Under the pieces are notes generated by a model. That model did no database searches. It worked only from the letters and a program-made list of their open reading frames with translations, and had not been told where the DNA came from. 64,000 bases of DNA. Origin: Saccharopolyspora gloriosae. Lineage in GTDB: Bacteria; Actinomycetota; Actinomycetes; Mycobacteriales; Pseudonocardiaceae. The DNA is taken from the NCBI RefSeq assembly GCF_022828475.1, contig NZ_CP059557.1, positions 6,433,470-6,497,469 on the forward strand, read 5' to 3'. Shown in pieces: positions 1 to 64,000 of this stretch. A program made the translations under genes and the position numbers. Every line of letters begins with the position of its first letter. Within the stretch, counting starts at the first letter, position 1.

Positions 1-70
1 CGTGTCCGCGCATTGTCCGCGGACAGCCGCAGAGGTCCGTAGGCGCTCGGGTCCAACCGCATAGGACAGC

Positions 71-111
71 AAACGGCCCGGTGACCGTTCGTGCAGGTCA
101 CCGGGCCGTTT
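71..111 (-). terminator. Hairpin terminator downstream of tRNA-Tyr
   Basis: A perfect 16-bp inverted repeat (arms 71-86 and 96-111, 9-nt loop) lies just past the 3' end of the minus-strand tRNA. The arm begins AAACGGCCCGG and its partner ends CCGGGCCGTTT, so the distal end is A/T-flanked as in an intrinsic terminator. It is symmetric and could act in both directions. Confidence 0.75.
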
Positions 112-120
112 CGGCTGGTG

Positions 121-201
121 TGCCAGGTGGAGGATTCGAACCTCCGAAGCTTTCGCGGCTGATTTACAGTCAGCTCCCTTTGGCCGCTCGGGCAACCTGG
201 C
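121..201 (-). tRNA. tRNA-Tyr (anticodon GTA)
   Basis: On the minus strand the acceptor stem GCCAGGT (201-195) pairs with ACCTGGC (128-122). The T arm GGAGGTTCGAATCCTCC is intact. The anticodon arm reads CTGACTGTAAATCAG, giving anticodon GTA and therefore tyrosine. The extended variable region fits a class II bacterial tRNA-Tyr. The bases after the discriminator do not read CCA, so CCA would be added enzymatically. The gene stands alone, followed by a strong hairpin. Confidence 0.95.
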
Positions 202-326
202 GTCGCCTGCCAGCTCTCGCTGGCTTGCGGGGACAAGAATACAGGTGTGCGTCGACCGGTTCCGGAGGGGGTGCGGCCGGTAGCGTGTCCGGGCGAGACG
301 TCTCGTTCCAACAGGAGGTATGCGCG

Positions 327-818
327 GTGGCAGACCCGTCGTTCGACGTGGTGAGCAAGGTGGACCGGCAGGAAGTGGACAACGCGCTGAACCAGGCCGC
401 CAAGGAACTGGCGAACCGGTTCGACTTCCGCGGTACGGGCACGAAGATCCAGTGGTCGGGGCAGGAGGCGATCGTGCTGGAGTCCGAGACCGAGGAGCGG
501 TGCCGGGCCGCGATCGAGGTGTTCAAGGAGAAGCTGATCAAACGCGGCATCTCGTTGAAGGCGTTCGACGTGGGTGAGCCCGCCGGCTCCGGGCAGGTGT
601 ACCGGGTCAGCGGCAAGGTCGTGCAGGGCATCGAGCAGGACGTGGCGAAGAAGATCTCGAAGAAGATCCGCGACGAAGGCCCGAAGGGCGTGCAGGCGCA
701 GATCCAGGGTGAGCAGCTGCGGGTGTCCGGCAAGAAGAAGGACGATCTGCAGAACGTGATCCAGTTGTTGAAGTCCACCGATTTCGACGTGGCGTTGCAG
801 TTCGAGAACTTCCGCTGA
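327..818 (+). CDS. YajQ family nucleotide-binding protein
   Basis: A 163-residue protein starting [20 protein letters not shown], the hallmark N-terminus of the YajQ/UPF0234 family. It continues through paired ferredoxin-like halves to the family C-terminus ([14 protein letters not shown]). Family members bind nucleotides, and some bind cyclic di-GMP; the role in actinobacteria is not established. The frame stays open further upstream, but GTG 327 is chosen because AGGAGGT at 313-319 sits 7 nt before it and it gives the standard family start. It is monocistronic, with a hairpin downstream at 857-889. Confidence 0.93.
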
Positions 819-1130
819 TCCCGGCCGCTTCGGCGCCGGCCGTCCGTGGAACCAGGCCGGGTGCCGCTCAAGGCAAGCACGGCACCCGGTCTCCGGCTTC
901 GAACACGATCACGTCGAGTGGCCGCAACGCCGCCCAGCGTCGCCGCTGCGCCCCGAACCAGCATCTCCGTGCCCTCAGGGCCACCCGAGCGGATTCACAT
1001 TGATCTTGAGCGTCTCAGCCGCTCCGCCGATCGGCGTGGAACGGGACACTGTCACCGGGAAACTGCGGTTACCTCCAGGACCGGTTCGTCTACCGTGGTG
1101 ACGACCGACAGGCGCTGGAGGGATGTCCGG
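819..1130. other. Intergenic region between yajQ and rmlA
   Basis: This 312-base stretch has no supportable gene. It holds the hairpin at 857-889 and a possible -10 box TACCGT at 1091-1096 for rmlA, which would give a leader of about 28 nt ending in the GGAGGG ribosome-binding site near 1117. No convincing -35 box is visible. Confidence 0.5.
857..889 (+). terminator. Hairpin terminator after the yajQ-family gene
   Basis: A perfect 10-bp inverted repeat (CCGGGTGCCG at 857-866, CGGCACCCGG at 880-889, 13-nt loop) lies 39 nt after the yajQ-family stop. There is no T tail, as is common for actinobacterial stem-only terminators. Confidence 0.55.
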
Positions 1131-2011
1131 GTGAAGGGAATCGTGCTCGCGGGTGGCAGCGGCACGCGGCTGCACCCGTTGACGCAGGGCGTGTCGAAGC
1201 AACTGCTGCCCGTTTACGACAAGCCGATGGTGTACTACCCGCTGTCGGTGCTGATGCTCGCGGGGATCCGCGACATCCTGCTCATCTCGACCCCGGTGGA
1301 CCTGCCGCTGTTCCGGCGGCTGCTCGGGGACGGATCGCAGTTCGGCGTCAACATCGAGTACGCGGAGCAGCCGCAGCCGAACGGGCTCGCCGAAGCCTTC
1401 GTGATCGGCGCGGACTTCATCGGCTCCGACCCGGTGGCGCTGGTGCTCGGGACAACATCTTCTACGGCCAGGGCTTCTCGCGGGTGTTGCAGCAGAGCAC
1501 TCGGGATCTGCACGGGTGCACGCTGTTCGGCTACCCGGTGCGCGACCCGCACCGCTACGGCGTCGGCGAGGTCGACTCCGCGGGCAAGCTCGTGTCCATC
1601 GTGGAGAAACCGGAGCGGCCGCGGTCCAACAAGGCCATCACCGGGCTCTACTTCTACGACAACGACGTGGTGGACATCGCTCGCGGCCTGACCCCGTCGC
1701 CTCGCGGCGAGCTGGAGATCACCGACGTCAACATGGCCTACCTGCGGCAGGGGCGGGCGCACCTGACCGAGCTGGGCCGCGGCTACGCGTGGCTGGACAC
1801 CGGCACGCACGACTCGCTGCTGGAAGCGGGCCAGTTCGTGCAGGTCCTGGAACACCGGCAGGGCGTCCGCATCGCGTGCCTGGAGGAGATCGCGTTGCGG
1901 ATGGGCTTCATCTCCGCGGACCAGTGCCACGCGCTCGGTACCAAGCTCGCCAAATCCGCCTACGGCGAATACGTCATGGAAGTGGCCCGCTCCGCGGGTG
2001 CGACGGTCTGA
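1131..2011 (+). pseudogene. rmlA: Glucose-1-phosphate thymidylyltransferase, frameshifted
   Basis: RmlA makes dTDP-glucose from glucose-1-phosphate and dTTP, the first step of dTDP-L-rhamnose synthesis. The N-terminal part has the nucleotidyltransferase signature [18 protein letters not shown] and continues to VALVLG. Frame then shifts by one base near 1448-1451, where CTCGGGAC replaces the expected CTCGGGGAC. The rest of a normal RmlA follows in the next frame (DNIFYGQGF, then [12 protein letters not shown], ending at 2011). Restoring one G would give 293 residues, the usual family length. The start is GTG with GGAGGG upstream. Loss of one base in a G run could be a sequencing error or a real null mutation. 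No rmlBCD genes are nearby. Confidence 0.85.
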
Positions 2012-2035
2012 GCGAAGCCCCGCAGGACACCGCGG

Positions 2036-2905
2036 TCAGGGCATGGGTCGCCGGCCCGCCATGCCTTCCAGTCGTTTCACCCGGTCGCTGATCGGCGGGT
2101 GGGTGGAGAACATCCGGGCCATCTTCTCGCCGGGGCGGAACGGGTTGGCGATCATCAGGTGCGACTGCGACACGAGCTTCGGGTCCGGGGCCAGCGGAGC
2201 CTGCTGCGTGCCGCGTTCCAGCTTGCGCAGCGCCGAGGCGAGCGCCAGCGGGTCCCCGGTGAGCTCGGCACCGGACGCGTCCGCCTGGTACTCGCGGGAA
2301 CGGCTCACCGCCATCTGCACCACGGCCGCCGCCACCGGCCCCAACAGCGCGATCAGCAGCATCGCCACCGGGCTCGGCCGGTCCTCGTCGTGGCCGCCGA
2401 ACATGCCGAACAGCATCCCGAAGTTCGCCAGGAACGTCACCACACTCGCCAGTGCCCCGGCGACGCTGGAGATCAGGATGTCCCGGTTGTACACGTGGGA
2501 CAGCTCGTGGCCGAGCACGGCGCGCAGTTCCCGCTCGTCGAGCAGTTCGAGGATGCCGGTCGTGCAGCACACGGCGGCGTTGCGCGGGTTGCGGCCGGTG
2601 GCGAACGCGTTCGGCGCCCGGGTCGGGCTGAGGTAGAGCGCGGGCATCGGCTGGCGCGCGGAGGTGGCCAGCTCCCGCACGATGCGGTACATCGCGGGCT
2701 GCTCCGCTTCGGACACGGGACGTGCGTGCATGGAACGCAACGCCAGCTTTGCCGAATTGAAATAGGCGTAGCCGTTCATGCCCAGCGCCACCACCAGTGC
2801 GATGACCAGGCCCATCCGGCCGAACAGTGACCCGACCAGAAGGACCAGGGCGCTCATTCCGCCGAGCAGCAGCGCGGTCTTGAGTCCGTTGAGATGCCCG
2901 CCCAC
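2036..2905 (-). CDS. htpX: Membrane zinc metalloprotease HtpX
   Basis: A 289-residue M48 peptidase that degrades damaged or misfolded membrane proteins. Two adjacent hydrophobic helices occupy about residues 10-45. The zinc motif HELSH is at 133-137, and the third ligand is probably the Glu of SREYQADA near 205. A second hydrophobic pair (about 150-200) lies between them, the usual HtpX topology. The frame is open further upstream, but GTG 2905 is preferred: it has GGAGG 10 nt upstream and gives the typical N-terminus with [10 protein letters not shown]. The gene is convergent with rmlA, 24 bp away. In mycobacteria htpX lies beside the polyprenyl synthase gene, as it roughly does here. Confidence 0.93.
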
Positions 2906-3236
2906 TACGCCGTGTCCTCCGTGTCTGTCGCTGCTCACCGTGCGTCTCCTCCGGGCTTTCGCCGAATCGCCCTCGACCTGCGACGTCACTCGTCCACATC
3001 GTCGGGAGTCATGGGGGAAACGTGTGGCGGACGACCGAAGTTCCGTTGTCGTGGCGTGCCCCACGACACCTGAGAGGTCCAGACCGATTCGACCATGGTG
3101 CAACGATGACCTGCAACGGTGCGATCAGACCACATGGGACCGGGACGCCAAGATCCATCGGGCCTAGCATGGCCGCGCCACCGAAATGAAGAACTTTCCC
3201 GCCTGGGGGTTGGCGGGAGAGCAGAAAGGATCCCAG
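2906..3236. other. Divergent intergenic region htpX/YceI gene
   Basis: This 331-base gap must hold the promoters of htpX (minus) and the YceI-family gene (plus). A TANNNT box (TAGCAT, 3165-3170) could be the -10 of the YceI gene with a leader of about 60 nt. A direct repeat TGCAACG occurs near 3110. No ORF here looks genuine. Confidence 0.4.
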
Positions 3237-4142
3237 ATGTTCGCCAAATTGCGCAGGCGCCGCAACACCGGCGCCGCCCCACGGCCCGGCGCCGGAAACG
3301 CCGGATATCTCCCGGAAACCCCCCTCGATGGCGGCGTCATCAGCTGCCAGGTGCACGACGAGATGGGCAAGTTGCTGCCGGGAGCGCTCGTCACCATCAC
3401 CGACCGGCTCAACCAGCAGATCGCAAGCGCCGAGACGGACAGCTACGGCTCATTCCTTGCAACGGTGCAACCGGGGATGCACAAGATCTCGATCAGCGCG
3501 GGCGGCTTCAAGCGCAAGAGCGCTCGCATCGAGGTCCGGGTCAACCAGCACACCTCGCTCGGCGGCGTGCGGCTGGAATCGGACAACTCGCTGGCCCTGC
3601 CGCAGCCCGGAGTGTGGACCTTCGACCCCACGCACACCGAGATCCACTTCGTCGCGCAGCACGTCGGCATGTCGAAGATCCGCGGCCGGTTCAACTCGTT
3701 CGAAGGCCAGATCCAGGTCGCACCGCGCTTCCAGGACTCCCGGATCGACGTGGTGATCGAAGCGGACAGCATCGACACCGGCGTGAACATGCGGGACACG
3801 CACCTGAAGTCCGCGGACTTCCTCGACGTGGAGAACTACCCGAAGCTGTACTTCAGCAGCACCAAGTTCAACCAGGTCCGCGGTGACCGCTGGCTCATCG
3901 ACGGTGCGTTCACGCTGCGCGGCAGCAGCAGCAGCGTGCAGCTCGACACCGCATACCTGGGCCAGCGGACCTGGCAGGGACCCGGCTTCGACAGCGACCG
4001 CCGGGCCGCCTGCCGCGCCACGACCAGTCTGCGCCGCGAGGACTACGCGGTGAACTGGCAGGCGACGCTCGCCAAGGGCATCGCCGTCGTCGGTCCGACG
4101 ATCGACATCGAACTCGGCGTGCAGGCCGTGCTGGAACAGTGA
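3237..4142 (+). CDS. YceI-family protein with N-terminal regulatory-like Ig domain
   Basis: A 301-residue protein in two parts. Residues about 33-115 resemble a carboxypeptidase regulatory-like beta-sandwich domain (GALVTITDRL, GSFLATVQPGMHKISI). Residues about 125-301 are a YceI lipocalin-like domain (VWTFDPTHTEIHFVAQHVGM, ... LKSADFLDVENYPKLYF), a fold that binds polyisoprenoids in characterised members. No signal peptide is visible, so it may be cytoplasmic despite a family usually found in the periplasm. ATG 3237 has AAGGA 6 nt upstream; an ATG at 3186 has no such site. A polyisoprenoid role would fit the quinone genes nearby, but this is speculation. Confidence 0.85.
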   Translation: MFAKLRRRRNTGAAPRPGAGNAGYLPETPLDGGVISCQVHDEMGKLLPGALVTITDRLNQQIASAETDSYGSFLATVQPGMHKISISAGGFKRKSARIEVRVNQHTSLGGVRLESDNSLALPQPGVWTFDPTHTEIHFVAQHVGMSKIRGRFNSFEGQIQVAPRFQDSRIDVVIEADSIDTGVNMRDTHLKSADFLDVENYPKLYFSSTKFNQVRGDRWLIDGAFTLRGSSSSVQLDTAYLGQRTWQGPGFDSDRRAACRATTSLRREDYAVNWQATLAKGIAVVGPTIDIELGVQAVLEQ

Positions 4143-4148
4143 TCGCTC

Positions 4149-4178
4149 GCGCCGACGGTTGTGGGGAACCGTCGGCGC
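4149..4178. terminator. Bidirectional hairpin between convergent genes
   Basis: A perfect 12-bp inverted repeat (4149-4160 GCGCCGACGGTT, 4167-4178 AACCGTCGGCGC, loop GTGGGG) sits between the YceI-gene stop and the ddaH stop. It is suited to stop transcription from both sides. Confidence 0.75.
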
Positions 4179-4196
4179 CCCAGCTGTTCTGCCACG

Positions 4197-5057
4197 TCAG
4201 CCGTGCAGTTCCATCGTGCAGCACTTCGGGCCGCCGCCCGACTTGCGCAGTTCCGAGACGTCCACGTGGATCGGCTCGTAACCGCGCAGCCGCAGCTGAT
4301 CGGCGAGTCCGGTCGCTTCCAGCGGCAGCACCACGTTCCTGCCGTCCGAGACACCGTTGAGCCCGAGGCACGCGGCATCGGCGCCGTCCGCGATCACCGC
4401 ATCCGGGAACAGCCGCTCCAACACCCGCCGCGACCCCGCAGAGAACGCCTCCGGGTAATAGGCGATCTGCGGGTGTTCGCCCTGTTCCAGGACGAACAGG
4501 GCCGTGTCCAGGTGGTAGTAGCGGGCGTCGATCAGCCGCAGCGAGACCACCGGCACGCCCAGCGCCTCCTGCGCCTCGGCGTGCGCCTCCGGGTCCGTGC
4601 GGAAACCGGTGCCCGCCAGCAGCAGCTCGCCGGTCCACGCGAAATCGCCCTCGGCCTCGTTGGTCCTCGAGGGCATCACGATCTCGCGGAAACCGCTCTC
4701 GACGAACCAGCGGCGGAAGTGCTCTGCCTCCGCCGCGCGCTGCTCGGCGCGGAACCGGGAGCCCAGCACGCGGCCGTCGACCACGGTGCCGGAGTTCGCC
4801 GCGAACACCATGTCCGGCAGTCCCGGCTGCGCGGGAACCACCGACACGGCGTGGCCGAGGCGCTCGTAGGTCTCCTTGAGCTCCAGCCACTGCCGCATCG
4901 CCAACGCGACGTCGACGGGCTCGTCCGGGTTCATCCACGGGTTGATCACGTACTCCACGGCGAAGTGCTCCGGCGGGCACATCACGTAGTTGCGCAGCGT
5001 GGCAGTGCGGGGACGCGGCGCGGCATGCTGATCCGCGAATGCGGCGGTGACCGTCAT
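4197..5057 (-). CDS. ddaH: Dimethylarginine dimethylaminohydrolase / arginine deiminase-family hydrolase
   Basis: A 286-residue amidinotransferase-fold enzyme. It has the N-terminal substrate loop (MVFAANSGTV), an EGDFAW acidic motif (about 136-141), the catalytic His of YYHLDTALF (about 182) and a C-terminal catalytic Cys in PKCCTMEL (279 or 280). The family converts methylated arginines to citrulline, or handles related guanidino compounds; the substrate is inferred. It is divergent from an Lrp-family regulator 74 bp away, which probably controls it. In many actinobacteria an ornithine aminotransferase gene (rocD) accompanies this pair, but none is present here. A TAGATT box 7 nt before the ATG suggests leaderless transcription. 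Confidence 0.85.
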   Translation of the reverse strand: MTVTAAFADQHAAPRPRTATLRNYVMCPPEHFAVEYVINPWMNPDEPVDVALAMRQWLELKETYERLGHAVSVVPAQPGLPDMVFAANSGTVVDGRVLGSRFRAEQRAAEAEHFRRWFVESGFREIVMPSRTNEAEGDFAWTGELLLAGTGFRTDPEAHAEAQEALGVPVVSLRLIDARYYHLDTALFVLEQGEHPQIAYYPEAFSAGSRRVLERLFPDAVIADGADAACLGLNGVSDGRNVVLPLEATGLADQLRLRGYEPIHVDVSELRKSGGGPKCCTMELHG

Positions 5058-5064
5058 GATACGA

Positions 5065-5070
5065 AATCTA
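5065..5070 (-). promoter_or_regulatory. -10 box for leaderless ddaH
   Basis: TAGATT on the minus strand, 7 nt before the ddaH ATG, matches the TANNNT -10 consensus at leaderless spacing. No Shine-Dalgarno sequence is present. Confidence 0.5.
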
Positions 5071-5131
5071 ATCGGGGCTCGGACGACGTTCAATAACGCT
5101 CCATTGCGCGAAATACGGCATTATGTTGCGC

Positions 5132-5572
5132 ATGGATGCCTTGGATCAGCGAATCGTTTCGCAGCTGGTGACGGACGCGCGGGCCAGTTACGCCGAGATC
5201 GGCGCGGTGGTCGGACTCTCCGCTCCCGCGGTGAAGCGCCGGGTGGACAAGCTGCTGGACCTGGGCATCCTGCGCGGCTTCACGGCCGTGGTCGACCCGG
5301 AGGCGTTGGGGTGGGGAACGGAGGCCTTCGTCGAGGTGCACTGCCACGGCAACGTGCCCACGCACCGCATCCGCAGCGGCTTGGAACCGCTGCCGGAGGT
5401 GGTCGCCGCCTACACCGTGTCCGGCCCCGCGGACGCGATCGTGCACTTGCGCGCAGCCGACATCCACCACTTGGAAACCGCGCTGGAACGCCTGCGCGCG
5501 GTGGAATTCATCAGCCGAACAGTCTCAACGGTCGTGCTCTCCCGCCTACTGGAACGCCCCCCGCAACCCTGA
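5132..5572 (+). CDS. Lrp/AsnC family transcriptional regulator
   Basis: A 146-residue regulator. The N-terminal winged helix (DALDQRIVSQLVTDARASYA, ... VVGLSAPAVKRRVDKLLDLG, residues 1-50) is followed by a RAM/AsnC effector domain (about 60-140). ATG 5132 gives the canonical MDALDQ start; ATG 5123 is an alternative. It is divergent from ddaH, so it probably responds to an amino acid such as arginine or ornithine and regulates ddaH and itself. The short intergenic gap is AT-rich for this genome and carries two TTGCGC motifs (near 5104 and 5126) that could be binding half-sites. Confidence 0.88.
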   Translation: MDALDQRIVSQLVTDARASYAEIGAVVGLSAPAVKRRVDKLLDLGILRGFTAVVDPEALGWGTEAFVEVHCHGNVPTHRIRSGLEPLPEVVAAYTVSGPADAIVHLRAADIHHLETALERLRAVEFISRTVSTVVLSRLLERPPQP

Positions 5573-5650
5573 ACACCCCAGCCGCTCACCACGGCGCCAC
5601 CCCGCCAACAACAAAGCCGTACCTAGCAACGAAGCCGAACCCTGGCGGCG

Positions 5651-5827
5651 AAGCCGTGCTTTTGGCGGCGAAGCCCGCGAAGGGCGAGCGAAGCCCCGTC
5701 TGCCCCGCGGCCGAAGGCCGTGCCGTGCGGCGAAGCCGTGCTTTTAGCGGCGAAGCCCGCGAAGGGCGGGCAAAGCCCCGCCTGCCTCGCGGCCGAAGGC
5801 CGTGCCTTGCGGCGAAGCCGTGCCTGT
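5651..5827 (+). repeat. 82-bp tandem repeat made of GAA-loop mini-hairpins
   Basis: Two units of exactly 82 bp (5651-5732 and 5733-5814) differ at only a few positions; a third begins at 5815 and runs into the structured element. Each contains short palindromes with GAA loops, such as CGGC-GAA-GCCG and GGCC-GAA-GGCC. Closely related sequence recurs at about 33290-33507, 40680-40842, 46190-46335 and 49350-49401, each time just before a copy of the structured element. Confidence 0.85.
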
Positions 5828-5996
5828 ATGCGCGTCAGCGCATAGCCCACGTCACAAAGCCGACCACCCGCGGGTTCTCAGTTGGTCTCTCGCGAGGACA
5901 GCTTTTTCCCTCGTGGCGGAGCCACTCGGGAAAAAGATCCCGCAGCGAGGAAGCCACTGAGGTTCCGCCACCCGACCACCAAAGCCAAACGACCGG
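5828..5996 (+). repeat. Structured intergenic repeat, copy A
   Basis: Small stem ATGCGC/GCGCAT (5828-5833, 5838-5843) is followed by the large hairpin. The outer arms are 5877-5893 (CTCAGTTGGTCTCTCGC) and 5945-5961. Here they pair imperfectly, with 13 of 17 Watson-Crick pairs. The distal hairpin is TTTTTCCC/GGGAAAAA (5903-5910, 5928-5935) with GTGGC/GCCAC inside. The right end AAACGACCGG stops 1 nt before the stop codon of the minus-strand gene at 5998. Confidence 0.85.
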
Positions 5997-5997
5997 C

Positions 5998-7509
5998 TCA
6001 ATCGTTCCAAGCGACGAAGCCGGCTTCCTCCGCGTCTGCTTCGCTGCGGAACCAGACCTCGGCGATGACCCGGTCGTAGTGCGGCGAGTCCGGGGCGTGG
6101 TACCGCCGCGAACCGAAATCACCCTTGATCATGTGCCCGTCCTGCTGCGACGGCTCCTGCGGCGTGGCCAGTGACTCGCGCCTGCGGTTGGCCTGCGCCT
6201 GCGGGTCGGCGTGCCAGGCTGCGCCGGGCGAACGGGAGGTCTGCTGCATTCCGGGGCGCGGTCCGGCGCCGGGCGTGCGTCGCGGCAGCGGGGTCTGCTC
6301 GGACTCCGCGACCACCGGCACGTCCGAAGATTGGACGGAACCGGACGCCGGTTCGCTGAACTCGTGGGCTCGGCTTTCCACCAGTGCACGCAGGTTTCCG
6401 GCGAAGCCGTGGTGGTCCTCGCGCTCGTCGGGCCGATCCGACGCCGCGGGCTGCTCCGGTTCGGGCTCGACGTCGTCGCGGGACGGTTCGGGCGTCGGCT
6501 CGTCGCGGGACGGTTCGACTGCGTCACGTGGCTGTTCGGACGCGGGTTTCGGCGAGCTCGCCAGGTCCGAGAGGCCGAGCGCGGCGGACAGCTCGGCCGC
6601 GCCGGACAGTCCGGGCGGACCGGTCCGCTCGGGGGTCTCAGCGGCAGTGTCGGGCCGCGCGAAGATCTCGGTCCCGCCGGCGGTCGAGTTCTCGGCCCGC
6701 GGCGATCCGGCGATCTCCGGTTCGGCGCCCTCGTCCACGGCGTCCTTCTGGAACCAGGTGCTCGCGGATTCCACCGGGCGGTCGGCCGCCGGGTCGACGG
6801 CGTTCTCACCACGACCGAGGGCCTGTCCGATGTCGGCGGAGGTGGGCCGCGGGGTGTCCTGCTCGGCTTCGTGGTTCGGCGGGATGGTCCACGGCGAACC
6901 CACCGCGTTCGACGGCACGACCGTGTCGTCCTCCCGGCCGCGGCTGGGCCACCAGCCACCGCTGGAGCGGCCCGCGTAAGCGCTCTCGTCCTCCTGCCAC
7001 GCCCCGATGGGACGGGCGGTCGGAGTGGGTTGCGGGCTGCTCGGTGCCTGCTGCGGCGGCTGCGGACGTTGCTGCTCGGCACGCTGGGGTGTCTCGTCGT
7101 CGACAACGAGGTCGGCGACCTGCGAGCCGCCGCGCACCGAGACCTCAGCCCGGGCGTCGACCGCCGCCTGCTGCGCGGCGGACTGCTCAGCGGCCGGGTG
7201 CGGCAGCCGGGCGGTCTGCGTCGAATCCGTCCGAGGCGGCGGTTCGGGGACGTCCGGCAGGGGTTCTTCGTCCGCTTCTTGTTCCCAGCGCGGCTGGACG
7301 GTGGTGCGCTCGACCTTCGACGGCCGCGACGGGTCCTGCGCCCGCCAGGCCTGCCGGTCTTGGCGCGCGTCCTCATGATCCGCGAACTCGGACCTGACCT
7401 TGCGCAGCTTCCGCCGCAGCGGCAGCACGAACAACAACCAGGTGATCAAAGATCCGAGCAGGAACGCGGCGACACTCCACAACCACACCTGCGTAAACAG
7501 CCACACCAC
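5998..7509 (-). CDS. Sunset-domain membrane protein (ArfC-like C-terminus)
   Basis: A 503-residue protein with one N-terminal membrane helix (about residues 5-28, VWLWSVAAFLLGSLITWLLF) and a basic stretch. A long low-complexity region rich in Pro, Gln, Glu, Ser and Arg fills about 30-450. The C-terminal module of about 45 residues contains MIKGDFGSRRYHAPDSPHYD and AEVWFRSEADAEEAGF, the actinobacterial sunset domain named from ArfC variants. Its function is unknown. GTG 7509 is chosen for its AGGAGG 9 nt upstream. The basic linker and disordered body suggest a cytoplasmic scaffold anchored in the membrane. The next gene in the same direction upstream is the polyprenyl synthase, 319 bp away. 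Confidence 0.75.
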   Translation of the reverse strand: MVWLFTQVWLWSVAAFLLGSLITWLLFVLPLRRKLRKVRSEFADHEDARQDRQAWRAQDPSRPSKVERTTVQPRWEQEADEEPLPDVPEPPPRTDSTQTARLPHPAAEQSAAQQAAVDARAEVSVRGGSQVADLVVDDETPQRAEQQRPQPPQQAPSSPQPTPTARPIGAWQEDESAYAGRSSGGWWPSRGREDDTVVPSNAVGSPWTIPPNHEAEQDTPRPTSADIGQALGRGENAVDPAADRPVESASTWFQKDAVDEGAEPEIAGSPRAENSTAGGTEIFARPDTAAETPERTGPPGLSGAAELSAALGLSDLASSPKPASEQPRDAVEPSRDEPTPEPSRDDVEPEPEQPAASDRPDEREDHHGFAGNLRALVESRAHEFSEPASGSVQSSDVPVVAESEQTPLPRRTPGAGPRPGMQQTSRSPGAAWHADPQAQANRRRESLATPQEPSQQDGHMIKGDFGSRRYHAPDSPHYDRVIAEVWFRSEADAEEAGFVAWND

Positions 7510-7828
7510 CGGCGACGCCCTCCTCAAGGCCACGTGGGGCACCGTGAGCTTCGACAGGCTACGCCGAACACGCTGCGCTCCGTACCTCGGCGCAGCTCGT
7601 CCCCCGAATCGGGTTTCGGATCAAACCCGAAAGAGCGGATCAGTGCGCCTAGTGTTCAGTTCCCGGCACCTCGAGGACCGCGGCCCACGCGTTCGTGGAA
7701 CCGGATTCATCGCCACGGAGAGCCACCGGCCAACGGACCGGCCCGACACCGGTACCGCTACCCGAAGTGGGGCTCCGATGACGACACGTCACCTGAGCTA
7801 CCGCGACCCGAACACCCGCCGGCCGAGG
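7510..7828. other. Intergenic region upstream of the sunset-domain gene
   Basis: This 319-base gap contains a perfect 8-bp hairpin (TCGGGTTT 7609-7616, AAACCCGA 7623-7630, loop CGGATC) that could end the polyprenyl-synthase transcript. It should also hold the promoter of the sunset-domain gene. No coding sequence is supportable. Confidence 0.4.
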
Positions 7829-8860
7829 TCAGCGGGTCCGGGCCACCACGTAGTGAACCAGAGCCTCCAACGCGTTCCGCGCGGAGCAGGCCGGGAGCTG
7901 CTCCAGCACCGCTCGCGACTCCTGCGCGTACTCGTCGAGCTTGGCTCGCGCCCGCCGCAGACCGCTGGATTCGCGCAGCAGCTTCAAGGCCTCCGCCACG
8001 TCGTCGTCCGAGTTCAGCGGCTGCCCTAGCAGTTCGAGCAGCCGCGGATCGGTGTCCACGGCGTCCCGCGCGTAGATCATCGGCAGGGTCAGCACGCCCT
8101 CCCGCAAATCGGTGCCGGGGGTCTTCCCGGAGTCCGTGGCGGCCGAGGCGATGTCGATGACGTCGTCGGAGATCTGGAACGCGATGCCGATGCTCTTGCC
8201 GAAGGCCTCCAGCGCCGCCACGTGCTCGGGTTTCGCACCCGCCGAGTTGGCGCCGAACCGGCCTGCGGTCGCGATGAGCGAACCGGTCTTCTCGTAGATC
8301 ACCTGGAGGTAGTGCTCCTCCGGGTCCTGTCCGTCACCGACGCCGATCGTCTCCCGGAGCTGACCGGTTACCAGCGCCTCGAACGTGGTCGCCATCCGCC
8401 GCACCGCGTCGGCGCCGAGGTCGGCGACCAGCCGGGAGGCGTGCGCCATGAGGAAGTCGCCGGTGAGGATGGCCACCGAGTTGTCCCAGCGCATGTTGGC
8501 GCTGGTCGCGCCGCGGCGCATCGTGGCCTCGTCCATCACGTCGTCGTGGTACAGCGTCGCCAGGTGCACCATCTCCACCACCGCCGCCGAGGTGATCACC
8601 TCGTCCGGCGTCGGGTCCGCGAAGTGCGCCGCCAGCAACGCGAACAGCGGACGGAACCGCTTGCCGCCGGCGTCCACCAAGTGCAGCGAGGTGCGAGTGG
8701 CGAAGTCGAATTCGCTGCGCACCGACTCGTGGAGCAGTTCTTCGACCCTGGCCATCCCCGAGGAGATCGACTCGGCCAGCGCCGGATCGTCGATGTCGAA
8801 CCCGCTCGCAGCAGTACTGCCAGCCACGTTCCTGACCGGTTCACCAGATGGGCTGCTCAC
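7829..8860 (-). CDS. All-trans polyprenyl diphosphate synthase
   Basis: A 343-residue trans-isoprenyl diphosphate synthase. The first Asp-rich motif DDVMD is at 106-110 and the second DDVID at 232-236; GGKRFRP (65-71) is the substrate-binding motif. It condenses isopentenyl diphosphate with an allylic primer to make a long chain, most likely the menaquinone side chain (the grcC1/HepT role), given the neighbouring men and nuo genes. Chain length cannot be read from the sequence. GTG 8860 is chosen; GAAGG lies about 10 nt upstream. It follows nuoN by 49 bp on the same strand and may be the last gene of the nuo transcript. Confidence 0.9.
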   Translation of the reverse strand: MSSPSGEPVRNVAGSTAASGFDIDDPALAESISSGMARVEELLHESVRSEFDFATRTSLHLVDAGGKRFRPLFALLAAHFADPTPDEVITSAAVVEMVHLATLYHDDVMDEATMRRGATSANMRWDNSVAILTGDFLMAHASRLVADLGADAVRRMATTFEALVTGQLRETIGVGDGQDPEEHYLQVIYEKTGSLIATAGRFGANSAGAKPEHVAALEAFGKSIGIAFQISDDVIDIASAATDSGKTPGTDLREGVLTLPMIYARDAVDTDPRLLELLGQPLNSDDDVAEALKLLRESSGLRRARAKLDEYAQESRAVLEQLPACSARNALEALVHYVVARTR

Positions 8861-8909
8861 GTCACCGTCGCCTTCGCTCCCCCACCGAATCGCCCTACGG
8901 GCGGGCACT

Positions 8910-10487
8910 CTACGACACGAAACCACCCACACCGGCCCAGTCCAGAGCCACCGTGGGCAGCACGCCCAGCAACAGCGTGACTACCACACCCAATGTGATC
9001 GCCGCCGTCGTGAACGCGCCCGGCACGCTGACGGTGGGACCATCCGCGGCCGGTTCGCTGAAGTACATCAGCACGATGACACGAAGGTAGAAGAACGCCG
9101 CAACCGCACTGGCCACCAGGGCCACCACGACCAACGGGGCCATTCCGTCGGCCAACGCCGCCTCGAAGACCACGAACTTTCCGATGAAACCGCTAGTCAG
9201 CGGGATACCGGCGAGCGCGAACATCAGGAAGGTGAACACTGCGGCGAGCAGCGGTGAACGTTTCGCCAGCCCGGCCCAATCGGAAAGGTGAGTAGCCTCA
9301 CCCTCCGAGGTTCGCACGAGGCTGATCACACCGAACACGGCCAACGTGGTGAATCCGTACGCCAACAGGTAGAACATCGTGCCCGAAAGACCGCGTTCGG
9401 TCAGCGCGATGGAGCCGATGAGCAGGAACCCCGCGTGCGCGATCGACGAGTACGCGATCATGCGCTTGATGTCGCTCTGGGTGAGTCCGAGGACCACGCC
9501 GATCACCATCGACACGATGGCCACCGCCCACAGCACGCCGCGCCACTCCCAGCTGGAGGTGTGCAGCGCGACCTGCAGGACACGCAGGATCGCGCCGAAC
9601 GCGGCGACCTTGGTGCAGGCCGCCATGAACCCGGTGACGGCGGTCGGCGCACCTTGGTACACGTCGGGCGTCCAGGTGTGGAACGGACCGACGGACGCCT
9701 TGAACAGCAGGCCGATCACGAGCAGCCCGATCCCGGCGTAGAGCAGCGTGTCCGAGCGATCACTGCCCGCGGTGGCCTCGGCGATGTCGGCGAGCCGCAC
9801 CGAACCGGCGTAGCCGTAGAGCAGCGCCAGCCCGTACAGGAAGAACGCGGACGCGAACGCGCCGAGCAGGAAGTACTTGACCGCCGCTTCCTGGGAGAGC
9901 AGCCTGCGGCGCTTCGCCAGCCCGCACATCAGGTACAGCGGCAGGCTCAGCACTTCCAGCGCGATGAACATGGTGAGCAGGTCGTTGGCGGCGCAGAACA
10001 CCATCATGCCGCCGAGGGAGAACAGCGCGAGCGGGAAGACCTCGGTGCGCATCCCGGCGATCGCGCCGGTCGCGCGCCGTTCCCGCCCGGAGTCCTGTTC
10101 GGCTTCGGCGGCGGTCTCGGCGACGAACGCCCCGCCCGGTTCGACCGAACGGTCGGCGATGAGCAGGATCGCCGCGACGCCGAGGCCGAGCAGCGTCGCC
10201 CACAGGAACAGCGTCGGCCCGTCCACGGCAAGCGAATCGGACAGGGTGGTGACGCCGGTGCCGCCGGCCCGCGCGTGCAGGCCGAGCGCGATCCCGGCGC
10301 CGACCAGCGCGAGCAGGCTCAGCGCGACCTGGGTGGTCCAGCGGGAGCGCCGGGGCACGAAGGCTTCGACGAGCACGCCGATGCAGGCGGCGCCGAGCAC
10401 GACCAGGACCGGCGTGATCGCCGCGTAGTCGATCGGCGGGATCGGAATCTGCTGTTGCGCGTGGACCGCGACCTGAGTGGCACCCAC
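8910..10487 (-). CDS. nuoN: NADH-quinone oxidoreductase subunit N
   Basis: A 525-residue antiporter-like proton-pumping subunit of complex I with about 14 membrane helices. The MrpA/D-like core includes FKASVGPFHTWTPDVYQGAP and a conserved lysine-bearing TM region. An internal soluble insertion around residues 120-150 (RSVEPGGAFVAETAAEAEQD) is longer than in E. coli. It starts at GTG 10487, two bases after the nuoM stop, so it is translationally coupled to nuoM. It is the last nuo gene. Confidence 0.96.
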   Translation of the reverse strand: MGATQVAVHAQQQIPIPPIDYAAITPVLVVLGAACIGVLVEAFVPRRSRWTTQVALSLLALVGAGIALGLHARAGGTGVTTLSDSLAVDGPTLFLWATLLGLGVAAILLIADRSVEPGGAFVAETAAEAEQDSGRERRATGAIAGMRTEVFPLALFSLGGMMVFCAANDLLTMFIALEVLSLPLYLMCGLAKRRRLLSQEAAVKYFLLGAFASAFFLYGLALLYGYAGSVRLADIAEATAGSDRSDTLLYAGIGLLVIGLLFKASVGPFHTWTPDVYQGAPTAVTGFMAACTKVAAFGAILRVLQVALHTSSWEWRGVLWAVAIVSMVIGVVLGLTQSDIKRMIAYSSIAHAGFLLIGSIALTERGLSGTMFYLLAYGFTTLAVFGVISLVRTSEGEATHLSDWAGLAKRSPLLAAVFTFLMFALAGIPLTSGFIGKFVVFEAALADGMAPLVVVALVASAVAAFFYLRVIVLMYFSEPAADGPTVSVPGAFTTAAITLGVVVTLLLGVLPTVALDWAGVGGFVS

Positions 10488-10490
10488 TGT

Positions 10491-12068
10491 TCAGTTCCCT
10501 CCTTGCGAGGTCACGGGGTCGGTGACGCCGACCTCGCTCATGGTCGCCCCGACCGACGGGGTGATCACGTCCAGCACCGGCTTCGGGTACACGCCGAGCG
10601 CGAGCACCAGCACGATCAGCGGGGTCAACACGGCGATCTCCCGCGGCTGCAGGTCGAGCACGCGTGCCCGGTGCGCGCCGGGTTTGTTCGGGTCGGTGAC
10701 CGCGCCGGGGCCGCCCGCGGTGCCGACGAGCGCGTCGCCGCGCACCGGTCCTTGCATGATCCGCTGGTAGAGCCGCAGCACGTACACGGCGGCGAGCACC
10801 ATGCCGATGGTGGCGAGCACGGTGTACACCGGCCGCGTCGGGAATGCGCCCAGCAGCACCAGGAATTCGCTGATGAAGGAGTTGGTGCCCGGCAGCGACA
10901 GGGTGCTGAGCCCGGCGATGAGCAACGTCCCCGCCAGCAGCGGAGTGATCTTCGCCATGCCGCCGTAGTCGGCGATCCGGGTGGACCCGCCGCGCGCGAT
11001 GATCATGCCGATGACCAGGATCAGCAGCCCGGTCGCGAGGCTGTGGTTGAGCATGTACGACACCGCGCCGACCTGGGCCTGCGAGGTGTAGGCGAAGATC
11101 CCGAGCGCGATGAACCCGAAGTGCGCGATGGACACGTAGGCGATGAACCGCTTCAGGTCGGTCTGCCCGAACGCCTGCAGCGAGCCGTAGAGCACGCCGA
11201 GCACCGCGAGCACCAGCACCAGCGGCGCCAGCAGCTGGGATGCCTCCGGGGTCAGCGGCAGGCTGTAGCGCAGGAAGCCGAAGGTGCCGACCTTGTCGAG
11301 CACGCCGACGACGATCACCGCGACGCCGATCGGAGCCTGCTCTGCGGCGTCCGGCAGCCAGGTGTGCAGCGGGACCAGCGGCGCCTTGATCGCGAACGCG
11401 GTGAAGAAGCCCAGGAAGATCCACACCTGCACGGAGACCGGCGCGTCCGCGAGGATCGGCACCAGCGTCGCCCAGTCGAACGTGCCCTGGCCGGTGGCCT
11501 GCGCGGCGTAGACGTACGCGCCGATCGCGGCGGCCAGCATGATCAGGCCGCCGAGGAACGAGTACAGGAAGAACTTCACCGCCGCGTGCTTGCCGCGCTC
11601 ACCGCCGTAGCCGCCGATGAGGAAGTACATCGGGATCAGCATGATCTCGAACAGCACGTAGAACAGGAACACGTCGGTCGCGGCGAACACCGCCACCGTC
11701 AGCGCCTGTTCCACCAGCAGCAGCGCGAAGAACCCGCCGTGGCTGCGGCCTTCCGGCAGCCGTTCGCCCCAGCTGAAGCCGAGCACCAGCGGCATCAGCA
11801 GCGCGATCACGGCGACCATGACCAGCGCGATGCCGTCCACGGCGAACGACACCCGGATGTCGTACGCGGGAATCCATTCGATCGAGCTCGCCAGTTGCAG
11901 GCGCGGACCGGCCGGGTCGTAGGCGACCCAGGCGGCGATCGCGAGCGCGAACTCCGCCAGGGACACCGCGAGCGCCGTCCACTTCGCCGCGGGGGCGTTG
12001 CGGCGCAGCAGCCCGACCGCGACCGCCCCGGCCAGCGGCAGCAGGATGAGCGCGAGGAGCAGGGTCAT
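10491..12068 (-). CDS. nuoM: NADH-quinone oxidoreductase subunit M
   Basis: A 525-residue antiporter-like membrane subunit ([19 protein letters not shown]). It contains the typical FAIKAPLVPLHTWLPDAAEQ segment with the conserved Lys of the proton channel, plus a conserved Glu in TM5 (LFEIMLIPMYFLIG). It starts at ATG 12068, which overlaps the stop of a 38-codon ORF by four bases (ATGA). The ribosome-binding site GAGGAG is inside that small ORF. The length matches actinobacterial NuoM. Confidence 0.97.
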   Translation of the reverse strand: MTLLLALILLPLAGAVAVGLLRRNAPAAKWTALAVSLAEFALAIAAWVAYDPAGPRLQLASSIEWIPAYDIRVSFAVDGIALVMVAVIALLMPLVLGFSWGERLPEGRSHGGFFALLLVEQALTVAVFAATDVFLFYVLFEIMLIPMYFLIGGYGGERGKHAAVKFFLYSFLGGLIMLAAAIGAYVYAAQATGQGTFDWATLVPILADAPVSVQVWIFLGFFTAFAIKAPLVPLHTWLPDAAEQAPIGVAVIVVGVLDKVGTFGFLRYSLPLTPEASQLLAPLVLVLAVLGVLYGSLQAFGQTDLKRFIAYVSIAHFGFIALGIFAYTSQAQVGAVSYMLNHSLATGLLILVIGMIIARGGSTRIADYGGMAKITPLLAGTLLIAGLSTLSLPGTNSFISEFLVLLGAFPTRPVYTVLATIGMVLAAVYVLRLYQRIMQGPVRGDALVGTAGGPGAVTDPNKPGAHRARVLDLQPREIAVLTPLIVLVLALGVYPKPVLDVITPSVGATMSEVGVTDPVTSQGGN

Positions 12069-12181
12069 CGGATCTCCTCTTCCACACGGCTTTGCGCGAG
12101 GGATTGCACGGCCCTGACTTCCGGATCGGGGGCCTCGGGGCCGGGGTTGTTCGGCGCGACGGCACCGGGCGAGTCGGTCAT
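12065..12181 (-). CDS. Possible 38-residue small ORF between nuoL and nuoM
   Basis: The ORF encodes a short acidic, Pro-rich peptide beginning [20 protein letters not shown] and ending EEEIR. Its ATG overlaps the nuoL stop as ATGA (12178-12181), and its stop overlaps the nuoM start as ATGA (12065-12068). The rest of nuo uses the same type of coupling, so the peptide could be translated between the two pump subunits. No strong ribosome-binding site precedes it, no membrane segment is present and no family is recognised. It could equally be an untranslated spacer that only looks open because of the high GC content. Confidence 0.4.
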
Positions 12182-14172
12182 GGCGTTCCCACCACCATCA
12201 GCGCGCCGATCAGCAGCACGCCGCCGCAGAGCATGGACAGCGCGTAGGAACGCACGAACCCGTTCTGCCTGCGCCGCGCCCAGCCGGAGCCGCCTTGCAG
12301 CGCGGCGACGAGCCCGTTCACGGCACCGTCCACGGCGGCGCGGTCGAACGTGACCAGCCCGCGGGTGAGTCCGGCGGTCGGTTTCACGGCGACGGCGTCG
12401 TTGAGCGCGTTGCCGCCGAGGTCGGCGCGGGCGGCCCGCACCACGGGCGACACCCGCTCCGGCCGGGTCACCGGTACCGGCTTGCGGCCGACGAGCAGCC
12501 ACGCGGCGAGGGCGCCGAGCGCGGAGAGCGCCACGGTCAGGATCGGGATCACCGAGTGCGGCAGCGCTCCGCCGTGCGATTCCTGCAGTTCGCCGAGTGT
12601 CGGCGCGAGGAAGGTGACCAGCCGGTCGCCGGAGGCGAGGAACATGCCCGCGCCCACCGAACCGATGGCCAGCACGATCATCGGCCCGGTCATGATCGCC
12701 GGAGATTCGTGCGGGTGGAAGTCGTGGCCGTCCTCGGACTTCAGCTTCTCCCAGCGCTTCTCGCCGAAGAACGTCAGCAGCACCAGCCGCGTCATGTAGA
12801 ACGCGGTCAGCGCGGCGCCGAGCAGCGCGGCACCGCCGAACACCCAGCCCCGCCAGCCTTCCTGCCCGAACGCGGCCTCGATGATCGCGTCCTTCGAGTA
12901 GAAGCCGGACAGGAACGGGAACCCGATCAGCGCCAGGTAGCCGAGCGCGAAGGTGGCGAAGGTGATCGGCAGGTACTTCGCGAGCCCGCCGAACTTGCGC
13001 ATGTTCACCTCGTCGCGCATCGCGTGCATCACCGAACCGGCGCCGAGGAACAGCCCTGCCTTGAAGAACCCGTGGGTGAGCAGGTGCATGATGCCGAGCG
13101 CGTACCCGGCCGGACCGAGCCCCACGGCGAGGATCATGTAGCCGATCTGGCTGACCGTGGAGTACGCCAGCACCTTCTTGATGTCGTCGTAGGCGCAGCC
13201 GATGACGCAGCCGACCAGCAACGTGACGGCGCCGATGATCGTGACGACCAGCCTGCCGTCCGGTGAGAGCGTGTACAGCGGGTTGGACCGCGCGATCAGG
13301 TACACCCCGGCGGTGACCATGGTGGCCGCGTGGATCAGCGCGGACACCGGAGTGGGGCCTTCCATCGCGTCCGGCAGCCACGCCTGCAGCGGCACCTGAC
13401 CGGACTTGCCGCAGGCACCGAGCAGCAGCAACAGCGTGATCGCCAGCAGCACCCCGGACGAGAGCTCCCCGGCGCGGGCGAAGACCTCGGTGTACTGGGT
13501 GGTGCCGAGCTTCGCGAACAGCAGGAAGATCGCCAGCGCGAGCCCGACGTCGCCGACGCGGTTCATCACGAACGCCTTCGTCGCCGCCGCGGCCGCCGTC
13601 GGCCGGTGCTGCCAGAACCCGATCAGCAGGTAAGACGCCAGGCCGACGCCTTCCCAGCCGAGGTAGAGCGTCAGGAAGCTGTTGCCCAGCACCAGGATCA
13701 GCATCGCGGCGACGAACAGGTTCAGGTAGCCGAAGAACCGGCGCCGCTCGGTGTTGTCCCGCCCGGTGCGGCCCTGCTGGTCGTGGGCCATGTAGCCGAT
13801 CGAGTAGAGGTGGATCAGCGCGCCCACCCCGGTGATCAGCAGCACGAACACCATGGACAGCGGGTCCAGCCGGAGCCCGAAGTCCACTTGCAGCGCGTTG
13901 ACCGGGATCCACGAGAACACGTGCAGTTCGCGCACCGGCTCCGCGTCGCGCGCGATGGACGCGAACAGCGCGACCCCGTAGGCGAACGTGGCGATCACCG
14001 TCGCGCTGCCGAGCAGGTGCCCCCACCCGTTGGCGCGGCGCCCCGCGAGCAGCAGCACGGTCGCGCCGAGCAGGGGCAGCGCGATGAGCAGCCAGGCGTT
14101 GCCCTGGACGGCGCCCTGCGCGGACTGCACCGCGAGGAGATCGGGACCGCTGGCCGAAAACGTCGTCGTCAC
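12178..14172 (-). CDS. nuoL: NADH-quinone oxidoreductase subunit L
   Basis: A 664-residue distal proton-pump subunit. It has about 15 membrane helices and a long C-terminal amphipathic (lateral) helix region after residue 480. Signature segments are [35 protein letters not shown] and [21 protein letters not shown] 14172 has GGGAGAG upstream. It follows nuoK by 137 bp, the largest gap inside the operon, and ends in an ATGA overlap with the small ORF before nuoM. Confidence 0.97.
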
Positions 14173-14309
14173 GCCAGGCTCTCCCTACTGTGAGTGCGAA
14201 CGGGGGTTCGGAGGTGCGGGGTTCGGCGGTGCGGCCGCCACGCCGGCGGCGGGCCGCTACCGCACGGTCCGAGCTGCGGGCCGGTCACGGAGACGAGCAC
14301 GGGTGCCCC

Positions 14310-14609
14310 CTAGTACTTGAGGAGGTTGGCGTCGTCGACCGAGGCCGAGCGGCGGGTGCGGAAGATCGACATGATGATCGCCAGGCCCACCACGACTTCG
14401 GCGGCGGCGACGACCATCACGAAGAACGCCATCACCTGCCCGTGCACGGAACCTTCGATGCGGGCGAACGTGACCAGCGTCAGGTTCACCGCGTTGAGCA
14501 TCAGCTCGACGCACATGAACACGACGATGGCGTTGCGCCGCACCAGCACGCCGACTGCTCCGATGCTGAACAGCAGCGCGGACAGCAGCAGGTAGTAGGT
14601 CGGGGTCAC
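14310..14609 (-). CDS. nuoK: NADH-quinone oxidoreductase subunit K
   Basis: A 99-residue, three-helix membrane subunit. It carries the two conserved glutamates of the proton path in [15 protein letters not shown] and in [11 protein letters not shown]. It starts at GTG 14609, overlapping the nuoJ stop by four bases (GTGA). Length and topology are standard for NuoK. Confidence 0.96.
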
Positions 14610-15568
14610 TGCCGGACCTCCTCGGGGGACGGGTGCCCGGAGCCGGACAGCCCGTTCGTGCCGTTCTCACCGTTGTCGTGCCGGGATTCGGGCAGGTCGT
14701 CGACGGGCTCGGTCCCGATTTCCGGCTCTTCCGGTTCGCCGGTGCGTCCGGTCAGCGCGTGCGGATCCGGCCCGGTTCCGTTGCCCGTGACGGCGTCGCG
14801 TTCCCGGGCGAGCCGTTCCGCGGGCAGGTTGTCCAAGATCTCCGAGAGCGATTCGGGGGCCACCGAACCGTCCGGCAGCAGCGCCGGAGTGGCCACCGAG
14901 TTCGCCGTCGCGAACACGCCGGGACCGGGCAGCGGCGAGGACCGGTCGCCGCGCAGCCGGGCTTCGACGCGTTCCTTCTGGCTCACCCGCGCGGCGCGTC
15001 CCTTGCCGCCGAAGGCCAGCACCATCGCGCCGAGCGCCGCGGTGATCAGCAGCGCGGAGGTCAGCTCGAACGGGAACAGGTAGTCCGTGAAGATCAGCGC
15101 GCCGAGCCCGCCCGCACCGCCGCCGCGGGCCGACCACGGGTCCAGCGGCGCGGCCACCGGAACGTTCGTGAGCGCCCGGGCCAGCCCGGTCACCAGCAGC
15201 AGCGCGAACGCCACACCGGCGACGGCGGCCCAGAGCCGCTGTCCGCGCAGCACCTCCACCACCGAGTCCGAGGAGTCCCGCCCGACCATCATCAGCACGA
15301 ACAGGAACAGCATCATGATCGCGCCGGTGTAGACGATGATCTGGGTGAAGCCGAGGAACGGCGCGCTCTGCGCCATGTACAGCACACCGAGGCTGAGCAT
15401 CGTCAGCACCAGCCACAGCGCCGAGTGCACCGCGTTGCGGGCGAAGACCATGCCGAGCGCCCCGACCAGCGCCAGCGGGCCGAGGATCCAGAACGTCACG
15501 GCCTCGCCGGTGCCGACCACGTCCGCGGCCTGCTGCTGAGCGAGGACCGCCGTTGCCGCGAGCATCAC
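14606..15568 (-). CDS. nuoJ: NADH-quinone oxidoreductase subunit J with long C-terminal tail
   Basis: A 320-residue protein. The first 200 or so residues are the five-helix NuoJ core ([20 protein letters not shown], ... [20 protein letters not shown]). The rest is an acidic, Pro/Gly-rich tail of about 110 residues that ends [12 protein letters not shown]. coli NuoJ is under 190 residues; long tails are seen in actinobacteria. The start is GTG 15568 (overlapping the nuoI stop) or ATG 15565. Confidence 0.95.
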
Positions 15569-16125
15569 CGTCGGGCCTCCTCTTGGCCGGTCTCAACGGT
15601 CTCGCCCTCGGGCACGCCGGTCTGCCGCGCCAGTTCGGGGCCGCGCACGTAGTAGTCCTGCTCGTCCTCGCCGAGCCGCATCGGGTGCGGCGGCTGCTCC
15701 ATGCCGGGCAGCAGCGGGGCCAGCAGGTCCTCCTTGGTGTAGATGAGGTTCTGCCGGTCGTCGTCGGCCGTCTCGTACTCGTTGGTCATGGTCAGCGAGC
15801 GCGTCGGACAGGCCTCGATGCACAGGCCGCAGCCGATGCAGCGCAGGTAGTTGATCTGGTAGTCCGCGCCGAAGCGCTCACCGGGCGAGTAGCGCTGTTC
15901 GTCGGTGTTGTCGCCGCCCTCGACGAAGATCGCGTCGGCCGGGCAGGCCCAGGCGCACAGCTCGCAGCCCACGCACTTCTCCAGCCCGTCCGGATGCCGG
16001 TTGAGCTGGTGACGACCGTGGAACCGGGGCGCGGTGACCTTCTTGACCTCGGGATATTCCTCGGTGACGACCTTCTTGAACATGGTCGAGAAGGTGACGC
16101 CGAAACCTTTCAACGGATCAAACAC
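15565..16125 (-). CDS. nuoI: NADH-quinone oxidoreductase subunit I
   Basis: A 186-residue peripheral-arm subunit carrying clusters N6a and N6b. Two complete 4Fe-4S motifs are visible, [12 protein letters not shown] (Cys51, 54, 57, 61) and [12 protein letters not shown] (Cys96, 99, 102, 106). The C-terminal extension after residue 130 is acidic. It starts at GTG 16125, overlapping nuoH by 8 bases, and overlaps nuoJ at its stop. Confidence 0.97.
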
Positions 16126-17410
16126 TGCCCGCTCCCTCCTTCGAGGCGTCGTCGGCCCCGGACGACGGCACCTGGGTGCGTCGCGGTGGGGTCGGGGGCA
16201 CTTGCAGGTCCAGTGGCGGAACCGGGAAGCCGCTGCCCGCCATCGGAGCTTCGGGCTCGGCCGGTTCCGCCGGCTTGCGGTCCGGGAGCAGGAAGGCGGC
16301 GGCCACGACCGCCGCGATCACCACCGCGCCGATGATCAGGAACTGCGGCGAGGTCAGCAGCTGCTCGTTGCGCAGCGCGCGGATCACGGTGACGACGACG
16401 ATCCACAGCAGGCTCAGCGGGACCAGGAGCTTCCAGCCGAGGTTCATGAACTGGTCGTAGCGCAGCCGCGGCAGGGTGGCGCGCAGCCACACGAAGAAGA
16501 ACAGGAACAGCAGCGTCTTGCCGAGGAACCAGAGCGCTCCCCACCAGCCGGTGTCGAGCACGCCGTCGCCGATCAGGTTCAGCGGCCACGGCGCGTGCCA
16601 GCCGCCGAGGAACAACGTGCTGGCCAGGGCCGAGACGGTGACCATGTTGATGTACTCGGCGAGGAAGAACAGCGCGAACTTCAGCGAGGCGTACTCGGTG
16701 TGGAAGCCGCCGACGAGTTCCGATTCGGCTTCCGGCAGGTCGAACGGGGCGCGGTTGGTCTCGCCGACCATGGACACCGCGTAGACCAGGAAGCTGAACG
16801 GCAGCAGCAGCGCGAACCAGCCGTGGGCCTGCGCTTCGACGATTCCCGAGGTGGACAGCGTGCCCGCGTACATGATCACGGCCACGAACGACAGGCCCAT
16901 CGCGATCTCGTAGGAGATCACCTGCGCCGCCGAGCGCAGGGAACCGAGCAGCGGGTACGGGGAACCGGACGCCCACCCGGCGAGCACGATGCCGTACACA
17001 CCGATGGAGGCGCTGGCCAGCACCACCAGCAGGCCGACCGGCAGGTCCACGAGTTGCAGCGCGGTGCGCTCGCCGAAGATCGTGACCTCCGGGCCGATCG
17101 GGATCACCGAGAACGACACCAGCGCGGGAGTCGCGGAGATCACCGGGGCCAGGAAGTACACCCACTTGTCGGCCATCACCGGCCGGATGTCCTCTTTGAA
17201 CGCGAGCTTCAGCCCGTCGGCAAGCGATTGCAGGATGCCGAACGGTCCGGCCCGGTTCGGGCCGGGACGGTGCTGCATGCGGCCGATGACGCGGCGTTCC
17301 GCCCAGATCGTCAGCAGCGTCATCAACACCAGGAAGGCGAAGATCACCACGACTTTGATCAGGATCAGCCAGATCGGGTCGTCGGCGAGCAGTTCCGCGG
17401 TACGGGTCAT
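16118..17410 (-). CDS. nuoH: NADH-quinone oxidoreductase subunit H
   Basis: A 430-residue membrane subunit that forms the quinone chamber together with NuoB and NuoD. Signatures include [20 protein letters not shown] and [20 protein letters not shown], with the loop glutamates intact. The C-terminal 60 residues are a Pro-rich cytoplasmic extension, normal for actinobacteria. ATG 17410 overlaps the nuoG stop (ATGA). Confidence 0.97.
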
Positions 17411-19965
17411 GACCGGCTCCCTTCCGCGCCGCCGAAGCCGAGTCCGGCGTGCCCGTTGCCGCTGTGCCCGTTGCCCACGTGCCCGTTCGCATGCCCGTTG
17501 GTGGTGGCGATCGCCGGGGCGAGCGCCACCGATGCGCCGTGGCCGACGCCGAGCACCCGGTTCACCTGCGACGGGCCGGAGGCGCTGGGCAACCACACCA
17601 CTTCGTCGGGCATCTCGGTGAGCCGCGCCTCGACGGTGATCGCACCGCGGTCGCCGCGGATCTCGACGTGCTGGCGTTCCCGCACGCCGAGTCGTTGCGC
17701 GGTGGCGGGCGAGAGCATCGCCACCGTGTCCCGCCGGGTGCCCGCGAGGTTCGGTTCCTCGACCTGCAGGGAGGCGTCGTCGAGCAGTTGCCGCCAGGTC
17801 GCCAGCAGCGCCCGGCCCGGTCCCGGTGGTGCGGCGGGGCGCACCACCTCGTCCGGCGCCGGAGGCTTCGCGCCGGTACCGCGGCCGAGCCGGTCCAGTT
17901 CGGCTCCCGCCGCCGCCGGGCTCTGGGTGAACAGGTCCGCGTCCATCTCCACGGCAAGCGTGTCCAGCACCCGGCAGTCCGGCAGCGCGGTGCTCTCGAT
18001 GGTGACGCCGAATTCGCGGCGGCGGCCTTCCCAGTTCAGGTAGCTGCCCGACTTCTCCACGCTCGGCGCGATCGGCAGCACCACGTCGGCGTGCTCGGTG
18101 ACGGCGCTGGGCCGCATTTCGAGGCTGACGACGAAGTCGGCGTGCGCCACGGCTTGCCGGGCGAGTTCCGGGTCGGGCAGGTCGTCCGGGTCGACGCCGC
18201 CGACGAGCAGCCCGCCGAGGTCGCCGCGGGCGGCGGCACGCAGGATGCTGGTGGTGTCGCGCCCCGGCGTGCCGGGCAGGCTGTCGGCGTCCACGCCCCA
18301 GGTCTGGGCGACTTCGGCGCAGGCGGTGAGGTCGCCGACGTCGCGCCCGCCGGGCAGCAGCGTCGGCAGCGCCCCGGCTTCGACGGCGCCGCGTTCGCCT
18401 GCGCGGCGCGGGATCCAGGCGATCCGCGCGCCGGTGCGGGCAGCGGTGCGCTCCAGTTCGGAGAACAGCCCGGGAATCTGCGCGGCGCGTTCGCCGACGG
18501 CGAGCACCGCGCCACCGGACCGCAGCAATTCGTCCACTTCGGACGGAAGCTCGGCCAGCGCGGCCGCCTCCCCGCCGGGCGGGCAGGGCAGCAGCGCGCC
18601 GGTGCGCACCGGTCCGCCGTCGTTCATGATCCGCGTGGTCTTCTCCACGCCGGGCGAGTTCCACTGCCCCAGGTGGAAGATCTTCGTGCGTCCCTTGCGC
18701 GCCGCTTTGCGCAGCCGCAGGAACACGATCGGCGCCTCTTCCTCCGGTTCGAACGCCACGCACAGCACGGCGGGCGCGGCTTCGAGGTCCGCGTAGGTGA
18801 CCGCGCCCGAGTCCGGTCCCGTGCCCACCACGGTCGAGGCCAGGAACGCGAGCTCCTCGTCGGAGTGGGCGCGAGCCCTGGCGTCGATGTCGTTGGTGCG
18901 CAACGCGATCCGCGCGAACTTCGCGTACGAGTAGGCGTCCTCCACCGTCAACCGGCCGCCCGGCAGCACCCCCACGCCGCGGTCGTCGCGAGCCGCGATG
19001 AGCCCCTCGGCCGCCTTGCGCAGTGCTTCCGTCCAGGAAGCGGACCGCAGCTCACCGTTCTCCCGCACCAACGGCCGGGTGAACCGGTCCGTCGCGGTGG
19101 TGTAGCGGAAGCCGAACCGGCCCTTGTCGCAGATCCACTCCTCGTTGACCTCCGGGTCCTCGCCCGCGAGCTTGCGCATCACCTTGCCGCGCCGCCAGTC
19201 CGTCCGCGTCGAGCAGCCCGACGAGCAGTGCTCGCACACGCCCGGCGTGGACACCAGGTCGAACGGCCGGGACCGGAACCGGTAGGCCGCGCTGGTCAAC
19301 GCGCCGACCGGGCAGATCTGGATGGTGTTGCCGGAGAAGTACGACTGGAACGGCTGCTGCTCGGCGATGCCGATCTGCTGCACCGCCCCGCGTTCCAGCA
19401 GTTCGATGAACGGGTCACCGGCGATCTGCTTGGAGAACCGGGTGCAGCGCTGGCACAGCACGCAGCGCTCCCGGTCCAGCAGCACCTGCTCGGAGATCGG
19501 CACCGGCTTGGCGAAGGTCCGCTTGGTGTCGTGGAACCGGGACTCGGCGCGGCCGTGCTTGAGCGCCTGGTTCTGCAGCGGGCACTCGCCGCCCTTGTCG
19601 CAGATCGGGCAGTCCAGCGGGTGGTTGATCAGCAGCAGCTCCATCACGCCCTGCTGCGCCTTGTCCGCCACCGGCGACGTGTTCTGCGTCTTCACGACCA
19701 TGCCGTCGGCGACGGTCATCGTGCACGAAGCCTGCGGCTTCGGCATCGCCCGGCCGTTCATCTCGACCTCGACCAGGCACTGCCTGCACGCGCCCGCCGG
19801 GTCCAGCAGCGGGTGATCGCAGAACCGGGGGATGACGATGCCCATCCGCTCGGCGGTGCGGATCAGCAGCTCGCCCTTCGGGGCGTCGATTTCGACGCCG
19901 TCGATGGTCAGCCGGACATGCCCCTCGGGGACCGGCTTCGTCTCACGCTCGGATGCCACCGTCAT
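17407..19965 (-). CDS. nuoG: NADH-quinone oxidoreductase subunit G
   Basis: An 852-residue iron-sulfur subunit of the NADH-oxidising arm. It begins with a 2Fe-2S ferredoxin domain ([20 protein letters not shown]). A His-Cys 4Fe-4S segment follows ([19 protein letters not shown]), then a [11 protein letters not shown] motif. A further cluster lies in the molybdopterin-oxidoreductase-like domain ([11 protein letters not shown]). Near the C-terminus is an unusual run of Asn-Gly-His repeats ([19 protein letters not shown]) that could bind metal. ATG 19965 overlaps the nuoF stop (ATGA). Confidence 0.96.
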
Positions 19966-21287
19966 CGGGCCGCTCCTGCCAGTGCGGGCTCGCCCGGCTC
20001 CGCGCCGGGCCGGTTCTGCTGACACAGCGCGAGGAATTCCTCGCGGAAGTACTTGATGCCACTGGTGATCGGGCTGACCGCACCGTCACCGAGGGCGCAG
20101 AAGGAACGGCCGAAGATGTTGTCGCAGACGTCGAGCAGCGTGTCGATGTCCTCCTCGGTGCCGTGTCCTTCGACCATGCGCTCCAGCACTTGGGCGAGCC
20201 AGAAGGTGCCCTCCCGGCAGGGAGTGCACTTTCCGCACGATTCGTGCTCGTAGAACTGGGTCCACTTCATCACCGCCCACGGCACGGACACGGTCTCGTT
20301 GAAGACCATCAGGGCCGTGGTGCCCAGCATCGAGCCGGCTTCGGCGGCGCCCTCGAAGTCCAGCGGGACGTCCAGGTGCTCGGCGGTGAACAGCGGCGTG
20401 GACGAACCGCCCGGTGTCCAGAACTTGAGCGGGACGCCGTCTTTCATGCCGCCCGCGAGCTCCAGCAGTTCCCGCAGCGTGGTGCCCAGCGGGGCCTCGT
20501 ACTGGCCGGGGTTCTCGACGTGCCCGGACAGCGAGTAGATCTTCGGGCCGGGCGACTTCTCCCGCCCCATGGTGCGGAACCAGTCCGAACCGCCGTTGAC
20601 GATGAACGGCACCGAGGCGATCGTCTCGACGTTGTTCACCGTCGTCGGGCACGCGTAGAGCCCGGCGGCGGCGGGGAACGGCGGCTTGAGCCGGGGCTGG
20701 CCGCGCTTGCCCTCCAGCGAGTCCAGCAGCGCCGTCTCCTCACCGCAGATGTAGGCGCCCGCCCCGGCGTGCACCACGATGTCGCAGTCGAAACCGGACC
20801 CGAGGATGTCCTTGCCCAGGTAGCCCGCCGCATACGCTTCCTGCACGGCGTTGTTCAACCGGCGGATGCAGTGCAGCGCCTCACCGCGCACGTAGATCGC
20901 CGAGAAGTGCGAGCGCATCGCGTAGCAGGCGATGATCACGCCCTCCACCAGCGAATGCGGATCGGCCATCATCAGCGGAATGTCCTTGCAGGTGCCCGGT
21001 TCACCCTCGTCGGCGTTGACGACGAGGTAGTGCGGCTTCACCGGTTCCTTCGGCATGAAGCTCCACTTCACGCCGGCCGGGAACCCGGCGCCGCCGCGAC
21101 CGCGCAGGCCCGCGGACTTCACCAGCTCGATCAGCTGGTCCGGCTGCGCCCGCAACGCCTTGCGCAGCGCGGTGTAGCCCTCCAGCTGCTCGTAGGTGCG
21201 GATGCTCCACGAGTTCGGGGACAGCCACCGCTTCGTCAGCACCGGCGTGAGGTCGTCGGGCTGGTTCGGGGAGTTCGCGTCGGTCAT
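19962..21287 (-). CDS. nuoF: NADH-quinone oxidoreductase subunit F
   Basis: A 441-residue subunit that binds NADH, FMN and cluster N3. The Gly-rich FMN/NADH motifs are GLRGRGGAGFPAGVKW and GAGAYICGEETALLDSLEG. The 4Fe-4S ligands are in ESCGKCTPCREG, with a fourth Cys in RSFCALGDGA. ATG 21287 has AAGGAG upstream and lies 5 nt after the nuoE stop. The C-terminus ends in ATGA overlap with nuoG. Confidence 0.97.
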   Translation of the reverse strand: MTDANSPNQPDDLTPVLTKRWLSPNSWSIRTYEQLEGYTALRKALRAQPDQLIELVKSAGLRGRGGAGFPAGVKWSFMPKEPVKPHYLVVNADEGEPGTCKDIPLMMADPHSLVEGVIIACYAMRSHFSAIYVRGEALHCIRRLNNAVQEAYAAGYLGKDILGSGFDCDIVVHAGAGAYICGEETALLDSLEGKRGQPRLKPPFPAAAGLYACPTTVNNVETIASVPFIVNGGSDWFRTMGREKSPGPKIYSLSGHVENPGQYEAPLGTTLRELLELAGGMKDGVPLKFWTPGGSSTPLFTAEHLDVPLDFEGAAEAGSMLGTTALMVFNETVSVPWAVMKWTQFYEHESCGKCTPCREGTFWLAQVLERMVEGHGTEEDIDTLLDVCDNIFGRSFCALGDGAVSPITSGIKYFREEFLALCQQNRPGAEPGEPALAGAAR

Positions 21288-21292
21288 GGCCC

Positions 21293-22060
21293 TCACTCCT
21301 TCGCGGGCAGCGGCGGGATTTCGGCGTCGTCCGGCATCGGCGGCGCGGTCCAGCCGCGCTCGCGGGCCAGGTGGGCGCCGCGCACCGTTTCGGGTGCGGC
21401 CGACGGTCCGTCCACCGTGTCCTTTAGCCGGGCGCCGGGCCGGTCGAAGAACCCGGCGAGCTGCCGTTCGGTGCGGCGGAAGTCCGTCAGCGGGGCGCCG
21501 CGCGTCGGGTCCGGTTTCTCCCCGCGCTGCAAGGACTTCACCAGGTCCAGCGCCGAATCCGGGCTCTGCTTGTCGTAGTACTCGTAGTCGACCTGCAGCA
21601 CCGGGGCGTGGTCGCAGGCGGCGAGGCACTCGGCGTGCTCCAGCGTCAGCGAACCCTGCTCGCCCGGTGTCCCGGAGGTCTCGTCGTGCCCGACGCCCAA
21701 GTGCTCCGACACCCGCCGGTAGATCGCGTCCCCGCCGAGCGCCGCGCACAGCGTGTTCGTGCAGACGCTCACCAGGTGCTCACCGCAGGGCTTGCGCTTG
21801 TACATCGTGTAGAACGTGGCGACCGCGCTGACTTCCGCGGCCGACAGCGCGAGCTGCTCGGCGCAGAACTCGATGCCCTCGGTGCTGACGTGGCCCTGCT
21901 CGGACTGCACGAGGTGCAGCATCGGCAGCAGCGCCGACCGGGCCTCCGGGTAGCGCTCGATGAGCTTGCGCGCGTCGGCCCGCACGTCCTCGCCGAACAC
22001 CGGCTCGCCGGGCGGGCTCAGCACGTGCTCGGTGGTGGTGAAATCGAACTGCTCGGTCAT
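21293..22060 (-). CDS. nuoE: NADH-quinone oxidoreductase subunit E
   Basis: A 255-residue thioredoxin-fold subunit with a 2Fe-2S cluster (N1a). The ligands are in VSVCTNTLC and [14 protein letters not shown]. The first 165 residues are the family core. The remainder, from about residue 175, is a hydrophilic extension found in actinobacterial NuoE. ATG 22060 overlaps the nuoD stop (ATGA). Confidence 0.95.
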
Positions 22061-23400
22061 CGGTCCACCCCGCCCATCACCGGGTCGATCGAGGCCACTG
22101 CCGCGATCACGTCCGCGACCAGTCCGCCCTCGGCCATCGCCGGGAACGCCTGGAGGTTCACGAAGCTCGGTTCCCGCACGTGCACCCGCATCGGCCGGGT
22201 GCCGCCGTCGGAGACCAAGTGGTAGCCCAGCTCGCCGCGCGGCGACTCCACCGGCGAGTACACCTGCCCCGGTGGCACGTCGAAGCCCTCGGTGACCAGC
22301 TTGAAGTGGTGGATCAGCGATTCCATCGACTGGCCCATGATCTTGCGGACGTGCTCCAGGGAGTTGCCCATGCCGTCCGGGCCGATGCTCAGCTTCGCGG
22401 GCCAGGCGATCTTCGGGTCGTCCACCATCACCGGACCGGACTCGAACGCGTCCAAGCACTGCCGGATGATCTTCAGGGATTCGTGGATCTCGTCCAGCCG
22501 CAACAGGAACCGGGCGAAGCAGTCTCCGTCGGTGCTCGTCGGCACCTCGAAGTCGAAGTTCTCGTAGCCGCAGTACGGCTCGATCTTGCGCAGGTCCCAG
22601 GCGATGCCCGCCGAGCGCAGGATCGGCCCCGTCACGCCCAGTTGCAGGCAGCCGTCCAGCGGCAGGTACCCGACGTTCTTGAGGCGCTGCTTCCAGATCG
22701 GCTGCCCGGAGAACAACTTCGCGTAGTCCGGCAGCCGCTTGTCCATGACCTTGATGAACTCCAGGACCTTCTCCCGGTAGTTCTCCGGCAGGTCCTGGGC
22801 GACCCCGCCCGGCCGGACGAACGCGTGGTTCATCCGCAGGCCGGTCAGGAACTCCAGCAGGTGCAGCACTTCCTCGCGGTCGCGGAACCCGAAGGTCATG
22901 CCCGTGGTGGACCCCAGCTCCATCGCGCCGGTGGCCATGAACACCAGGTGCGAGGAGATCCGGTTCAGCTCCATCAGCATGATCCGGAACGTCTGCGCCC
23001 GCGTCGGGGCCTCCACGCCGAGCAGCTTTTCCACGCCGAGGCAGTAGGCCGTCTCGTTGTACAGCGGCGCCAGGTAGTCCATCCGCGTCACGAAGGTGAC
23101 GCCCTGGGTCCAGGTGCGGTACTCGGTGTTCTTCTCGATCCCGGTGTGCAGGTAGCCGATGACGGAGCGGGCCTGGGTGACGGTCTCGCCCTCCAGCTCC
23201 AGCACCAGCCGCAGCACGCCGTGCGTCGACGGGTGCTGCGGGCCGAGGTTGATGACGACCCGTTCGGAATCGCCCGCCTCGTCGAGGAACTCGTCCCAGT
23301 CCCCGCCGGTGACGGTGTACACGCGGCCTTCGGTCGTTTCCCGCGATTCCGCGGGGTGAGCCGGGTCCGTGGTGGGATCGGTCAGTGGTTCGGTGGTCAT
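22057..23400 (-). CDS. nuoD: NADH-quinone oxidoreductase subunit D
   Basis: A 447-residue, 49-kDa-type subunit that forms the quinone site with NuoB. The hallmark [20 protein letters not shown] contains the quinone-binding His, and the conserved C-terminal [18 protein letters not shown] is present. ATG 23400 is chosen, with GAGAGG 8 nt upstream; GTG 23409 is possible. Confidence 0.97.
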
Positions 23401-23452
23401 GTTCAGCACCTCTCCGCGTGCTGCCTGCCGTGACTGCTGAGTGCGCGGCGCC

Positions 23453-24229
23453 TCATGAATAAGCTCGTCGCTGGTCCGGCGGTGGGATCTCGGCGCCCTT
23501 GTACTCCACCGGGATGCCGCCCAGCGGGTAGTCCTTGCGCTGCGGGTGCCCGTCCCAGTCGTCCGGCATCAAGATCCGGGTGAGCGCGGGATGCCCGTCG
23601 TAGATCAGCCCGAACATGTCCCACGCCTCGCGCTCCTGGAAGTCCGCGGTCGGGTAGACGGACACGATCGACGGCAGGTGCGGATCCTCGGCGTCCACCG
23701 CCACTTCCAGCCGGATGCGGCGCCGGTAGGTCATCGACGTCAGGTGGTAGACGGAGTGCAGCCGCTGCGGCACCTCCGGCCCGTAGTCCACGCCGGAGAC
23801 CGAGCTGCACAGTTCGAAGCGCAGCGCCGGATCGTCGCGCAGCGAGGAACAGGTCCGCACCAGGTACTCGCGGTCCACGTAGAAGGTGATCTCCCCGCGG
23901 TCCACCGTGATCTGCTGGATCGCCGCGTCGATTCCCTTGTCCCGCAACGAATCCAGCAGCGCGTCGGCCACTTCGTCGAACCACCCGCCGTAGGGCCGTT
24001 CGGCGGCCTGCGGCACGTGCGGCGGCAACCGGAGCCCGCCGTAGCCGGAGGTGTCACCGGAGCCGCGCACGCCGAACATGCCCTGCCGAGACCTGCCGGC
24101 GACGATCGGCTCCCGGTGTTCGGCGACCGCGCCGCCACCGGCCCGGACCGGTTCGAGGCCCTCGTCGGCGCGTTCCGCGCTGGAGCCCTTCTCGCCGGGG
24201 TCCGGGGTGGTCTGCTTCGAGTCGGTCAT
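23453..24229 (-). CDS. nuoC: NADH-quinone oxidoreductase subunit C
   Basis: A 258-residue, 30-kDa-type subunit. The conserved core lies in the C-terminal 180 residues, with [20 protein letters not shown] and [19 protein letters not shown], then RKDYPLGG near the end. The first 70 residues are hydrophilic. ATG 24229 is 5 nt after the nuoB stop. nuoC and nuoD are separate genes here. Confidence 0.96.
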
Positions 24230-24234
24230 CCCGC

Positions 24235-24915
24235 TCACCTGCCCGCGCCGAGTTGCCGCTGCGTCTGCTCCCGCTGCGCGTCGGTCTCGACCGCGAGCGG
24301 GCCTTCCGCGCCCATCTCCTTGCGCTGCGCCAGCTGCTGCCGTTCGGCGCGCTCGCGCTGCGAACGGTTCTTCGGCGCGAAGCGCTCGGAGGAGGCGATG
24401 AGTTCGGTGCGATCCCCGCTCTCGGCGCGCAACGCGGCGCGCTTGGCGTTGATCGGCTCGTCCATGACCTTGGCGTGCAGCTTGAGGATCGCGTCCAGCA
24501 GCATCTCCGGCCGCGGCGGACAGCCCGGCAGGTACATGTCCACCGGCACCACGTGATCCACGCCTTGCACCACCGCGTAGTTGTTGAACATCCCGCCGGT
24601 GGAGGCGCACACGCCCATCGCCAGCACCCAGCGCGGCTCCGGCATCTGGTCGTAGATCTGCCGCAGAACCGGGGCCATCTTGTTGGTCACCCGACCGGCG
24701 ACGATCATCAGATCGGCCTGCCGCGGGGAAGCGGAGAAGCGCTCCATGCCGAACCTGGCGATGTCGTAGCGGGAACCGCCGACCGTCATCATCTCGATCG
24801 CGCAGCACGCCAACCCGAAGGTCGCGGGCCACATCGAGGTTTTCCGGGTCCAGTTGACGAGCTTTTCCACGTTGGCCAACAGGATGCCGTTGGGCAGCTG
24901 CTCTTCGAGGCCCAT
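24235..24915 (-). CDS. nuoB: NADH-quinone oxidoreductase subunit B
   Basis: A 226-residue subunit that carries cluster N2, the donor to quinone. The ligands are visible: tandem Cys37-Cys38 in [10 protein letters not shown], one in [11 protein letters not shown] and one in [10 protein letters not shown]. The C-terminal 60 residues are a charged, Gln/Arg-rich tail that may be disordered. ATG 24915 has a GGAAGGAGT-type site upstream. Confidence 0.97.
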
Positions 24916-24993
24916 CTCGGCACTCCTTCCGCTGTCGCCATTGAGAACGGTCAGTGCTCGCTCAGGTCCGGGATCCGCCCGGCGACCCGGGCG

Positions 24994-25383
24994 TCAATTC
25001 CAGTCGAGACCTCCGCGTCGCCACACGTAGGCGTAGGCGAACCCGACGGTGACGATGAACAACACGACCTCGGCCACACCGAACAGACCGAGGGAGTCCG
25101 CGGACACCGCGAACGGGTAGAGGAAGACCATTTCGATGTCGAAGAGGATGAACAGCATCGCCGTGATGTAGTACGCGACCGGCATCCGGCCGCCGCCCAT
25201 CACGGGCTGCGGCGAAGGCTCGATCCCGCACTCGTAGGCATCGAGCTTCGCCTTGTTGTATCGGCGGGGGCCGACCAGTGGTGCGATGCTCACCGAGAAC
25301 ACCGCGAATCCCAGTGCCAGCGCGAACATCAGCACCAGCGGGATGTACGGATCGAGCACGCCCGAAGCGCCCGCGTCGCCCAT
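24994..25383 (-). CDS. nuoA: NADH-quinone oxidoreductase subunit A
   Basis: A 129-residue, three-helix membrane subunit and the first gene of the nuo operon. The conserved loop KLDAYECGIEP and the acidic TM segment AMLFILFDIEMVFLYPFAV are present. ATG 25383 has AAGGAGGG 7 nt upstream. The 158-bp gap to menJ must contain the main nuo promoter; a candidate iron-regulator site lies at 25473-25491. Confidence 0.96.
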   Translation of the reverse strand: MGDAGASGVLDPYIPLVLMFALALGFAVFSVSIAPLVGPRRYNKAKLDAYECGIEPSPQPVMGGGRMPVAYYITAMLFILFDIEMVFLYPFAVSADSLGLFGVAEVVLFIVTVGFAYAYVWRRGGLDWN

Positions 25384-25472
25384 GACACCGCCCTCCTTCG
25401 CTGCCCCCGCCGAGACGAAGGTCACGTCTCTGGCGTCGATTCAGCACCTTATGCGGTCGGTTGTGACCACTC

Positions 25473-25491
25473 CGCAGTGAGGCGAACCTAA
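25473..25491 (-). promoter_or_regulatory. Candidate DtxR/IdeR-like site upstream of nuoA
   Basis: On the minus strand the 19-mer starts TTAGGTTCGCCT. It matches the left half of the DtxR/IdeR consensus (TTAGGTTAGCCT) well, but the right half is degenerate. It lies about 90 bp before the nuoA start. Iron control of the Fe-S-rich complex I would make sense, but this is one imperfect half-site. Confidence 0.25.
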
Positions 25492-25541
25492 CTTTATGAC
25501 TTCTCGCACACCGACGTGACCATCTGACCAGACTCCGGCAG

Positions 25542-26840
25542 TCAGGCGCTAGGGGTGAGCCGAGTAGTGGTGCTGATCACACGGTCCATCGTGTCCCCAT
25601 CGCGGCCGTCGTACAGATTTGCCAGCATTTTCAACACGAAACGCATCAAAGTGGCCCTCGGCAGCCCGTGCTTGGTGGCCATCCGCATCACCGTCGGATT
25701 GCCAATCAACTTGCTGAAGATGTTGCCGAGCCGGAAGTACCCGCCCATCGCTTCGGACACCGCCGACGGGTACCGGCGCAAGGCGTGTTCCCGCGAAGGA
25801 CCCTCCGGCCGTGCGTACGCGTGGACCACGCACTCGGCCGCCAATCGGGCGGATTCCATGGCGTAGGCGATGCCTTCGCCGTTGAACGGATTGACCATGC
25901 CGCCCGCGTCTCCGACGAGCAGCAGACCGTCCTGGTAGTGCGGCTTGCGGTTGAAGCCCATCGGCAGCGCCGCCCCGCCGATCTTGCCGGTGGCGTTCTC
26001 CTCGCGGAATCCCCACTCCTCCGGGGTCCCGTCCAGCCAGGAACGCAGCAGCTGGCGGTAGTCGGTCTTGCCGTAGGACTTGGACGTGGACAGCACGCCC
26101 AGCCCGACGTTCACCGTTCCGTCGCCCATCCCGAAGATCCAGCCGTAGCCCGGCATCAGCTTCGGCTCGGACGGCGTGGACCGGTCCCACAGCTCCAGGT
26201 GCGACTCAAGGAAGTCGTCCTTGGTGCGCGGGCTGTCGTAGTAGCGGCGCACCGCCACGCCCATCGGGCGGTCCTCGCGCTTGTCGATGCCCATCGACAG
26301 CGCCAGCCGGGCCGAGACCCCGTCACAGCCGAGCACCAGCGGAGCCCGGTAGGTCACGGGCTGCTTGTCCGGTCCGGTCTTGGCGGTGACACCGTCGATG
26401 CGGCCGGTCCGCTCATTCTTGACCGCTCCGGTCACAGTCGTCTGCTGCACCATCCGGGCGCCCGCGCGTTCGGCGTTGCGGGCGAGCAGGTCGTCGAAAT
26501 CGTTGCGCGGCCGGACCACGCCGTACGGCGGGAAATCGGCGAGCTCGGGCCAGTCCAGCTCGATCGTCACGCCGCCGCCGACGACGCGGAGGCCGCGGTT
26601 GTGCAGCCAGCCCGCTTCCTCGCGGGTGTCGACGCCGAGGTCGACGAGCTGCTTGACGCCGCGCGGCGTGATGCCGTCGCCGCACACCTTCTCCCGAGGG
26701 AAGACGCTCTTCTCCAGCAGCAGCACGTCGAGGCCCGCGCGGGCCAGGTACGTCGCCGCCGTCGAGCCGGCCGGCCCGGCACCGACGACGATCACGTCGG
26801 CGTCGTCGTTCGGTCGGCGTCGGGGGGTCGCGCTGGTCAT
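25542..26840 (-). CDS. menJ: Menaquinone reductase / geranylgeranyl reductase family flavoprotein
   Basis: A 432-residue FAD-dependent reductase. The N-terminal dinucleotide fold is VIVVGAGPAGSTAATYLARA (about 15-34), followed by the PREKVCGDGITPRGVKQL motif of this family. The C-terminal flavin motif is LLLVGDAGGMVNPFNGEG. By family, position and neighbours it corresponds to mycobacterial Rv0561c (MenJ), which saturates one isoprene unit of menaquinone. ATG 26840 has AAGGAG immediately upstream. It lies just before nuoA on the same strand, but the 158-bp gap suggests nuo has its own promoter. Confidence 0.9.
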   Translation of the reverse strand: MTSATPRRRPNDDADVIVVGAGPAGSTAATYLARAGLDVLLLEKSVFPREKVCGDGITPRGVKQLVDLGVDTREEAGWLHNRGLRVVGGGVTIELDWPELADFPPYGVVRPRNDFDDLLARNAERAGARMVQQTTVTGAVKNERTGRIDGVTAKTGPDKQPVTYRAPLVLGCDGVSARLALSMGIDKREDRPMGVAVRRYYDSPRTKDDFLESHLELWDRSTPSEPKLMPGYGWIFGMGDGTVNVGLGVLSTSKSYGKTDYRQLLRSWLDGTPEEWGFREENATGKIGGAALPMGFNRKPHYQDGLLLVGDAGGMVNPFNGEGIAYAMESARLAAECVVHAYARPEGPSREHALRRYPSAVSEAMGGYFRLGNIFSKLIGNPTVMRMATKHGLPRATLMRFVLKMLANLYDGRDGDTMDRVISTTTRLTPSA

Positions 26841-27213
26841 GACACTCCTTGATTGCCGTGCAGGTGCGGTGACCGCCACGGCGGAGGCACGCGGACGCAC
26901 CTGATACCCGCACCGGTTCTCACGCCGGCCCGGCTCCGCCGTGACTCGGTGAACCCGCTTGTGAACGAGTTCACTATCTTTGTCGAGTCTAGGCCGGTGC
27001 AGGCACTCGATCGACCCCGAAAGATAGGCCGCCCGGGTGACTGTCCTCGCAGGTGAGGCACATCTCCGCCACCCCGCGAACCCGTCGGCACCGCACCGGA
27101 GCCCGCGAGGTGAATGTCCTGTTCGCCCGATACCGCCGGTCAAAGGGACCGTTCACTCCAGCGCAGGCACCAGGTGGACGCCCCCGTTGACCGGTGCCGA
27201 GGAGGCGTTGACC
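26841..27213. other. Intergenic region upstream of menJ
   Basis: A 373-base region between menJ and the LysR gene, both on the minus strand. It contains a candidate menJ -10 box (TAGACT, 26986-26991) and a palindrome at 26961-26974. Short TTGACC/GGTCAAAGGG motifs near 27138 and 27188 resemble those before hemL. No coding sequence is supportable. Confidence 0.45.
26961..26974. promoter_or_regulatory. Candidate operator in front of menJ
   Basis: GTGAACGAGTTCAC is a perfect 6-bp inverted repeat with a 2-bp spacer. An extra GTGAAC half-site lies upstream at 26949-26954. It sits just downstream of the possible menJ -10 box (26986-26991), so a bound repressor could block transcription. TetR- and GntR-type proteins use such sites; the regulator is unknown. 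Confidence 0.4.
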
Positions 27214-28137
27214 TCAGGTCGTCCAGGTGGCTTCGGGCGGGAGCGGGGTGTGGTGGGCGGTGAGCAGAGCCGCGCGGAAGGCCGCCGCCGCGGTGGTCAG
27301 CGGCCGGGCCGGGTCGCGGACGACGGCGATCCGCCGGTGCACCTCCGGGGCGTGCAGCGGCCGGTGTTCCAGTCCCGCGAAGCGCATCAGCGGCAGGACC
27401 AGGCCGGGGACCGCCGACACGCCCAGCCCCGCCGCGACGAGACCGGCGACGGCGGCGATGTTGCGCGCCGCGACCACCAGCTCCGGACGAGCCTGCGCCG
27501 CCGCGGTCGCGCGGTCGGTGTGCGCCCGGATGCTGCTGGTGGCGTCGAACCCGATGAAGGGCTCACCGTCCAGGTCGTCCCAGCGCAACGAGTCGCGGGC
27601 GGCGAAGCGGTGCTCCGGCGGGAACACGCAGCAGAACCGGTCCGCGGCCAGCGGGTGCGCTTCGAGGTCGTCACCGGTGTCGTCGAGCAGCACGGTCACG
27701 GCGAGGTCCACGTCCCCGGACCGCACCCTGCGCAGCACCTCACCGGACAGGGCGTCCTCGATCGACATCCCGATGCCGAGGTGCTCGGCGCGGTAGGCGG
27801 AGATCACCGGCGGCAGCAGGATCGCCGCGAGTGAAGGCAGCGTCGCCACCCGCACCCGTCCGTGCGCCCCGGCGAGGAACCCGTCGAAGTGCCGCATCCC
27901 GGCGTCGAAGGAGTCGGTGACGCGGCGGGCGATGGCGCAGAACTCGGCGCCCTCCGGGGTGGTCGTCAGCCGCCGGGTGGTGCGTTCGAACAGCGTGACG
28001 CCGAGCTTGCGCTCCACGTCGAGCACGGTGCGGCTCAGCGAGGACTGCGCGAGGTGCAGCCGCTCGGCGGCGGCCGTGAACCCGCCTTCCTCGTGCACCG
28101 CGAGGATCGCCCGGAGCTGCTGCAACGTCAGATCCAT
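27214..28137 (-). CDS. LysR family transcriptional regulator
   Basis: A 307-residue regulator. The N-terminal winged helix (MDLTLQQLRAILAVHEEGGF, residues 1-60, ... LHLAQSSLSRTVLDVERKLG) is followed by a periplasmic-binding-fold effector domain (about 90-300). It is divergent from the CitMHS/AtuA operon with 95 bp between starts, the classic layout of a LysR activator with its target. A palindrome in the gap is its probable binding site. The inducer is unknown. Confidence 0.9.
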   Translation of the reverse strand: MDLTLQQLRAILAVHEEGGFTAAAERLHLAQSSLSRTVLDVERKLGVTLFERTTRRLTTTPEGAEFCAIARRVTDSFDAGMRHFDGFLAGAHGRVRVATLPSLAAILLPPVISAYRAEHLGIGMSIEDALSGEVLRRVRSGDVDLAVTVLLDDTGDDLEAHPLAADRFCCVFPPEHRFAARDSLRWDDLDGEPFIGFDATSSIRAHTDRATAAAQARPELVVAARNIAAVAGLVAAGLGVSAVPGLVLPLMRFAGLEHRPLHAPEVHRRIAVVRDPARPLTTAAAAFRAALLTAHHTPLPPEATWTT

Positions 28138-28150
28138 CCGCACAACGCAT

Positions 28151-28166
28151 GAATCTATCAAGATTC
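28151..28166. promoter_or_regulatory. Candidate LysR-binding palindrome
   Basis: GAATCT-atca-AGATTC is a perfect inverted repeat 14 bp from the LysR start, inside the divergent promoter region. TTGACC at 28172-28177 and CACAGT at 28195-28200, 17 nt apart, could form the target promoter. Confidence 0.5.
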
Positions 28167-28232
28167 GATGCTTGACCGGCATATGCGGACCGGACACAGT
28201 ACTTCCAGCTCAACGCCGGAGGTGCCGCAACG

Positions 28233-29504
28233 ATGCTCGCCGCGACCGGGTTCGTCACCATCGGGACGTTCCTCGCCTTAGTGCTGTCCCGACGGGTGTC
28301 GGTGCTGCTCGCGCTGACCCTGGTGCCGTTGGTGGCGGCACTGGTCACCGGGGCCGCTCCGAGATTGGGCGAGCTGATCGCCGACGGGCTGAGCACCGTC
28401 ACGCCGGTCGCCATCATGATCACCTTCGCGGTGCTGTACTTCAGCCTGATGTCCGACAGCGGGCTGTTCGACCCGCTGGTGGCGCGGATCCTGCGCTGGG
28501 CGAAGGGCGATCCGCTCAAGATCACGGTCGGCACCGCGGTGCTGACGCTGCTGGTCGGCCTCGACGGCGACGGCTCCTCCACCTTCCTGATCACCTGCAC
28601 GGCGATGCTGCCGATCTACCAGCGGCTCGGCATGCGGCGGATCCTGCTGGCCGGGGTGATCGGGCTCGCCGCCGGTGTCATGAACATGACCCCGTGGGGC
28701 GGCCCCGCCGCCCGCACCATGGCGGCGCTGGGCGCGGACAGCTCCGAGGTGTTCCTGCCGATCCTGCCCGCCATGCTCGGCGGGGTCGTGTGGGTGCTGG
28801 TGGTGTCGGTGATCCTCGGCCGCGCGGAGCGCAAGCGCCTCGGCGTCGGCGAGGTGCTCGAGATCGAGCAGCCCGAGCTGGACGGCCCGGCGCGCATCCG
28901 GTTCCGGTTGAACCTGGTGCTCACGCTGCTGCTGGTGGCGGCGCTGCTGGCGCAGCTCGCGGACCTGGAAGTGCTGTTCGTGGTGGCGTTCCTGCTGGCG
29001 CTGCTGATCAACCGGCGGTCCTGGAGCGGGCAGCAGGAGCTGTTCACCAAGCACGGCCACAACGTCGTGCTGGTCACCACGATGATCTTCGCGGCGGGCG
29101 TGTTCACCGGCATCCTCACCGGCACCGGCATGATCCAGGCCATGGCGGAGAGCCTGGTCTCCGTCGTGCCCGCCGGGGCGGGCGGCGTGTTGCCGGTGAT
29201 CACGGCGGTGCTGGGGATGCCGTTGAGCCTGGTGTTCACCGCCGACGCCTACTACTTCGGCGTGGTGCCGGTGCTGGCCGAGACGGCGGCGGCGCTCGGC
29301 GGTGACCCGCTCGCCGTGGGACGGGCCGCGGTGCTGGGGCAGATGACGACCGGTTTCCCGCTGAGTCCGCTGACGGCGGCGACGTTCATCCTGCTCGGCC
29401 TGACCGAGGTGGATCTCGGGGAACACCAGCGGTTCCTGTTCAAGTGGGCGTTCGGCACGACGCTGGTGATGACGGTGGTGGCGGTCCTGACGGGTGCGGT
29501 GTGA
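28233..29504 (+). CDS. CitMHS family transporter
   Basis: A 423-residue membrane protein with about 11-12 helices of the CitMHS (metal-citrate:H+ symporter) family. Typical segments are VGLDGDGSSTFLITCTAMLP and VMNMTPWGGPAARTMAALG, plus the C-terminal FTADAYYFGVVPVL. CitMHS proteins import citrate or similar tricarboxylates complexed with divalent metal; the substrate here is inferred. ATG 28233 has GGAGGT 9 nt upstream. The stop overlaps the next start by one base (TGATG). Confidence 0.88.
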   Translation: MLAATGFVTIGTFLALVLSRRVSVLLALTLVPLVAALVTGAAPRLGELIADGLSTVTPVAIMITFAVLYFSLMSDSGLFDPLVARILRWAKGDPLKITVGTAVLTLLVGLDGDGSSTFLITCTAMLPIYQRLGMRRILLAGVIGLAAGVMNMTPWGGPAARTMAALGADSSEVFLPILPAMLGGVVWVLVVSVILGRAERKRLGVGEVLEIEQPELDGPARIRFRLNLVLTLLLVAALLAQLADLEVLFVVAFLLALLINRRSWSGQQELFTKHGHNVVLVTTMIFAAGVFTGILTGTGMIQAMAESLVSVVPAGAGGVLPVITAVLGMPLSLVFTADAYYFGVVPVLAETAAALGGDPLAVGRAAVLGQMTTGFPLSPLTAATFILLGLTEVDLGEHQRFLFKWAFGTTLVMTVVAVLTGAV

Positions 29505-30814
29505 TGACGCGGATCGGGAGCGGTGCCGGTTTCGCCGGCGATCGGATCGAGCCCGCGGTGGCGCTGGCCGAGCACGCCGGGCTGGACGACTTGGTGCTGG
29601 AGTGCCTGGCGGAACGCACCATCGCGCTCGGCCAGCAGCGCAGGCTCGCCGACCCGGGCCTCGGCTACGACCCGCGACTGCGGGCCAGGTTCGAGCGGCT
29701 GCTTCCGGTGGCGGCTCGCCGGGGCGTGCGGGTGCTGACGAACATGGGCGCGGCGAACCCGCTCGCGGCCGGGGAGGTCACTCGCGAGCTGTTGCGGGAG
29801 CACCGGCTGCCGGGCCGGGTGGCGGTCGTGACCGGTGACGACGTGCTCGCCGAGCTGGATCTCGCGGCGCCCGCGTGGGAGGACGGGATCGCGCTGGGCG
29901 AGCACGGCGAGGTCGTGTCCGCCAACGCCTACCTAGGCGCGGACGCGCTGCTGCCCGCGCTGACGACCGGTGCGTCGGTGGTGCTCACCGGCCGGGTGGC
30001 CGACCCGTCGCTGTTCCTGGCGCCGCTCGCGGACCGGCTCGGCTGGGACCTCGCCGATCCCGATCAGACCGCGGCGGGCACGCTCGTCGGGCATCTGCTG
30101 GAGTGCGCCGGGCAGGTCACCGGCGGCTACTTCGCGGACCCCGGCGTCAAGGACGTGCCCGGCCTGGCCGACTTGGGGTTCCCGTTCGCCGACGTGTCGC
30201 CCGACGGTGCGGCGGAGCTCGGGAAGCTCGACGGCACCGGCGGCGTGGTGAGCCGGGCGACGGTGCGGGAACAGCTGCTCTACGAAGTCACCGATCCCAC
30301 CGGTTATCGCACGCCGGACGTGGTGCTGGACTTCCGCGAGGTCACGGCCACCGAGGCCGGGCGGGACCGGGTGCGGATCGCGGGTGCTCGCGGGCGGTCC
30401 CGGCCGGATGAGCTCAAGGTCAGCGTCGGCTACCGGGCCGGTCACCGCGCGGAGGCCGAGATCAGCTACGCCGGGCCGAACGCCGCCCGCCGCGCCCGGC
30501 TCGCCGCCGAGGTCGTCACCGAACGGCTCGGCGGCACCGGACTGCGGGTGCGCGCGGAGGTCCTCGGGCAGCTCGGCGACTCCCCGTCGGCCACGGCCGA
30601 GTGCAGGCTGCGGGTCGCCGCGCTTGCGCCGGACGGTGAACGGGCCGATCTGGTGTGCCACGAGGTCGAATCGCTGTACACGAACGGTCCCGCCGGGGGC
30701 GGCGGAGTGCGCACCTCGGTGCGCGACGTGATCGGGATCGTGTCCACCTCGATCTCCCGCGACCTGGTGCGTCCGCGGGTGACGGTGCTGGAGGCCGACG
30801 ATGCTGCTGCATGA
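29504..30814 (+). CDS. AtuA-family protein (DUF1446)
   Basis: A 436-residue protein of the acyclic-terpene-utilisation AtuA family (DUF1446). Recognisable parts are the N-terminal IGSGAGFAGDRIEPAVALAE and the middle HLLECAGQVTGGYFADPGVK. AtuA is needed for citronellol/geraniol growth in Pseudomonas, but its reaction is unknown and many homologues sit in unrelated pathways. It is coupled to the transporter (TGATG) and overlaps the next gene by 14 bases. The partner transporter suggests a tricarboxylate or branched-acid substrate. Confidence 0.82.
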   Translation: MTRIGSGAGFAGDRIEPAVALAEHAGLDDLVLECLAERTIALGQQRRLADPGLGYDPRLRARFERLLPVAARRGVRVLTNMGAANPLAAGEVTRELLREHRLPGRVAVVTGDDVLAELDLAAPAWEDGIALGEHGEVVSANAYLGADALLPALTTGASVVLTGRVADPSLFLAPLADRLGWDLADPDQTAAGTLVGHLLECAGQVTGGYFADPGVKDVPGLADLGFPFADVSPDGAAELGKLDGTGGVVSRATVREQLLYEVTDPTGYRTPDVVLDFREVTATEAGRDRVRIAGARGRSRPDELKVSVGYRAGHRAEAEISYAGPNAARRARLAAEVVTERLGGTGLRVRAEVLGQLGDSPSATAECRLRVAALAPDGERADLVCHEVESLYTNGPAGGGGVRTSVRDVIGIVSTSISRDLVRPRVTVLEADDAAA

Positions 30815-31109
30815 GCTGGCGCACTGCCGAGCCGGGGACAAGGGCGACATGTCGACGCTGTCGTTGTTCCCGCACGACGACGCCGATTTCGAGCTGCTGC
30901 GCCGCGAGGTCACCACCGACCGGGTGCGCACGCACCTGGCGGACCGAGTGCGCGGGGAGGTCCTGCGCTACGAACTGCCGAACCTGTGCGCGCTGCAGTT
31001 CGTCTGCCACCAGGCGCTCGACGGCGGGGTGACGACGTCACTCGCCCTGGACACCCACGGCAAAACCCTCAGCCACCGCCTGCTCGCCCTCCGGCTGACC
31101 GAACTTTGA
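30801..31109 (+). CDS. AtuA-associated small protein
   Basis: A 102-residue protein (MLLHELAHCRAGDKGDMSTL) that matches the small domain found C-terminal to, or encoded beside, AtuA proteins. The GDKGD stretch followed by a beta-rich body is characteristic. It overlaps AtuA by 14 bases in another frame, so the two are surely co-translated. In some bacteria they are one fused polypeptide; here they are split. Confidence 0.8.
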   Translation: MLLHELAHCRAGDKGDMSTLSLFPHDDADFELLRREVTTDRVRTHLADRVRGEVLRYELPNLCALQFVCHQALDGGVTTSLALDTHGKTLSHRLLALRLTEL

Positions 31110-31180
31110 TCTTGTACGCGCCGGCGATCGCACTCGCCCTGTCAGCGGTAAGCCGATGAGCAGCGACCACCAAAGCAACA

Positions 31181-31310
31181 GGACCACCGGCGGGTTCTCA
31201 GCTGTCTCGCGAGGACGGCTTTTCCCTCGTGGCGGAGCCACTCGGGAAATAACCCCGCAACGGAAGACACCTGAGGTTCCGCCACCCGGACACCAAAGCA
31301 GAACGAGCAG
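31181..31310 (+). repeat. Structured intergenic repeat, copy B (diverged)
   Basis: The closing GCGG/CCGC stem and GTT loops are kept. The outer arms (from 31197 and ending 31275) pair for CTCAG and TGTCT with one mismatch. The distal hairpin TTTTCCC-GTGGC/GCCAC-GGGAAA (about 31220-31248) is intact. The small ATGCGC stem and mini-hairpin array are absent. The copy ends 3 nt before the menG stop codon. Confidence 0.75.
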
Positions 31311-31313
31311 CGA

Positions 31314-32003
31314 TCACTCAGGCTTGAAAGCCCGGTGCACGGCGACGGCTCCGCCCATGAGGTCGCGCCAAGCGACCCGAGACCAGCCCGCCTCGGCGAT
31401 CTTCGCCGACAGCTCCTGCTGGTCCGGCCAAGCCCGGATGGACTCGGCGAGGTAGACGTACGCGTCCGGGTTGGACGACACGGCGCGCGCGATGGACGGC
31501 AGCGCCCGCATCACGTAGTTCATGTACACCGTGCGGAACGGTTCCCAGGTGGGAGTGGAGAACTCGCACACCACGAGCCGCCCGCCGGGCCGCACCACGC
31601 GGGCCATCTCCCGCAGCCCCGCCACGGTGTCCACCACGTTGCGCAGGCCGAACGAGATCGTCGCCGCGTCGAACGAGCCGTCCGCGAACGGCAGGTGCAG
31701 CGCGTCCGCGGCCACCATCGGCAGCCCGCGATCCCGGCCCACCGACAGCATGCCGAGCGAGAAGTCGGCGGCCACGCACCACGCGCCGGACCGCGCGAGC
31801 TCCACGGTCGACACGCCACTGCCCGCGGCCAGGTCCAGCACCCGCTCGCCCGGTTTCGGGGCGACCGCCTGCGTGGTGATCTGCCGCCACCGCCGGTCCT
31901 GGCCGAACGACATCACCGTGTTCGTCAGGTCGTAGCGCTTCGCGACGCCGTCGAACATCGCGGCGACCGCTTGCGGATCCTTGTCCAAACCGGCACGAGA
32001 CAC
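31314..32003 (-). CDS. menG: Demethylmenaquinone methyltransferase
   Basis: A 229-residue SAM-dependent methyltransferase of the UbiE/MenG family. It has the AdoMet motif [16 protein letters not shown] and the family signatures [12 protein letters not shown] and [16 protein letters not shown]. It performs the last methylation of menaquinone synthesis. The start is GTG 32003, with a TAGGCT -10 box 6 nt upstream and no ribosome-binding site, so the mRNA is probably leaderless. Position next to mgtA matches mycobacteria (Rv0557-Rv0558). Confidence 0.92.
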
Positions 32004-32009
32004 GCCTGC

Positions 32010-32015
32010 AGCCTA
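32010..32015 (-). promoter_or_regulatory. -10 box for leaderless menG
   Basis: TAGGCT on the minus strand, 6 nt before the GTG start. This is the same hexamer at the same spacing as in front of menF. Confidence 0.55.
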
Positions 32016-32029
32016 CGTGCAGCGCACGC

Positions 32030-33160
32030 TCACGCGGCCAGCCGGTCGGCCCCGGGACGCCCGATGACCTCCCCGTAGTGGCCGATCAACTGCTCGCACA
32101 GCGCGGGCCAGGTCCGCTGCGCGACGGACTCCCGCGCGGCCGTGCCGAAACGGGACCGCAGCCCCGGATCCCGCAACGTTGCGATGGCCGCGCGGAGCCG
32201 CTCGGCGTGCGCTTCGGCGTCGTGCGGCGGCAACAGGTAACCGGTCCGGCCGGGCAGCACCAGGTCGCGCGGGCCGCCCGCGTCGGGCGCGATGGCGGGG
32301 ACGCCGGAGGCCATCGCCTCCTGCACCGACTGGCAGAACGTCTCGTACGGGCCGGTGTGCACGAACACGTCGAGGCTCGCGTAGATCCGCGCCAGCTCGT
32401 CGCCGGTGCGCAGCCCCAGGAACGCGGCGCCGGGGAGGTCCGCGGCGAGCGCCTCCCGCTGCGGTCCGTCGCCGACCACCACGACCCGCACCCCTGGGAC
32501 GTCGACGAGCGCCGCGAGCCGCTCGACGTGCTTCTCCGGGGCGAGCCTGCCGACGTAGCCGACCAGCAGCTCCCCGTTCGGGGCAAGCTCGGCGCGCAGC
32601 GACTCGTCGCGCTTCGCCGGGTGGAACCGGGCGGTGTCCACACCGCGCCCCCACCGGTGCACTCGTGGGATGCCGTGTTCGCGCAACGCCTCCGCGGCCC
32701 AGGTCGACGGCGCGAGCGTGCGGTCCGCACCGCAGTGCAGCCGCCGCGTCCAGCGCCACGCGGCCCGCGCCGTCAACCCCAGCCCGTACGACTCGGCGAA
32801 CCCGGCGACGTCGGTCTGGTACACGGCGACCGTCGGCACGCCCAGCTTCCGCGCCGCCGCGAGCCCCCTGGCACCCACCACGAACGGCGAGGCCAGATGC
32901 ACCACGTCCGGCTGGAAGTCCTGCAACCCCTGCAGCAACCGGCGGGTCGGGAACCCGATCGGCAACGAGGACACCACCGGGATGTCCACCGCGGGCAACC
33001 GGATCACCGGAATGCCCGCATGCTCCTCCGGCCCCGCCCCCGGCGCGATCACAAGAGCCTCGTCACCCCGGCGACGCAAATGCTCGATCACCCGCAGCAC
33101 CGAGTTGGTAACCCCGTTGACCTGCGGAAGGAAACTCTCCGACACGATGGCGACCCGCAC
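32030..33160 (-). CDS. mgtA: GT4 glycosyltransferase, MgtA-like mannosyltransferase
   Basis: A 376-residue GT-B glycosyltransferase. The N-terminal domain begins [20 protein letters not shown], and the C-terminal donor domain includes [16 protein letters not shown] and the acidic motif [20 protein letters not shown]. It matches the mycobacterial MgtA (Rv0557) type, a GDP-mannose-dependent alpha-mannosyltransferase acting on glycolipid acceptors for lipoglycan synthesis. Adjacency to menG supports this. The start is GTG 33160; no clear ribosome-binding site is seen, so a nearby GTG could be used instead. Confidence 0.85.
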
Positions 33161-33289
33161 GACGACACAGTCCCGCCCCACCCCGGCGAAGAGGCGACCC
33201 CCAAATGACGCCCCCCAGAACACCAACGTAAAAACCAGCCAACTACCAAGAAGAATCCGTACAGCCGACGGCGAAGAGCCACAAAGGGC

Positions 33290-33507
33290 GGGCCAAGCCG
33301 CGCTTGCCCCGCAGCCAAAGACAGTGCCTCGCGGCGCAGCCGTGCCTCGCAGCGCAGCCGTGCAGTCGGCGGCGAAGCCCGCCAAGGGCAAAGCGAAGCA
33401 AGCCTGCCTCGCGGCCAAAGGCCGTGCCTCGCGGCGCAGCCGTGCCTGGCGGCCGAAGGCCGTGCCTTGCGGCGAAGCCGTGCCTTGCGGCCGAAGGCCG
33501 TGCCTGG
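33290..33507 (+). repeat. Mini-hairpin array before repeat copy C
   Basis: A run of about eight 18-20-bp units such as GCGGCGAAGCCGTGCCTT and GCGGCCGAAGGCCGTGCCT, several forming CGGC-GAA-GCCG or GGCC-GAA-GGCC palindromes, with older variants (GCGGCGCAGCCGTGCC) upstream. It leads directly into the structured element. Confidence 0.8.
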
Positions 33508-33690
33508 ATGCGCGTCAGCGCATAGCCCACGCAAGCAAAACGACCACCGGCGGGTTCTCAGCGGCCTTCTCGCGAGGACAGCAGCCCGGACCCAGATTTC
33601 GCTGTGTATCGGACATACATGAGAAATGGATCCCGCAGCGAGAAGGCCGCTGAGGTTCCGCTACCCAGACACCCCAGCAACAAGAGCCCT
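33508..33690 (+). repeat. Structured intergenic repeat, copy C (variant apical loop)
   Basis: Outer arms 33557-33573 (CTCAGCGGCCTTCTCGC) and 33638-33654 pair perfectly over 17 bp, though their sequence differs from other copies. The small stem ATGCGC/GCGCAT is at 33508-33523. The distal hairpin found elsewhere is replaced by an unrelated one, ATTTC/GAAAT enclosing TGTAT/ATACA. The conserved loop strands GAGGACAGC and GATCCCGCA are kept. Confidence 0.85.
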
Positions 33691-33735
33691 GGAAGTAATC
33701 ACTAAAACCAACCTTCCACGCACCACACCAACCAC

Positions 33736-33890
33736 ACACCAAGCCCGGGAAGGCCCTAAAACCCCACCCACACGCCAAGCCGAACAAGACTCCAAAACCC
33801 CCGCCCACACGCCAAGCCAGGGAAGTCCCTAAACCCCACCACACGCCAAGCCGGACAAGACTCCAAAACCCCCGCCCCGCACACCAAGCC
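33736..33890. repeat. 71-bp two-unit tandem repeat
   Basis: Units of 34 bp (containing AAGCC-GGGAAG-CCCTAAA, at 33736 and 33807) alternate with units of 37-40 bp (containing ACAAGACTCCAAAACCC, at 33770 and 33841), followed by a partial fifth unit. The higher-order period is exactly 71 bp. With 33161-33735 this fills the 823-bp gap between the divergent mgtA and IMPase-family genes; no gene is supportable there. Confidence 0.8.
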
Positions 33891-33983
33891 TCGCAGCTTC
33901 GCGGGCAAAGGTCGGCAGGTTCTCTTTCTGTGTCCATCTTGGTGTGGCTTCGCATACACCCGGGGTCATGACACTGGAGCGGC

Positions 33984-34850
33984 ATGACGGTCTTGCCTTC
34001 GCAGCCTTCCCACGGCATCGAGCCCGGACTTGTTTCCCGTGCGCTGGAGGTCGCCGGGCGGCTCGCGAACGATGCCGCCGACGTGATCACCGCGACGGCG
34101 GGGCGGGGAGCTAGGCCCGCGGCTTCGGAGTCACCGTTCGACTGGGTCACCGATACGGGGCGCACCTTGGAGCGGCACACGCGGCGCGTGCTGGGTGACG
34201 AGTTCCCCGGTGTGCCGGTGTTCGGCGAGGAATTCGACTCCGACCCCGAATGGTCCACGTCGGTCGCCGACCAGCTCACGGCCCGGTCGGGTTCGGCCCG
34301 GTACCGCTGGTCCGTCGATCCGGTGGACGGGACGGCGAACTACGTGGCGGGCATGCCGTGGTGCGCCTACAGCCTCGCGATGCTGGACGAGCACGGCCCG
34401 GTGGTGGGGGTGGTGGCCGACCCGTACCGCTCCCAGATCTACGCGGCCGCGCGGGGCCGGGGCATGCGGGCGAACGGCACCCCGGTGCGGCTCGCCGACC
34501 AGAAGGAGACTCGCGCGGGCATCGTGTGCACCGAGCTCACCCGCAGCGGGACGTGGCCGGGCATGGACCGGTTCATCAGCAACGCGACGAAGGCCCAGGT
34601 GGGAGTGCGGTTGCTGGGCTCTCCGGCGTTGGCGATCGCGCAGGTCGCGTTGGGGCATGCCACGGCGGCGGTGTTGGACTCCTACGAGGAGTGGGATGTG
34701 GCGGGTGCGCTGGCCCTGGCCGTCGAGTCGGGTGCCGCCGTGCTGGACCGGCGGGGCGAGCCTGCGACGTTACCGATGGGCGGCCTGCTGGTGGCGGGTC
34801 CGGCGGTGGCCGGTGACGTGCTGGAGTGGTGGCAGCAGGCCGCGCTCTGA
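33984..34850 (+). CDS. Inositol monophosphatase family protein
   Basis: A 288-residue Mg-dependent sugar-phosphatase. The metal motifs are GEE (81-83) and VDPVDGTANYVAGMPWC (from about 111), with the C-terminal YEEWDVAGALALA. Members dephosphorylate inositol-1-phosphate, histidinol phosphate or 3',5'-bisphosphates; the substrate cannot be assigned. Next to mgtA, an inositol-phosphate role in phosphoinositide lipid synthesis is possible but unproven. ATG 33984 has GGAG 4 nt upstream. Confidence 0.85.
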   Translation: MTVLPSQPSHGIEPGLVSRALEVAGRLANDAADVITATAGRGARPAASESPFDWVTDTGRTLERHTRRVLGDEFPGVPVFGEEFDSDPEWSTSVADQLTARSGSARYRWSVDPVDGTANYVAGMPWCAYSLAMLDEHGPVVGVVADPYRSQIYAAARGRGMRANGTPVRLADQKETRAGIVCTELTRSGTWPGMDRFISNATKAQVGVRLLGSPALAIAQVALGHATAAVLDSYEEWDVAGALALAVESGAAVLDRRGEPATLPMGGLLVAGPAVAGDVLEWWQQAAL

Positions 34851-34874
34851 TTCGTCACGTCCCGGCCCGTTCCG

Positions 34875-35519
34875 TCACGTTCCGGACAGCGCGGGCGCCG
34901 AGACCGGCAGGTCGAGCGGTGCCGCCGCGGTGCGCTCGACCGACCCGAACACCGCCGACATGGGGCGCAGCAACGGGAATTGGTCGCGCAGCACGGCGAC
35001 CTGGCGGTGCATCCGGTGCAGATCGGGCGCGGCGACGAGTTCGACGACGATGTTCAGCACGTGATCGGCGATCACGCCGAAGCGTTCGGCGACGTCGGCG
35101 ATCTGCCCGCGCACCCGCCGGAGCACTTCATCGCCGTGTTCGGCGTCCGGCAGACCCCGCGAGCCGGTGTTGAGGCCGCGCCCCACTTCCACCAACGCCT
35201 CCACGCTGGGGAGTTCGGCGTCCATCCGGCGCACCACCATCAGCAGCGCTTCCCGCGCCCGCGCGGAGGACACGGAGTCGACGGCGCACCTGGCCCGCGC
35301 CACCGCCTGCTCACATCGGTGCAGATCGCGCAGCAGCACCGTGTCGGCGTGGTGCGGTCGGCCGAGTCCGTGGTCCTTCGGCGGCTCGCCGGCCGGCTGC
35401 GGCCGGTCCTCGGGGGGCACCGGCCGGTTCCGGAACCTGCTCCAGGCCAGCAACGTGCCGGCCGCGCCCAGCGCTCCCGCGAACATTCCCGCCACCACTG
35501 CCAACCAGAAACCGTTCAT
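34875..35519 (-). CDS. Membrane-anchored protein of unknown function
   Basis: A 214-residue protein not recognised as a known family. One N-terminal membrane helix (about residues 3-27, WLAVVAGMFAGALGAAGTLL) is followed by a basic, Pro-rich linker to about residue 60. The rest is a mostly alpha-helical soluble region (TVLLRDLHRCEQAVARARCA and later heptad-like stretches) that might form a coiled coil. It converges with the IMPase gene (24 bp apart). Confidence 0.6.
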   Translation of the reverse strand: MNGFWLAVVAGMFAGALGAAGTLLAWSRFRNRPVPPEDRPQPAGEPPKDHGLGRPHHADTVLLRDLHRCEQAVARARCAVDSVSSARAREALLMVVRRMDAELPSVEALVEVGRGLNTGSRGLPDAEHGDEVLRRVRGQIADVAERFGVIADHVLNIVVELVAAPDLHRMHRQVAVLRDQFPLLRPMSAVFGSVERTAAAPLDLPVSAPALSGT

Positions 35520-35676
35520 CTCCAGTTGCGCCTTCCGCTCGGTTTCCGCGTACCACCTTCGCCCCCAAGACGGTCCTGCGGCGGACCCGCCGGGTTTTTC
35601 CCGGCATCACGCCTACTTTGCCCGCACGACCGCCGTGGATCGTGCGGGAAAGTACTCATTCGCGGAAACGGAATCA

Positions 35677-36651
35677 TCACGGTCCGAGCGGGTCGGCCCG
35701 CACCAGGTGCTGCATGTCGGCGAGCACGAACGGCATCGACTCGGTGTGCTCCCCGTAGCGGCCGCCGGTGTCGGGCGAGGGCGCTTCGGCGAGGTCGGGC
35801 AGATCGAGCCGGGCCACCGACAGCGTCTCGTCCAGCACCGCGGCCACCTCGATGCGCACCACGTCCGGGAGCACCGCGCAGTTCGCCGCGGCGAGCCTGC
35901 GCTCCACCGGGTGCACCGCGAACAGCTCACCGGCCAGCGGCCACACCCGTTGCAACGCGTCGAACATCCGGGTGCGCGATTCGGGGCCGCCGTCGCCGAG
36001 CCTGATCACCCACTGCGCGGCGTGCTCGCGATGCCGCAGCAGCACCCGCCACGTGCGCATGGCGATGGCCGAGAGCAGCGGGTCCCGGGTGTCCGCCAGC
36101 CGCTCGAACACGGCGTGGCGCCACGAGGTGAACAGCAGCAGCCGGGCGATGGTCATGGCGAAGTCACCGCCCGGCCCCGGGCCGCAGTCGATCTCGGCGA
36201 GCCGCACGTTGCGGAACCGGCTGCTGTCGCGGTGGTAGGCGAGCACGTCGGCGTCCCGGCCGGCGCCTTCGAGTTCCGCGGCGCGGGCCAGCAGCGGCCG
36301 GGCCTGGTCGAGCAGGTCCACGGTGATCGCGGCCAACGCCGCTCCCTCTTCCAGGTCGGGACCGCGCACGCCCCACGCGGACAGGCGGTGCGCCAGCAGC
36401 AGCGCGTCGTCGCCGAGCATCAGGCAGTACTGCGCGAGATCCGCCGGGACGGCACCGTCCGGCACCGCCCGGTTCGCCGCCGGAGTCGCCGGGGCGGCCA
36501 GGATCCAATCGGGCCGTTGGGGTTCTGGCGCGGGCATGTCCTGCCCGCCGGGGCCGGGCGCCGCCGCACCGTTGGATGCGGGCCACCTGTCCTGGTCTCC
36601 GGCGGCGGACGTCCGCCCGGGCCACCGGTCGCCGAAATTCTTCGTGTCCAT
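35677..36651 (-). CDS. PaaC-like phenylacetyl-CoA epoxidase family protein, orphan
   Basis: A 324-residue protein. Residues about 75-300 match the PaaC/PaaA ferritin-like family, with LAQYCLMLGDDALLLAHRLS, then LLDQARPLLARAAELEG and HAAQWVIRLGDGGPESRTRM. PaaC is the structural, non-catalytic partner of the di-iron subunit PaaA. No paaA, paaB, paaD or paaE lies in the window, and the first 75 residues are an extra Pro/Gly-rich segment. It may be an independent ferritin-like protein rather than part of phenylacetate degradation. ATG 36651 is chosen; GTG 36654 is adjacent. Confidence 0.7.
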   Translation of the reverse strand: MDTKNFGDRWPGRTSAAGDQDRWPASNGAAAPGPGGQDMPAPEPQRPDWILAAPATPAANRAVPDGAVPADLAQYCLMLGDDALLLAHRLSAWGVRGPDLEEGAALAAITVDLLDQARPLLARAAELEGAGRDADVLAYHRDSSRFRNVRLAEIDCGPGPGGDFAMTIARLLLFTSWRHAVFERLADTRDPLLSAIAMRTWRVLLRHREHAAQWVIRLGDGGPESRTRMFDALQRVWPLAGELFAVHPVERRLAAANCAVLPDVVRIEVAAVLDETLSVARLDLPDLAEAPSPDTGGRYGEHTESMPFVLADMQHLVRADPLGP

Positions 36652-36830
36652 GACGCGCTCACCCACCTCGCGGGGGCCGCACCGGGTGGTGCGGGCTGGA
36701 CCGCTGGTCGCGAGACCACTTGACACTCGCTGGTGGGGTCGAGCCCCACCGGTTCACCCGCTACTGCGGGGTCACCTGAGCTCACTGTGGTCGCCGTGCC
36801 GAGCGGCGCGAAAGGGACGGAATTCCCGGT

Positions 36831-37331
36831 TCAGCGTTCGTCGCGGGACGGGGAACCACGGCGCAACAGCCAGTACGCCCCGCCGACGACGACCCAGAGT
36901 CCGGCGAGCCAGGCGCTCACCGGCAGCAACGAGAGCACCATGCCGCGGTCGGCGACCCGGACCAGGTCGGGGTTGCGCGTGTCGTATTCGACGCGGACGA
37001 ACTGCCCTTCCTGCAGGCCGGCGGGGTAGAGCACGCCGTCCTGGGGGATGTGCACTTGACCTTCGGGGGTGCTGAACCGGATGACGGTGCGGGTCAGCGA
37101 GGTGTCCAGCACTTCGGCCACGCCGTCGCCGCGGGATTCGGCGATGGTGCGGTCGTCGATGCCGCAGGCCACGATCACGGACAGGCCGAGCACGGTCAGC
37201 AGCACGCCGAGGACCAGGACTCCACGGGCGCAGGCGCGGCGGATGCGCCGAGCGGGCCACCGCCCACCGTCGTCCGTGCCTCCCCCGGCCACCGGTCCGG
37301 TCGCGTCCGGGGACACCGCGTCGTTCGCCAC
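36831..37331 (-). CDS. DUF3592-like membrane protein
   Basis: A 166-residue protein with two membrane helices (GVLVLGVLLTVLGLSVIVAC and LLPVSAWLAGLWVVVGGAYW). They flank an extracytoplasmic beta-rich domain that carries the DUF3592-like signature VIRFSTPEGQVHIPQDGVLY and FVRVEYDTRNPDLVR. Function is unknown. GTG 37331 leaves room for divergent promoters with menF; GTG 37379, 48 bases upstream, would leave only 13 bp before menF and is the alternative. Confidence 0.65.
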   Translation of the reverse strand: MANDAVSPDATGPVAGGGTDDGGRWPARRIRRACARGVLVLGVLLTVLGLSVIVACGIDDRTIAESRGDGVAEVLDTSLTRTVIRFSTPEGQVHIPQDGVLYPAGLQEGQFVRVEYDTRNPDLVRVADRGMVLSLLPVSAWLAGLWVVVGGAYWLLRRGSPSRDER

Positions 37332-37380
37332 GATCGCCGATTGTAGGAGTCGGTTGATGACCTTCTCTGGGCGCCGCACC

Positions 37381-37386
37381 TAGGCT
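37381..37386 (+). promoter_or_regulatory. -10 box for leaderless menF
   Basis: TAGGCT ends 6 nt before the GTG start of menF. There is no Shine-Dalgarno sequence. It is identical in sequence and spacing to the menG box. Confidence 0.55.
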
Positions 37387-37392
37387 CTACGC

Positions 37393-38724
37393 GTGGCGCC
37401 ATCCCCGAGTCCGCTGACCGTCCGCACCGTCGCGATCCCCGAAGGTGACCCGCGGCATGCCGCGGAGCTGCTGGAGCTGCTACCCGACCGGGCTCCGCTG
37501 AGCTGGGTCCGCGGCGGGGAAGGCCTGGTCGGCTGGGGTTGCGCGGCGCGTTTGGACACCTCGGGGCCGGAGCGGTTCGCGGCGGCCGACGCGTGGTGGC
37601 ACGCGTGGTGCGAGGGCGTGGAAGTGCGCGACGAGGTGGGCTTGCCGGGTACCGGTCCGGTCGCTTTCACCAGCTTCGGGTTCGCCGACCGGCCGGGGGA
37701 TTCCGTGCTGGTGGTGCCGGAGGTCGTGGTGGGGTGCCGCGACGGCGTCCGCTGGATCACGACCGTCGGGGAGCCGTCGCCGCATCCGGTGCGACCGGTG
37801 GGCGGCCCCGGCACGGTCCGCTACGAGACGGGCGCCGTGTCCGCCGAGCAGTACCGGCGGGCTGTGGTGCAGGCGGTGCGGATCCTGCGGTCCGGGGACT
37901 CGGCTCCCGCGACCGCTTCGGTCAACGGCACCGGGGCGGATTCGGGTGCGGTGCGGAAGGTGGTGTTGGCGCACGATCTGCTGGCGACCACGTCCGAACC
38001 GTTGGACGCCCGCTACCTGCTGCGCGCTCTCGCGGCCCGCTATCCGGGTTGCTGGAGCTTCGCGGTGGACGGCCTGGTCGGTGCGACGCCGGAGCTGCTG
38101 CTGGAACGGACCGGTCGCCGCATCCGGTCCCGGGTGCTGGCCGGGACCACTTGGCCGAGGCCCGGTGTCAGTGCGGACGATCTCGCCACGAGCCTGCTCG
38201 GGTCGGCGAAGGACCTGTCGGAACACGCGTTCGCCGCCGAGTCGCTGGCCGCTGAGCTCCGGCCGTTCTGCGGTGAACTGGCGGTACCGGAGCGACCGGA
38301 GGTCCTTCGGCTGCGCAACGTGTTGCACCTGGCCTCGCACATCACCGGTGAGCTGCACGATCACGCGGCGAGCAACGGGGTCGGGGCGTTGCTGCGGCTC
38401 GCGGCCGCGGTGCATCCGAGCGCCGCGGTCGGCGGCACTCCGACCGGAGCGGCAGTGGAGTTGATCAAGCGCCTGGAGGGCATGGATCGCGGGCGCTACG
38501 CCGGTCCGGTGGGCTGGGTGGACGACGCGGGCAACGGGGAACTGGGAATCGCGTTGCGCTGCGCGCAGATCGAGGCCGAAGGTGCCTCCGATGCCCCTGG
38601 TGGCGGCCGGGCTCGGTTGTTCGCCGGGGGCGGCATCGTCGCCGAATCCGATCCGGATCTGGAGGTCGCGGAGGCGGCGGCGAAGCTGCTGCCGGTCCGC
38701 GAAGCGCTCGACGGTCCCGGCTGA
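37393..38724 (+). CDS. menF: Isochorismate synthase
   Basis: A 443-residue chorismate-utilising enzyme that makes isochorismate for menaquinone. The conserved core is in the C-terminal 270 residues, with VGATPELLLERTGRRIRSRV, AKDLSEHAFAAE and HPSAAVGGTPTGAAVELI, and the GRYAGPVGWVDDAGNGELGI Mg/chorismate region. Salicylate synthases and EntC-type enzymes are relatives, but the other men genes support MenF. The start is GTG 37393 with a leaderless-type promoter. A strong hairpin follows at 38750-38780. Confidence 0.9.
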   Translation: MAPSPSPLTVRTVAIPEGDPRHAAELLELLPDRAPLSWVRGGEGLVGWGCAARLDTSGPERFAAADAWWHAWCEGVEVRDEVGLPGTGPVAFTSFGFADRPGDSVLVVPEVVVGCRDGVRWITTVGEPSPHPVRPVGGPGTVRYETGAVSAEQYRRAVVQAVRILRSGDSAPATASVNGTGADSGAVRKVVLAHDLLATTSEPLDARYLLRALAARYPGCWSFAVDGLVGATPELLLERTGRRIRSRVLAGTTWPRPGVSADDLATSLLGSAKDLSEHAFAAESLAAELRPFCGELAVPERPEVLRLRNVLHLASHITGELHDHAASNGVGALLRLAAAVHPSAAVGGTPTGAAVELIKRLEGMDRGRYAGPVGWVDDAGNGELGIALRCAQIEAEGASDAPGGGRARLFAGGGIVAESDPDLEVAEAAAKLLPVREALDGPG

Positions 38725-38749
38725 TCTCGTCAGTCGACCGGTGGCCGGT

Positions 38750-38780
38750 GGTGCCGGGACGGTCGAATCGTCCCGGCACC
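38750..38780. terminator. Bidirectional hairpin between menF and the M1 peptidase gene
   Basis: A perfect 12-bp inverted repeat (GGTGCCGGGACG 38750-38761, CGTCCCGGCACC 38769-38780, 7-nt loop) lies between two convergent genes. Confidence 0.75.
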
Positions 38781-38796
38781 CCGGACCACGGCTTGA

Positions 38797-40305
38797 TCAG
38801 TTGTGGTCGTGGTCGTGCACGTGCTGGTGGGTGGCGTCGATCTCGGCCACCGAATCCGGGGCGACCACTCCGGCTCGCGTGGCCGAAGCGGGAATCCCGT
38901 TCTCCGGAGTGGGGGCGGGTTTGCCCGGCGTGAACAGCCACGCGTGGAAGAACTCGTCGAGCTGCTTGCCGGACCGCTGCTCGGTCAGCTCGATGAACTC
39001 CTCCACGGTGCCGGTGGAGTACTGCTTGTCCTCGACCCAGGTGCGCACCACGTCGAGCAGCGCCTCCTCGCCGATGACATTGCGCAGGGCGTGCAGGCTC
39101 AGCGCGCCACGGTCGTAGACGGCGTCGCTGAAGATGTTGTCCGGGCCGGGCTCACCGGGAGCGACCTGCCAGAACGGGTCGTCGGCCGGGATCGACGAGT
39201 AGTAGTGGTCGAACAGTTCCTGCGCCGTTCCGGTGCCCTGCTGTTCCGACCACAGCCATTCCGCGTAGCTGGCGAAGGCCTCGTTGAGCCAAATGTCGCG
39301 CCAGGTGTCCACCGACACCGAGTCGCCGAACCACTGGTGGGCGTTCTCGTGCACGACGACGGAGGTGTTGGCGCCGTTCTGGAAGAACTTCGGGCTGTAG
39401 GTCGGGCGGGTCTGGTTCTCCAGCGCGAAGTTCAGGCCTTCCGCGGGCACCACGCCGCCTTGCGCCTCGAACGGGTACTCGCCGAACAGGCCGGACAGGA
39501 AGTCCAGCACCTCCGGGGTCCGCTCGACGCTGGCCTTGGCCGCGCCCTCCGCCTCGCCGAGGCCGTCGGCGTAAGCGGTGACGAAAGGCTGGCCGAAGGC
39601 CCCGGTCTTCGTGTTGATCGCGTACTGGCCGATGCCGAGGAACGCCAGGTAGGTGGCGGTCGGCTTGGTCGTGCGCCACTTCCACGTGGTGCGGCCGGCG
39701 AGCGAGGAGGTGTCGGTGTTCACGCCGTTGGACAGCACTTCGGTGCCGTCGGGCACGTCCACGGCGATGTCGAAGGTGGCCTTGTCCCTGGGGTGGTCGT
39801 TGCCGGGGAACCACCAGGCGGAGATCTCCGGTTCACCGATGGCCAGTGCGCCGTCCGAGGTGCGGCTCCACGGGCTGATTCCGCCGACCTCGACGCTGGA
39901 GGGCACGCCGTCGTATTCGACGACGAACGTGGCCTGGGCGCCGGCGGGCAGTTCCGCGGTGGGCGTGACGGTGAGTTCGGTGCCCTGCTGTTGGAAGGCC
40001 GACGGGCTGCCGTTGACCCGGATCGACTTCACCGGCAGCGCGAAGTCGAGGTTGAACGCGGTGAGGTTCTGGGTCGGCTTCGCCACGATGGTCGTGGTGC
40101 CGGTGAGGTGGTCGTCCTGCGGCTCGTAGCGCAGCCGCACGTCGTAGTGCGACACGTCGTAGCCGCCGTTGCCGTACTCGGGGAAGTACGGGTCGCCCGC
40201 GCCCGGCGCCCCGGGGCTGCCGGTGCCCGCGGAGGCGGGGGTCGCCAGGAACGCCACGGCGCAGCACGCGGCCGCCGCCACCCGTAGACCGGTTCGCTTG
40301 AACAC
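38797..40305 (-). CDS. Secreted M1 family metallopeptidase
   Basis: A 502-residue aminopeptidase-like protein. It has a signal peptide (about residues 1-26, LRVAAAACCAVAFLATPASA). The M1 beta-domain comes first, then the catalytic domain with VVHENAHQWFGDSV (HExxH) and WLNEAFASYAEWLW (third zinc ligand Glu). The ERAP/LTA4-type C-terminal domain is short. The last ten residues, HQHVHDHDHN, are His/Asp-rich and may bind metal. The protein is presumably exported. GTG 40305 has GGGAGGTG upstream. Confidence 0.9.
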   Translation of the reverse strand: MFKRTGLRVAAAACCAVAFLATPASAGTGSPGAPGAGDPYFPEYGNGGYDVSHYDVRLRYEPQDDHLTGTTTIVAKPTQNLTAFNLDFALPVKSIRVNGSPSAFQQQGTELTVTPTAELPAGAQATFVVEYDGVPSSVEVGGISPWSRTSDGALAIGEPEISAWWFPGNDHPRDKATFDIAVDVPDGTEVLSNGVNTDTSSLAGRTTWKWRTTKPTATYLAFLGIGQYAINTKTGAFGQPFVTAYADGLGEAEGAAKASVERTPEVLDFLSGLFGEYPFEAQGGVVPAEGLNFALENQTRPTYSPKFFQNGANTSVVVHENAHQWFGDSVSVDTWRDIWLNEAFASYAEWLWSEQQGTGTAQELFDHYYSSIPADDPFWQVAPGEPGPDNIFSDAVYDRGALSLHALRNVIGEEALLDVVRTWVEDKQYSTGTVEEFIELTEQRSGKQLDEFFHAWLFTPGKPAPTPENGIPASATRAGVVAPDSVAEIDATHQHVHDHDHN

Positions 40306-40679
40306 CAGGGCACCTCCCGAAGATCAGGTTTGTTTTCCAGCAGCGTACGAAGACGATCTGGCCCGCGCGAGAACCCGGAAGTGGAGCTTTTTTCCCAGAC
40401 CCGAACGAACTTCGGCAATGTCCACCGACGAATCTCCCCACGTCGCCCCTCCGACCCAGCCGGAACAAGTGCCAACAACGCCCTTTCCCCAGTTCACAAG
40501 GCATCCCGAGCATCCATCGAATCGACCGCGAAATCCCCGCACGAACAAGCGAGCAGCACTCACCAACCCACAGAACACGCACCGATTCACCCGCATTCAA
40601 GCCACACGAACTCCCAAGAAGTGAGAAAAAGCCCCTCTCGACCCACCACCAGCAAAGCCGAGCCTCAACAGCAAAGCCA

Positions 40680-40842
40680 CGCAGCCAACGGCGAAGCCGT
40701 GCTTCGCGGCCAAGCCCGCAAAGGGCGACGAAGTCCCACCTGCCCTGCGGCCGAAACCCGTGCCTGACGGCAAACCCGTGCCCCGCGGCGAAGCCGTGCC
40801 CCGCGGCGAAGCCAACTCCTTGCGGCCGGAGGCCGTGCCTGG
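40680..40842 (+). repeat. Mini-hairpin array before repeat copy D
   Basis: Degenerate units of the GCGGCGAAGCCGTGCC type lead into copy D. The gap 40306-40679 upstream of it is moderately AT-rich for this genome. It should contain the M1 peptidase promoter and shows nothing else I can support. Confidence 0.65.
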
Positions 40843-41010
40843 ATGCGCGAAGCGCATAGCCCACGTCGAAAAAACGACCACCCGCGGGTTCTCAGTTGGT
40901 CTCTCGCGAGGACAGCTTTTTCCCTCGTGGCGGAGCCACTAGGGAAAAAGATCCCGCAGCGAGAGACCAACTGAGGTTCCGCCACCCGACCACCCAAGCA
41001 AAACGACCGG
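40843..41010 (+). repeat. Structured intergenic repeat, copy D
   Basis: Small stem ATGCGC-GAA-GCGCAT is at 40843-40857. The closing stem is GCGG 40884-40887 / CCGC 40979-40982, with GTT/GTT internal loops. Outer arms 40891-40907 (CTCAGTTGGTCTCTCGC) and 40959-40975 are perfectly complementary. The distal hairpin is 40917-40949. The copy ends 4 nt before the menD stop. It is nearly identical to copy E. Confidence 0.9.
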
Positions 41011-41014
41011 AACC

Positions 41015-42691
41015 TCAACCAACAAGTACGGAACTAACGGCGGCTTGGAGGCGGGCGTGGAGACTCCGAGTCTCAGCTCTATCGGCCTGTATCTCGACGA
41101 CGCGCAATCCCGGTGGCCCGTGCAGGGCGTCCGGGAAGTCCGAGCGCTGCCGCACCCGCACGTGGCCCACTCCGTGCGCCGCGCACAGCTGGGCTAGGTC
41201 GGTTCCGTGCGGGGTGCCGAAGACCCGCTCGAACGAGCCGCGATGCTCCGGGCCGCCCTGCTCCAGCAGCGAGAAGATGCCGCCGCCGTCATCGTTGAGC
41301 ACCACGATCGTCAGGTCCGGGCGCTGTTCCTGCGGCCCCAGCAGCAGCCCGTTCCCGTCGTGCAGGAACGTGAGGTCGCCGAGCAGTGCGTACGTCGGAC
41401 CGTTGTGCGCCAGCGCGGCGCCGATCGCCGTCGAGACCGTGCCGTCGATCCCGGCCACGCCGCGATTGCGGTGCACCGCGACGTCCGGGCGGTGCCGCGC
41501 GGCCAGCGCCACGTCCCGGCTCGGATTCGACGATCCCAGCACCAGCAGTGAGCTGGCGGGCAGCTCGTCGACCAGGTCCCTGGCGAGCACTGGTCCGTTC
41601 GGCCAGCGCTCCAGGTCGAGCGCGGCGTGCAGCGCGGCCGCCACCTTCTGGTCCGCCTGCTGCCAGGCCGTGAGCCAGTCCGGGTCGGCCGTCCGGGTCG
41701 GCCCGGCGTCGAAGGTGTGCGCGACCTCCCGCACCGCGTGGCCGGGCGACGGCCAGTCCGCATCGCCGCCGTGCGCCAGCAGCACCTCCACACCGGCATC
41801 GGTGAGCAGCGACTGCACTTGGCGGAACACCGTCGGCCTGCCGACGCACAGCACCTGCTCCGGCTGGTGTTCGCGGACGAACTCGGCCTGGTTCAGCAGC
41901 CACATTCCGGTGCTGATCGCCGCGCCGCCGGGGAGTCCGACACCACCGGTCTCGGAGAGCACCGGCCAGCCGTACCGTTCGCCCCAGGCACCGGCCGCTT
42001 CGGCGCTGCCGTCGGCGGCGAGCACCAGCCCGCGCCGCGCCGTCGGACCGCGCAGGCTGCTCGGCCTGCCGCCGTCCACGGCGATCTCGGTCCAGGGCGC
42101 GTCGTCGGCGCGTCCGTCCATCGGCTCGCACCATTCGAGGTCGCCGGTCGGTACCAGCGGCTCCCGGAACGGCAGGTTCAGGTGCGCCGGACCGGATCGA
42201 GCCGTGCCCAGCGCGGCCCGCGTGGCGCGGCACACCTGGCTGCGCCAGTAGGCCTGCTGCCCCGGGCGGTTCTCCGCGACGCCCAGCTCATCGAAAAACC
42301 GGACCTGCGGCCCGAACATGCGGTGCTGGTCGATCGTCTGGTTGGCCCCGGCCGCCCGCAGTTCCGGTGGGCGGTCCGCGGTGAGCACGATCAGCGGGAT
42401 CCCCGCCTCGGTCGCTTCGCTGACCGCGGGATGCAGGTTCGCCGCGGCGGTGCCCGACGTGCCCGCCACCACCACCGGCCGTCCGCTGCGCGCCGCCAGC
42501 CCCAGGGCCAGGAAGCCCGCGCTGCGCTCGTCGATGCGGACGTGCAGCCGGACCCGGCCCGCCTGCGACGCGCGGTGCAGCGCGAACGAGAGCGGCGCGT
42601 TGCGCGACCCCGGGGAGAGCACCACGTGCCGAACCTGATTGCGAATCAGCTCATCAACGATGACCTCGGCCTGTGCCGTGGACGGATTCAA
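41015..42691 (-). CDS. menD: SEPHCHC synthase
   Basis: A 558-residue thiamine-diphosphate enzyme that adds a 2-oxoglutarate-derived succinyl group to isochorismate. Family marks are RHVVLSPGSRNAPLSFALHR near the N-terminus, the Glu-containing LLVLGSSNPSRDVAL region and the ThDP motif YALLGDLTFLHDGNGLLLG (GD...DGN). The frame runs far upstream, but homologues start MNPSTA; the codon there is TTG (42691). No stronger start codon is in frame nearby, so a rare TTG start is likely. It is divergent from menB, 168 bp away. Confidence 0.92.
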   Translation of the reverse strand: MNPSTAQAEVIVDELIRNQVRHVVLSPGSRNAPLSFALHRASQAGRVRLHVRIDERSAGFLALGLAARSGRPVVVAGTSGTAAANLHPAVSEATEAGIPLIVLTADRPPELRAAGANQTIDQHRMFGPQVRFFDELGVAENRPGQQAYWRSQVCRATRAALGTARSGPAHLNLPFREPLVPTGDLEWCEPMDGRADDAPWTEIAVDGGRPSSLRGPTARRGLVLAADGSAEAAGAWGERYGWPVLSETGGVGLPGGAAISTGMWLLNQAEFVREHQPEQVLCVGRPTVFRQVQSLLTDAGVEVLLAHGGDADWPSPGHAVREVAHTFDAGPTRTADPDWLTAWQQADQKVAAALHAALDLERWPNGPVLARDLVDELPASSLLVLGSSNPSRDVALAARHRPDVAVHRNRGVAGIDGTVSTAIGAALAHNGPTYALLGDLTFLHDGNGLLLGPQEQRPDLTIVVLNDDGGGIFSLLEQGGPEHRGSFERVFGTPHGTDLAQLCAAHGVGHVRVRQRSDFPDALHGPPGLRVVEIQADRAETRSLHARLQAAVSSVLVG

Positions 42692-42846
42692 CCCATCACC
42701 CCGGACTCCCTCGCACGCTGCCTGATCGCTCCCAGTGTCGCCGGGGCCGCCGGACCGCTTCGACCCGGTGTCGTCCCGACCGAGCGACGTGCCGCCGCTC
42801 ACACCGGCCGACGCCCTCCTGGTGTTCAGCACGCCGAGACGGGCCC

Positions 42847-42852
42847 TATTGT
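42847..42852 (+). promoter_or_regulatory. -10 box for leaderless menB
   Basis: TATTGT ends 7 nt before the GTG start of menB. TGTTCA at 42823-42828, 18 nt upstream, may serve as the -35. Confidence 0.55.
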
Positions 42853-42859
42853 CCCAGGC

Positions 42860-43783
42860 GTGCTGAACTCGCGTGTCTCTGAGCTGTTCGACCCGGCCGT
42901 GTGGGAACCCGTCAGCGGGTTCGACTTCACCGACATCACGTATCACCGCTGCGTCGAGGAGGGTCCCGGACGGGGCACCGTCCGCATCGCCTTCAACCGG
43001 CCCGAGGTCCGCAACGCCTTCCGCCCGCACACCGTGGACGAGCTGTTCCGGGCGCTCGACCACGCGCGGATGTGCAGCGATGTCGGGGCCGTGCTGCTGA
43101 CCGGGAACGGGCCGTCGCCGAAGGACGCGGGCTGGGCCTTCTGTTCCGGCGGCGATCAGCGCATCCGCGGCCGCTCCGGCTACCAGTACGCCGCCGGTGA
43201 GACCGCCGACACCGTTGATCCGGCGCGGGCCGGACGGCTGCACATCCTGGAGGTGCAGCGGCTGATCCGCTTCATGCCCAAGCTCGTCATCGCGGTCGTC
43301 CCCGGCTGGGCCGCGGGCGGCGGGCACAGCCTGCACGTCGTGTGCGATCTCACCCTCGCCAGCGCCGAGCACGCCCGCTTCAAGCAGACCGACGCCGACG
43401 TCGGGAGCTTCGACGGCGGCTTCGGCAGCGCTTACCTGGCCCGGCAGGTCGGGCAGAAGTTCGCCCGCGAGATCTTCGCGCTCGGCCGCGCCTACGACGC
43501 CGAGCAAGCGCACCGGATGGGGATGGTCAACGAGGTCGTGCCGCACGCCGAACTGGAGACGACCGCCCTGCAGTGGGCACGGGAGATCAACGGCAAGTCT
43601 CCGACGGCGCAGCGCATGCTCAAGTACTCGTTCAACGCGATCGACGACGGCCTGGTCGGACAGCAGCTGTTCGCCGGGGAGACGACGCGGCTGGCATACA
43701 TGACCGATGAGGCCGTCGAAGGCCGGGACGCGTTCCTCCAGCGCCGGGAGCCCGACTGGACGCCGTTCCCCTGGTACTACTGA
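42860..43783 (+). CDS. menB: 1,4-dihydroxy-2-naphthoyl-CoA synthase
   Basis: A 307-residue crotonase-fold enzyme that cyclises O-succinylbenzoyl-CoA. Visible features are AFNRPEVRNAFRPHTVDELF, the oxyanion-hole segment AFCSGGDQRIRG, VVPGWAAGGGHSLHVVCDLT, and the C-terminal MenB signature FLQRREPDWTPFPWYY. Length agrees with mycobacterial MenB. GTG 42860 has a leaderless-type promoter. A possible terminator hairpin lies at 43818-43855. Confidence 0.95.
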   Translation: MLNSRVSELFDPAVWEPVSGFDFTDITYHRCVEEGPGRGTVRIAFNRPEVRNAFRPHTVDELFRALDHARMCSDVGAVLLTGNGPSPKDAGWAFCSGGDQRIRGRSGYQYAAGETADTVDPARAGRLHILEVQRLIRFMPKLVIAVVPGWAAGGGHSLHVVCDLTLASAEHARFKQTDADVGSFDGGFGSAYLARQVGQKFAREIFALGRAYDAEQAHRMGMVNEVVPHAELETTALQWAREINGKSPTAQRMLKYSFNAIDDGLVGQQLFAGETTRLAYMTDEAVEGRDAFLQRREPDWTPFPWYY

Positions 43784-43817
43784 CCGACCCCGGACGGCGC
43801 CGGTCGCCGATGCCGGG

Positions 43818-43855
43818 ACCGGGCGGGCCGCGCCTCGGGCCGTGGTCCGCCCGGT
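43818..43855 (+). terminator. Possible terminator after menB
   Basis: A 9-bp inverted repeat (ACCGGGCGG 43818-43826, CCGCCCGGT 43847-43855) with a 20-nt loop, without a T run. Confidence 0.35.
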
Positions 43856-43950
43856 GATCGGGTGGCCGCAGGAGTTCATCGTCCGCACCGCCTTCGCTCG
43901 CAGGTCGCTCTGACAAGACCATCGACCCGCCGAGTCGAACAGTTGAGCGA

Positions 43951-43956
43951 TATCAT
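43951..43956 (+). promoter_or_regulatory. Possible -10 box for menE
   Basis: TATCAT ends 8 nt before GTG 43965, slightly longer than ideal for a leaderless start. It supports transcription beginning close to 43963. Confidence 0.4.
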
Positions 43957-43964
43957 CCGAACTG

Positions 43965-45272
43965 GTGATCGAAGGCCTGGTGACAGAAGGCACGCTCACC
44001 GCCCACCTCCGCATCGGCCCGATCGGCGGCAAGCGCAAGATGGCGGGCATGCCGTCAGCCCGCGAACCTCGGCCGACCCGCGACCCCCTGCAGGCCCGCG
44101 AACTCCGGCCGTTGCCCGTCCCGGCAGGCCCGCAGGCGTCGACCGTGCTCCCCGCGCTGCGCCGCGCCCTGGACGGCGACGGTCCGGCGCTGCTCCCGGT
44201 GGCACCGGACGGGGATACCTCGACCGTCGAAGCGATGGACGTGAGCACCCCGCTGCGCTCCGGCGAGGACGATCCGGCGGACCCGACCGCCCTGGTCATC
44301 GCCACTTCCGGTTCGACGGGAACCCCGAAGGGCGTGCTGCTGCCAGCCTCGGCGCTGCGCGCGTCGGCCGAGGCCACGCACCGGGGGCTCGGCGGTCCGG
44401 GGCACTGGCTGCTGGCGATGCCTGCGCACCACATCGCCGGAATCCAGGTGCTGGTGCGGGCGCTGCTCGCGAAGACACCGCTGGAAGCGGTGGACGCCTC
44501 TGCGGGTTTCCGCCCGGACCGGTTCGCCGCGGCCGCCCGCCGCACCCTCGCCGCCCCGGGCAGGCACTACACGGCGCTGGTACCGACCCAGCTGCGCCGC
44601 ATCCTGGACGATCCGGAGGCCTCGGCGGCGCTGTGCGAGTTCGACGCGGTCCTGCTCGGCGGCGCCGCCACCCCGCCCGCGCTGCGCGAGCAGGCCACGG
44701 CGGCGGGCGTGCGGGTGGTGACGACCTACGGCATGAGCGAGACCGCGGGGGGCTGCGTGTACGACGGTGTCCCGTTGGACGGCGTGCGGCTGCACGTCGA
44801 GGCAGCCGAGGACGGTTCCGGACCGGTCGCGCTGGCCGGACCGACGCTGGCCCGCGGCTACCGAGGTCAGGACGTGGCGAGCGCGTTCCGCGACGGCTGG
44901 TTCCACACCGGCGACCTGGGCCGCGTGAACGGGGACCGCCTGGAGATCCTCGGCAGAGCCGACGACGTGATCATCACCGGCGGCGTGAACGTCGCACCCG
45001 TCCTGGTGGAGCGCGTCCTCACCGAGCATCCCGGTGTCCGGGAGGCGTGCGTGCTGGGCGTCGACGATCCGGAATGGGGCCAGGCCGTGGTCGCCGCCGT
45101 CGTCCCCACCGATCCCGAGGCGCCACCGCCCGTGGCGGATCTACGCAGGTCAGTGCGAGAGCGCGCGGGCGCACCGAGCACACCGAAGCGCATCGAGTTC
45201 CTCGCCGAGCTGCCGCTGCGCGGGCCGGGGAAACCGGACCGGCGGTCGTTGCGCGCGACTCTCGGCCAGTGA
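43965..45272 (+). CDS. menE: O-succinylbenzoate-CoA ligase
   Basis: An acyl-adenylate-forming enzyme, 435 residues from GTG 43965. The P-loop-like motif ALVIATSGSTGTPKGVLLPA, the adenylate motif VVTTYGMSETAGG, HTGDLGRVNGDRLEILGRAD and the C-terminal catalytic Lys of GPGKPDRRSLR are all present. ATG 44040 or 44049 would give about 410 residues, closer to homologues, and the extra N-terminus has no recognised domain, so the start is uncertain. The TATCAT box before 43965 favours the longer form. menA follows 28 bp after the stop. Confidence 0.88.
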   Translation: MIEGLVTEGTLTAHLRIGPIGGKRKMAGMPSAREPRPTRDPLQARELRPLPVPAGPQASTVLPALRRALDGDGPALLPVAPDGDTSTVEAMDVSTPLRSGEDDPADPTALVIATSGSTGTPKGVLLPASALRASAEATHRGLGGPGHWLLAMPAHHIAGIQVLVRALLAKTPLEAVDASAGFRPDRFAAAARRTLAAPGRHYTALVPTQLRRILDDPEASAALCEFDAVLLGGAATPPALREQATAAGVRVVTTYGMSETAGGCVYDGVPLDGVRLHVEAAEDGSGPVALAGPTLARGYRGQDVASAFRDGWFHTGDLGRVNGDRLEILGRADDVIITGGVNVAPVLVERVLTEHPGVREACVLGVDDPEWGQAVVAAVVPTDPEAPPPVADLRRSVRERAGAPSTPKRIEFLAELPLRGPGKPDRRSLRATLGQ

Positions 45273-45300
45273 CGACGAGTGATGCGCGAAGATGATTCCC

Positions 45301-46173
45301 ATGGCGACCGTGAAGCAGTGGATTGAGGGCGCACGCCTGCGGACGTGGCCGAACGCGATCGCGCCGGTCCTGGTCGGCACCGGGGCGGCGACCGGAGTGG
45401 ACGAGCGGAGCGTTCCGATCGCGCTGCTGGCGCTGGCGGTGTCGCTCTTGCTGATCACCGGGGTGAACTTCGCGAACGACTACTCGGACGGAATCCGGGG
45501 CACCGACTCCGATCGGGTCGGACCGTTCCGGCTGGTCGGTTCCGGCGCCGCCGATCCGATCGCGGTGCGCAACGCGGCGTTCGGCTGCTTCGGCCTGGCC
45601 GCGATCGCGGGCATCGCCGTTGTGGTCCTGAGTGGACAGTGGTGGATGCTGGCGGTGGGCGCGCTGTGCATCGCGGGCGCCTGGTACTACACCGGCGGCA
45701 AGCGGCCGTACGGCTACGCGGGCCTCGGCGAGATCTCCGTGTTCGTGTTCTTCGGCCTGATCGCGGTGCTCGGCACGATGTTCGCGCAGGCGGGCACGAT
45801 CAGCGGTTTCGGCGTCGGCGGCGCGGTGGCGATCGGCTCGTTCTCCAGCGCGGTGCTGGTGGCGAACAACCTCCGCGACATCCCCACCGACCGGGTCACC
45901 GGCAAGCGCACCCTGGCGGTGCTGCTGGGCGACCGCGACACCCGAACCCTGTACGTCACGCTGGCCCTGATCCCGTTCCTGATCACCGTCCTGATCGGCC
46001 TCCGCAATTCCTGGGCACTGCTGGGCTTCCTGGCCTTACCCCTCCTGATCAACTCCGTCCTGGCGGTGACCCGAGGCGGCACCGGCCGCAAACTGATCCC
46101 CGCCCTCCGAGACACCGGCCTGGCAATGCTCGCCTGGGGAACCGCAACGGCCCTGGCCCTAGCCTTCGGCTGA
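45301..46173 (+). CDS. menA: 1,4-dihydroxy-2-naphthoate polyprenyltransferase
   Basis: A 290-residue UbiA-family membrane prenyltransferase with about nine helices. The first Asp-rich motif is NFANDYSDGIRGTD and the second NLRDIPTDRVTGKRTLA. It attaches the polyprenyl chain to DHNA and so links this pathway to the polyprenyl synthase at 7829-8860. ATG 45301 (MATVKQWIEGARLRTWPNA) matches homologues; ATG 45292 is 9 bases upstream. Confidence 0.94.
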   Translation: MATVKQWIEGARLRTWPNAIAPVLVGTGAATGVDERSVPIALLALAVSLLLITGVNFANDYSDGIRGTDSDRVGPFRLVGSGAADPIAVRNAAFGCFGLAAIAGIAVVVLSGQWWMLAVGALCIAGAWYYTGGKRPYGYAGLGEISVFVFFGLIAVLGTMFAQAGTISGFGVGGAVAIGSFSSAVLVANNLRDIPTDRVTGKRTLAVLLGDRDTRTLYVTLALIPFLITVLIGLRNSWALLGFLALPLLINSVLAVTRGGTGRKLIPALRDTGLAMLAWGTATALALAFG

Positions 46174-46189
46174 CGACCACGACGAAGCA

Positions 46190-46335
46190 GTGCAGTCGGC
46201 GGCGAAGCAGTGCAGTCGGCGTCGAAGCCCGCGAAGGGCGGGCAAAGCCCCGCCTGCCTCGCGGCCGAAGGCCGTGCCTTGCGGCGAAGCCGTGCCTTGC
46301 GGCGAAGCCGTGCCTTGCGGCGCAGCCGTGCCTGG
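46190..46335 (+). repeat. Mini-hairpin array before repeat copy E
   Basis: Three or four near-identical 18-bp units (GCGGCGAAGCCGTGCCTT) follow a segment almost identical to part of the 82-bp unit at 5740-5814. Confidence 0.8.
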
Positions 46336-46504
46336 ATGCGCGTCAGCGCATAGCCCACGTCGAAAAAACGACCACCCGCGGGTTCTCAGTTGGTCTCTCG
46401 CGAGGACAGCTTTTTCCCTCGTGGCGGAGCCACTAGGGAAAAAGATCCCGCAGCGAGAGACCAACTGAGGTTCCGCCACCCGACCACCAAAGCCAAACGA
46501 CCGG
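46336..46504 (+). repeat. Structured intergenic repeat, copy E
   Basis: Small stem ATGCGC/GCGCAT is at 46336-46351. Outer arms 46385-46401 and 46453-46469 are perfectly complementary and identical to copy D. The copy ends 5 nt before the stop of the DUF3558 gene and lies between convergent genes. Confidence 0.9.
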
Positions 46505-46509
46505 ACGAA

Positions 46510-47079
46510 TCAGTCCACTGCAGAAAGAACGTACTGAGCTATTCCCTGGGCGGCGTCGCACTCGTCAGAGTCGGCCTCAGCGGACTGCACCGTGACCTGC
46601 AGGGTCCCCCGCCCGACTCCCGCGAACACGCTGCACTCGTTGGCACGCAGCGTCTTCGTCCCAGGGACTTCGCCGAGCCGTACTTCGTCCTCACCGAGCC
46701 CGGCGTACTCCTGGGGCTGGGAGGCGATCAAGATCGACCGAACCCCGCTCTGCGCCTCGAACCGGCAGCCGCGCACCGGCGGGTCGAATCCGATCTCGCG
46801 CGCAACCCCGGGCCGCACGGCGTAGCCGAACCGTCCGAGTTCGTCGACGTTGATCAGCCCGCACAGTTGTTCCGCGGAGGCCCCGGCGAGGTCCTGGCGC
46901 CGTTCCGGCGGCACTTCGCGGGTGATCGATGGGGTGACGGTCTCCGGTTCGGCCTGGTCGCTGCCGCTCGTCGTGGGTGTGCTGCTCGGCGCGGGCGGCG
47001 GGCCGCCGGAGGTGCACCCGGCGAGCACGACGGCGAGCGCGGGTACCAGCACGGCGGCGGAGATCGTCGGCCGGCGCAT
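46510..47079 (-). CDS. DUF3558 lipoprotein
   Basis: A 189-residue exported lipoprotein. The N-terminal signal ends in lipobox LAGC (Cys22), followed by a Ser/Thr/Pro linker and a DUF3558 domain (about 65-189) with paired cysteines (EQLCGLINVDELGRFGY, RGCRFEA, NECSVF, DECDAA). Function is unknown; the family is abundant in Pseudonocardiaceae. ATG 47079 has GAGGAGG upstream. Confidence 0.85.
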   Translation of the reverse strand: MRRPTISAAVLVPALAVVLAGCTSGGPPPAPSSTPTTSGSDQAEPETVTPSITREVPPERRQDLAGASAEQLCGLINVDELGRFGYAVRPGVAREIGFDPPVRGCRFEAQSGVRSILIASQPQEYAGLGEDEVRLGEVPGTKTLRANECSVFAGVGRGTLQVTVQSAEADSDECDAAQGIAQYVLSAVD

Positions 47080-47140
47080 GCCCCTCCTCGGACTAGTGGC
47101 TTGATCGCAGACTACGTGTCGCAGGAGGGCTCGCCGTCGC

Positions 47141-48265
47141 TCACCCGGCGAGCGGCCAGGTTCCGCTGCGGTGGAACTCGGCGAGCGTGTCGAGCGGCCC
47201 GGTGAGGTCGAGGCCCTGCTCCGCCACCCATTCGTCGTCGTAGTAGGTGTCGGCGTAGCGCTCACCGCCGTCGCAGAGCAGCGTGACGATGCTGCCGGTC
47301 CTGCCGTCGCGCACCATTTCGGAGACGAGCCCGAAAACGCCCCACAGGTTGGTGCCGGTGGAGCCGCCGACGCGGCGGCCGAGCACGTTCTCGGCCCAGC
47401 GGATGGTGGCGATCGAGGCGGCGTCCGGCACCTTGATCATCCGGTCGATGGCTTGGCCGATGAAGGACGGTTCGACCCGCGGCCTGCCGATGCCTTCGAT
47501 GAGCGAACCGCGTTGCCCGGTCCGGCCGGGGTCGCCGTCGCACCACGCTTCGTAGAACACGGAGTGTTCCGGGTCGACCACGGCGAGCCCGGTGTCGTGC
47601 CTGCGGTAGCGGATGTAGCGGCCGAGGGTGGCGCTGGTGCCGCCGGTGCCCGCGCCGGTGACGATCCACTCCGGGCTCGGGTGCCGTTCCAGCGCGAGCT
47701 GGTCGAAGATCGACTCGGCGATGTTGTTGTTGCCCCGCCAGTCGGTGGCGCGTTCGGCGTGGGTGAACTGGTCCATGAAGTGCCCGCCGAGTTCGGCGGC
47801 GAGCCTGCGGGATTCGTCGTAGATCGCGCCCGGTTGGTCCACGTAGTGGCAGGTGCCGCCGTGGCGTTCGATCAGCGCCACTTTCTCCGGGCTGGTGGAA
47901 CGCGGCATCACCGCGATGAACGGGAGTCCCAGCAGCTGGGCGAAGTGCGCTTCGGAGACCGCGGTGGATCCGGAGGACGCCTCGATCACGGGGGTGTTCT
48001 CCGTCACCCATCCATTGCAAATGGCGTACAGGAACAGGGATCGGGCGAGCCGGTGCTTGAGCGAACCGGTCGGATGAGTTGACTCGTCCTTGAGGTAAAG
48101 GTCGATCCCCCACGCCGAGGGCAGCGGGAATCGCAGCAGGTGCGTGTCGGCGCTGCGGTTCGCGTCGGCTTCGATGATGCGAACCGCTTCACTGGTCCAG
48201 GATCGGGTGCGTCCGCAGGAGCGATCCGCCACCACGCCGGAGACGTCCGCATCAGTCCTGGTCAT
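47141..48265 (-). CDS. cds1: PLP-dependent L-cysteine desulfhydrase (Cds1-like)
   Basis: A 374-residue fold-type II PLP enzyme of the cysteine synthase superfamily. The Schiff-base Lys is in [10 protein letters not shown] (about residue 70), the PLP-phosphate loop is [12 protein letters not shown], and the Gly-rich [12 protein letters not shown] binds substrate. It matches the actinobacterial Cds1 group, which releases H2S, pyruvate and ammonia from cysteine; cystathionine-synthase-like roles cannot be excluded. ATG 48265 overlaps the DUF4229 stop region by 14 bases, so the two genes are co-translated. Confidence 0.8.
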
Positions 48266-48560
48266 CGGCCTGCCCTCGGTCACCGCGGAGCTCGGCGCGG
48301 AGTTGTTCGCGGCGCCGGGCGCGGTGCACCATGCCGGTGGCGACGCGTCGGCGCAGTCCGCCGAAGACCACCATGGACAGCGGCATCACCACCACCACGG
48401 ACACCGCGAGGGCGACCAGCAGCGGCACTCCGCAGAGGGCGATCACGGCGGTCACCGCGAGCAGCATGGCCAGCCTGACCACGGTGTACAGCGCGATGTC
48501 CCGCGCCAAGTTGGTCGGCGGGGCCGACTCCGTTACCGATGCCGTTCGCTGTTCCTGCAC
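48252..48560 (-). CDS. DUF4229 membrane protein
   Basis: A 102-residue protein with two adjacent membrane helices ([20 protein letters not shown] and [19 protein letters not shown]) and a basic C-terminal tail, matching DUF4229. Function is unknown. GTG 48560 has a TACCCT box 7 nt upstream and no ribosome-binding site, so translation is probably leaderless. It overlaps cds1 downstream. Confidence 0.75.
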
Positions 48561-48567
48561 GTCAACC

Positions 48568-48573
48568 AGGGTA
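48568..48573 (-). promoter_or_regulatory. -10 box for leaderless DUF4229 gene
   Basis: TACCCT on the minus strand, 7 nt before the GTG start. The same hexamer and spacing occur before ccdA. Confidence 0.5.
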
Positions 48574-48736
48574 GAGCACGGCCAGTGCGACAATCCCCCA
48601 CCCCGTATCGCCCGAAGCGCCGCTTTCGTCCCTTACCTTCCCTTTACCTGGAGTCGAATGTTCGAGTACCTGACCATCGAAGTGCCAGGATGCGACCGGA
48701 ATGCCCGAAAAACCGTCCGCATTGTGGAGGTCCCCT

Positions 48737-48958
48737 GTGACCGCGACGACTCCCCAGTCTCGCCAGAACGGTCAGGAACAGCTGCTCACCCCCGGTGAGG
48801 TCGCCTCGTTGTTCCGGGTCGACCCGAAGACGGTGACGAGATGGGCGACGGCAGGCCGGATCGGTTCCATTCGCACCCCCGGCGGCCACCGCCGGTTCCG
48901 CGAGTCGGAAGTGCGCACGCTGTTGGCCGAACTCACCAACGACGTCCGCTCCGCCTGA
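48737..48958 (+). CDS. bldC: Developmental regulator BldC
   Basis: A 73-residue MerR-type DNA-binding protein. The winged-helix core LLTPGEVASLFRVDPKTVTR followed by WATAGRIGSIRTPGGHRRFRE is almost identical to Streptomyces BldC, which delays the switch from vegetative growth to sporulation. GTG 48737 has GGAGG 6 nt upstream. The protein has no effector domain, as is normal for BldC. Confidence 0.93.
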   Translation: MTATTPQSRQNGQEQLLTPGEVASLFRVDPKTVTRWATAGRIGSIRTPGGHRRFRESEVRTLLAELTNDVRSA

Positions 48959-49139
48959 GCCGCCCGACGATCGGCACGCGTCCGGTCCGCCTCCGCGTCA
49001 GTACCGCCCGAGGCGGGCCGGGCACGGCCCATCGCCGAATTGCCGAATATCGGTGCACCGTCGGATGCTCCCTGATCGGCGCACCCCACCACCCGCCGTT
49101 CTCCGGCTAATCTCGGGGTGAGGTAGTGGAGGTGCCCTG

Positions 49140-49340
49140 ATGATCTACGTCCTGGCAGCGATCGGCGCGCTCACCGTGGCCGTGCTGATGTGGCGCGCGT
49201 TCGGCCCGATGCGCGACGCCGAGAGCGAGGGTTCGAACGAGCCTCGCCGCGCCGCACCCTTGGCCCCGGACGACGACCCGGATTTCCTGCGTCGTCTCGA
49301 CGAACAACAACGCAACAAGAACGACCACGACCAGGACTGA
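49140..49340 (+). CDS. Small membrane protein
   Basis: A 66-residue protein with one N-terminal membrane helix (MIYVLAAIGALTVAVLMWRA) and an acidic then Gln/Asn/Asp-rich cytoplasmic tail (PDDDPDFLRRLDEQQRNKND). GGAGGTG lies 5 nt upstream of the ATG, strong support that it is real. It is not assigned to a family. It follows bldC by 181 bp. Confidence 0.75.
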   Translation: MIYVLAAIGALTVAVLMWRAFGPMRDAESEGSNEPRRAAPLAPDDDPDFLRRLDEQQRNKNDHDQD

Positions 49341-49401
49341 GCGCGGGCTTCGCCGCCTCGGCAGCGGCGAAGCCGAATCCTCGCGGCGAAGCCGTGCCTG
49401 G

Positions 49402-49569
49402 ATGTGCGAAGCACATAGCCCACGTGAGCAGGGTGACCACCGGCGGGTTCTCAGTGAGCCTCTCGCGAGGACAGCTTTTTCCCTCGTGGCGGAGCCACTC
49501 GGGAAAAAGATCCCGCAGCGAGAGGCTCACTGGGGTTCCGCCACCCGACCACCCAAGACGAAAGACCGG
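49402..49569 (+). repeat. Structured intergenic repeat, copy F
   Basis: The small stem is ATGTGC-GAA-GCACAT (49402-49416), a paired change from ATGCGC/GCGCAT. Outer arms 49450-49466 (CTCAGTGAGCCTCTCGC) and 49518-49534 pair at 16 positions plus one G-U type wobble. The distal hairpin is as in copy A. The copy ends 15 nt before the stop of the ATPase gene. Confidence 0.9.
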
Positions 49570-49584
49570 GCCGCCCCGACAACC

Positions 49585-51231
49585 TCAGGCCTGGCGCTGG
49601 CGGCCGAAGGCCTGCGGGAAATCGTCGGCGACGATCGCCCCGAGTTCCAGCAGTGCCAACCGGGTCGGGGCGGCGAGCTGGTCCAGTTCGACCTCCGCAC
49701 CTTCTTCGAGGTGCGGGTCGAACGGGATGCGGGACACCGCCCGGCAGCGCGAACCGAAGTGGGCGCTGAGCTTGTCGACGTCGACCTTGCCGGAACCGGG
49801 CCGCACCGAGTTGATCACCGCGACCGAGCGGGAGACGAGCTGCCCGTACCCGTGCGCGTCCAGCCAGTCCAATGTGGCCGAAGCGCTGCGCGCCCCGTCG
49901 ATGGAACTGGACGAGACGATCACCAGCGAGTCCGCGACGTCGAGCACGCCCTTCATCGCCGAGTGCATCAGTCCGGTGCCGCAGTCGGTCAGCACGATGT
50001 TGTAGAAGTGCTCCAGCAACGTCACCGTGCGCTGGTAGTCGTCCTCGCTGAACGCCTCGGAGACCGCCGGGTCCTGCTCGCTGGCGAGGATCTCCAACCG
50101 GCTCGGCCCTTGCGAGGTGTAGGACCGCACATCGCTGTACTTGCGAATGCGTTGCGCGTCCCGCAGCAGGTGGCGCACGGTGGCCGTGGTCTCCAGCGGG
50201 ATCTTCTGGCTCAGCGTGCCACGGTCCGGGTTGGCGTCCACGGCGATCACGCGATCACCGCGCAGCGAGGAGAACGTGGAGCCGAGGGTCGCGGTCGTCG
50301 TGGTCTTGCCGACGCCGCCCTTCAGGCTCAGCATCGCGATCTTGTAGCAGCCTTGCAGCGGCTGGTTGATCCGGCCGATCAGTTCGCGGCGGCGCAGGTC
50401 GGAAGCGCTCTCGCCGAGGTTGATCGAACGACCGCTCGCCACGTACAGCGCCTTGCGCCAGCCGGATTGCGGGGCGCGCTTGGTCTGCCGCAGCAGTTGC
50501 GAAGAAGCGAGGTCCTTCCCGAACGGCACACCTTGCTGCTGGCCGGGCTGCTGCTGGCCGGGATGTTGCTGGCCCGCTTGCGGCTGGCCCGGCTGCCCGG
50601 CGGCGGGCTGCCCGACGCCCGGCTGCTGAGCGCCCTGTTGCGGCTGCTGCGGAAATCCCTGCTGCTGCGGGAACGGTCCGGCGACCGGCGCGTACGGGTT
50701 CTGCTGGCCGCCCACCTGGTACGGCCCGGACTGGCCACCGGCGACCGGGTACGGCCCCGAGTTGGCAGGCACCTGGTACGGACCGGACGTCCCGCCCTGC
50801 ACCGGCTGGGGACCTGACTGACCACCGGGAACCTGGTGCGGCCCGGACGGCCCGCCCGGAGCCGGGAACGGCCCGGATTGATGCGGCTGCGGCCCGGACG
50901 GCGTCTGCTCGGTGTACTGCGAACCCGCCTGCGGATACTGCGGCCCGGCATCGGGGAAAGACTGTCCACTCTGGACGTTCTGGCCGCCGGGGACGTTCTG
51001 ACCACCAGGGTAGTACGGCTGCGGCCCGCCGGGACTCGCCGCGCCCTGCACGGGAGCGTTCGGCGTGGTCCCCGGCTCCACGTACGGCTGCGGTCCCGCG
51101 GGCACCGAGCCGTCACCGTAATCCGGGGTCGCGTGATCCGTCGTGCCGTTCGCCTGCTGCGCCGAGTCCGCACCGGGCGAGGCCGAACCCGCATCGCGTT
51201 GCGTTTCGGGCTCTTCGTACCGTCCGGTCAC
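49585..51231 (-). CDS. Pro/Gln-rich MinD/ParA-like ATPase (EspI-like)
   Basis: A 548-residue protein. The first 230 or so residues are low complexity, rich in Gly, Pro, Gln and Ser (SGPYQV and GPQP repeats). The C-terminal half is a deviant-Walker ATPase with MLSLKGGVGKTTTTATLG and DANPDRGTLSQ, then a switch region LTDCGTGLMHSAMK. Architecture matches EspI/ESX-associated ATPases, yet no ESX genes are in the window. GTG 51231 has GGGAGGT 9 nt upstream. It lies downstream of resC, 112 bp away. Confidence 0.78.
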   Translation of the reverse strand: MTGRYEEPETQRDAGSASPGADSAQQANGTTDHATPDYGDGSVPAGPQPYVEPGTTPNAPVQGAASPGGPQPYYPGGQNVPGGQNVQSGQSFPDAGPQYPQAGSQYTEQTPSGPQPHQSGPFPAPGGPSGPHQVPGGQSGPQPVQGGTSGPYQVPANSGPYPVAGGQSGPYQVGGQQNPYAPVAGPFPQQQGFPQQPQQGAQQPGVGQPAAGQPGQPQAGQQHPGQQQPGQQQGVPFGKDLASSQLLRQTKRAPQSGWRKALYVASGRSINLGESASDLRRRELIGRINQPLQGCYKIAMLSLKGGVGKTTTTATLGSTFSSLRGDRVIAVDANPDRGTLSQKIPLETTATVRHLLRDAQRIRKYSDVRSYTSQGPSRLEILASEQDPAVSEAFSEDDYQRTVTLLEHFYNIVLTDCGTGLMHSAMKGVLDVADSLVIVSSSSIDGARSASATLDWLDAHGYGQLVSRSVAVINSVRPGSGKVDVDKLSAHFGSRCRAVSRIPFDPHLEEGAEVELDQLAAPTRLALLELGAIVADDFPQAFGRQRQA

Positions 51232-51343
51232 CGTTCCCGTACCTCCCACACATCGGTTCGATCTTTACCGGGACGAGTGACGGCCACCCGATTCCGCGGA
51301 GGAACGGGTGGCCGGCGGTCGAACTCCGGACCGGATCATGAAC

Positions 51344-52351
51344 TCACAGTCCAGCGTACGAGTGCAGTCCGGAGACGACGATGTTGATGAAGAAAAGATT
51401 GAAGATCATGACAGCCAGGCCGGTGATGTTGATCCACGCGGCCTTGACTCCCCGCCACCCCGCGGTCGCACGCGCATGCAGGTACGCAGCGTAGACGACC
51501 CACGCGATGAACGAACAGGTCTCCTTCGGGTCCCAGCCCCAGAACCGGCCCCAGGCGGCCTCGGCCCAAATCGCACCGGCGACGATCGCGAACGTCCACA
51601 CCGGGAAGATGATCACGGTGGCGCGGTAGGCCATCCGGTCCAGCACCTGCGTGGTGGGCAGCCGGGAACCGACCCGGACCATCTTGAGCGGGTTGTTCTC
51701 GTGCCGGGCGCGCAGCATGAACAGCACGCTGGCGACACCGGCGAACAGCAGCGCACCGCTGGAGACGATCGCCGCGCTCACGTGGATCACGATCCAGTAG
51801 GACTGCAACGCGGGCTGCAGCGGCGCGGCGCGGGCGTAGAGCACGGTGCCGGACAGGAACAGCAGCAGCACCACCGGCAGCAGCAGGAACCCGCCGAGCC
51901 CGCGCAGTTGCGCGGACGAGGACTCCCGGCGCTCGGCGCGCATCTGCCGGAACAGCACGATCGTCCAGGCGATCACCGCGGCCAGGCAGATCGCGGAGCC
52001 GAACTCGTACATGTTGCCCCACGGCGCGCGGCCGGTGGCCACACCGCGGAACACCAGCGAAGCGGTGTGCACCAGGATGCCGAGCACCGTCATCGACACG
52101 GCCATGCCGCCGAACCGCTCGGACAGCGGGCGCTTCTGCGGAGTGTCGATCCGGCCGACCCGCTCGCCGGTCGAGGAGTCCGCGCCGGCGCCGGCCGTGG
52201 TGACCAGTTGCGCCTCGCGGGTGCGGGCGGACTGCTTGCGCCCGCCGTAGGCGAACTCCGCGAAGTACAGCAGCATGGCGGCGATGTAGACGACCACCGA
52301 GGTCGCGAACGCCATGTCGCTGTAGTTGGACAACATCTGGTTGACCGGCAT
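51344..52351 (-). CDS. ccsA: Cytochrome c biogenesis protein ResC/CcsA
   Basis: A 335-residue membrane protein with about eight helices. It has the haem-handling WWD-type motif (WGRFWGWDPKETCSFIAWVV) and flanking conserved His residues (IVIHVSAAIV, HTASLVF). With ResB it exports haem and ligates it to apocytochrome c (system II). ATG 52351 overlaps the resB stop by one base (TGATG). Confidence 0.92.
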   Translation of the reverse strand: MPVNQMLSNYSDMAFATSVVVYIAAMLLYFAEFAYGGRKQSARTREAQLVTTAGAGADSSTGERVGRIDTPQKRPLSERFGGMAVSMTVLGILVHTASLVFRGVATGRAPWGNMYEFGSAICLAAVIAWTIVLFRQMRAERRESSSAQLRGLGGFLLLPVVLLLFLSGTVLYARAAPLQPALQSYWIVIHVSAAIVSSGALLFAGVASVLFMLRARHENNPLKMVRVGSRLPTTQVLDRMAYRATVIIFPVWTFAIVAGAIWAEAAWGRFWGWDPKETCSFIAWVVYAAYLHARATAGWRGVKAAWINITGLAVMIFNLFFINIVVSGLHSYAGL

Positions 52352-53964
52352 CAGCTCTTCCTTCCGCGTGCGGATGCTGCCCCCGGCGACTCCGCATCGG
52401 AGCCGTCCGTTCCGAGCAGGTCCTTGGCCAGCCGGGTGAACTCCTCGCCGTAGCCTGCCTGGTCGGTGCGGGCCAGTCCGCCGACCTCGACAACGGTACG
52501 CGCGGGATCGTCCACGCCGGTCCCGGGGGCCGGGGCTACCCGCACCCAGATCCGCCGGCGTTTGATGCTCAACGAGGCGCTGATCCCGAAGATCACCGCG
52601 ATCGCGAAACCGAGGACGTACGGCTGGAACGGGTCGTGCGAGATCTGCAGGTTCGCCCAGCGCTCCACGCCGTCGAAGCGGATGGAGGTGCCGTCGTCGA
52701 GCCGGATCTCCTCGCCGACCCGCACGTTCTCCCGCGCGACCTTGTTCAGCCGCCCGGACTCCACCATCTTCTGGTCCACCCCGAAGATCGACTGACCGCG
52801 CCCGGAGTCCAGGCCGAGGTCGCCGCGCAGCACGTCCACCGCCGCGGTCGGCTCGAGCAGATCCGGGAACTGCGAGCTCAGCACCTTGCCCTGGTAGGCG
52901 GCGGTCGGCGCGAACAGGCCGGTCACCGCCAGCTGGGTCTCCCGCCGCTGCACCTCGTCGGTGACACCGGGCTGGTCGAACTTGGTGGCGCCCTGCGACA
53001 ACATCGTGGTGACGTCCATCGGCTGCCACTGCGTCAGCTGGGTGCGCTGCTGGCCGTCGGGGAACGTGACGGTGAACCGGGGGGCGTAGCCGTTGCCGGT
53101 CAAGTAGATCCGGTCGCCCGCGGTCCGCAGCGGATGGTTCACGTGCAGGTCGTAGGGCTGCCAGCTGCCGTTCTCCAAGTCGGCGCCGGACTGGTACTCC
53201 ATGCCCACCCGGTAGCTCGCCACCTGGCCGGTGTGCTGGTACTTCACGTCGAAGCCGTTGACCCGCAGGCAGAACGGGCTCAGCTGGGTGCCGTCCACGC
53301 TGAGACCGGCGCGGAACGAGTCGTAGTTGTACGTACCGGAGTTGCAGAACTCGGAGCCGTCGGCCATCACGATCACTTGGCCCTCGTAGCCGAGGATCTT
53401 GCCGCCCGCGACGGTCACCAGCAGCCCGACGAGCGCGAAGTGGAACACCAGGTTCCCCGCCTCCCGCAGGTAGCCGCGTTCCGCGCTGATCGAGCGGGTG
53501 CCGTCGTCCTCCTCCCGCTCGTCCTTGCGCCAGCCGCGCAGCCTGCGATGCGCGGCGGCCAGCGCCTCCTCCGGCGTTCCGTCCACAGTGGCCGAAGCGT
53601 GGTGCGGCATCCGGGACAGGTTGCGCGGGGTGCGCACCGGCCTGCCGCGCAACTGCCGGTAGTACTCCAGGCAGCGCGGCAGCAGACAGCCGATCAGCGA
53701 GATGAACAGCAGCACGTAGATCGAGGCGAACCAGACGGAGCTGAACACCTCGAACGCGCCCAGCTTCTCCAGCACGGGCGCGAGTTTCGGGTACTCGGTG
53801 AAGTACTTGTCGACCTCGGCGGGGTTCAGCGAGCGCTGCGGGATCAACGCACCCGGCAACGCGGCCATCGCCAGCAGGAACAGCAGCACCAGAGCGGTGC
53901 GCATCGACGTCAGTCCGCGCCAGGTGTTGCGCAGGAAAGCCAGCAAAGAGCGGAATCGGGACAT
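52351..53964 (-). CDS. resB: Cytochrome c biogenesis protein ResB
   Basis: A 537-residue membrane protein. Three N-terminal helices (LVLLFLLAMAALPGALIPQ, SVWFASIYVLLFISLIGCLL, GNLVFHFALVGLLVTVAGG) are followed by a large extracytoplasmic domain and a final helix (VLGFAIAVIFGISASLSI). It has the ResB core and partners ResC. It overlaps ccdA and resC by one base each (TGATG), so the three are co-translated. Confidence 0.92.
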   Translation of the reverse strand: MSRFRSLLAFLRNTWRGLTSMRTALVLLFLLAMAALPGALIPQRSLNPAEVDKYFTEYPKLAPVLEKLGAFEVFSSVWFASIYVLLFISLIGCLLPRCLEYYRQLRGRPVRTPRNLSRMPHHASATVDGTPEEALAAAHRRLRGWRKDEREEDDGTRSISAERGYLREAGNLVFHFALVGLLVTVAGGKILGYEGQVIVMADGSEFCNSGTYNYDSFRAGLSVDGTQLSPFCLRVNGFDVKYQHTGQVASYRVGMEYQSGADLENGSWQPYDLHVNHPLRTAGDRIYLTGNGYAPRFTVTFPDGQQRTQLTQWQPMDVTTMLSQGATKFDQPGVTDEVQRRETQLAVTGLFAPTAAYQGKVLSSQFPDLLEPTAAVDVLRGDLGLDSGRGQSIFGVDQKMVESGRLNKVARENVRVGEEIRLDDGTSIRFDGVERWANLQISHDPFQPYVLGFAIAVIFGISASLSIKRRRIWVRVAPAPGTGVDDPARTVVEVGGLARTDQAGYGEEFTRLAKDLLGTDGSDAESPGAASARGRKS

Positions 53965-54746
53965 CAGATCGGCGTCTCGAATCCGGCGACGGGTTCGCGC
54001 AGCACAGTGACCAGTTCTCCCCACAGCCCGGTGACGAGCAGTACGCCCACCACGACCAGCAGCGCGCCACCGGCGATCTGGATGACGCGGCCCCGGCGGC
54101 GCAGCCAGTCCGTGCTGCGCACCGCCCACCGCGCGCCCAGCGCCAGCAGCACGAACGGCAACCCGAGCCCGATGCAGTACGCCGCGACGAGCAGCACGCC
54201 GCGCACGGCGGTGCCGGTGCCCGCCTCGGTTCCGATGGCCAACGACATCACCCCGGTCAGCGTCGGGCCGAGGCAGGGGGTCCAGCCCAGCCCGAACACC
54301 GCGCCGAGCAGCGGGGCGCCCCACAACCCGGCCTGCGGAACCCGGTGCGACCGGACGTCGCGCTGCAACGCCGGGATCATGCCGAGGAACACCAGACCCA
54401 TCGCGACGGTGACGACACCGCCGATGCGCTGCAACAGCAGCTCATTCGCGAACAACGCGTCGGACAAGCCCAGCAGCAGCACCGTTCCGGCGGCGAACAC
54501 GACGCTGAACCCGGCCACGAACAGCAGCGCCGCACCGGCCACCCGCCACCGGCCGCGGCGGGCCTGCTGAGCCTCGGTGGAATCGACGGGCGGGGCTTCG
54601 GCGCCCACCACGCCCGCCAGATAAGCCAGGTACCCCGGCACCAACGGCACGACGCACGGCGAAGCGAAGCTGACCGTCCCGGCGAGCACTGCGATCACGG
54701 CCGCGAAAAGCAGCGGGCCGGACGCGGCTAGCTCGGTCGGGTTCAC
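53964..54746 (-). CDS. ccdA: Thiol-disulfide transporter CcdA
   Basis: A 260-residue DsbD-family protein with six helices. The two redox cysteines are in FASPCVVPLVPGYLAYL and GWTPCLGPTL. It passes reducing equivalents from cytoplasmic thioredoxin to TlpA/ResA for cytochrome c maturation. GTG 54746 has a TACCCT box 7 nt upstream and no ribosome-binding site, so it is probably leaderless and the first gene of ccdA-resB-ccsA. Confidence 0.92.
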   Translation of the reverse strand: MNPTELAASGPLLFAAVIAVLAGTVSFASPCVVPLVPGYLAYLAGVVGAEAPPVDSTEAQQARRGRWRVAGAALLFVAGFSVVFAAGTVLLLGLSDALFANELLLQRIGGVVTVAMGLVFLGMIPALQRDVRSHRVPQAGLWGAPLLGAVFGLGWTPCLGPTLTGVMSLAIGTEAGTGTAVRGVLLVAAYCIGLGLPFVLLALGARWAVRSTDWLRRRGRVIQIAGGALLVVVGVLLVTGLWGELVTVLREPVAGFETPI

Positions 54747-54753
54747 GGTTCCG

Positions 54754-54759
54754 AGGGTA
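54754..54759 (-). promoter_or_regulatory. -10 box for leaderless ccdA
   Basis: TACCCT on the minus strand, 7 nt before the ccdA GTG start. Confidence 0.5.
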
Positions 54760-54827
54760 GGGACAACTCTAGGCTGCCTACGCACCGGCCCCGGGTCTCT
54801 GCGGAGTGATTTGCGCGGGCGTGCGGG

Positions 54828-54930
54828 TAGCGGAACCTCAGTGAGCGGCTTTGGGACGTGGGCCAACCGCTTCGCGCGAACGGGCACGGCTTCGCCGCAG
54901 GGCACGGCCTTCGGCCGCAAAGCGCGGTTT
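54828..54930 (-). repeat. Structured intergenic repeat, remnant copy G
   Basis: Read on the minus strand it has mini-hairpin units (GCGGCCGAAGGCCGTGCC, GCGGCGAAGCCGTGCC), a decayed small stem followed by GGCCCACGT, and then only the right arm ACTGAGGTTCCGC. The rest of the large hairpin is deleted. It is the only copy in this orientation. Confidence 0.7.
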
Positions 54931-54992
54931 CGCCGCCGAGAAGACGAAAATCACAGGGCCTCGGTGCGCGGTTTCATGGGCACCGGTCGTGG

Positions 54993-55169
54993 TCAGGCGC
55001 GCAAGGAGCGGAGGAAGGCCGACCAGAGCTTCGGTGAGAAGGCGAGAGTTGCGTTGCGGGGTGCTTTCGAGTCGCGGACCGAGATGACGACGCGGGTGAT
55101 GCCGACTTCCACGCAGTTGCTCTCCTCCCCGCTGTGACTGGACTTACGCCAATGCACCGTCGCGCTCAC
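54993..55169 (-). CDS. DUF397 domain protein
   Basis: A 58-residue DUF397 protein. The signature WRKSSHSGEESNCVEV opens it, and RDSKAPRNATLAFSPKLWSA follows. DUF397 genes are typically paired with an Xre/DUF5753 regulator, as here, and some pairs behave like regulator/antagonist systems controlling development. GTG 55169 lies inside the end of the Xre gene (26-base overlap). Confidence 0.85.
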   Translation of the reverse strand: MSATVHWRKSSHSGEESNCVEVGITRVVISVRDSKAPRNATLAFSPKLWSAFLRSLRA

Positions 55170-56004
55170 ACTCTCGTTCCATCGCGGCCGCCACATCCGT
55201 GATCAGCAGCGCGGACTCGGCCTGATCGAGGGCGACCGAGGGCAGCCGGGCGGCGGTTTCGAGGAACGGCGCGGTGTCCGCGGGCACCTCCAGGAACGCG
55301 CCGCGGCGGCGCTGTTCCAGGTGGACCACGGGACGTTGCCTGGCGAACTCCAGGATCAGCTGGCTGCCGTTGAGCTCGGCGTACGCGCCGGCGGAGAACG
55401 GGATCACCCGCACCGACACGTTCGGCCTGCGCCCCATCCGCACCAGGTGCCTGAGCTGGTCCGCCATCACGCGGTGCCCGCCGACCGGCCGGTGCACCAC
55501 GGACTCGTCGAGGTAGGCGTGCAGCTGTGCCGGCTCCTCCCGGGTGAGCACGCCCTGCCTGCCGAGGCGCAGCGCGACCCGCGACTCCAGGTCCGCGTCC
55601 CGCACGCCGCCCGCGCTCAGCACCGCGCGGGTGTAGTCCGGGGTCTGCAGCAGTCCCGGCACCAGCGCCAGCGCCATGTCGGTGATCCGGGTCGCGAGCC
55701 GCTCGAAGTCGATCAGCGCGGTGAGCGCGCTGGGCATCCCGGCGTACCCGGCTTCCCACCAGCGGGCCTCGGTGGCCGCGTGGACGAGCTCGAACAACCG
55801 CACTCGCTCCGAACCGGACACGGCGAGCGTGTCCAGCAAGGCGGTCAGTTCGGCCTCGCTCGGCACTCGCTCACCGGATTCGATCCGACCGAGAGTCGCC
55901 CTGGACCACCCACACCGCTGCGCGAGATGTTCCAATCGCAATCCGGCAGCCTTGCGGAGTTCTCGTATCTCAGCGCCCAGTCCCCGCGCTCGAACACTGG
56001 TCAT
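55144..56004 (-). CDS. Xre-family regulator with DUF5753 domain
   Basis: A 286-residue protein with an N-terminal helix-turn-helix (LGAEIRELRKAAGLRLEHLA, ... RATLGRIESGERVPS, residues 9-50). A DUF5753-type C-terminal domain follows (LVPGLLQTPDYTRAVL, VIPFSAGAYAELNGSQLILE), ending DQAESALLITDVAAAME. This architecture is common in actinobacteria and includes BldB-partner-type regulators. A TAAGTT box 6 nt before the ATG and an overlapping inverted repeat (56008-56022) suggest leaderless, self-controlled transcription. Confidence 0.88.
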   Translation of the reverse strand: MTSVRARGLGAEIRELRKAAGLRLEHLAQRCGWSRATLGRIESGERVPSEAELTALLDTLAVSGSERVRLFELVHAATEARWWEAGYAGMPSALTALIDFERLATRITDMALALVPGLLQTPDYTRAVLSAGGVRDADLESRVALRLGRQGVLTREEPAQLHAYLDESVVHRPVGGHRVMADQLRHLVRMGRRPNVSVRVIPFSAGAYAELNGSQLILEFARQRPVVHLEQRRRGAFLEVPADTAPFLETAARLPSVALDQAESALLITDVAAAMERECERDGALA

Positions 56005-56007
56005 AGC

Positions 56008-56022
56008 AGGAACTTATTTCCT
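56008..56022 (-). promoter_or_regulatory. -10 box and candidate operator of the Xre gene
   Basis: AGGAA-cttat-TTCCT is an inverted repeat that overlaps the minus-strand TAAGTT box (56011-56016). A regulator bound here would block the Xre promoter, consistent with autorepression. Confidence 0.45.
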
Positions 56023-56129
56023 ACGCCGATGTCATGCCATCGCTCGATTCGGTGAAGTACATTGCCATTCGAGTGGCAAGAGGGTCTCATTCCCAGCAGG
56101 ACGAACGCCCGAGGAATGGAGTCGACGCG

Positions 56130-56363
56130 ATGCCCCCGCAGCACGGCCTGGCCTATGTGTGGCGACCGATCCCGGCGGGGCGCCACGCTTTCGCGGCCAG
56201 TGCGCTGGATGCCGATCCGCAATGCCCCGTCACCTCGTATTGCGGCGTGGAAGCGACCGCCGTCGAACTGCACGGCCGCACGGAATACGAGTGGGTTCGG
56301 CGCGGCACCTGCATGGACTGCTGGCACGTGCTGATCCGCTCCCGCAACAGGCGGGCGTCGTGA
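56130..56363 (+). CDS. Small zinc-finger-type protein
   Basis: A 77-residue protein (MPPQHGLAYVWRPIPAGRHA) with four cysteines in two groups, CPVTSYC and CMDCWH, plausible zinc ligands. GGAG lies 8 nt upstream of the ATG. It is divergent from the Xre/DUF397 pair and probably belongs to that cassette. Exact function is unknown. The 209 bp after it show nothing else. Confidence 0.65.
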   Translation: MPPQHGLAYVWRPIPAGRHAFAASALDADPQCPVTSYCGVEATAVELHGRTEYEWVRRGTCMDCWHVLIRSRNRRAS

Positions 56364-56572
56364 TGCCCGCGCCGGCTCAGGTCCGGACAGCGGCGATCAC
56401 GCTCCGGCGAACGAACCGAACGCAGCACCGTTCGGCCCAGTCGATGGGCTGAACGAGGTACCCACGCCGGAACCGGCCCTCCCGCGCCGCTGACCGCTCA
56501 AGCCGGGCCACCGCTCGACGAAACGGTCACCGCACGAAAGCGCAACCCGCGGAATTCGACCGCCGAAACCCG

Positions 56573-57166
56573 TCAGGAGGCGGGTTCCGAGGCGATCTTC
56601 TGCACTTCCGGAAGAAGTTCGCTCTCCAGCATTTCCGTGAGGAAAACCGCGGCCACGCGATGGTGCCGATCCAGAATGATGGTGGACGGCACCGCACTCC
56701 GCGGATATTGCTTCAGCGCCAACAGCGAACGACCCGACGGGTCAAAAATCGACGGGTAGCTCAACCCGCGATCCCGATGGAAATCCATCGCCGCCGAACG
56801 ACTGTCGCGCACGTCGATGCCGAGCACCTGAACGCCTTGCGGCCCCGCCTTGTCCTGGACGGCCTGCAGATCATCGGCCTCCGCGCGACAAGGACCGCAC
56901 CAGGAACCCCACAGATTCACCACCACGACCTCGCCGGGGAAGTCCTGCAAACCGATTCGTTTGCCCTCTTCCAACAGGCTTTCCCCGCCCAGCTTGGTGA
57001 GGTGCTGCCGTTCCGCTTCGGGGTAGAAGATGCGGGTCTGCCCGCCCGGCGAGACGAACGTGAACTCGCTGCCCTGCTCCACGGCGTCCTTTCCCGCCGT
57101 GGCGCAGCCACCGAGCAGACTCACCGTCGCCACCGCCAGCGCGGCCCTGGTCAGCAGGCTCCTCAT
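56573..57166 (-). CDS. TlpA/ResA-like thioredoxin lipoprotein
   Basis: A 197-residue lipoprotein (lipobox LLGGC, Cys21) with a thioredoxin-like fold. The active site is NLWGSWCGPCRAEADDL and the cis-Pro region is PRSAVPSTIIL. It reduces apocytochrome c thiols using electrons from CcdA. ATG 57166 overlaps the upstream stop (ATGA). In mycobacteria this gene directly precedes ccdA; here the Xre/DUF397 cassette lies between them. Confidence 0.88.
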   Translation of the reverse strand: MRSLLTRAALAVATVSLLGGCATAGKDAVEQGSEFTFVSPGGQTRIFYPEAERQHLTKLGGESLLEEGKRIGLQDFPGEVVVVNLWGSWCGPCRAEADDLQAVQDKAGPQGVQVLGIDVRDSRSAAMDFHRDRGLSYPSIFDPSGRSLLALKQYPRSAVPSTIILDRHHRVAAVFLTEMLESELLPEVQKIASEPAS

Positions 57167-57798
57167 GCCCCGGTCACCCGAGGATCGGTCTCGCCGGCCG
57201 GCTCGACGTAAGCGACGCGCACCAGCTGCTCGTCCCGGAACACCAGGCTGGTCACCGAGGCCAGCGAGCACTGCCTGCTGCGCGGGTCGTGCCACATCCG
57301 CTTGCCCTCGACGAACCTGCGCAACGTCCAGATCGGCAGCTGGTGGGACACGCACACCGCCTCGTGCCCCTCGGCTGCGGAGCGGGCGCGCTGGGCGGCG
57401 GCGAACATGCGGTGCGCGATCTGCACGTACGGCTCGCCCCAGGACGGCAGGAAGGGGTTGCGCAACTTCGACCAGTGCTGCGGCGAGCGCAGCGCTCCGT
57501 CGCCCACCGACACCCGGAGACCTTCGAACTGGTTCTCCGACTCGATCAGCCGGTCGTCGGTGTCCACGTCCAGCGCGAAGACGCCGCCGATCGGCTTGGC
57601 GGTCTCCTGCGCCCGCTGCAGCGGGGAGGCGACGACGTGCTGCACGTCGCGGCCCGCCAGGAACTCCGCGACGAGCTTCGCCTGCGCCGCGCCCTGATCG
57701 GAGAGCCCGTAGCCGGGCAGCCGTCCGTAGAGGATCCGCTCCGGGTTGTGCACCTCGCCGTGGCGCATGAAGTGCACGATCGTCTTCGTCCCGCTCAT
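57163..57798 (-). CDS. Histidine phosphatase family protein
   Basis: A 211-residue phosphoglycerate-mutase-like protein. The RHG motif is [20 protein letters not shown] near the N-terminus and the second His is in [12 protein letters not shown]. Substrate is unknown; conserved placement between hemL and tlpA suggests a role near haem or cytochrome metabolism. ATG 57798 overlaps the hemL stop (ATGA), and its own stop overlaps tlpA (ATGA). Confidence 0.88.
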
Positions 57799-59132
57799 GC
57801 CGTGGGCTCCTCAGCCGCGGCGGCGGCCGCGGCCGCGTGCGGCGCCGCCTCCGCGATCCGCTCGAACGCCGCCTCGTCCATCGCCGAGTTCACGAACCAG
57901 GACTCGAACGCGCTCGGCGGCGGGTACACGCCGCGTTCCAGGAAGGCGTTGAACAACGCCGGGAAGCGCCACGCCTGCTGGGCCTGCGCCTGCTCGAAGT
58001 TCGTCACCGGGGACTCGGTGAAGAAGACGCTGACCAGGTTGCCCGCGAACGCCACCTGGTGGGCCACGCCCGCCGTCGTCAGCGCGGAGCCGAGCAGGTC
58101 GCCGAGGCGGGCCGCGTTGCGGTCCAGCGCCTCGTAGGCGGTCGCGTCCGCCGCGCGCAGGTTCGCGAGTCCGGCCGCCACGGCGACCGGGTTCCCGGCG
58201 AGGGTGCCCGCTTGGTACACCGGCCCGGACGGGGCGAGCAGCTCCATCACGTCGGCGCGACCGCCGAAGGCGGCCGCGGGCAGACCGCCGGACATGACCT
58301 TGCCGAAGGTGTAGAGGTCCCCGGCGACGCCGTCCAGGCCGAACCAGCCCGCGGCGGAGACGCGGAACCCGGTCATCACCTCGTCCATGATCAGCAGGGA
58401 ACCGGCGGAGCGGGTGATCTCGCGCAGCGCGGCGTTGAAACCGGGCTGCGGGGCGACCGCGCCCATGTTGCCCGCCGCCGCCTCGGTGATCACGCAGGCG
58501 ATCTCGTCACCGAACTCGGCGAAGGCCGCGCGTACGGCGTCGATGTCGTTGTAGGGCAGCACCACGGTGTCCGCGGCCTGCGCGCCGGTCACGCCGGGGC
58601 TCGTCGGCAGGCCCAGCGTGACCACGCCGGAACCGGCTCCGGCCAGCAGCGAGTCGACGTGCCCGTGGTAGCAGCCGGCGAACTTGATGATCTTGGTGCG
58701 GCCGGTGAACGCGCGGGCGAGGCGCACCGCGCTCATCGTCGCCTCGGTACCCGAGTTGACCAGCCGAACCTGCTGCACCGGCTCCACCCGGCGGATGATC
58801 TCCGCCGCGAGGTCGATCTCACCGATTCCGGGCGTGCCGAACGACAGGCCGTCGACGGCCGCCTCCCGCACCGCCTGCACCACGTCCGGATGCGCATGGC
58901 CGTTGACCATCGGCCCCCAGGAGGAAACGAGGTCCACGTACTCGTTGCCGTCGGCGTCCCACAGGTAGGCGCCCTGCGCGCGGACCATGAACCGCGGCGT
59001 GCCGCCGACGGATTTGAAGGCCCGCACCGGCGAGTTGACACCCCCGGGTGTCACGGTGAGCGCTCGCTCGAACAGCTCCGCCGACCGCGCAGTGGACTTC
59101 GGACTCGTGTTGCCAGGAGTTTCGGCTGTCAC
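57795..59132 (-). CDS. hemL: Glutamate-1-semialdehyde 2,1-aminomutase
   Basis: A 445-residue PLP enzyme that makes 5-aminolevulinate in the C5 haem pathway. Family segments are [50 protein letters not shown], and the PLP Lys in [18 protein letters not shown]. The C-terminus ends in an Ala-rich tail (AAAAAAAEE). The frame is open upstream; GTG 59132 gives the usual length, and a CAGACT element 7 nt before it resembles the leaderless boxes seen elsewhere but departs from TANNNT. Confidence 0.93.
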
Positions 59133-59220
59133 GCCCGCCAGTCTGCCAGGCCGGATGAGGTGACCCGCCCCACCCTCTGAAGGTGTCCCGAGGTCAGCGG
59201 CCACTTCGCCCGGTACCACC

Positions 59221-59327
59221 GGGTCGAATGGGGCATTGACCACGCCGGCCGCGCCAGGTCAAAGGGGCGTTGATCGCACCGGCCGCACCAGGTCGATGGC
59301 CCGTTCGACCGGTGGGACCGGGCGAGG
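59221..59327. repeat. Short imperfect tandem repeat upstream of hemL
   Basis: Three imperfect 34-35-bp units (from 59221, 59256 and 59290) share a GGTC...GGGGC(A/G)TTGA core, followed in the first two by CACCGGCCGC-type sequence. The core resembles GGTCAAAGGG near 27138. The units lie between hemL and the next upstream gene. Confidence 0.55.
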
Positions 59328-59348
59328 GAGGCCAACAGACGGAACCGG

Positions 59349-59714
59349 TCAGCTGCTGGGTTCGCGGCGCGCCGTGCGGGTGCGGCGGACCGCCCAGGCG
59401 AGCATGAGCTGGCGCATCGCGTCCACGAACAGCACCGCCGCCAAGGTCGGGGCGGCGATGCCGAGAGCCGCCCAGTCCCCGAAGATCCGGACCGAGTGCA
59501 TCGGCCCGCCGGTGGCGCCGGACACCTCGACGGCCAGCTGCGACCTGTCCCAGCACCACCAAGCGGCCACGACGAGGGCCGCTACGAACACGAGTTCGGC
59601 CGCCGCGACCATCGCCCGCCACGGCTGGGCCAGTCCGGCGCGCGGTTCGACCGCGTCCGCGGTGTTCTCGCTGAGCATCGGCCCGTCAGCGGACCACGGT
59701 TCCGGGAACGTCAC
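59349..59714 (-). CDS. Small two-helix membrane protein
   Basis: A 121-residue protein with two membrane helices (MVAAAELVFVAALVVAAWWCW and WAALGIAAPTLAAVLFVDAM) and a basic C-terminus. No family is recognised. The start is GTG 59714 with weak upstream signals; a later ATG in the frame is possible. The 177 bp upstream contain an inverted repeat TTCACCT/AGGTGAA (59803-59829). Confidence 0.6.
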   Translation of the reverse strand: MTFPEPWSADGPMLSENTADAVEPRAGLAQPWRAMVAAAELVFVAALVVAAWWCWDRSQLAVEVSGATGGPMHSVRIFGDWAALGIAAPTLAAVLFVDAMRQLMLAWAVRRTRTARREPSS

Positions 59715-59891
59715 CCCGGCAGCGTCTCACGCACCTCGCCACCCCAGACCACGACCTGAGCTCAACGTCCCCTTCGCGCGATCCCATCGGCGAAAGGAGG
59801 TATTCACCTCACCTTGCCCATCAGGTGAAAGGCCGGTCGGAGGCAGTCACCCCGCCTGGCCGAGACGGGGCGCGGGCCGACTCCGGTGGCG

Positions 59892-60344
59892 TCAGCTCTC
59901 CGAGAGCAGCGGGCGGAGTTCGTCGATCAGGGTCGCCGGGTCCTTCGCCCAGGCCAGGACGACCTTGTCGTCGGATAAGCGCAGCGGGATCTCGCCGGTG
60001 CCCTTCGGCGGGGTGAAGCCGCCGCCGAGCACCCGCGCGCCCATCGGCGCCCCGACATCGGTGATCGCCGCGATCCGGGTCAGCTCCAGCTCCTCACCGC
60101 CGACGCTCAGCACGGACGGCGTCAGCTGCACCGCGAGCGCTCGGCGCCGGGCGTACACCCACAGCACCGTCGCCGCCGCGAGCACGCCCGCCAGCAGGAT
60201 CCACACCGGGAGGTTCACCCCGCCCGCGGGCGTGGCGAGCTCAACGATCAGTCCGATCAGCGCGAACCCCGGACCCCACAGCACCGGCCACCAGGTCGAG
60301 CCGGGTTCGGCGTAGAGCACCGGTCCGGTCTCGGCTTCATTCAT
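59892..60344 (-). CDS. Membrane protein, DUF3093-like
   Basis: A 150-residue protein with two N-terminal helices (WPVLWGPGFALIGLIVELAT, LPVWILLAGVLAAATVLWVY) and a small C-terminal domain (LAVQLTPSVLSVGGEELELT, ... IPLRLSDDKVVLAWAKDP). The arrangement resembles DUF3093, but the match is only by eye. It overlaps the upstream gene by 8 bases. Confidence 0.55.
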   Translation of the reverse strand: MNEAETGPVLYAEPGSTWWPVLWGPGFALIGLIVELATPAGGVNLPVWILLAGVLAAATVLWVYARRRALAVQLTPSVLSVGGEELELTRIAAITDVGAPMGARVLGGGFTPPKGTGEIPLRLSDDKVVLAWAKDPATLIDELRPLLSES

Positions 60345-60768
60345 GCTCGCCGGTCACCCATTCCGTACTGGACGTCGTCCAACTGCACCAGGCCGCGGCG
60401 CCGCCGAGGACCAGCACGATCAGGTTGGCCATGGAGAACGAGAACCCGCCGAGCACGATCACGAGCTGAACCGCGAACAACACGCAGACCCCGATCCTGG
60501 CCCACGGTCTGCGCTTGCGGAGCAGCACCCCCGCCCCGACGTACCCGGCGGCGAAAACCACGGCGAGCGCGGTGTTGAGCAGCAGCCTGTCCAGCGTCAC
60601 GGCCCCGGCCTGGTCGGGAGCGGCGACGTGGTTGACCACGATCTGCCGCTCCAACTCGGCCCGGTCCACCCAGGAGAACACCGTCTGCACCAGCAGGAAC
60701 GCCGCCAGCGCGGCCCAGAGCCCGATCGCGACGTGCAACGAGCGGGGCGGTACGGCGGATTCGCTCAC
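60337..60768 (-). CDS. Four-helix membrane protein, NWAR-type paralogue
   Basis: A 143-residue protein with about four helices. It carries the motif RKRRPWARIGVCVLFAVQLV, related to [12 protein letters not shown] in its three neighbours upstream, so it is probably a shorter paralogue. It starts at GTG 60768 in a GTGA overlap with the previous gene. Function is unknown. Confidence 0.6.
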   Translation of the reverse strand: MSESAVPPRSLHVAIGLWAALAAFLLVQTVFSWVDRAELERQIVVNHVAAPDQAGAVTLDRLLLNTALAVVFAAGYVGAGVLLRKRRPWARIGVCVLFAVQLVIVLGGFSFSMANLIVLVLGGAAAWCSWTTSSTEWVTGEHE

Positions 60769-61418
60769 CTTGAGAACCTCGATGCCTGGAAGTACCGGTT
60801 CGACGCGGGCAAGTACACCAGCACCAGGAACGCCACCATCGCCACCAGGCCCAGGGCGCTCTGCGCGTAGCCGAGGGCGACGATGCTCGCCGGGGTCTGC
60901 ACATCCGCGGCGAGCGCGTCCGTCAGGCCCGGCTCACCGGTGATCAACCCGCCGATCGAGTAAGCCGCCCAGACGGCGGCGAACACGGTGAGCACCACCC
61001 GCGCCCAATTGCGCCCGGCCCGGAGCTTGAAGCCGAACGTGATCCACAGCGCGGTCAGCACGATCTCGAGCACCACGACGAACAGGAAGACCGCGAAGGA
61101 GATCCCGGCCATCAGCCCGACGACCTCCTGGTTCTGCGCGGAGTCCGCACCGGGCGAGCCGACCGTGCCGGTCAGGAAGCTCTGCGTGCGCATCGAATTC
61201 AGCGCGTACAGCACCGTCACCAGCAGTGGAACGACGACCGCGAGCCAGAACGCGCATTCCACCGCCACCGGCCGCCGCGGTGCCTCCGCGAAATCGCCGG
61301 GATGCCGCGGCGGGTATCCGGCGGGCGGGAACCCGCCCGGATGGGGCGGCGGTTGCGGAGCCGACGGGTACGGCGGCTGGTATCCGCCCTGCTGCCAAGG
61401 GTCTTGCGGTGACGTCAC
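60765..61418 (-). CDS. Membrane protein with Pro-rich N-terminus, NWAR-type paralogue
   Basis: A 217-residue protein. The first 45 residues are Pro/Gly/Tyr-rich (GGYQPPYPSAPQPPPHPGGF), followed by about four helices with [20 protein letters not shown] and a C-terminal YLPASNRYFQASRFSR. The GTG start has TACTGT 6 nt upstream and no ribosome-binding site, so it is probably leaderless. It is coupled to the next gene. Confidence 0.65.
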   Translation of the reverse strand: MTSPQDPWQQGGYQPPYPSAPQPPPHPGGFPPAGYPPRHPGDFAEAPRRPVAVECAFWLAVVVPLLVTVLYALNSMRTQSFLTGTVGSPGADSAQNQEVVGLMAGISFAVFLFVVVLEIVLTALWITFGFKLRAGRNWARVVLTVFAAVWAAYSIGGLITGEPGLTDALAADVQTPASIVALGYAQSALGLVAMVAFLVLVYLPASNRYFQASRFSR

Positions 61419-61424
61419 CCCAGA

Positions 61425-61430
61425 ACAGTA
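61425..61430 (-). promoter_or_regulatory. -10 box for leaderless membrane-protein gene
   Basis: TACTGT on the minus strand, 6 nt before GTG 61418. Confidence 0.45.
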
Positions 61431-61487
61431 GAAATCCGGCGAGACCGCTGTCCACCGGCTTCGCCGAAACGAACCCGGCCGCGCCCA

Positions 61488-62183
61488 TCAGTGGCCGCTG
61501 AAGTAGTCCCGAGTGGACGTCACGTGCATGCACACCAGGGTCGCCACCAGGCTCAGCGCCTGCACGACCTCCAGCGAGGTCAGCAGCTGACCGTGCGAGC
61601 GGGTGCCCACCAGCGACAGCAACGTCGACACCGCCCACACGAACGCGACGATCGTGAGCGCCGCCCGCGCCCAGTTCCGGCCGCGCCCCATGAACAGCAC
61701 CAGCAGTCCCCACACCGCCGCCAGCAGCACGTACAGGGCGATCAGGCCGGTGGTCACGCCGTAGTACACGCCACTGATGTCACCGTCGTTCGGCAGGAAC
61801 GAGTCGGCCTGCCCCAGCGCTTGCAGGATCAGGTCGTCGGTGGTGATCAGCCGGGTGCCGAGCATCACGAACGCGATCACCACATCGGCCACCCCGAGCG
61901 CGCAGGCGATGGTCACCGCGCGGGGACGGCCCGCCGTGGACCGCTCGACCCACACCTGCCCGGCGGAGCCGGCGAACGCGATCGGTCGCGGCGACGGCGG
62001 CGGCCCGGTCGTCGGTTCGGCGGCCGGAGCGCTCGGCGCCCGCGGAACATCGGTGAGCCTGCCGCCGGAGACCGCCGCGTCCGGCAGCCGATATTCGGCG
62101 CCGTCGGCGGGGCGGGAGCCGAGCAGCTCCCCCGCCGAATCGGGTTGCGGCGATCGGGCTTCCGGATCCTGCGAGGCTGTCAC
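61488..62183 (-). CDS. Membrane protein, NWAR-type paralogue
   Basis: A 231-residue protein with a hydrophilic first 85 residues and about four helices. It includes MGRGRNWARAALTIVAFVWA and a C-terminal STRDYFSGH, matching the neighbours' pattern. GTG 62183 has TAACCT 7 nt upstream, again a leaderless-type promoter. Function is unknown. Confidence 0.65.
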   Translation of the reverse strand: MTASQDPEARSPQPDSAGELLGSRPADGAEYRLPDAAVSGGRLTDVPRAPSAPAAEPTTGPPPSPRPIAFAGSAGQVWVERSTAGRPRAVTIACALGVADVVIAFVMLGTRLITTDDLILQALGQADSFLPNDGDISGVYYGVTTGLIALYVLLAAVWGLLVLFMGRGRNWARAALTIVAFVWAVSTLLSLVGTRSHGQLLTSLEVVQALSLVATLVCMHVTSTRDYFSGH

Positions 62184-62190
62184 ACCATCG

Positions 62191-62196
62191 AGGTTA
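62191..62196 (-). promoter_or_regulatory. -10 box for leaderless membrane-protein gene
   Basis: TAACCT on the minus strand, 7 nt before GTG 62183. Confidence 0.45.
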
Positions 62197-62248
62197 GATC
62201 ACGTGAAGCGACCGACGCCGCCACGAACTCCGGCCGGCCACGACCCGG

Positions 62249-62848
62249 TCAGCGGGCGAAGGGATCGCCGCCGGGCGCCACGTAGGGCTGCGGTGGCCGG
62301 GGCCGCTTGAACTCCCGGAAGAACCGGTTCGACTCCGGCAGGAACATCAGCACCAACGCCGCCACCTCGACCGCCGTCACCAGCGCGCCGAACACCAGAT
62401 CCGAGGGATCGACGCGCACCTGGGTCAGCCGCATCAGCTCCGCCTGCCCCAGCTGGGACATCAGCAGCAGCGTGCCCAGCGTGCCGAACGCTCCGAAGCC
62501 GCCGAACACGGTCAGCACGACCCGAGCCCAGTTCTTGCCCTGCGTCATGCGCGTGGTCAACGAGATGTACAGCGCCAGCAGCGCCAACAGGTACAGCAGG
62601 TTGAACATGATCAACCCGTTGATCTCGTCGTCGAGCTGCGTCTGCGACAGGTCCGGCAGCGCCGCCCGCAGATCGGTCGACAGCTGCTTCCGGTCGCTGA
62701 GCTGCACGTAGGCCCGTACCAGGCCGAGCAGCGCGGCGGCGATCCACAACCACCGCGCCACGTTCAGCAGCCGCGGCAGGGCGGGCCGATCCGCCGCCGG
62801 GCCGGAGTCGGATCCACCGACGCGGTCGGGATTCTGCGGCGCCGTCAC
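62249..62848 (-). CDS. Membrane protein, NWAR-type paralogue coupled to hemB
   Basis: A 199-residue protein with about four helices, containing [20 protein letters not shown] and [16 protein letters not shown], clearly related to the two genes downstream. GTG 62848 overlaps the hemB stop (GTGA), so it is translated with hemB. Function is unknown. Confidence 0.7.
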
Positions 62849-63834
62849 TTGATCCCCAAGCTCTCCCGGTACCACTGGGCGGCCTCGGTCGCCCAGTAGG
62901 TGAGCACGATGTCCGCGCCCGCCCGGCGGATCGACGTCAACGACTCCTGCACGGTGCGGCGCCGGTCCAGCCAGCCGCGCGCCACCGCGGCCTCGATCAT
63001 CGAGTACTCGCCGGACACCTGGTAGGCGGCCACCGGCACGTCGGACAGGCCGGCCACGTCCCGCAGCACGTCCAGGTAGGACATCGCGGGCTTCACCATC
63101 ACCATGTCCGCGCCCTCGGCCAGGTCCAGGTCCGCCTCCCGCAGGCCTTCCCGGCCGTTGCCCGGATCCTGCTGGTAGGTGTTGCGGTCGCCGGACAGCT
63201 GCGAGTCGACGGCCTCCCGGAACGGCCCGTAGAACGCGGAGGCGAACTTCGCGGAGTAGGCGAGGATCGAGGTGTCCTCGAAACCGGTCACGTCCAGCGA
63301 TTCCCGGATCACGCCGACCTGGCCGTCCATCATCCCGCTGGGCGAGATCACGTGGGCGCCCGCGTCGGCCTGCGCCACCGCCATCTCGCCGTAGATCTGC
63401 AGGGTGCGGTCGTTGTCCACGACGCCGTTCTCGTCGAGCACGCCGCAGTGGCCGTGATCGGTGAACTCGTCCAGGCAGGTGTCGGCCATCAGCACCGTCG
63501 CGTCCCCGACCTCGGCGGCCAGGTCGCGCAGGCCCGCGTTGAGGATGCCGTCGGGATCGACCGCGCCCGAACCCGTCGCGTCGTGCTCGGCGGGCACGCC
63601 GAACAGCATCAGCCCGCCCACACCGGCGGCGACCGCTTCGGACGCGGCGCGGCGCAGCGAGTCACGGGTGTGGTGGAAGACGCCCGGCATGGAGCTGATC
63701 TCGACCGGCTCGGCCAAGCCCTCCCGCACGAACATCGGCAGCACCAGGTGCCGGGGCTCCAGGCTCGTTTCGGAGACCAGCCTGCGCACGGCGGCGGTGC
63801 GGCGCAGCCTGCGCGGGCGGTGCGACGGGTACAT
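62845..63834 (-). CDS. hemB: Porphobilinogen synthase (5-aminolevulinate dehydratase)
   Basis: A 329-residue enzyme that joins two 5-aminolevulinates into porphobilinogen. The two active-site lysines are in [16 protein letters not shown] and [15 protein letters not shown]. The metal site reads [14 protein letters not shown], with only two of the three cysteines found in classical zinc enzymes (the middle one is Asp). ATG 63834 has GGGAG upstream; the frame is open 45 bases further. The last 166 bases of the window show no further gene. Confidence 0.95.
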
Positions 63835-64000
63835 CGGCGAGCTCCCTCGCGGCGATGAGCGGCGACCGCGGGCGGCCACCCGCTCGGATTGATCTGCGTT
63901 CGGACACCCGAGGATGTCCGTTTCCTCCCCCCTGGTGAGCCTGCCAGGGCGGAGAACGAGAGCGGCCCGGACCCCGTTGCGAACGAGATCCGGGCCACTG

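Follow-up and report, generated by a model that had tools for sequence, protein, structure and literature searches.

The window, that is, the whole stretch of 64,000 nt of Saccharopolyspora gloriosae DNA that was analysed, carries six copies (A to F) and one remnant of an intergenic element, together with minus-strand genes whose stop codons face the copies (Table 1). Direct reading of the DNA found the six copies and the remnant where a sequence-only reading of this stretch had placed them, and the layout given in that reading was confirmed: a GCGG/CCGC closing stem, a GTT/GTT internal loop, a 17-bp arm, the loop strands GAGGACAGC and GATCCCGCA, and a distal hairpin. In copy D, the closing stem is formed by GCGG at 40884-40887 and CCGC at 40979-40982, and the arm pairs 40891-40907 with 40959-40975. 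The arms also read as had been described, being identical and perfectly paired in copies D and E, perfect but different in C and interrupted by one T-G pair in F. Two of the six copies are more irregular than that reading implied: copy A has a mosaic arm in which 4 of the 17 pairs are non-Watson-Crick, and the arms of copy B are shortened and unequal.

Table 1. Element copies and facing genes in the window (positions in nt from the first letter of the window).
Feature	Position	Strand	Basis
Copy D, small upstream hairpin ATGCGC-GAA-GCGCAT, young-subfamily form	40843-40857	+	sequence
Copy D, 5' linker, C/A-rich	40858-40883	+	
Copy D, core: GCGG, GTT, 17-nt arm, GAGGACAGC, distal hairpin, GATCCCGCA, arm, GTT, CCGC	40884-40982	+	
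Copy D, 3' linker, C/A-rich; ends 4 bp short of the facing stop codon	40983-41010	+	
Gene with Pfam matches to the N- and C-terminal domains of thiamine-pyrophosphate enzymes; stop faces copy D, 33 bp from CCGC	41015-43513	-	own gene caller, start uncertain
Copy A, mosaic arm; core 5870-5968	5828-5996	+	
Gene, stop facing copy A; no Pfam match	5998-7509	-	
Copy B, shortened arms; core about 31190-31282	31181-31310	+	
Gene, stop facing copy B; UbiE/COQ5-type methyltransferase	31314-31958	-	
Copy C, perfect arm, distal part longer; core 33550-33661; no facing stop codon	33508-33690	+	
Copy E; core 46378-46476	46336-46504	+	
Gene, stop facing copy E; DUF3558	46510-47079	-	
Copy F; core 49443-49541	49402-49569	+	
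Gene, stop facing copy F; AAA / CbiA (ParA-type) domain	49585-51231	-	
Remnant, hairpin deleted, opposite orientation; orthologous site in G001 holds a full copy	54828-54930	-	

In the usual arrangement, linkers flank a long bulged hairpin (P3), which mostly follows a small one (P2). The predicted RNA folds of copy D are very stable on both strands, at -70.8 kcal/mol and, for the minus strand, -72.0 kcal/mol. The GTT/GTT loop offers the pairing options G-U, U-U and U-G on the described strand, which reads from GCGG to CCGC, and A-C, A-A and C-A on the other. Several related structures were observed alongside the element. Arrays of small hairpins, with units like CTTGCGGCGAAGCCGTGC and the longer GGGCGGGCGAAGCCCCGCC, lie 5' of young copies in the window (about 5620-5827, 40700-40842 and 46187-46335) and vary in length among copies and species. 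Inside the element in L166, L173, L178 and L180 lies another palindromic repeat, which contains GGCGGTGGTCGGGCTGGCGGGTGGG or a sequence like it (its complement in L178) and resembles a nested insertion. A simplified copy at L209:900-968 retains a perfect arm hairpin and has lost the loops and the distal hairpin, and a derivative at L048 (about 15000-15182) has an IS-like end and the small hairpin and is without the long one.

The element is a dispersed, genome-wide repeat family, more extensive than was first described. A first look at the 6.88-Mb genome gave 358 candidates, and nhmmer identified 97 copies in the window and 80 tiles of 20 kb, a portion of 1.66 Mb or 24% of the genome. Many different arm sequences coexist in one genome. 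By BLAST, copy D matched 11 of 41 genomes, one of them (G013) over only 29 bases. A search with a covariance model, as proposed in the sequence-only reading, recovered the element in 54 of 200 sampled genomes of the same bacterial family, distributed over 13 of 46 genera, and an order-wide sample of 298 genomes, which included that family, gave 19 matching genomes, all 19 of them in the family. Thirty model-positive genomes held at least 1 to 115 matches each at E 1e-8; these counts are lower bounds because 118 candidates were scored per genome. A pattern search of contigs gave at least 8 stretches, from Saccharopolyspora, Halosaccharopolyspora, Halopolyspora and Actinopolyspora. A plasmid or phage origin was rejected, as the core of copy D was unmatched in both plasmid and phage collections at the sensitivity of blastn. 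The sequence-only reading knew of no named family with this layout, and Rfam agrees: at gathering score the window yields only a tRNA, and the interval 40700-41100, searched with E up to 10, gave three chance-level matches (E 1.3-2.8). No paper on the element was recognised in a literature search conducted mostly outside subscription journals.

For the analysis of covariation, 49 diverse copies were aligned; 30 pairs were predicted from this alignment, and double changes occurred at 15 of them. Covariation was clearly in excess, with pairing in 92.7% of cells and double changes in 202, compared with 42-55% paired and 20-45 doubly changed cells when the partner was slid by 1-3 columns, and none of 500 shuffles reached the named structure on any of five measures. 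Conservation applies to the structure together with the loop sequence, as had been argued from the window: the arms covary and both internal loops are near-invariant, and of 104 distinct copies from relatives, 89 have an intact GTT/GTT and 87 an intact GAGGACAGC.

Compensatory change was also found at one orthologous locus. All seven genomes of genus g50 hold 1-4 matches, and five of the seven have in common a copy directly after gatB (the gene in G114, a partial protein, matches the NCBIfam GatB models at 1.6e-148). In G087, G114 and G134, this copy is the sole match at E 0.001. The flanks of the post-gatB copies are nearly invariant and the arms are divergent, with 8 of the 17 pairs altered on both sides; pairs 3 and 15 are swapped between G-C and C-G from species to species, and pairs 6, 9, 10, 11, 12 and 13 are likewise altered on both sides. 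Against this, the copy of G165 has three broken pairs, and the arms of G114, G087, G134 and G165 each contain a pair that reads A-C in the sense of the gene, or T-G on the opposite strand. The next gene after gatB is co-directional, and conservation does not extend to the stretch upstream of the would-be transcript.

Placement relative to genes was studied in 77 S. gloriosae copies that fitted a pattern covering the whole core with errors allowed, with the neighbouring genes called by our own gene caller. The stop codon of the 3'-side gene faces the element in 63 of the 77, against an expectation of 46% based on intergenic regions of at least 150 bp (p = 1e-10), and in 55 of these 63 it lies 24-47 bp from CCGC; 14 copies have no 3'-side facing stop. 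Among 120 distinct copies from relatives, 87 have a facing stop within 60 nt on the 3' side and 4 have one on the opposite side (L102/L182, L094/L115 and L118/L204 were each counted once and L141, from the S. gloriosae genome, was left out of the distinct-copy counts). Convergent settings are common: the stop of the 5'-side gene faces the element within 500 nt in 73 of 104 distinct copies, 66 of which have stops on both sides. A tandem setting with no convergent gene accounts for 27 of the 77 S. gloriosae copies and 31 of the 104 from relatives. The neighbouring genes that were tested have mixed functions.

In a wobble strand test, non-standard pairs of the arm were tallied as they read on the described strand. 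Sixteen low-copy genomes with 1-8 matches each (all 31 matches with loci, out of 38, entered the count) gave 42 G-T, 4 A-C and 16 other pairs (p = 5e-9), or 27 G-T vs 4 A-C when scored as distinct genus-column events (p = 3e-5). The G-T excess lies on the described strand, and the folded strand is therefore antisense to the adjacent gene. The S. gloriosae copies have no G-T bias (25 G-T, 38 A-C, 27 other). The copies of relatives gave 94 G-T, 17 A-C and 23 other, a difference that is inflated because these copies were mostly top matches chosen by the model; relatives fetched by BLAST gave 11 vs 4 over 20 distinct arms. The tiles of G018 gave 23 vs 6 with family-wide pairs seen in at least three copies included, and mismatches seen once pointed in the opposite direction (3 vs 6). 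Two other causes of the signal were rejected: selection of matches, as the bias persists in the 16 low-copy genomes where every match with a locus was counted, and mutation bias, as the leading-strand G-over-C excess of S. gloriosae and G018 would predict the opposite direction. Judging from these substitutions, selection in few-copy genomes acts on the fold of the strand that runs antisense to the neighbouring gene, whereas in multiplied lineages the copies decay without bias. Hairpins have also been lost at orthologous sites of the S. gloriosae copies and, because of this loss and the missing wobble bias, many of these copies look dispensable. The wobble by itself is compatible with RNA or with single-stranded DNA of the folded strand and does not tell the two apart.

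The linkers differ from the background in composition. The 22 nt before GCGG contain 41% C, 23% G and 6% T in the S. gloriosae copies, and the linkers of relatives 49% C, 18-25% G and 5-7% T; the background, taken from the same strand of S. gloriosae beyond other stops, has 35% C, 35% G and 15% T. On the folded strand, a T-run after the hairpin is absent, T making up 5-7% of the 22 nt past CCGC.

The element was compared with several known systems. Integron attC sites have inverted R boxes with GTT opposite AAC and recognised bulges, and their structure is kept while the arm sequence varies. The element is alike in its bulges and in this last respect, but it has GTT on both sides (in the same 89 of 104 copies) and its copies are dispersed singly. 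Rho-dependent terminators contain a C-rich, G-poor unstructured stretch on one strand, which the linkers resemble by composition only; we know of no dispersed structured family of such terminators. REP palindromes are short, about 20-40 nt, whereas the core of copy D spans 99 nt. REP/BIME sequences with RAYT are comparable in being dispersed, with more than 100 intergenic palindromes per genome according to an excerpt of PMC2817692, but the bulged hairpin of the element is much longer, its arms covary and its anchoring at stop codons is one-sided. Moreover, Y1 transposase (PF01797) was detected in 5 of 25 genomes and 5 of 14 controls, with none in the copy-rich G000-G003, one in G004 and two in G005, and identity with RAYT/REP was rejected on account of its absence from G000-G003. 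ERIC and other MITE-like repeats are also dispersed hairpin repeats, and the effect of ERIC on upstream transcripts depends on orientation (excerpt of PMC2229807); the element differs from them in its cross-genus core, near-invariant loops and in-situ compensation, and in outer ends that are not common to genera. Bidirectional intrinsic terminators are likewise hairpins past gene ends, and paired DNA-uptake sequences serve as terminator hairpins beyond gene ends (excerpt of PMC2267715), but the element has no T-run on its folded strand and possesses two conserved internal loops and a long arm.

The best reading, which we hold tentatively and place short of an even chance, is that of a strand-specific structured RNA boundary element that acts on transcription toward the gene end and that is a mobile repeat in some lineages. 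Four features fit an antisense-acting element best: placement at gene ends, a fold on the antisense strand, linkers rich in C, and frequent convergent settings. The selected fold would belong to a transcript that runs toward the opposite-strand gene, either from a convergent gene or from a stray promoter. The C-rich unstructured linkers may let the termination factor Rho load, the transcript would end before or just inside the antisense side of the gene, and the stable hairpin would then protect the trimmed 3' end. The element could in this way insulate gene ends against antisense read-through and might replace the usual terminator, in keeping with the two window sites, described below, at which element-free sister species carry an ordinary hairpin. 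In some lineages, for example this genus, it appears to have multiplied as a non-autonomous repeat of which most copies decay. Several observations count against this reading: the absence of a T-run, the missing wobble bias and the hairpin losses of the S. gloriosae copies, the G018 mismatches seen once, the setting at gatB, the fork-related orientation in G018 described below, and the tandem cases, about a third, in which no convergent gene would supply the transcript. Three options had been offered from sequence, namely a structured RNA, a bidirectional terminator or processing signal, and a DNA hairpin. The wobble strand and the stop-codon placement favour an RNA or terminator-type function; a symmetric bidirectional signal does not fit, because the copies have a strong preference in orientation to the gene and only one strand carries the wobble signal; for the DNA hairpin, no enzyme emerged among the Y1 transposases and reverse transcriptases that were sought.

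A simpler explanation is a 3'-UTR hairpin or terminator in the adjacent gene's own mRNA (minus strand), which would end or stabilise the message about 30-45 nt after the stop codon. It would account for the tight stop distance and the preferred orientation in S. gloriosae and in relatives' copies from 13 genera, and the minus-strand RNA of copy D folds very stably (-72 kcal/mol). In addition, element-free sister species carry an ordinary hairpin at two of the window sites, 5573-5997 and 49341-49584, where the element-bearing S. gloriosae is without that hairpin; G003 has both the element and the ordinary hairpin at 49341-49584, and G005 has neither at 5573-5997 (all by eye). This explanation is contradicted, however, by the wobble strand, as the fixed non-standard pairs would be A-C in the mRNA, with G-U rare, and a general U-tract is lacking. 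We consider it unlikely.

We regard as distinctly unlikely a mobile single-stranded DNA whose plus-strand hairpin loops would be read by a transposase or recombinase, as in attC or REP/IS200-type systems, with constraint acting on active copies. Structure and loops conserved with a strand bias are compatible with such an element, as are the unbiased decay of the S. gloriosae copies and the dispersal of the family: at nine window sites compared in four sister species, full or partial copies are present in some and absent in others, and at two of the nine the G001 copy is oppositely oriented. Replication provides further evidence of this kind. The orientation of the S. gloriosae copies follows the genes only (57 of 97 elements and 858 of 1479 genes leading). 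In G018, 50 of the best 58 of 107 matches run with the fork, compared with 233 of 387 genes in 19 tiles (p = 1e-5), which hints at a DNA-level process, but unselected tiles give 18 of 23 (p = 0.05). In G017, the 11 copies listed, of at least 40, change strand at mid-genome: those below 3.9 Mb are all minus and those above 4.9 Mb all plus. Against these points stand the Y1 transposase, absent from the copy-rich genomes as given above, the compensation that keeps the structure where the post-gatB copy is the sole match, and the stop-codon anchoring, which is left unexplained. A role of the DNA hairpin in mobility may nevertheless exist in multiplied lineages alongside the RNA role.

We find it improbable that the element is an IS5-family MITE whose interior is a passenger and whose arm pairing is kept by arm-to-arm copying. 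A 906-bp IS5-family element with ends GGGTCCTTGCAGAATGATC (NCBIfam IS5 transposase above cut-off) occurs at L061:13601-14506 and L024:8121-9026; both copies are flanked by apparent CTTAG/TTA duplications, and the one in L061 adjoins a copy of the element. Similar ends were found at six further sites in the S. gloriosae tiles, some old S. gloriosae copies have ends resembling those of the IS5-family element, and mosaic arms do exist. However, young copies and other genera have different ends, and the outer ends vary between genera while the core is common. The mismatched 3x3 and 9x9 loops rank with the best-conserved parts of the element although copying between arms would remove them as well, and as a sole cause of the pairing such copying was rejected since the loops would not survive it. 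A strand-biased wobble is not predicted, and no clean empty site with a target duplication was found across the orthologous sites of sister species, where the intergenic stretches are mostly divergent and a target duplication is unreadable for that reason. The contrast that had been drawn with transposons stands in that the structure is conserved, but it was too sharp, as copies come and go and some old ends are IS5-like. Retro-type spread of an RNA element through a reverse transcriptase, with which an RNA-like constraint and the defined 3' and variable 5' sides of the S. gloriosae copies (by eye) would agree, is very improbable and was rejected, as among six genus members, S. gloriosae included, RVT_1 (PF00078) gave a single match, in G002, and none in G000, G001, G003, G004 and G005.

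To return to the strand-specific RNA boundary element, it is possible, though we think somewhat unlikely, that it represents a new class of mobile RNA insulators that would settle at gene ends, fold in and stop the antisense-running transcript, and be kept by the host through compensation, as after gatB. Dispersed bacterial repeats are usually taken for junk or binding sites. To our knowledge, amplification, covariation around fixed loops, stop-codon placement and an antisense-strand fold have seldom been shown together. The covariance model provides a concrete new family for annotation, and the gatB copies form a ready natural series for testing the role in stopping antisense transcription. 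If antisense read-through is indeed stopped, the element would illustrate the recruitment of a mobile repeat into the termination system of its host. The findings suggest an uncatalogued signal that marks where the reading of genes should stop.
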